A stretch of DNA of 21,772 bases from Syntrophaceae bacterium UBA2210 (GTDB taxonomy: Bacteria; Desulfobacterota; Syntrophia; Syntrophales; UBA2210): contig DCUQ01000045.1 of NCBI GenBank assembly GCA_002327865.1, forward strand, positions 1-21,772, read 5' to 3'. A program made the translations under genes and the position numbers. The notes under the pieces were generated by a model. It did no database searches. It was not told the DNA's origin and worked only from the letters and a program-made list of their open reading frames with translations. Below, in pieces: positions 1-21,772 of this stretch (position 1 is the stretch's first letter; every line of letters begins with the position of its first letter).

Positions 1-50
1 TTCAAACAAATGGGACCACCTCTGAGGTTTTTTGATACATTTCAGAAATC

Positions 51-1139
51 TTACATCTTGAGAGCCGATCTCATGATTCCTTCAATTAGTTCCGTAGCAA
101 AGTCATAGATGTGGTCAGGATCATTCACGCCTTGCCTGCCTGCCAGGCGGCAGTTAAATTCGTTTAAATCAAAACCGACCAGTTTTTTCCCGTCTTTTTT
201 GAACAATGATTCAATGACTGCCATAATTTTTTTGATTTGGGCGGCAGCCAACCCCTCCCAGTGAGTAAAGCGAACAGCCTCTACCGCGTTTCTGGATCCG
301 ATATCCAGATCGATAGAGAGATATATGTAGGGTGTTTTAATCCTCTGTATAATATTTTTTAATTTAAATGGTGTTGTTCGGTAATCCTTCTTTGTTATGA
401 TTTTTACGCCCTCTTTCTTTAAACATGAAAATGCGTTTACATAATCGACGATTCTTCTGTCCTTAATCTGGAAGGCCGTTTTTGAAGGATAGTCGCTTAT
501 TCCGATTAAGTACAGGTTCTCAGGTTCTACAATTTCTTCGGAAAGCAGAGTGCGAAGAAAAGAGCTGGCATTGTAAGAGTCTTTGCGATCGTATAAAAGA
601 GGATCATTTTTATCGTGAACGGAATGTCGATTTGTTTCAATGTCGTAGTGAATTGCGCCAAGAGTAGCCGATATGGGAATCGCGTCCGTATGGCTGTCGA
701 GTACGATCAGCGAAACGTTTTCCGGTCCGTAATACTCGGAGACAGCCTTAAAACACCCCCCGGTCAAGCAATGGTCGACTACAATCATTCCCGGAATATC
801 AGGCAAAATTTTATCTTTAACCAGTTTCTCAACTTTGTCCACATATTCCAGGTATCCACTACCTTCTATAAATTTGATGAACGCGTCAGCATTGACTCTG
901 TCCAAAACAGAAAGTGGCGGTTGGGGACGTAACCACGAAGGAACCTCGATAGAACCAAGGGATTGCCAGTAATTTTCGGGTATCTTCTGAGATACAAGAT
1001 TCATTACTTTGACGAGAGGATCTTCTTCCTGGTCAACACGCCATTTTTGTGCGTGTTTTTCTTCAATCGAAACATGCTGTTCGTCGCAATCGATAGGACA
1101 ACCAAAAAAAAATACTTTCTTGTCGGTAGTATCAAGCAT
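51..1139 (-). CDS. Arginase-fold (ureohydrolase-like) metallohydrolase, UPF0489-like
   Basis: A 362-aa protein that keeps all the metal ligands expected of the arginase/agmatinase fold. These are DH at 122-123 (like the GGDHS histidine), D148-x-H150-x-D152 (the DAHxD motif, here LDSHTDA) and D277-x-D279 (SIDLDI). FDLNEFN at 323-329 resembles the C-terminal DxxExN stretch with the catalytic glutamate. The flanking sequence is unlike true arginases: the glycines before DH are missing and the N-terminus is about 110 residues before the first ligand. It resembles the uncharacterised UPF0489-type branch of the superfamily, so the substrate is unknown. No signal peptide or membrane segment is visible. 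The ATG at 1139 has no clear ribosome site; a TTGACA on the minus strand (1174-1169) may be its -35 box. It is monocistronic here and divergent from the zapB-like gene. A run of nine T's lies in codons 9-12. Confidence 0.8.
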   Translation of the reverse strand: MLDTTDKKVFFFGCPIDCDEQHVSIEEKHAQKWRVDQEEDPLVKVMNLVSQKIPENYWQSLGSIEVPSWLRPQPPLSVLDRVNADAFIKFIEGSGYLEYVDKVEKLVKDKILPDIPGMIVVDHCLTGGCFKAVSEYYGPENVSLIVLDSHTDAIPISATLGAIHYDIETNRHSVHDKNDPLLYDRKDSYNASSFLRTLLSEEIVEPENLYLIGISDYPSKTAFQIKDRRIVDYVNAFSCLKKEGVKIITKKDYRTTPFKLKNIIQRIKTPYIYLSIDLDIGSRNAVEAVRFTHWEGLAAAQIKKIMAVIESLFKKDGKKLVGFDLNEFNCRLAGRQGVNDPDHIYDFATELIEGIMRSALKM

Positions 1140-1306
1140 GCGATAAAATGTTCATAAGAATGACTAATTGTCAAGAAAAATACCCTCCCTCCCGATTTCC
1201 TCAGGTGAAGATAAATGCGCTTTTCACGCGATTGCCTACAAATTTTTTGTACGGTGATGCCGTAACGCAAAAGCTCCTTTTTTTGTTTGGGTTGCAATTT
1301 TCAGGG

Positions 1307-1327
1307 TATTATCTTTATGAGATAATA
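1307..1327. repeat. 8-bp AT-rich inverted repeat upstream of the zap promoter
   Basis: TATTATCT (1307-1314) and AGATAATA (1320-1327) are perfect reverse complements around a 5-nt centre. The repeat ends 16 bp before the -35 box of the zapB-zapA promoter and lies in the divergent region with the arginase-fold gene. It could be an operator or a weak hairpin; no regulator is known from the sequence. Confidence 0.35.
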
Positions 1328-1343
1328 CTTTAGAAATAGCACC

Positions 1344-1372
1344 TTGACTTTTGACAGACGAGTTGACATAAT
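1344..1372 (+). promoter_or_regulatory. Sigma70-type promoter for zapB-zapA
   Basis: TTGACT (1344-1349), a 17-bp spacer and CATAAT (1367-1372) match the -35/-10 consensus closely. Transcription would start near 1379-1381. The upstream TTG at 1372 overlaps the -10 box, so it would not be transcribed as a start codon; this supports starting the downstream gene at GTG 1417. Confidence 0.6.
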
Positions 1373-1416
1373 TGGGCAAAGACAGCGTTCCTGCCGGGAA
1401 GGGGTTAAAAGCAGAC

Positions 1417-1644
1417 GTGGAATTGGAAAGATTCGGGGAACTTGAGCAAAGGATAAAGAAAATTCTGGAAGAGTATTCCATCTTAAAGAACCGGAACCGT
1501 GAGCTGGAAAAATTGCTGGAAGGAAAGAGCGCGGAGTTGGAAGAAGCTAAGAACAGAGTAAGAATCCTGAATGAGGAAAAAGATACTGTGAAAGCACGGG
1601 TGGATATTCTTCTTGATATGCTGCACGATATAGAAGTACCATAA
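1417..1644 (+). CDS. zapB: ZapB-like cell-division coiled-coil protein
   Basis: A small (75 aa) acidic, heptad-patterned protein predicted to be almost entirely coiled coil: ELERFGELEQRIKK at the start, then leucine/isoleucine repeats, ending in a KARVDILLDML segment. This is the usual look of deltaproteobacterial ZapB-like proteins, which in E. coli bridge ZapA at the FtsZ ring. The start chosen is GTG 1417, about 12 nt after a purine-rich GGGAAGGGG (1396-1404). A longer reading from TTG 1372 (90 aa) would begin inside the promoter -10 box. It sits 7 nt before zapA, so the two are surely co-transcribed. Coiled coils of this size diverge fast, so the name rests on structure plus position. Confidence 0.7.
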   Translation: MELERFGELEQRIKKILEEYSILKNRNRELEKLLEGKSAELEEAKNRVRILNEEKDTVKARVDILLDMLHDIEVP

Positions 1645-1651
1645 GTAGAAA

Positions 1652-1978
1652 ATGGAGAAACAGCATTTGAAGAAGCGTTTCGACATAAAGGTTATAGGAC
1701 ATGATTTTTCAGTTCTGAGTGATAAAGGGGATGAACATGTAAGTAAGATTGTTCAGCATGTAAACGAGAGGGCAAGGGAAATAGGAGATGCCTCAAAAGA
1801 TGTAACGATTTCAGATATTGCCATATTGGTTGCTTTGAATATTACGGAAGAATTGTTTCGAGTACGAGGAGAAAAGGAAGACCTGCTTAGCAGGTTCGAA
1901 GGTGAGATCGAAGAATTAATCAGTTATATAGACGAAAAAAGCAAATCAACCCCCTGCGATGTGCGTGACAGCCTTTAG
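1652..1978 (+). CDS. zapA: Cell division protein ZapA
   Basis: A 108-aa protein with the ZapA plan: an N-terminal beta-rich head (FDIKVIGHDFSVLSD), a middle segment of the DEHVSKIVQHVNERAREI type, ISDIAILVALNITEELF, and a C-terminal acidic coiled coil. ZapA binds FtsZ filaments in the cytoplasm and promotes their bundling at the division site. The ATG at 1652 follows the zapB-like stop by 7 nt and lacks a strong ribosome site of its own, suggesting translational coupling. The probable 6S RNA gene directly follows, as in gammaproteobacteria, where ssrS lies next to zapA (ygfE). Confidence 0.88.
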   Translation: MEKQHLKKRFDIKVIGHDFSVLSDKGDEHVSKIVQHVNERAREIGDASKDVTISDIAILVALNITEELFRVRGEKEDLLSRFEGEIEELISYIDEKSKSTPCDVRDSL

Positions 1979-1984
1979 TTTTTT

Positions 1985-2165
1985 TGAACCAACACCTTAT
2001 GATCGTGGGGCCCTTCCTTGTTAGTGGTGTGCATGGCCACCGTCTCTCCGCGAGGATAGCGGTGGAAAGCCTGAAACGACAACAGGGCGCCAATTCTTTT
2101 GTAAGGTTCAAAGAAGATGGTTGTTACGGCATAGGCGGGGGAGAAATATGGCAAGATCAGTTTCA
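1985..2165 (+). ncRNA. ssrS: Probable 6S RNA
   Basis: About 180 nt with no credible ORF, directly after zapA, the usual place of ssrS. It can fold as a long rod. A terminal helix forms from TGATC (2000-2004) with GATCA (2155-2159), continued by 2010-2017 with 2139-2152. Opposed unpaired stretches (about 2018-2034 and 2121-2134) would form the central bubble. The apical part holds hairpins CCACCG/CGGTGG (2037-2042/2060-2065), CCTG/CAGG (2070-2073/2082-2085) and TTCTTT/AAAGAA (2094-2099/2110-2115). Short blocks recall E. coli 6S RNA: an AAGCCT..AAAC..CGAC stretch, then GGTTCAA, then GGTT..TTAC.GC. 6S RNA mimics an open promoter and sequesters sigma70 RNA polymerase. The ends are estimates; T-rich sequence follows at 2161-2172. 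No covariance search was possible. Confidence 0.6.
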
Positions 2166-2281
2166 TTTTTTCTGAGGGAGCGATATTGAGTCCTGTCTCC
2201 GGGTGATTGTGTTTCGGGCACAACATATCTTTATTCCTTTACCTTTCCATTTTTAATACAGATCAAAGATTTCTATTCTTG

Positions 2282-2302
2282 CGCGATAATCGCGGGAGGA
2301 GG
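2282..2302 (+). promoter_or_regulatory. Palindrome abutting a strong ribosome site before rny
   Basis: CGCGAT-A-ATCGCG (2282-2294) is a perfect 13-bp palindrome that runs into GGGAGGAGG (2294-2302), a near-ideal Shine-Dalgarno 9 nt before the TTG start of rny at 2312. In RNA the stem would have a one-base loop, so it fits a DNA operator better than a hairpin, or it may be chance. The ribosome site fixes the TTG start. Confidence 0.45.
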
Positions 2303-2311
2303 TAAGCCATT

Positions 2312-3877
2312 TTGTTAAGTATCAGCTTTATAATACTTGTAATATTGGGGTCCGTGGCAGTAGGTGGTATATTGGGATACCTTGTAAGAAAGAGTATTTC
2401 CACCAAGATGCTGGAATCCTCAGAAAGCCTGTCGTTGCGAATTACAAGCGAGGCCAAGAAGGAAGCGGAGAGCATCAAGAAAGAAGCTATTCTCCAGGCC
2501 AAGGATAATCTTCTAAAGGCAAAGAATGAATTTGAAAGAGAAACCAGAGAAAAAAGGATAGAATTTGATAAAATAGAAAACAGACTCTATCAGAAAGAAG
2601 AAAGTCTGGATAGAAAGCTTGACCTGTTAATCCAGAGAGAGACCGATCTGGAGAAAAAAGAAAACGCGGTCGCGGGCAGGGAAGCGCTTATGGATGAAAA
2701 ACATCGCATTTTAGACAAGGCTTTAGAAGAGGAAAAGAAAAAACTGGAAAATATTGCGGGCATTTCATCAAAAGAAGCGAAAGAATATCTGGTGCAGTTA
2801 ATGGTAGATGACGCCCGGCACGAGGCGGGTGGTCTGATAAGGAGAATAGAGGAGGAAACAAAACGTGAATCTGAGAAGAAGGCCAACGAGATATTGGCTT
2901 ATGCGGTTCAACGATATGCTTCCGACTTTGTAGCGGAGAAAACCGTGTCGGTCGTACCTTTACCGTCGGATGAAATGAAGGGAAGGATCATCGGCAGGGA
3001 AGGGAGAAATATACGGGCTATAGAAGCCGCTACCGGAACAGATTTGATTATAGATGATACGCCTGAAGCCGTGGTTGTCTCGAGTTTCGATCCCGTACGG
3101 CGGGAAATTGCAAAAAGATCTCTGGAAACGCTGATAAGCGACGGAAGAATTCATCCCGGGCGCATAGAGGAGATAGTCAGGAAAGTCAGAAACGACGTTG
3201 AAAAGATGATCCGTGAAACAGGTGAAAGCGTATCATTCGATGCGGGTGTTCATGATCTTCATCCCGATCTGCTGAATCTTCTGGGAAGGTTGAGGTTCAG
3301 AACAAGCTTTTCGCAGAATGTTCTGGAACATTCCATTGAAGTTTCTCATCTTGCGGGTATGATGGCCGCTGAGCTTAAGGTTAACGTAAAGGACGCAAAA
3401 AGGGCGGGATTGCTGCACGATATTGGAAAAGCTGTTGATCACGAAATCGAGGGACCTCACGCCGCCATCGGGGCTGAATATGCCCGGAAATTCGGAGAGT
3501 CCGAGAGGATTGTCCAGGCCATAGCACGTCATCATGACGACGGACGGAATAACACTGTACTGGATGTACTCATACAAACAGCGGACACACTTTCCGCCGC
3601 CAGACCCGGGGCGCGCAGAGAAATGCTGGAAACATACGTAAAGCGGCTGACCGAACTTGAGGGGATTGCAACCTCTTTTAACGGAGTAGACAAGTGTTAT
3701 GCCATACAGGCCGGAAGAGAGATTCGCATCCTTGTGGAAAACGAGAAGGTTTCCGACAACGATGCCGCGATGCTCTGCAGGGATGTTGCGAAGAAAATCG
3801 AATCTGAGCTTACCTACCCGGGCCAGATAAAGGTTACCGTCATAAGAGAAACACGTGTATCCGATTTTGCAAAATAA
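2312..3877 (+). CDS. rny: Ribonuclease Y
   Basis: A 521-aa membrane-anchored endoribonuclease that initiates mRNA decay. Domains in order: one N-terminal transmembrane helix (about 3-25); a long charged coiled coil (about 30-195); a KH RNA-binding domain with the GxxG loop GREG at 228-231; and an HD phosphohydrolase domain with LEHS (H340), LLHDIGK (H369-D370) and a downstream TADTLSA stretch (D425). The C-terminal RnaseY extension ends at 521. The length is the family norm and no key residue is missing. The start is TTG, set by the GGGAGGAGG ribosome site. It is followed by the ymdB homologue after 16 nt; rny and ymdB are neighbours in many bacteria, including Bacillus. Confidence 0.96.
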
Positions 3878-3893
3878 AGAAAAGAGTTGAAAA

Positions 3894-4685
3894 GTGAGAG
3901 TACTCTTTATAGGAGATATCGTCGGAAAACCGGGTAGAAAAGCCGTAAGAGCTCTCCTTCCCGGCATTGTGGGACGGTATGCAGTAGATATTGTTATCGC
4001 TAATTGTGAGAATGCGGCCGGAGGCTTCGGAATAACCAGGAAGGTAGTGGATGAACTCTACGGTAACGAAATAGATATCCTGACTTCCGGAAATCATATA
4101 TGGGATAAGAAAGAGGTTATTGATTTCATTGACGATTACAATACCCTTTTGCGGCCTTCCAATTATCCGGAAGGGACTATGGGAAAAGGAAGCGTGGCGA
4201 TCAACACCAGACTGGGGATATCTCTGGGAGTGTTGAATCTCGAGGGACGAATCTTTATGAAACCCCTTGATTGTCCTTTCCGTGTTGCCGAAAGGGAGAT
4301 AGAAAGGCTGAAGCATGAAACGGATATAATAATTGTTGATATGCATGCCGAGGCAACGTCTGAAAAGGAGGCTCTGGGCTGGTTCCTGGATGGAAAAGTC
4401 AGCGCTGTTCTTGGGACACATACGCATGTACAGACTGCGGATGAGCGGGTGTTGTCACATGGAACCGCGTACATAACGGACGTGGGTATGACGGGGGCAT
4501 TTGATTCCGTCCTTGGAATAAAGAAAGAAATAGCACTTGAAAGGTTTTTAAGGATGCTTCCCAACAAGTTCGATGTTGCAAAAGGGGATATCCGGCTCCA
4601 AGGGGTTTTGATAGACATTGATAACAAGACAGGCAGGTCTGTTTCAATTGAGAGACTTAGTATCAGTATGGAAGGTCGAGAATGA
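3894..4685 (+). CDS. ymdB: YmdB-family metallophosphoesterase
   Basis: A 263-aa member of the TIGR00282/YmdB calcineurin-like family, which in Bacillus has cyclic-nucleotide phosphodiesterase activity and affects biofilm and RNase-linked regulation. The di-metal ligands are all visible: D8 (FIGDIVGKPG), E39-N40 (CEN), N67-H68 (SGNHIWD), H151 (DMHAE), and H176 and H178 (GTHTHVQTAD). The protein is soluble, with no signal peptide. The start is GTG 3894, 16 nt after rny, with only a weak AG-rich site, so coupling to rny is likely. Its stop codon overlaps the tyrS start (ATGA at 4682-4685). The physiological substrate in this organism cannot be read from the sequence. Confidence 0.93.
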   Translation: MRVLFIGDIVGKPGRKAVRALLPGIVGRYAVDIVIANCENAAGGFGITRKVVDELYGNEIDILTSGNHIWDKKEVIDFIDDYNTLLRPSNYPEGTMGKGSVAINTRLGISLGVLNLEGRIFMKPLDCPFRVAEREIERLKHETDIIIVDMHAEATSEKEALGWFLDGKVSAVLGTHTHVQTADERVLSHGTAYITDVGMTGAFDSVLGIKKEIALERFLRMLPNKFDVAKGDIRLQGVLIDIDNKTGRSVSIERLSISMEGRE

Positions 4686-5971
4686 TGGGCGTGAAAAGCG
4701 CGTATGACGTACTTTATGAAAGAGGTTTTATTGAGCAGGTAACTGATGAGGAGTCTATAAAGGATCTTCTGGAAAAAGAGACTGTCACCTGTTACATCGG
4801 ATTTGATCCCACCGCAGCGAGTCTTCATATCGGGAGCCTTGTTCCGATAATGTCTCTCGTTCATATGCAACGATGCGGGCATAAACCTATCGCACTTGTC
4901 GGCGGAGGTACCGCTCTTATCGGCGATCCGAGCGGCAAAACCGAGATGCGCCGCATAATGACGCGTGACGAGATAAATCTGAATGCGAGCGCTATAAAGC
5001 AACAGCTTTCACAATACCTCGATTTTGAAGATGGCAAAGCGATTCTCTTGAACAATGCGGACTGGCTGTCCGACCTGAACTATCTGGAGTTTTTGAGAGA
5101 TATAGGATGCTGTTTCAGTGTTAACAGGATGCTTGCCGCGGAGAGCTGCAAGATGCGCTTGGAAAAGGGGCTTAATTTTATCGAATTCAATTATATGCTT
5201 CTGCAATCCTATGACTTTTATTATCTCTGCAGGCATTACGGGTGCATTCTCCAGATGGGCGGTAATGACCAGTGGGGTAATATTGTAGCGGGAATAGATC
5301 TGACGAGGAGACTCGAAGAGAAAAAAACCTATGGGATGACATTCCCTTTGCTGACCACAGCTCAGGGACACAAGATGGGTAAGACCGAGAAAGGTACTGT
5401 CTGGCTGGATGCCGGACTTACCTCACCTTACGATTATTTCCAGTACTGGATAAATACGGAAGATCCGGATGTCTTGAAATTTCTTGCTCTTTTTACGCTC
5501 TTACCGATGGAAGAGGTAAAAGAGGCGGAAAAGCTGAAAGATTCCGGGCTGAATATGGCAAAAACCGTTCTGGCCTTTGAGGCTACGGTAATTACACACG
5601 GACAGGAAGCGGCGGTTGCCGCCTGGGGTGCTGCGGTGAATACATTCGGGTTAAAACCGGTGCCTTTCGACTTGTTCCCTTCAAGCTCTATACCAAGGAG
5701 CAATACTGTTATAGATATATCGGGGATTCCGACAGTGGAAAGGAACAGAGAAGAATTTGCAGCAGGTCTTCCGGCCTTTGAGCTTTTTCATTCTGTTGAT
5801 TTATGTGCTACCAGAAGCGAAGCGCGAAGATTGATTCAACAGGGTGGCGCATATGTCAACGACCGTCAGGTAGGTGCATTTGACGAGAAAATAGGTCTGG
5901 CTGATATCGAAAACGGTGAAATACGCCTGAGAAAAGGGAAGAAACAGCATATTACAGTCCATGTGTCATAA
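4682..5971 (+). CDS. tyrS: Tyrosyl-tRNA synthetase
   Basis: A 429-aa class I aminoacyl-tRNA synthetase charging tRNA-Tyr. The HIGH signature appears as HIGS at 49-52 within DPTAASLHIGSL. The tyrosine pocket has GGNDQWGN at 193-200. The KMSKS loop appears as KMGKT at 231-235, in the form GHKMGKTEKGTV. The C-terminal RNA-binding S4 domain (about 365-425) begins with SEARRLIQQGG. The length matches the bacterial TyrS type with a C-terminal S4 domain. The ATG at 4682 overlaps the ymdB stop by 4 nt, with GGAAGG just upstream; a second ATG lies one codon further. It is the last gene of the zapB-to-tyrS run and converges with the CLC gene, with no obvious strong terminator in the 63-bp gap. Confidence 0.96.
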   Translation: MMGVKSAYDVLYERGFIEQVTDEESIKDLLEKETVTCYIGFDPTAASLHIGSLVPIMSLVHMQRCGHKPIALVGGGTALIGDPSGKTEMRRIMTRDEINLNASAIKQQLSQYLDFEDGKAILLNNADWLSDLNYLEFLRDIGCCFSVNRMLAAESCKMRLEKGLNFIEFNYMLLQSYDFYYLCRHYGCILQMGGNDQWGNIVAGIDLTRRLEEKKTYGMTFPLLTTAQGHKMGKTEKGTVWLDAGLTSPYDYFQYWINTEDPDVLKFLALFTLLPMEEVKEAEKLKDSGLNMAKTVLAFEATVITHGQEAAVAAWGAAVNTFGLKPVPFDLFPSSSIPRSNTVIDISGIPTVERNREEFAAGLPAFELFHSVDLCATRSEARRLIQQGGAYVNDRQVGAFDEKIGLADIENGEIRLRKGKKQHITVHVS

Positions 5972-6034
5972 CGGACTTGCAATAAACACTTCTTCGAAAT
6001 TTTCCCCGTTGACGTACAGTTTTATTCGGTATCA

Positions 6035-7825
6035 TTATGATTTTTGTTTCTTGTTTTTCGTGTGGGGAGAGATTCCTTCTGCCAGCGATCTGTTTATAAG
6101 CGCCTTGTTATAAGCTGAGAATATATCTCTTCGTGAGAGTATGCCGATAATCTTTCGGGGGTTGTTTTTGTCAACGACCGGAAGCTGTTCTATGTTTTTC
6201 AGACCTATTTTCTTCAGGGCTTCATCCAGGCTTTCATTTTCTGTTATGGTTATTACACCGGGTACGAAGATATCTTTCACTACAACGAGATCTCCAAGAC
6301 TTTCCTCGAAAACCACTTCCTTGAAATCCTGAAAGGTCACGATGCCGCTCAGCAGGCCATCATTGTCAACGACGGGGAAACTCGAGTGCTTGCTGGAAAA
6401 GGTATGCTTGAGCAGTTCATTGAGGTGCATATTTTCATACACCGTTGTCACCTCCTTTGTCATGGCATCCTTGACAAGAAGGGATTTCATGATATTGACT
6501 TCTTTCCCCTCCCTGATATCGGTTCCCCTGCGTATCAGTTTTAATGTGTAGATGGATTCTCGTTTAATTTGTGATGCGGTAACGGAACTCAGAATGCAGG
6601 CGAGCATGAGTGGAAGTATAATTTTGTAATCACCTGTCATCTCGAACAGGATGAGTATGGCTGTAATGGGACCATGAGTGGCGCCGGCCACCACCGCTCC
6701 CATGCCGACCAGGCTGTATGCCCCGTAACTTGCCGTGATCCCGGGAAATGCGTAGTGAACCACGTACCCGAACGCTCCGCCCACCATGGCACCGATAAAG
6801 AGAGACGGTGCGAAAACACCCCCCGAACCTCCGGAGCCTATGGTAAAAGAGGTCGCCAGTATCTTGATAAAGATGAGGGCAAACAGCATGTACCAGGAAA
6901 GCTTTTCCAGCAGGGCAAGCCCGATCGCTTCGTACCCTACGCCATAGACATGCGGGAAGAATATGCCGATGATTCCTATCAGCAGACCTCCTATCGCCGC
7001 TTTGGTATAGTCGGGAATCTTTATGCCATCGAATATATCTTCGATCTTATATAGCGATGAAGTGAAGATGACGCTGATCACGCCGGCAATGATCCCCAGT
7101 ATTACATAAAAAGGGATTTCCATTATGCTTGCCAGCGTGTAATGGGGAACGATAAAAGCGGGATAATCTCCTAGGTATACCCTGGATATGACGGTTGCCA
7201 TTACGGATGAGACTACGATAGGACTGAACGTGGCAATGCCGAATTCACCAAGAATGACTTCCATCGCGAACATGACACCGGCTATGGGAGCATTGAACGT
7301 CGCCGCTATTCCCGCAGCCGCGCCGCATCCCACCAGCGTTCTCATCCTGTCAGCCGAGACCTTCATGATCTGCCCGAATGATGATCCTATGGCGGATCCT
7401 ATCTGAACGATAGGCCCCTCTCTTCCCACCGAACCGCCTGTCCCGATACTTATGGCGGAGGCAAGCGATTTTATCAGGACAACACGTTTTCGTATAATTC
7501 CTCCTTTGAGCGCTACCGCTTCCATTACTTCGGGGACTCCGTGCCCTTTTGCTTCCCGTGCAAAGAAATATATGATGAGGCCGGTTACGGCTCCCCCTAT
7601 GATGGGAGGGATAAACCTTGCGTAGCAGGGCATTGCCATTAAATGATAAAGAAAGTTTTCCGTCCCGTCTCTGAAGGAAGCCTTCTGGACAAACCAGATC
7701 ATCCATCTGAACAGAACCGCGCCGTACCCTCCAAGTATTCCGACGATAATGGCCATAAATATCATAACGGCGTGTTCGTTGGCACTCAGATGAGATAAGG
7801 ATATCTTTTCAAATTTAATTTTCAT
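6035..7825 (-). CDS. CLC-family chloride channel/transporter with two CBS domains
   Basis: An integral membrane protein (596 aa) with the CLC fold followed by paired CBS domains (about 450-580), which in relatives bind adenine nucleotides and regulate the pore. CLC motifs: GHGVP at 94-98 (GSGIP in E. coli ClcA), GREGP at 134-138 carrying the external gating glutamate E136, GVFAP at 336-340, and SIYTL near 426 matching the pore tyrosine. The residue aligned to the internal proton glutamate E203 of E. coli ClcA is V190 (MEVI instead of IEEM), as in channel-type CLCs. The start chosen is ATG 7825, with AGGA just upstream. The in-frame ATG at 7882 lacks a ribosome site and lies only a few bases after the predicted transcription start. 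Divergent from engB. Confidence 0.92.
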   Translation of the reverse strand: MKIKFEKISLSHLSANEHAVMIFMAIIVGILGGYGAVLFRWMIWFVQKASFRDGTENFLYHLMAMPCYARFIPPIIGGAVTGLIIYFFAREAKGHGVPEVMEAVALKGGIIRKRVVLIKSLASAISIGTGGSVGREGPIVQIGSAIGSSFGQIMKVSADRMRTLVGCGAAAGIAATFNAPIAGVMFAMEVILGEFGIATFSPIVVSSVMATVISRVYLGDYPAFIVPHYTLASIMEIPFYVILGIIAGVISVIFTSSLYKIEDIFDGIKIPDYTKAAIGGLLIGIIGIFFPHVYGVGYEAIGLALLEKLSWYMLFALIFIKILATSFTIGSGGSGGVFAPSLFIGAMVGGAFGYVVHYAFPGITASYGAYSLVGMGAVVAGATHGPITAILILFEMTGDYKIILPLMLACILSSVTASQIKRESIYTLKLIRRGTDIREGKEVNIMKSLLVKDAMTKEVTTVYENMHLNELLKHTFSSKHSSFPVVDNDGLLSGIVTFQDFKEVVFEESLGDLVVVKDIFVPGVITITENESLDEALKKIGLKNIEQLPVVDKNNPRKIIGILSRRDIFSAYNKALINRSLAEGISPHTKNKKQKS

Positions 7826-7896
7826 GCGTTCCTGTCGCCATATGTTAACGTGTAACAACCGGATATATATCAGATTGAACATATTGAAGTGACTGC

Positions 7897-7925
7897 GTAA
7901 TATCTCTTATGGTATTTCTTTGCAA
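7897..7925 (-). promoter_or_regulatory. Promoter for the CLC gene
   Basis: On the minus strand, TTGCAA (7925-7920), a 17-bp spacer and TATTAC (7902-7897) form a plausible sigma70 promoter. Transcription would start near 7890, giving a leader of about 65 nt to the ATG at 7825. Confidence 0.5.
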
Positions 7926-7968
7926 GCAGAATGTGCAATGAAATATCTGATTCCGAATGCGGGTCGCT

Positions 7969-7998
7969 TTGCACTTTAACCTTAAGTTGTGATATTAT
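7969..7998 (+). promoter_or_regulatory. Promoter for engB
   Basis: TTGCAC (7969-7974), an 18-bp spacer and TATTAT (7993-7998). Initiation would be near 8005, just before the GAGGAG ribosome site at 8011-8016, which rules out the in-frame GTG at 7989 as the start. Confidence 0.45.
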
Positions 7999-8021
7999 GC
8001 CGCCGCAATAGAGGAGTGCCC

Positions 8022-8603
8022 ATGAAAGTTAAATCCGCGGAATTCGTGAAAAGTGCAATTGATCCTTCGCAGTACCCTGAGGATATGTTGCCGGAAGTGG
8101 CGTTTGTCGGCAGGTCGAACGTGGGAAAGTCTTCTCTTATTAATACACTCGTTAACAGGAAACGGCTTGCGAAAACAAGCAATACTCCAGGACGCACACA
8201 ACTTATAAATTTTTTTCTCGTGAATGATAAGGTTCTTTTTGTCGATCTCCCCGGTTATGGATACGCTAAGGTGCCGCTAGAGGTAAAAAAACAGTGGGGT
8301 CCCATGGTGGAACGATACCTGAAGACAAGAAAGAATCTGCGTATGGTGGTCCTGATTCTCGATATCAGGAGGGACCCGACAGAAGATGATCTTTCTTTAT
8401 TGAGATGGCTGTATAACTACGGCATTAAGCCGGTTTTTGTGCTGACTAAGTCGGATAAACTTTCAAAAAACCGGATTAGCATGAGGCGTCGTGCAATCGG
8501 GGGAATTCTGGAAGTATCGACCGATGCGCTGGTGACATTTTCTGCCAGGACACGCGAGGGAATGGATAAAACCTGGAAAGTGATCGAGAATTCAATTACG
8601 TGA
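8022..8603 (+). CDS. engB: Ribosome biogenesis GTPase EngB (YihA/YsxC)
   Basis: A 193-aa TrmE-Era-like GTPase needed for late assembly of the 50S subunit. G1 is GRSNVGKSS (about 30-38), switch I holds the family's NTPGRTQ, G3 is DLPGYGYA, G4 is TKSD and G5 is FSA. The ATG at 8022 is set by GAGGAG six bases upstream. An in-frame GTG at 7989 would add 11 residues but lies within the probable -10 region. It is transcribed divergently from the CLC gene and followed by an AT-rich hairpin. Length and motifs are normal. Confidence 0.95.
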   Translation: MKVKSAEFVKSAIDPSQYPEDMLPEVAFVGRSNVGKSSLINTLVNRKRLAKTSNTPGRTQLINFFLVNDKVLFVDLPGYGYAKVPLEVKKQWGPMVERYLKTRKNLRMVVLILDIRRDPTEDDLSLLRWLYNYGIKPVFVLTKSDKLSKNRISMRRRAIGGILEVSTDALVTFSARTREGMDKTWKVIENSIT

Positions 8604-8629
8604 TAACTCATCCTGTGCCATATTATCCA

Positions 8630-8663
8630 TTTGAAATTTATCAATTTTTTATCAAATTTCAAA
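8630..8663. repeat. 10-bp AT-rich inverted repeat between engB and hdrA
   Basis: TTTGAAATTT (8630-8639) and AAATTTCAAA (8654-8663) are perfect reverse complements around a 14-nt T-rich loop. With only two G-C pairs it would be a weak terminator. It lies 17 bp before a consensus TTGACA, so an operator for the hdr genes is equally possible. Confidence 0.5.
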
Positions 8664-8680
8664 ATAATTTCAATTCCACC

Positions 8681-8753
8681 TTGACATGAAAAGCAAACTT
8701 TGATAGCCACACCTACACTTAGAATTGCTTAAGCCGGAGCTCATTGCTATAGA
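8681..8753 (+). promoter_or_regulatory. Candidate promoters for the hdr-flx operon
   Basis: There are two candidates in the 186-bp gap before hdrA. The first is a consensus TTGACA (8681-8686) with a weak -10 TAGCCA 17 bp on (8704-8709). The second is TTGCTT (8725-8730) with TATAGA (8748-8753) at 17 bp, starting near 8760. Neither is decisive. No sigma54 -24/-12 pair was seen. A GAGGTG ribosome site (8776-8781) precedes the GTG start of hdrA by 8 nt. Confidence 0.35.
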
Positions 8754-8789
8754 CAGATCTTTATATATGAAACACGAGGTGTAATAAAG

Positions 8790-11700
8790 GTGGTTAAAGA
8801 TAATGATAAAGTAGGCGCCGTAATGGTTGTCGGTTCGGGAATAGCCGGTATTCAGGCTTCTCTGGACCTGGCGAATTCGGGTATGAAGGTATACCTCGTT
8901 GAAAATGATATCAGCATCGGCGGTATCATGGCTCAGCTCGACAAGACGTTTCCTACCAATGATTGTTCGGCGTGTATTCTTTCGCCCAAACTTGTTGAAG
9001 TCGGGCGACATCCGAATGTGGAAATCCTTACAAACAGAACGGTACAATCGCTTGAAGGAGAAGCGGGGAATTTTGAAGTAAAACTCAAAAACGCGCCGCG
9101 GTTTGTTGATGTTAATAAGTGTACGGGATGCGGTGATTGCGCGAATGTCTGCCCTGTAACCGTAACAAATGATTTCAATGAAGGGCTGGATCAGAGGAAG
9201 GCCATATACCGCAGGTTCCCCCAGGCGATTCCAAGCGCATTCGCAATAGAGAAAATAGGAACAGCTCCCTGTAAGGCCGCCTGTCCCACCCATATCAGTG
9301 TACAGGGGTACGTAGCATTGATAGCCGAGGGTAAGTATAAAGAAGCCCTTGAGCTCATCAAACAGGAAAATCCATTCCCCGCCGTCTGCGGAAGGGTTTG
9401 TAATCATCCTTGCGAATCTGCCTGTAAAAGGGGAGAAGTTGATGAACCCATATCGATAATGTATCTGAAAAGGTTCGTCGCCGATCTCGATCTGAATGAT
9501 GAAACGAAATTTGTCCCGGAAATAAAAGAGAGAAAAGATAAGAAAGTGGCAATAATAGGTGCCGGTCCCGCGGGATTGAGCGCGGCTTATTATCTCGCCA
9601 TTGAGGGATATCAGGTTACCGTGCTTGAAGCGCTTCCAGTTGCCGGAGGTATGCTTACAGTGGGTATCCCCGAATACCGTCTGCCAAAGGATGTCCTTAA
9701 TGCCGAAATAAAAACCATTGAAGATATGGGTGTCGAGATCAGATTGAATACTAAGGTAGGCACGGACGTTTCAATGGATTCCCTGAAAAAGGATTTTGAC
9801 GCTGTTTTCATCGGAGTCGGTTCGCATGTGAGTAGTAAACTCAATGTTCCCGGCGAGGAGATGGAAGGCGTTGTCCATGGCATCGATTTTCTGAGGAGAG
9901 TCGCTCTCGGTGAAAAAGTATTTCTGGGGAACCGCGTGGCCGTTGTGGGGGGCGGTAATGTTGCGATGGATGCCGTCCGGACCGCGTTGCGTACCGGTTC
10001 AAAAGAAGCGTTCGTTCTTTACAGAAGGACGCGTGCTGAAATGCCCGCTTCGCCGGAAGAAATAGAAGAAGCCCTTCAGGAAGGAATCAACATGGAGTTC
10101 CTGGCGGCTCCGGTGAAGGTAATCGGCGATAGCGGAAAAGTCACGGGTATAGAATGTATCAGAATGGAACTGGGAGAACCGGATGAGAGCGGGCGCAGAC
10201 GTCCCGTTCCAATTAAGGGTTCGGAATTCACCATAAGTGTTGATGCTGTTATTCCCGCTATCGGCCAGAAGAGCGATCTTTCGTTCGTTTCGGAAGAAAG
10301 CAGTATAGCCATCAACAGATGGAACACTTTCGACGTTGATCCCGTTACCTTCGCGACCAATGTGGAAGGTGTATTCGCCGGTGGCGACGATGTTACCGGT
10401 CCGGCCACGGTCGTGGAAGCGATCAACGCCGGTAAAGAAGCAGCCAAATCGATTGACCGCTTCCTCAGGGGTGAGGATATCGCACTTGGTCGGGATCGTG
10501 ACTGGAAGGAAGGTGTTGCCGATAAGGCGGATGTAAGTGAAACGCCCAAGGAGAGCCGTCCCAGGTTGCGAGAACTTGATCCCGGCGAACGGAAAACGCA
10601 TTTTAAGGAAGTTGTTGAGGCATACAGTGAGGAAGAAGCTGTAAAAGAGGCAAAGCGATGTCTCAGCTGCGGTGTCTGTTCGGAGTGTTATCAGTGTGTT
10701 AACGCCTGTATTGCCGGTGCTATCAACCATGAGATGAAAGAAACTGAGGAAACAATCCAGGTCGGTGCGGTCATTGCGGCGCCCGGTACCGAGCTTTTCA
10801 ATGCTTCTCTCCGGGGTGAGTACGGGTTCGGTATTTACGATAATGTTGTAACCAGTATCCAGTTCGAGCGGATTCTGTCCGCCTCAGGCCCTTATTTTGG
10901 ACATGTGCAGCGTATCTCCGACGGATTGGAACCTAAGAAGGTTGCTTTTATACAGTGCGTAGGCTCGCGTGATGTGAACTGTGGAAACAGCTGGTGTTCG
11001 TCGGTTTGCTGCATGTACGCTACCAAGGAAGCGATCATCGGCAAGGAACATGCGAAGGGGATGGAGCCGACAATCTTCTACATGGATATCCGTGCTTACG
11101 GCAAGGATTTTGATAGATTTGTCACGCGGGCAAAGGATGAATACGGAATCAGGTATATCAGATCCATGCCTTCGTCCGTAAAGGAATTACAACGGACAAA
11201 AAATCTTCTTCTTACCTATGTAAAAGAAGACGATGGTACTCTCGTGGAAGAAGAATTCGATATGGTCGTTCTTTCCGTGGGACTTCTTCCACCCAGGGAA
11301 GCGAGAAATCTTGCTCAGAATCTCGGAGTCGAACTGGAAGAGCATGGTTTCTGCCGGACCGCTCTGGATAATCCCGTGCAGACCTCGCGTGAAGGCGTTT
11401 TCGTCTGTGGAGTTTTCGGGGGTCCCAAAGACATTCCTGAAACGGTTATGGAGGCGAGCAGCGCAGCTGCCTGTGCCGGGGGACTTCTTGCTTCTCAACG
11501 TGGCACCATGATTTCCGAAGAAGAACTTCCGCTTGAAAAGGATCTGAGAGGTATTGGTCCGAGAGTAGGTGTATTTGTGTGTCACTGCGGTATAAACATC
11601 GGCGGTGTGGTGGATGTGCCCGCCGTAGTCGAATATGCCAGGACACTTCCCAACGTTGTCTATGTTGAGGACAACCTGTTTACCTGTTCCCAGGATACGG

Positions 11701-13217
11701 CGGTAAAGATGGGAGAGGTAATTAAAGAACAGAATCTGACCCGGGTTGTTGTAGCATCCTGCTCGCCCAGAACGCATGAGCCGCTGTTTCAGGAAAACTG
11801 TGAAAAGGCGGGTCTTAACAGATATCTCTTCGAGATGGCGAACATCAGGGATCATGATTCATGGGTCCACATGAATGAACCGGAGGCGGCCACTGTAAAG
11901 GCAAAGGATCTGGTTCGCATGGCGGTTGCAAAATCCCAGTATCTGGTGCCGCTGAAACCGGGACAGCTGGGCGTAAACAAGGCTGCGTTGATTATCGGCG
12001 GAGGGTTGGCTGGTATTACGGCGGCACTTTCTCTCGCCGATCAGGGATTCGAATCACACCTGGTTGAGAAGGAGGACAAACTGGGTGGTAATTACAGCAA
12101 GCTTTGCTATACCCTGGAGGGAATGGATACCATACAGCACCTGGCCGGTCTTCTTGATCGTGTTGAAAAGAGTGAGCTTATCCACGTCTATACAGGTGCC
12201 GAAATAAAGAACATCGAAGGCTTTATCGGCAACTACAAAACTACAGTTGAAACCGGTGGGAAAGAGCATCAATTCGAGCACGGTGTTGTAATTGTCTCAA
12301 CCGGCGCCTATGAGAACAAGACAACGGAATATCTTTACGGCCAGCATGAGCGCGTGGTGACCCAGCGTGAACTGGAAGAGATGCTATATAAAAAGGATGA
12401 GAAAGTCGCTAAGGCAAAGAGTGTTGTAATGATCCAGTGTGTCGGCTCACGTTGCGAGGAAAGGCCCTATTGCAGCAGATACTGTTGCAGCGAAGCTATT
12501 AAGAACGCTTTGAAGCTGAAAGAAGCCGATCCTGATACGGATGTAACAATTCTTTACAGGGATATAAGGACGTACGGGCTCAAAGAGGATTACTATAAGA
12601 AAGCACGTGAAGCCAATGTAAAGTTCGTCCATTACGAAGAAGATATGAAACCGGAGGTGACCGGTAACGGATCGAAAGTAACGATATCATCCTTCGACTA
12701 TATATTACAAAAGAAGATAAAGATGGAACCCGACCTGCTCGTACTGAGCGTGGGTACGGTACCCAATCCTGATAATGACAATATTGCAATGAGGCTCAAG
12801 GTCCCGGTAAACCAGGATGGATTCTTCCTTGAGGCCCACGTGAAATTGCGTCCCGTGGATTTTGCCACCGACGGTGTGTTCATGTGCGGTATGGCCCATT
12901 CACCTAAGATGAGTGACGAGGCTATCTCTCAGGCAAATGCCGCCGTATCCAGGGCGTGCACTATTCTGACCAAGGATTTCATTCAGGCTGAAGGAAAGAC
13001 GGCCTTTGTAAACGAAGCGCGGTGTATGGCCTGTGGTCTCTGCGAGGAAAACTGTCCCTTCGGCGCCATAGCGGTCGATATGAGTAAGGGATGTGCCGTA
13101 GTCAATGCTGTATTATGTAAGGGCTGTGGTGTATGTACCGCATCATGCAGGATGAATGCCGTCGATCTTAACGGCTTTAATAATGAAGAAATACTGGCAC
13201 AGATAGCGGCTTTATAA
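8790..13217 (+). CDS. hdrA: Giant HdrA-NfnB-HdrA fusion (flavin/Fe-S heterodisulfide reductase subunit A)
   Basis: A 1475-aa cytoplasmic flavoprotein, about twice the usual HdrA. Unit 1: FAD fold with GSGIAG (15-20), first ferredoxin motif C111/C114/C117/C121. Insert (about 156-628): NfnB/GltD-like module with TAPCKAACP (C161, C165), C200/C204/C208/C212, a first Rossmann motif GAGPAG (257-262), a second GGGNVA (387-392), GEPDESGRRRPVP and FAGGDD (529-533); it ends in YSEEEAVKEAKRCLSC (612-627). Unit 1 resumes with the second ferredoxin motif C630/C633/C636/C640, QCVGSR (722-727) and a CC pair (740-741). Unit 2: HdrA N-terminal CHCG domain (931-934), FAD fold GGGLAG (1070-1075), QCVGSR (1216-1221) with CC 1232-1233, and two C-terminal [4Fe-4S] motifs (1412-1422, 1443-1453). 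HdrA normally splits electrons at its flavin between ferredoxin and HdrBC; here an NADPH-type site is built in. GTG start, ribosome site GAGGTG. The order of domains is seen; the function is inferred. Confidence 0.9.
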   Translation: MVKDNDKVGAVMVVGSGIAGIQASLDLANSGMKVYLVENDISIGGIMAQLDKTFPTNDCSACILSPKLVEVGRHPNVEILTNRTVQSLEGEAGNFEVKLKNAPRFVDVNKCTGCGDCANVCPVTVTNDFNEGLDQRKAIYRRFPQAIPSAFAIEKIGTAPCKAACPTHISVQGYVALIAEGKYKEALELIKQENPFPAVCGRVCNHPCESACKRGEVDEPISIMYLKRFVADLDLNDETKFVPEIKERKDKKVAIIGAGPAGLSAAYYLAIEGYQVTVLEALPVAGGMLTVGIPEYRLPKDVLNAEIKTIEDMGVEIRLNTKVGTDVSMDSLKKDFDAVFIGVGSHVSSKLNVPGEEMEGVVHGIDFLRRVALGEKVFLGNRVAVVGGGNVAMDAVRTALRTGSKEAFVLYRRTRAEMPASPEEIEEALQEGINMEFLAAPVKVIGDSGKVTGIECIRMELGEPDESGRRRPVPIKGSEFTISVDAVIPAIGQKSDLSFVSEESSIAINRWNTFDVDPVTFATNVEGVFAGGDDVTGPATVVEAINAGKEAAKSIDRFLRGEDIALGRDRDWKEGVADKADVSETPKESRPRLRELDPGERKTHFKEVVEAYSEEEAVKEAKRCLSCGVCSECYQCVNACIAGAINHEMKETEETIQVGAVIAAPGTELFNASLRGEYGFGIYDNVVTSIQFERILSASGPYFGHVQRISDGLEPKKVAFIQCVGSRDVNCGNSWCSSVCCMYATKEAIIGKEHAKGMEPTIFYMDIRAYGKDFDRFVTRAKDEYGIRYIRSMPSSVKELQRTKNLLLTYVKEDDGTLVEEEFDMVVLSVGLLPPREARNLAQNLGVELEEHGFCRTALDNPVQTSREGVFVCGVFGGPKDIPETVMEASSAAACAGGLLASQRGTMISEEELPLEKDLRGIGPRVGVFVCHCGINIGGVVDVPAVVEYARTLPNVVYVEDNLFTCSQDTAVKMGEVIKEQNLTRVVVASCSPRTHEPLFQENCEKAGLNRYLFEMANIRDHDSWVHMNEPEAATVKAKDLVRMAVAKSQYLVPLKPGQLGVNKAALIIGGGLAGITAALSLADQGFESHLVEKEDKLGGNYSKLCYTLEGMDTIQHLAGLLDRVEKSELIHVYTGAEIKNIEGFIGNYKTTVETGGKEHQFEHGVVIVSTGAYENKTTEYLYGQHERVVTQRELEEMLYKKDEKVAKAKSVVMIQCVGSRCEERPYCSRYCCSEAIKNALKLKEADPDTDVTILYRDIRTYGLKEDYYKKAREANVKFVHYEEDMKPEVTGNGSKVTISSFDYILQKKIKMEPDLLVLSVGTVPNPDNDNIAMRLKVPVNQDGFFLEAHVKLRPVDFATDGVFMCGMAHSPKMSDEAISQANAAVSRACTILTKDFIQAEGKTAFVNEARCMACGLCEENCPFGAIAVDMSKGCAVVNAVLCKGCGVCTASCRMNAVDLNGFNNEEILAQIAAL

Positions 13218-13245
13218 ACGCGATTGCCGATTAAACGAGGATTGT

Positions 13246-13683
13246 ATGACTGATAATAAAGCAAATGAAAACTGGGAACCCAAAATTATAGCCTTTGTAT
13301 GTAACTGGTGTACCTATGCGGGAGCGGACCTGGCAGGGATCAGCAGGCTCCAGTATCCTCCGAATGTGAGACTCGTGCGGTTGCCCTGTTCGGGAAGAGT
13401 GAACCCGTTTTATGTTGTGAAGGCTCTTCAGGAAGGCGCCGATGGCGTTCTGGTCTCGGGATGTCATCCGGGAGAATGCCATTATTTAACGGGAAATTTA
13501 TCTGCACGTCGCAAGTTTTCCATGCTGAAAAATTTTCTTTCCTATGTCGGCATCGAACCGGACAGGACACTCTTTACCTGGGTTTCGGCATCTGAGGGAG
13601 AGAAATTTGCTAAAGTCGTGAAGGGCGTTACGGAGAAGGTGAAGGCACTGGGGCCGGCAAAGAAGCTGGTAAAGCAATTCTAA
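13246..13683 (+). CDS. flxD: MvhD/FlxD-type [2Fe-2S] electron-transfer subunit
   Basis: A 145-aa member of the MvhD family (hydrogenase iron-sulfur subunit), which passes electrons from the input module to the HdrA flavin. The five conserved cysteines are present: FVCNWC (C19, C22), LPCSGR (C49) and SGCHPGEC (C73, C78). The ATG at 13246 has ACGAGG five bases upstream and lies 28 nt after hdrA. In methanogens this subunit links a hydrogenase to HdrA. Here no hydrogenase genes are present and flavin/NAD subunits follow instead, so flxD is the better name. The name comes from the Flx-Hdr system of Desulfovibrio. Confidence 0.9.
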   Translation: MTDNKANENWEPKIIAFVCNWCTYAGADLAGISRLQYPPNVRLVRLPCSGRVNPFYVVKALQEGADGVLVSGCHPGECHYLTGNLSARRKFSMLKNFLSYVGIEPDRTLFTWVSASEGEKFAKVVKGVTEKVKALGPAKKLVKQF

Positions 13684-13733
13684 TGATGTGTTAATCGATA
13701 AAAGCGAATAACAGGGACGAGGAATCGAAGACT

Positions 13734-14741
13734 GTGGAAAATATAGAGAAGCAATTGAGGGAAGAGGCAAAAAAACTCCTTGCTGAAAAAAAGGTAGATG
13801 TAATTGTCGGGTATGAGGAAGGTACGCTTCCATATCAGGCTGCACCGTGTTTCATCGAGGATCCCGATAGTGTTGAAAAACTTGTATGGAATAAATTCTG
13901 TTCCATAAATCTGGCAAAGTATGTCCATGATATAATCTTTCAGCATCGGGAATCGCAGAAGAGAACCAAGCCGGAGGAAAGAACCAGGAAGATCGTAGGT
14001 ATCGTAGCCCGGGGGTGTACCACCCGGTCGATAGTCCTCCATCTGCAGGAGAAGCAGTATGAAAGGGATGAAGTCGTTATTATCGGTGTTCCCTGTACCG
14101 GTTATATTTCAAAGAAGAAACTTGCGGTTTCCGTTGAAGGGAAAGAAGTCACAGGATGTTCCGTCAGCGGTGACAAGGTTTCGGTAACGACAGCCGACGG
14201 TTCAAAAGATATTCCGCTTGCTGAGGTCCTCGCAGAGAATTGTCTTTCCTGTCGGTTTAATAATCCCGTTATATCGGATATCATGGTCGGCGATCCCGCT
14301 CCGGGAATGGATGCAGACAGCGAATACAAGGAAGTAGACAAGTTCGAAAGCCTCTCTGAAGAAGAGCGGTGGGCATATTTTACCAAGGAAATGGATAAAT
14401 GCATGCGTTGCTATGCATGCCGTAATACCTGTCCTTCCTGTTATTGTAAGGTGTGTTTTATCGAGCAGAGTCAACCCAAGTGGGTTGGTGCCGGTGTCGA
14501 CGAGACGGACACGCAGGTCTTTCAATTTATGAGAATGTTTCATATGGCCGGACGTTGTGTCGATTGTGGCTCATGTCTTGAAGTGTGCCCGATGGGTGTT
14601 GATTTAAGAACGTTTCTGAAAAAACTCGATAAAGACGCCTATAACCTGTTTGAATACAGAACGGGAGAGGCGCTCGACAAGATGCCGATCCTGGGCGTTC
14701 ATTCAATGGGCGATAAGGAAGAATTTATTTTTGAACCGTAA
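13734..14741 (+). CDS. flxC: FlxC-like protein: F420 hydrogenase/dehydrogenase beta-like N-part with two [4Fe-4S] clusters
   Basis: A 335-aa iron-sulfur protein. The first half carries IVARGCTTRS (C95), GVPCTGY (C121) and CLSCRFNNPVISDIMVGD (C170, C173), patterns reminiscent of the FrhB/FdhB family. The second half has two ferredoxin motifs, C223/C226/C229/C233 and C275/C278/C281/C285-P. Three extra cysteines (C236, C238, C241) in CPSCYCKVC directly follow the first motif. The GTG start at 13734 has GAGGA ten bases upstream. Its place between flxD and hdrC, and the presence of flxB and flxA downstream, point to the FlxC role in passing electrons from FlxAB to FlxD. No transmembrane segment is seen. 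Whether the N-part still binds a flavin cannot be judged from the sequence. Confidence 0.65.
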   Translation: MENIEKQLREEAKKLLAEKKVDVIVGYEEGTLPYQAAPCFIEDPDSVEKLVWNKFCSINLAKYVHDIIFQHRESQKRTKPEERTRKIVGIVARGCTTRSIVLHLQEKQYERDEVVIIGVPCTGYISKKKLAVSVEGKEVTGCSVSGDKVSVTTADGSKDIPLAEVLAENCLSCRFNNPVISDIMVGDPAPGMDADSEYKEVDKFESLSEEERWAYFTKEMDKCMRCYACRNTCPSCYCKVCFIEQSQPKWVGAGVDETDTQVFQFMRMFHMAGRCVDCGSCLEVCPMGVDLRTFLKKLDKDAYNLFEYRTGEALDKMPILGVHSMGDKEEFIFEP

Positions 14742-14762
14742 AAAGAAAGTGAACTGAGAAAT

Positions 14763-15290
14763 ATGGGTACTTTTTTAGAAGATGTTAATGAAAAAATCGG
14801 GGGGGTTCCCATCCAGAGTTGTTATCATTGCCGGAAATGTACGGCGGGGTGCCCGATAGCTTTTGCCATGGATTATAATCCCAATGCGATTATCAAGATG
14901 ATCCAGATGGGAGAGCGTGATGAGGTACTCAACAGTTCTACCATCTGGCTCTGTGCTTCCTGCGAGACCTGTGTGACACGATGTCCCAATAATGTTGATA
15001 TAGCCAGGATGATGGATGTCTTGAGAGAAATGGCCATCGATGCCAATGTCGGTGCCAGGGAAAAGAACATTCTCAAATTCCATGAGGCATTTCTTTCAAG
15101 TATTAAGTTGGGTGGACGGATTAACGAACCGATGATGATAGCGCTGTATAAGATGAAATCAGGCGATTATTTCTCGGATCTTGGTATGGGGATGAGTATG
15201 TTTATGAAAGGGAAGATCAAACTTCTGTCCCCGAAAACCAAGGATATGGGATCGGTAAGAAATATATTTAAATCAACCGGTAAAAAGTAG
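14763..15290 (+). CDS. hdrC: Heterodisulfide reductase subunit C
   Basis: A 175-aa iron-sulfur protein with two perfect [4Fe-4S] motifs: C20/C23/C26/C30 (SCYHCRKCTAGCP) and C64/C67/C70/C74 (CASCETCVTRCP). HdrC carries electrons from HdrA to the catalytic HdrB. The motif spacing and the WLCASCETC signature are typical of the family, and the length (about 175-190 aa) is normal. The ATG at 14763 follows flxC by 21 nt and has only a weak purine-rich site. It is followed by hdrB, the usual HdrC-HdrB order. Confidence 0.9.
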   Translation: MGTFLEDVNEKIGGVPIQSCYHCRKCTAGCPIAFAMDYNPNAIIKMIQMGERDEVLNSSTIWLCASCETCVTRCPNNVDIARMMDVLREMAIDANVGAREKNILKFHEAFLSSIKLGGRINEPMMIALYKMKSGDYFSDLGMGMSMFMKGKIKLLSPKTKDMGSVRNIFKSTGKK

Positions 15291-15323
15291 TTTGTTTTTT
15301 ACCGACGTTGAAGGAGGCTGTAG

Positions 15324-16172
15324 TTGAAAGTTTCATATTATCCAGGATGTTCGCTTCATGCCACGGGAAGAGAGTATGATGAGTCTGTAAAGGCTGTAAG
15401 CAAGGCTTTGGATATAGAGCTGAACGAGATAGACGACTGGTCCTGTTGCGGTGCATCATCCGCCCATATGACCAATTTTAAGCTGTCTGTGGCTCTGTCT
15501 GCCAGAAATATAATGGCTGCCGAGAAAAATGATTGGGATGTGATGGTTCCCTGTGCCGCCTGTTTTAACCGTTTCAAGTCGGCGCAGCATTATCTCAATA
15601 ACGATGAAGCGCTGAAGGCGGAAATCGAAGGCATCATCGGTAAGCAGTATAAGGGGAGTGTCGCTGTCAGAAACCCTATCGATATAATCTACAATGATAT
15701 CGGTGTCGATAAGCTGAGCAAGATGGTTACCAGGAAACTCGAAGGGCTCAAACCCGTTTCCTATTACGGTTGTCTTCTCCTCAGGCCTCCCGAGGTATGT
15801 GAGTTTGATGATTATGAGAACCCGGTTACGATGGACAGGTTAATGGAGAGCCTCGGCGCGGAACCCAAAAGATGGTCCTGCAAGACCGATTGTTGCGGGG
15901 GAAGCCTTACGCTGGGAAAGACAGAGATAGTAAAGCGCCTTGTCGGCAGACTGATGGCGATGGCGAGGGAGGCGGATGCAAACTGTATCGTTACCGCCTG
16001 TCCGGTCTGCTTTGCAAATCTCGATACAAGGGCGAGTGAGGCTGCCGCGTTGCCTGCTTTCTATTTTACGGAACTCATTGCGCTGGCTCTTGGCTTGAAA
16101 GGATCTGATGCGTGGTTTAAGATGCACAACGTAAACCCCGGACCCCTGCTCAGCTCGCTGGGATTGATCTAG
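15324..16172 (+). CDS. hdrB: Heterodisulfide reductase subunit B
   Basis: A 282-aa catalytic subunit with both CCG domains intact: C9, C41-C42, C77, C80 and C150, C190-C191, C226, C229. In methanogen HdrB these bind two noncubane [4Fe-4S] clusters that cleave the CoM-S-S-CoB disulfide. Bacteria of this type lack those coenzymes, so the natural substrate is probably another thiol/disulfide, perhaps on a protein such as DsrC; no dsrC is present in the window. The start is TTG 15324, placed 6 nt after a full AAGGAGG (15311-15317), so the start codon is well supported. It is followed 67 nt later by flxB. Confidence 0.92.
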   Translation: MKVSYYPGCSLHATGREYDESVKAVSKALDIELNEIDDWSCCGASSAHMTNFKLSVALSARNIMAAEKNDWDVMVPCAACFNRFKSAQHYLNNDEALKAEIEGIIGKQYKGSVAVRNPIDIIYNDIGVDKLSKMVTRKLEGLKPVSYYGCLLLRPPEVCEFDDYENPVTMDRLMESLGAEPKRWSCKTDCCGGSLTLGKTEIVKRLVGRLMAMAREADANCIVTACPVCFANLDTRASEAAALPAFYFTELIALALGLKGSDAWFKMHNVNPGPLLSSLGLI

Positions 16173-16239
16173 ATATATGCGGATAATTCTGCATTTTCTT
16201 TAAATATAGTTAACAATAATTGGCTTGCTAAGGAACGAT

Positions 16240-17265
16240 ATGGAAAAGAGAGTAATTAAAAAGGATGCCCTGGCCGGTATAATAAAGAATATATCGAAAG
16301 AAATGCCTGTGTACGCCCCGGTTCAGGAGGAAGACAATGTGCTCTTCAAGGTCCTGGAAGAGGGAATGGAGCCTCTCGTAACGTATGCAAACACTAAGAA
16401 CGCTCCGAAGAACTTTTTCTTTCCACAGACGGAAACCATGATGAAATTTTTCCGGACTGAGCGCGGAAGAGAGCTCTCGGAAGTAGTGGAAGACTCGGCC
16501 GATGCGGTGCTCTTTGGAGTCAGACCCTGTGATGCCAGAAGCTTTGTACTGCTCGATAACGTGTTTGATGATCCGAAATACAGGGATCCCTATTATATTT
16601 CAAGAAGAGAAAAAACGATCATTGTTTCACTGGCCTGTGTACACCCCCCATATACCACCTGTTTCTGCACGTCCGTGGGGGGACATCCGGTGTCTTCGGA
16701 AGGTTCCGATCTGCTGTTAACCGATCTCGGGGATGTTTATCTGGCCGAATTTCTGACGCCGAAGGGCGAACAACTTCTCAAAAAAATGGGTGATCTCGAG
16801 GCTGCGGATGAAGCATTGGATACCAGGAAGAACGATATATACGAGCAGTCCGAAAAGGAAATCAAATCACACATACCGGCGAAAGAAATAAAACCCTGGC
16901 TGGATGAGAACTTTGAGAATCCTTTCTGGGATACGATCCACAAGAGCTGTCTTGCGTGTGGAACCTGTACTTATCTCTGCCCCACCTGTCACTGTTTCGA
17001 TATCACGGATGAAGTCAAGGGGGGTGAGGGAAAGAGAATCCGGTCGTGGGATACATGCATGTCGTGGCTCTTTACTGTAGAAACGTCGGGTCACAACCCG
17101 AGAACATCACAAAAGCAGCGCTGGCGCCAGAGACTGATGCACAAGTTTAAATACTTCGTAGACAATTATAACGCTATCGCCTGTGTGGGTTGCGGGCGCT
17201 GTGTCATTAATTGTCCGGTTAATATCGATATCAGAAAAATCGTTACCGACATTTCGAAATTATAG
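16240..17265 (+). CDS. flxB: FlxB-like iron-sulfur subunit (sulfhydrogenase beta/AsrA-type)
   Basis: A 341-aa protein of the 4Fe-4S dicluster group that includes sulfhydrogenase beta and anaerobic sulfite reductase A. The N-terminal region has the family's FGVRPCDARSF (C97) and a VHPPYTTCFCTS segment. The C-terminal region has two [4Fe-4S] motifs, C237/C240/C243/C247 and C315/C318/C321/C325-P. It is expected to pair with FlxA and take its electrons. The start is ATG 16240, with AAGGAA four bases upstream; an in-frame TTG at 16225 would precede that site. It lies 15 nt before flxA. The flxB-flxA pair resembles asrAB, but no siroheme subunit (asrC) follows, which favours the Flx assignment. Confidence 0.8.
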   Translation: MEKRVIKKDALAGIIKNISKEMPVYAPVQEEDNVLFKVLEEGMEPLVTYANTKNAPKNFFFPQTETMMKFFRTERGRELSEVVEDSADAVLFGVRPCDARSFVLLDNVFDDPKYRDPYYISRREKTIIVSLACVHPPYTTCFCTSVGGHPVSSEGSDLLLTDLGDVYLAEFLTPKGEQLLKKMGDLEAADEALDTRKNDIYEQSEKEIKSHIPAKEIKPWLDENFENPFWDTIHKSCLACGTCTYLCPTCHCFDITDEVKGGEGKRIRSWDTCMSWLFTVETSGHNPRTSQKQRWRQRLMHKFKYFVDNYNAIACVGCGRCVINCPVNIDIRKIVTDISKL

Positions 17266-17280
17266 TTTTTGGAGATCTCA

Positions 17281-18123
17281 ATGCAAAAAAATCCTTATGT
17301 ACCCATACCTGTTGATGTAGATAAAATTATAACGGAAGTAACTACTAAAGATATCAAGACGTTTCGTTTTACTTTTGTTAATAAGGAAGATGAAGCGGCC
17401 TTTACATATCTTCCTGGCCAGTTTGCCGAACTGTCCATTCTGGGTAAGGGTGAGTCCCCCATAGGTATCGCATCTTCCCCTACCCAGCCGGGATACATAG
17501 AATTTACGGTCCAGAAGGCCGGTGTGGTTACATCGGAGCTTCACAGCATGGAAGCGGGACAGCGTATGGGAGTTAGAGGCCCACTTGGAAATACATGGCC
17601 CATTGAATATCTGGAGGGCAAAAATATCGTAATCGTAGGTGGAGGGTTCGCTTTTACTACCCTGAGATCCCTGATTAATTATATGATTTTCGAGGAAAAT
17701 CGTTCGAAGTTTGGAGACATTACCGTGGTATACGGGGCACGGGAACCGGGGCTTCTTATTTATAAGGATGAGATCACGGAGTGGGAAAAGAGGGATGACA
17801 TAAATATGAATGTCACCGTGGATAAGGGGGATGAAAACTGGTCAGGAAGAGAGGGATTCGTTCCCACCGTATGCAAAGAAGTCGCGCCCAGTTCGGAAAA
17901 CGCCGTTGCGGTAATATGCGGACCTCCCATAATGATTCGTTTTACACTGCCGGTTTTCTTCGATCTGGGATTTTCGAAGGAGAATATCTACACATCGCTT
18001 GAAATGCGGATGAAGTGCGGTATCGGAAAGTGCGGACGCTGTAACGTGGGCAGCAAATATGTCTGCAAAGATGGGCCTGTCTTCTCTCTGGCAGAATTGG
18101 ATAAACTCACAAAGGAATACTAA
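17281..18123 (+). CDS. flxA: FlxA-like FAD/NAD(P)-binding reductase subunit
   Basis: A 280-aa ferredoxin-NADP-reductase-type flavoprotein and the probable NAD(P)H entry point of the complex. The N-terminal FAD barrel has YLPGQFAEL and SPIGIASSP (59-67), followed by RGPLGN (99-104). The nucleotide-binding half starts at GGGFAF (120-125) and ends with CGPPIM. A C-terminal [2Fe-2S] site uses C246, C251, C254 and C262. The architecture matches sulfhydrogenase gamma/AsrB and FlxA of Desulfovibrio. The start is ATG 17281, with GGAGAT a few bases upstream; an in-frame TTG at 17269 lies before that site and is rejected. It is the last gene of the hdr-flx run, followed by a 179-nt hairpin-containing gap. 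Confidence 0.83.
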   Translation: MQKNPYVPIPVDVDKIITEVTTKDIKTFRFTFVNKEDEAAFTYLPGQFAELSILGKGESPIGIASSPTQPGYIEFTVQKAGVVTSELHSMEAGQRMGVRGPLGNTWPIEYLEGKNIVIVGGGFAFTTLRSLINYMIFEENRSKFGDITVVYGAREPGLLIYKDEITEWEKRDDINMNVTVDKGDENWSGREGFVPTVCKEVAPSSENAVAVICGPPIMIRFTLPVFFDLGFSKENIYTSLEMRMKCGIGKCGRCNVGSKYVCKDGPVFSLAELDKLTKEY

Positions 18124-18218
18124 TTATAAGACGAATACTAGCATGGTAATGTAAATTTTATTCCTTGATGAGGGGAACGTCTATGTTATATGCCTTTCCT
18201 CGGAAGTCCCCCCTGGAA

Positions 18219-18260
18219 GCCGGTGATTTGGTGACCGGCCAAATCACTCGACTCTTTTTT
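18219..18260 (+). terminator. Terminator or attenuator between flxA and nfnA
   Basis: Two mutually exclusive hairpins overlap. GTGATTTGG (18223-18231) pairs perfectly with CCAAATCAC (18239-18247) around a 7-nt loop, followed after 7 nt by TTTTTT (18255-18260). Alternatively, GCCGGT (18219-18224) pairs with ACCGGC (18234-18239), which would break the first stem. The 7-nt gap before the T-run is longer than in standard intrinsic terminators, so efficiency is uncertain. No promoter was recognised between it and nfnA, so it may tune read-through. Confidence 0.5.
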
Positions 18261-18302
18261 ATGTCCAATTTTAATACTTAATTCAGAACAGGAGAATGAT
18301 CG

Positions 18303-19130
18303 TTGAACGAAATAGTAAGCTGTATTTCTTTGTCTGAAAATGTTTTCAAGATGGTAATCCGTGCGCCGGAGATTGCCACGAAGAGAAAAGCCGGGCAGTT
18401 TGTCGTCATCATGACCGAAGAGAAGGGGGAACGTATTCCCCTGACCATAGTTGATTCGGACAAAGACGAAGGAACCGTGACCATCATATTTCAGGTTGTC
18501 GGCAAGACTACGATGTGTCTGGCTGCCATGAAAGCGGGAGAAAACCTCTTTGCGGTTCTCGGTCCGCTCGGAAGACCTACGGAAATGGAAAATTTTGGGA
18601 CTGCTGTGGTGGTCGGCGGCGGTGTGGGTATCGGTGTCGCCTATCCGATAATTAAGGCCCTCAAAGAAGCCGGTAACGAGGTGATAGCCATTATCGGCGC
18701 AAGAACAAAGAATATATTGATTCTTGAAGATGAGATACGGGAAGTCTGTGACAGACTTATTGTATCGACCGATGACGGCAGTTATGGAGTTAAGGGATTT
18801 GTGACGAATGTGCTCAAAGAGCTTATCGATTCCGGGGTGACGATTAGCAGGGCATTCGCGATCGGTCCGGTTGTGATGATGAAGTTTGTGTGTGAAGTTA
18901 CGAGACCGTATAAGATAGAAACCATCGTAAGCCTGAATCCGATCATGGTGGACGCAACCGGCATGTGCGGTGCCTGTCGTGTCGCTGTCGGCGGAGAGAC
19001 AAAATTCGCATGCGTGGACGGTCCAGAGTTCGACGGCCATGCTGTCGACTTCGATCTTTTGATGAGCCGTCTCAGAATGTATGAGAATGAAGAGAAAGAA
19101 GCCAGAGAAGGATGTACGTGTCATGAGTAA
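18303..19130 (+). CDS. nfnA: NADH-dependent ferredoxin:NADP+ oxidoreductase subunit A
   Basis: A 275-aa small subunit of NfnAB (also called sulfide dehydrogenase beta or SudB). With NfnB it catalyses the reversible flavin-based bifurcating reaction linking NADPH to NAD+ and ferredoxin. The FAD-binding motif is ERIPLTIVD (43-51) and the NAD-binding loop is VGGGVGIGVAYP (104-115). The [2Fe-2S] site shows C222, C225 and C237 in MCGACRVAVGG...FACVDGPEFDGH. There is no fourth cysteine at the expected place; in structurally known NfnA the fourth ligand is an aspartate, and D217 (VDATGMC) fits. TTG start at 18303, AGGAG eight bases upstream (18290-18294). It overlaps nfnB by 8 nt. Confidence 0.93.
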   Translation: MNEIVSCISLSENVFKMVIRAPEIATKRKAGQFVVIMTEEKGERIPLTIVDSDKDEGTVTIIFQVVGKTTMCLAAMKAGENLFAVLGPLGRPTEMENFGTAVVVGGGVGIGVAYPIIKALKEAGNEVIAIIGARTKNILILEDEIREVCDRLIVSTDDGSYGVKGFVTNVLKELIDSGVTISRAFAIGPVVMMKFVCEVTRPYKIETIVSLNPIMVDATGMCGACRVAVGGETKFACVDGPEFDGHAVDFDLLMSRLRMYENEEKEAREGCTCHE

Positions 19131-20526
19131 GAAAGAAAAAGTTCCCAGACAGGTTATGCCGGAGCAGGATCCGGAGGTCCGCAGCAAGAATTTCGATGAG
19201 GTTCCGCTCGGCTATACGGAAGAACAGGCTGTCATCGAAGCCGGCAGGTGTCTGCAGTGCAAGAAACCGCTTTGCATGAAAGGGTGTCCCGTGGATGTCG
19301 ATATTCCGGGATTCATAAAATTGATTACCGAAAAGGAATTTACGGGAGCAGCCTGTCTGATCAAGGGGACAAATACCCTTCCCGCTATCTGCGGCAGGGT
19401 GTGTCCACAGGAGACTCAATGTGAGCAGTTGTGTGTTCTGGGTAAAAAGGGAGAGCCGGTTGCAATAGGGAGACTCGAGCGTTTTGCGGCCGATTATGAG
19501 CGCAATGCCGGTGCTGTCCGGATTCCCGAAGCTCCCGCATCGTCGGGTAAAAAGGTGGCCGTTGTCGGGTCCGGTCCGGCGGGGCTCACTATCGCCGGAG
19601 ATCTGGTAAAACTGGGCCACGGTGTAACCATATTCGAGGGTTTGCACAAAGCCGGAGGAGTTCTTATCTATGGAATTCCGGAATTCCGTCTCCCCAAGGG
19701 TATCGTAGATGCAGAGGTTTCTTATCTTGAAAAACTGGGGGTCGAAATCGTCAAAAATATCGTCATTGGAAGGGGTAAAACGGTTGACGATCTTCTTGAT
19801 GAAGGATTCGATGCCGTGTTCCTGGGGGTGGGTGCTGGTGCGCCGGTTTTCATGAATATCCCGGGAGAAAACCTGAGCGGTATCTATTCCGCTAACGAAT
19901 ATCTCACACGCTCTAATCTGATGAAGGCATACGCGTTCCCCGAGTACGATACGCCCATAGCGCGCGGGAAGAATGTGGCGGTTCTCGGTGCCGGTAACGT
20001 AACGATGGACTCCGCGAGAACGGCTCTACGTCTGGGCGCGGAGAAAGTTACTGTGGTCTATCGCCGGACGGAAGTCGAAATGCCGGCCAGGGCGGAGGAG
20101 ATTCATCACGCTAAAGAAGAGGGCGTGGAATTCAAACTTCTCACCAACCCGGTGGAATATATCGGAGACGAGAACGGGTGGGTCAAGGGGATGAAGTGTA
20201 TCCGGATGGAACTCGGAGAACCCGATGAATCGGGGAGACGCAGACCTGTTCCGGTAAAGGGGTCCGAGTTTATGATAGATGTGGATATGGTGATAGTGGC
20301 AATAGGAACGAATGCCAATCCTGTCATTCCCATCACAACGCCCGGTCTGGAGACAAACAGGTGGGGTTATATCGTGGCCGACGAAGAAACCGGCAAGACC
20401 AGCCGGCCTGGTGTATACGCGGGTGGAGATATCGTCACCGGTTCGGCGACCGTGATTTTAGCAATGGGTGCCGCCAAGAAGGCGGCCAGGGCCATAGACG
20501 CGTATCTCAAACAAGGCGATGCGTAA
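19123..20526 (+). CDS. nfnB: NADH-dependent ferredoxin:NADP+ oxidoreductase subunit B (GltD-like)
   Basis: A 467-aa large subunit of NfnAB, which binds the bifurcating FAD, NADP(H) and two [4Fe-4S] clusters. N-terminal iron-sulfur domain: C43/C46/C51/C55 and C90/C94/C100/C104. First Rossmann motif GSGPAG (149-154), second GAGNVT (289-294) followed by the NADP-type VVYRRTEVEMPA, then GEPDESGRRRPVP, and a final FAD loop YAGGDIVTGSAT (432-443). The start is ATG 19123 with AAGGAT nine bases upstream; an earlier in-frame ATG at 19081 lies deep in nfnA without a ribosome site. It overlaps the nfnA end, so the subunits are translationally coupled. It could be mistaken for the small subunit of glutamate synthase, but nfnA as neighbour and the absence of gltB favour NfnB. 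Confidence 0.93.
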   Translation: MSKKEKVPRQVMPEQDPEVRSKNFDEVPLGYTEEQAVIEAGRCLQCKKPLCMKGCPVDVDIPGFIKLITEKEFTGAACLIKGTNTLPAICGRVCPQETQCEQLCVLGKKGEPVAIGRLERFAADYERNAGAVRIPEAPASSGKKVAVVGSGPAGLTIAGDLVKLGHGVTIFEGLHKAGGVLIYGIPEFRLPKGIVDAEVSYLEKLGVEIVKNIVIGRGKTVDDLLDEGFDAVFLGVGAGAPVFMNIPGENLSGIYSANEYLTRSNLMKAYAFPEYDTPIARGKNVAVLGAGNVTMDSARTALRLGAEKVTVVYRRTEVEMPARAEEIHHAKEEGVEFKLLTNPVEYIGDENGWVKGMKCIRMELGEPDESGRRRPVPVKGSEFMIDVDMVIVAIGTNANPVIPITTPGLETNRWGYIVADEETGKTSRPGVYAGGDIVTGSATVILAMGAAKKAARAIDAYLKQGDA

Positions 20527-20550
20527 GCTACATAACTTAATATAATACAA

Positions 20551-20601
20551 AATGCCCCGTTTGCAGGATTGGATTGGTAAAAATTCACTGAGCGGGGCAT
20601 T
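20551..20601 (+). terminator. Long-loop GC-rich hairpin after nfnB
   Basis: AATGCCCCG (20551-20559) pairs perfectly with CGGGGCATT (20593-20601); the loop is 33 nt. It begins 24 nt after the nfnB stop. No T-run follows, so it is probably an mRNA 3'-end stabiliser or a factor-assisted termination site rather than a textbook terminator. Confidence 0.5.
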
Positions 20602-20602
20602 G

Positions 20603-20633
20603 TTACATGGCACAACTAAGAAAGGCCATGTAA
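20603..20633. repeat. 9-bp inverted repeat directly after the first hairpin
   Basis: TTACATGGC (20603-20611) and GCCATGTAA (20625-20633) are perfect reverse complements with a 13-nt loop. It starts one base after the preceding stem, making a tandem hairpin pair. A near copy of this arm (ATTACATGGGCC) occurs at the right edge of the window. Confidence 0.5.
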
Positions 20634-20940
20634 TTGTGGGCGGCAACGATAGAAACAACGCGAACCCCATTCTTTATTCTTTTGAAATATTTTGATGCAG
20701 CACCCGTTTAAGCCAGGAGTGAGCAGCGCTGAGGACTCTCCCTGTCTGTTAAGCGTTTTTGTTTCCCGATACTTCCGTTGGGGGATCTGAGTTGTTTATA
20801 GCATTCAATCAAAATCACTGTTTTTCATGAAACAGTGTTTATCTTTCCCCTACCTTTTATTTTTTCAATGATCTGTTGACTTTGGTAGTTTGCTTATGGC
20901 ACCTTAACCGGGTATCTGTTATCCCGGGAGAAAACCTAAG
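20634..20940. other. Noncoding stretch before the ADP-ribosylglycohydrolase gene
   Basis: No credible gene, tRNA or repeat family was seen in these 307 bases. Two inverted repeats are present. CACTGTTT (20816-20823) with AAACAGTG (20830-20837) has a 6-nt loop and is followed by TTTATCTTTC, a possible weak terminator. CCGGG (20908-20912) with CCCGG (20923-20927) touches the GGGAG ribosome site (20926-20930) of the next gene. A TTGACT at 20877 lacks a convincing -10 box. Confidence 0.5.
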
Positions 20941-21714
20941 ATGATCGGAGCAATAGCAGGCGACATAATCGGATCGATATATGAGAATTACCCGATCAAG
21001 ACGAAACATTTCCCCCTTTTTCACCCGCAATGTCGTTTCACCGACGATTCGGTCCTGACAATCGCCATCGCCAGAGCCATACTCGATAGTCGTGATTACA
21101 GGGATGTTGTATGGGAGATGGGGCGAAGTTATCCTCATGCCGGGTACGGTGCATCATTTATTCGCTGGCTTGATTCCGACGATCCCGAACCGTATAACAG
21201 TTGGGGCAACGGTTCCGCGATGCTTGTCAGCCCGATTGGTTTTGCATTTGCCACAGCTGAAACAGTGCTGAGCGAGGCAGTTCGTTCAGCGGAAATATCG
21301 CACGATCATCCTGAAGGAATTAAAGGTGCCCAAGCTGCTGCTTATGCCGTATTTCTGGCCCGGACCACACATGATAAGGAAACGATCAAGCGCGAAATAT
21401 CGGGTCGCTTTGCGTATAATCTTGACAGAACCATTGCCGAAATCCGACCCGGTTACAGCTTTGATGTGTCTTGCCAGGGTACGGTTCCCGAAGCTGTTAT
21501 TGCGTTCATGGAATCGATTTCTTACGAAGATGCTATTCGCAACGCGATCTCCCTCGGGGGTGACAGTGATACGCTGGCCTGTATAACGGGAGGGATCGCC
21601 GAGGCATACTATGGTTCCGTTCCCGCCTGGATCAGGGAAAAAGTACGACTGATACTGCCCCGGGACCTCTGGGAAATAACGGAAGCCTTTTACAGTAAAT
21701 ACATGGCAGATTAG
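20941..21714 (+). CDS. ADP-ribosylglycohydrolase (DraG/ARH-like)
   Basis: A 257-aa all-helical di-magnesium enzyme that removes ADP-ribose from arginine side chains or related acceptors. The family metal motifs are complete: AGDIIGS (6-12), FTDDS (33-37) and SLGGDSDTLACITGG (204-218, with D208 and D210). SWGNGSAM (88-94) and SHDHPEGIKGA (120-130) are also typical. The ATG at 20941 has GGGAG ten bases upstream. It is monocistronic in view, more than 400 nt after nfnB, and no ADP-ribosyltransferase gene lies in the window. Relatives include DraG, which reactivates ADP-ribosylated nitrogenase reductase, and toxin-immunity hydrolases of the Tri1 group; the target here cannot be told. Confidence 0.9.
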   Translation: MIGAIAGDIIGSIYENYPIKTKHFPLFHPQCRFTDDSVLTIAIARAILDSRDYRDVVWEMGRSYPHAGYGASFIRWLDSDDPEPYNSWGNGSAMLVSPIGFAFATAETVLSEAVRSAEISHDHPEGIKGAQAAAYAVFLARTTHDKETIKREISGRFAYNLDRTIAEIRPGYSFDVSCQGTVPEAVIAFMESISYEDAIRNAISLGGDSDTLACITGGIAEAYYGSVPAWIREKVRLILPRDLWEITEAFYSKYMAD

Positions 21715-21720
21715 ACGGGT

Positions 21721-21770
21721 GCGTATAGTACGCCACTAAGTCAAGAATTGACCTTACCCCATTACATGGG
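21721..21770. repeat. Three short palindromes in tandem at the window edge
   Basis: Three 5-bp stems with 3-nt loops lie in 50 bases: GCGTA-TAG-TACGC (21721-21733), GTCAA-GAA-TTGAC (21740-21752) and CCCAT-TAC-ATGGG (21758-21770). Read on the minus strand, the right part (ATGGGGTAAGGTCAATTCTTGAC) vaguely recalls GGGGTCAGGTC-type ends of REP/RAYT-associated elements. The window ends two bases later. Confidence 0.35.
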
Positions 21771-21772
21771 CC

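Follow-up and report, generated by a model that had tools for sequence, protein, structure and literature searches.

In the HdrA of methanogens, the ferredoxin arm normally serves free ferredoxin. The FlxABCD-HdrABC system (reportedly described by Ramos in 2015) is said to unite MvhD/FlxD with HydB- and HydG-like subunits, with HdrBC next to HdrA. Several larger or fused relatives are on record. HdrL of Desulfobacterium autotrophicum was called unique to strain HRM2, where HdrL1 and HdrL3 carry selenocysteine and dsrABC follow HdrL1 (PMC2702500). Fused HdrA proteins with complementary units were described in PMC9012536; for type III HdrA (9 of 1152 archaeal sequences) NAD(P)H was proposed to replace ferredoxin, the use of NADH being read from a GXGXXG motif (PMC12054007); and an HdrL-like gene next to Wood-Ljungdahl genes was found accompanied by mvhD and a fused formate dehydrogenase (PMC12142623). 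A Lys near FAD N5 is conserved in HdrA homologues (PMC6405883). The GltD FAD of StnC is non-bifurcating, its proximal cluster is ligated by K170 or C114 (depending on the state), and NfnB has Glu at the K170 position (PMC10482914). Further literature on the subject comprises PMC8097209, PMC5861303, PMC5109826, PMC10553843, PMC5736913, PMC7325909 and PMC6085437.

The window (the whole stretch of DNA analysed here) spans 21,772 nt of Syntrophaceae bacterium UBA2210 (assembly GCA_002327865.1, contig DCUQ01000045.1, positions 1 to 21,772, forward strand) and encodes one long fusion protein, whose reading frame (8790-13217) runs without an internal stop in translation. Its parts are the following.

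8790..13217, + strand: HdrA-HdrA fusion with inserted GltD module (HdrL / type III HdrA-like), 1475 aa, GTG start; from the ORF, its translation and family matches
8790..9119, + strand: HdrA unit 1, first part of the FAD-binding TrxR-like domain, residues 1-110, with C59/C62
9120..9152, + strand: ferredoxin motif 1, C111/C114/C117/C121, kept in 80/80 close and 20/20 diverse loci
9255..10676, + strand: inserted GltD/NfnB-type module, residues about 156-629 (~474 residues), from family and structure matches
9270..9425, + strand: module [4Fe-4S] ligand region, C161, C165, C204, C208 and C212, with C200 variable
9468..9470, + strand: K227, aligned with StnC K170 (proximal cluster ligand) and the NfnB Glu
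9558..9575, + strand: FAD-binding motif GAGPAG of the module, residues 257-262
9948..10028, + strand: nucleotide-binding motif GGGNVA ... YRR, residues 387-413, NADP type
10557..10673, + strand: permuted segment, helix and RCLSC, residues 590-628, equivalent to NfnB N-terminal residues 5-43
10677..10709, + strand: ferredoxin motif 2, C630/C633/C636/C640
10710..11519, + strand: remainder of HdrA unit 1 (residues 641-910), where K746 takes the position of the FAD-N5 Lys
11553..13217, + strand: HdrA unit 2, with an N-terminal cluster domain, a TrxR-like domain and a C-terminal 2x[4Fe-4S] domain

The ferredoxin domain of the first HdrA is split, with the motif cysteines exactly where a sequence-only reading of this DNA had put them (the codon of C111 starts at 9120, that of C640 ends at 10709). 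C111 and C630 lie 519 residues apart, as against 47 in the solved HdrA 8rvu_a (C254 to C301), a net insertion of ~472 residues. The same reading was right about the four cysteines of motif 2, while the two just before them (C624 and C627) belong to the module and not to HdrA. All 80 close loci (the best 80 of 320 related stretches, from named genomes) span the left junction, the two motifs lie a median of 519 residues apart (519-545, for those 76 of 80 close loci in which our script located both), and among the 60 complete ORFs of this set 59 reach at least 1400 aa, the exception being L023 (557 aa).

On both sides of the insert HdrA reads on normally, as had been claimed: Pfam and NCBIfam HdrA matches flank the GltD-type region, with Fer4_20, Pyr_redox_2 and PRK12771 (the best GltD-type model, 612 bits against a cut-off of 516, residues 157-659, NCBIfam) placed inside them, and in the AlphaFold2 model the HdrA body is intact (423 residues superpose on 8rwn_A at 1.6 Å), so that unit 1 is predicted to fold normally around its guest. 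The two HdrA units are complementary. K746 of unit 1 occupies the position of the FAD-N5 Lys, which we take to be K409 of HdrA, and is Lys in 80/80 diverse relatives, as against 44/80 for its unit-2 equivalent, K1238. C62, which aligns with Cys197 of HdrA, is part of a DCSxC motif present in unit 1 only; the N-terminal cluster domain sits in unit 2, whose TrxR-like domain is without an inserted ferredoxin domain. The bifurcating FAD would be that of unit 1. Compared with the fused HdrA of PMC9012536, the complementarity is the same and the order of the units is reversed.

The inserted module is complete and circularly permuted; it is of GltD/NfnB type and belongs to the StnC/NfnABC subclass. 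Residues 44-462 of Thermotoga maritima NfnB align to fusion residues 158-562 (phmmer), whereas NfnB residues 5-43 (helix and RCLxC) align to the C-terminus of the insert (residues 590-628); StnC, 9bov_A and 9n5u_A have their segments in the same order as the insert. In the AlphaFold2 model the module is intact (residues 157..638, of which 470 superpose on 9bov_A at 1.5 Å). The permuted order would therefore let both ends of the insert meet at the cluster domain, as an insertion into the ferredoxin loop needs. The idea of a whole NfnB-like NADPH/FAD module thus stands for the fold, which is complete and has NADP-type motifs (GGGNVA and YRRTR), and needs amending in that the module is permuted and has Lys in place of the Glu ligand. 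Since such a module is fused directly beside the HdrA cluster domain, direct exchange with NADPH is plausible.

Ligands for two module clusters and for two ferredoxin-domain clusters are conserved: 15 of 16 motif cysteines are kept in 20/20 diverse loci, and C200 in 11/20 (C456 lies outside the motifs and was excluded). For the module we propose a proximal cluster held by C165, C204, C208 and K227 and a distal one held by C161, C212, C624 and C627, an assignment drawn in part from what we take to be the ligands of dihydropyrimidine dehydrogenase; it fits the data because C200 is lost in 9/20 diverse loci and the other motif cysteines are kept in all 20. With two module clusters expected between the module flavin and HdrA, a limit of 15 Å between that flavin and the HdrA clusters (suggested beforehand as a refutation) is ill-posed.

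This kind of fusion is common among the relatives of the bacterium. The titles of 76 of the 80 close loci name Syntrophales, Syntrophobacterales, Syntrophaceae, Smithellaceae, Smithella, Syntrophus or Deltaproteobacteria, and the other four only 'bacterium', Pseudomonadota or Proteobacteria. We also drew 198 genomes from the phylum to which the Smithella SCADC genome belongs; a match spanning the junction (E 1.3e-34 or better) occurs in at least 90 of them, often several times per genome, and named partial proteins of Chloroflexi, Latescibacteria and Aerophobetes show the same junction. A module tree was built from 90 rows (56 of 81 inserts, 33 of 41 free-standing modules and one NfnB; 137 of 150 input sequences covered the module core and 14 with unclear labels were left out), with labels assigned by a regular expression and with some rows being partial proteins. 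Inserts and free modules are mixed in it (5 changes, 4 of them forced by starred branches), and a single origin of the insert is unsupported by these 90 rows.

Downstream of the fusion gene the window continues as follows.

13246..13683, + strand: MvhD/FlxD (PF02662)
13734..14741, + strand: iron-sulfur protein with FrhB C-terminal-like and Fer4 domains, FlxC position (Flx name by gene order)
14763..15290, + strand: HdrC-like (family match)
15324..16172, + strand: HdrB-like, two CCG domains (family match)
16225..17265, + strand: HydB/AsrA-like Fe-S protein, FlxB position (family match)
17269..18123, + strand: HydG/AsrB-like FAD/NAD-binding [2Fe-2S] protein, FlxA position (family match)
18303..19130, + strand: NfnA, PRK06222 type (family match)
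19081..20526, + strand: separate NfnB, unpermuted, with GRLERF (Glu ligand; family match)

We surveyed the neighbours of 100 loci; the position was usable in 92 of them, and 46, every one a close locus, reached at least 5.1 kb downstream. In these 46 the six partners always follow in the same order (L063 has a broken HdrA frame of 694 aa) and mvhD always adjoins the fusion gene, while EngB is found upstream in 43/65 loci. NfnA (>=60% identity) lies behind the operon in at least 20/46 loci, most of which end ~6.2 kb downstream; matches of low identity (29-33%) proved to be HydG cross-matches, and only those of at least 60% were counted. The suggestion that the fusion spares the cell a separate Nfn complex fails for this window, where nfnA and nfnB (18303-20526) sit directly behind the operon.

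Some observations concern the surroundings of the fusion gene. The 80 close loci gave 61 mvhD hits, 4 of them cut off; of the 57 readable ones, 23 (L061, L041, L049, L035, L042 and L068 among them) have TGA at the codon of window MvhD C73, probably for selenocysteine, 33 have no stop codon and L023 has three TAA, the window itself having Cys. Two proteins carry an MvhD (FlpD) domain at the C-terminus: one (L106:10474-12906, - strand, 810 aa) is encoded upstream of the HdrA-GltD gene of its locus, the other (L119:137-2266, - strand, 709 aa) downstream of it. In the window, a 6S RNA (RF00013, 74.4 bits; 1948-2145, +) was located between zapA (1652-1978), whose end it overlaps, and the RNase Y gene, and an ADP-ribosylglycohydrolase-family protein (PF03747; 20941-21714, +) is encoded behind nfnB, the NCBIfam model for dinitrogenase reductase-activating hydrolase matching it far below cut-off.

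The ligand position of K227 bears on whether the inserted flavin could bifurcate. It is Lys in 80/80 close relatives and Lys (71) or His (9) in 80 diverse ones, and the separate NfnB of the window carries the Glu ligand. R297 matches NfnB R201 and StnC R239 and is kept in 79/79 close-relative rows with a letter, but this Arg (which contacts FAD N5 in NfnB) is indecisive because StnC keeps it as well. The position of StnC C114 is V171 here, and Val in 80/80 close relatives. The module flavin is thus probably a non-bifurcating wire of the StnC kind; Lys versus Glu is one residue, the site differs from that of StnC (V171), and bifurcation may be compatible with the sequence.

We lean towards the reading that the insert wires NADP(H), in the manner of StnC, to the ferredoxin arm of a bifurcating HdrA, and this would probably give the enzyme its own NADPH port. 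NADP(H) would exchange hydride with a non-bifurcating module FAD, and single electrons would travel from the proximal to the distal cluster and on to the ferredoxin-domain clusters of unit 1 (C630 is three residues from C627), reaching the unit-1 FAD with its bifurcation-linked Lys. The arm that serves ferredoxin would thereby become an NADP(H) port. In the operon of the window the complex would also exchange electrons with NAD(H), at the Flx-like subunits via MvhD, and with a disulfide-type substrate at HdrB; in net terms it could bifurcate to reduce NADP+ or confurcate to oxidise NADPH.

Alternatively, ferredoxin may still dock at the HdrA ferredoxin domain, with the module adding a side branch for NADPH:ferredoxin exchange. 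Both HdrA ferredoxin motifs are kept, which would leave the clusters available; however, type III HdrA was modelled with a GltD domain possibly blocking ferredoxin access (PMC12054007), and we regard this arrangement as rather unlikely. To a second NfnB-like bifurcating site, in which NADPH electrons would be split at the inserted FAD in addition to the HdrA FAD, we accord a lower probability still: it was suggested in print for ANME-1 HdrA9-11 (PMC9012536), and the FAD-site Arg is retained and an NfnA-type protein is encoded nearby, but none of the 80 close or 80 diverse relatives has the NfnB Glu ligand (all carry Lys or His at that position), the segment order is permuted as in StnC, and the NfnA of the window stands beside an NfnB of its own. 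That the module is a structural or regulatory passenger without nucleotide turnover is very improbable; it has no direct support (StnC carries a catalytically inactive FdhF domain, PMC10482914), and against it the nucleotide and cluster motifs are conserved in 80 close and 20 diverse loci and, in 77/80 diverse loci, the nucleotide signature can be sorted into one of two ordered types. An assembly chimera or frameshift artefact has a negligible chance and is refuted by the relatives: the 80 close loci, which stem from many assemblies, have the identical junction, as do at least 90 of the 198 phylum genomes.

Returning to the proposed StnC-like wire, the nucleotide signature is not the same throughout. 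In 80 diverse loci (chosen non-randomly, for length and flanks, among the junction matches listed) the beta-2 signature is of NADP type (YRR) in 50, of what we read as NAD type (LE) in 27, and unclear in 3; StnC and NfnB, both NADPH enzymes, carry YRR in the alignment. With 27 of 80 relatives of NAD type, 'NADPH' cannot extend to the whole family. A quick tree from which the insert was left out shows 10 changes of this label, of which starred branches force at least 7. Partners vary as well (Flx-like here, MvhD and MetVF often elsewhere): of the 73 loci whose downstream sequence reaches at least 2.4 kb, 46 have metV within 4 kb (23 of NAD type, 22 of NADP type, 1 unreadable) and 6 have hydB plus hydG, all of NADP type, MetV and MetF having been identified by Pfam in two loci. 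Counted over the 70 readable of the 73 loci, metV follows 23/25 NAD-type and 22/45 NADP-type genes (Fisher p 0.00025), yet this link is not significant in kinship-corrected pairs (on average 1.5-2.1 agree, 0 disagree and 2.9-5.5 do not differ), and a tie between nucleotide type and partner is a lead only.

Tentatively, we propose that HdrA-GltD fusions form a major bacterial Hdr class in which the ferredoxin arm has become a plug-in port for nicotinamides, coupling Hdr bifurcation to NAD(P)H and not to ferredoxin. Preference between NADP and NAD would have switched at least seven times on the tree and the partners would vary (Flx, MetVF and others), the MvhD and MetVF clusters encoding methylene-THF reductases that have an NAD(P)H site built in. 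If so, widespread Hdr complexes of syntrophs and their relatives would exchange electrons directly with NADP(H) or NAD(H), the energy balances of these organisms (usually drawn with ferredoxin) would change, and the MvhD and MetVF clusters would bear on the question of which second acceptor the Moorella-type enzyme uses. The frequent gene clusters with mvhD, metV and metF would then offer a testable system for NAD(P)H entry into bifurcating methylene-THF reductases, and checking an HdrA-NfnB fusion for Lys or Glu and for the permutation would quickly tell from sequence whether it could bifurcate twice.

Set against known systems, the architecture, which we had considered as new, is in print as ANME-1 HdrA9-11 (2022), as type III HdrA (2025) and, by description, as HdrL (2009). 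In our searches of the open PMC literature no report on these fusions came up that mentions their permutation, the Lys/Glu contrast, a division into NAD and NADP types or the MetVF clusters (subscription papers lie outside this scope, and Appel 2021 on HdrA(BC) modules may describe such fusions).

HdrL of HRM2 (PMC2702500) is a large HdrA/glutamate synthase fusion with an adjoining mvhD, and both are found here; that the design is identical is suggested by the description, the position of the glutamate-synthase part not being stated in the portion available. Our locus differs in its Cys form, its Flx-like operon and its wide occurrence, and this breadth contrasts both with 'unique for HRM2' (2009) and with the 9/1152 archaeal sequences of 2025. 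ANME-1 HdrA9/10/11 (PMC9012536) share the ~500-residue NfnB-like insertion in the HdrA ferredoxin domain, but are archaeal and were read as possibly having two bifurcation sites; the likeness is by description only. Type III HdrA (PMC12054007) likewise has GltD in the inserted ferredoxin domain; in place of its GXGXXG (a reported property, not a defining one) we found GXGXXA with YRR, of NADP type, together with a second HdrA unit.

StnC/NfnABC (8oh5, 9bov, 9n5u) has the same permuted GltD module, and StnC the same Lys at the proximal cluster and a module that feeds a [4Fe-4S] cluster chain; there, however, the module resides in a NuoG-like protein with HydBC-type bifurcation and not in HdrA, and its C114 is Val here. 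NfnB of NfnAB shares the GltD-type NADPH/FAD fold (44-46% identity over 394-409 aligned residues), but is unpermuted (N-terminal RCLxC helix), has the Glu ligand and works with NfnA, whereas the insert is permuted and has Lys. The features of bifurcating HdrA are present, namely the FAD-N5 Lys (K746), the N-terminal cluster domain and the Cys197 equivalent (C62). As in FlxABCD-HdrABC, MvhD, the HydB-like and HydG-like proteins, HdrB and HdrC are encoded in one operon, around an HdrA that in our case is double and carries the insert.
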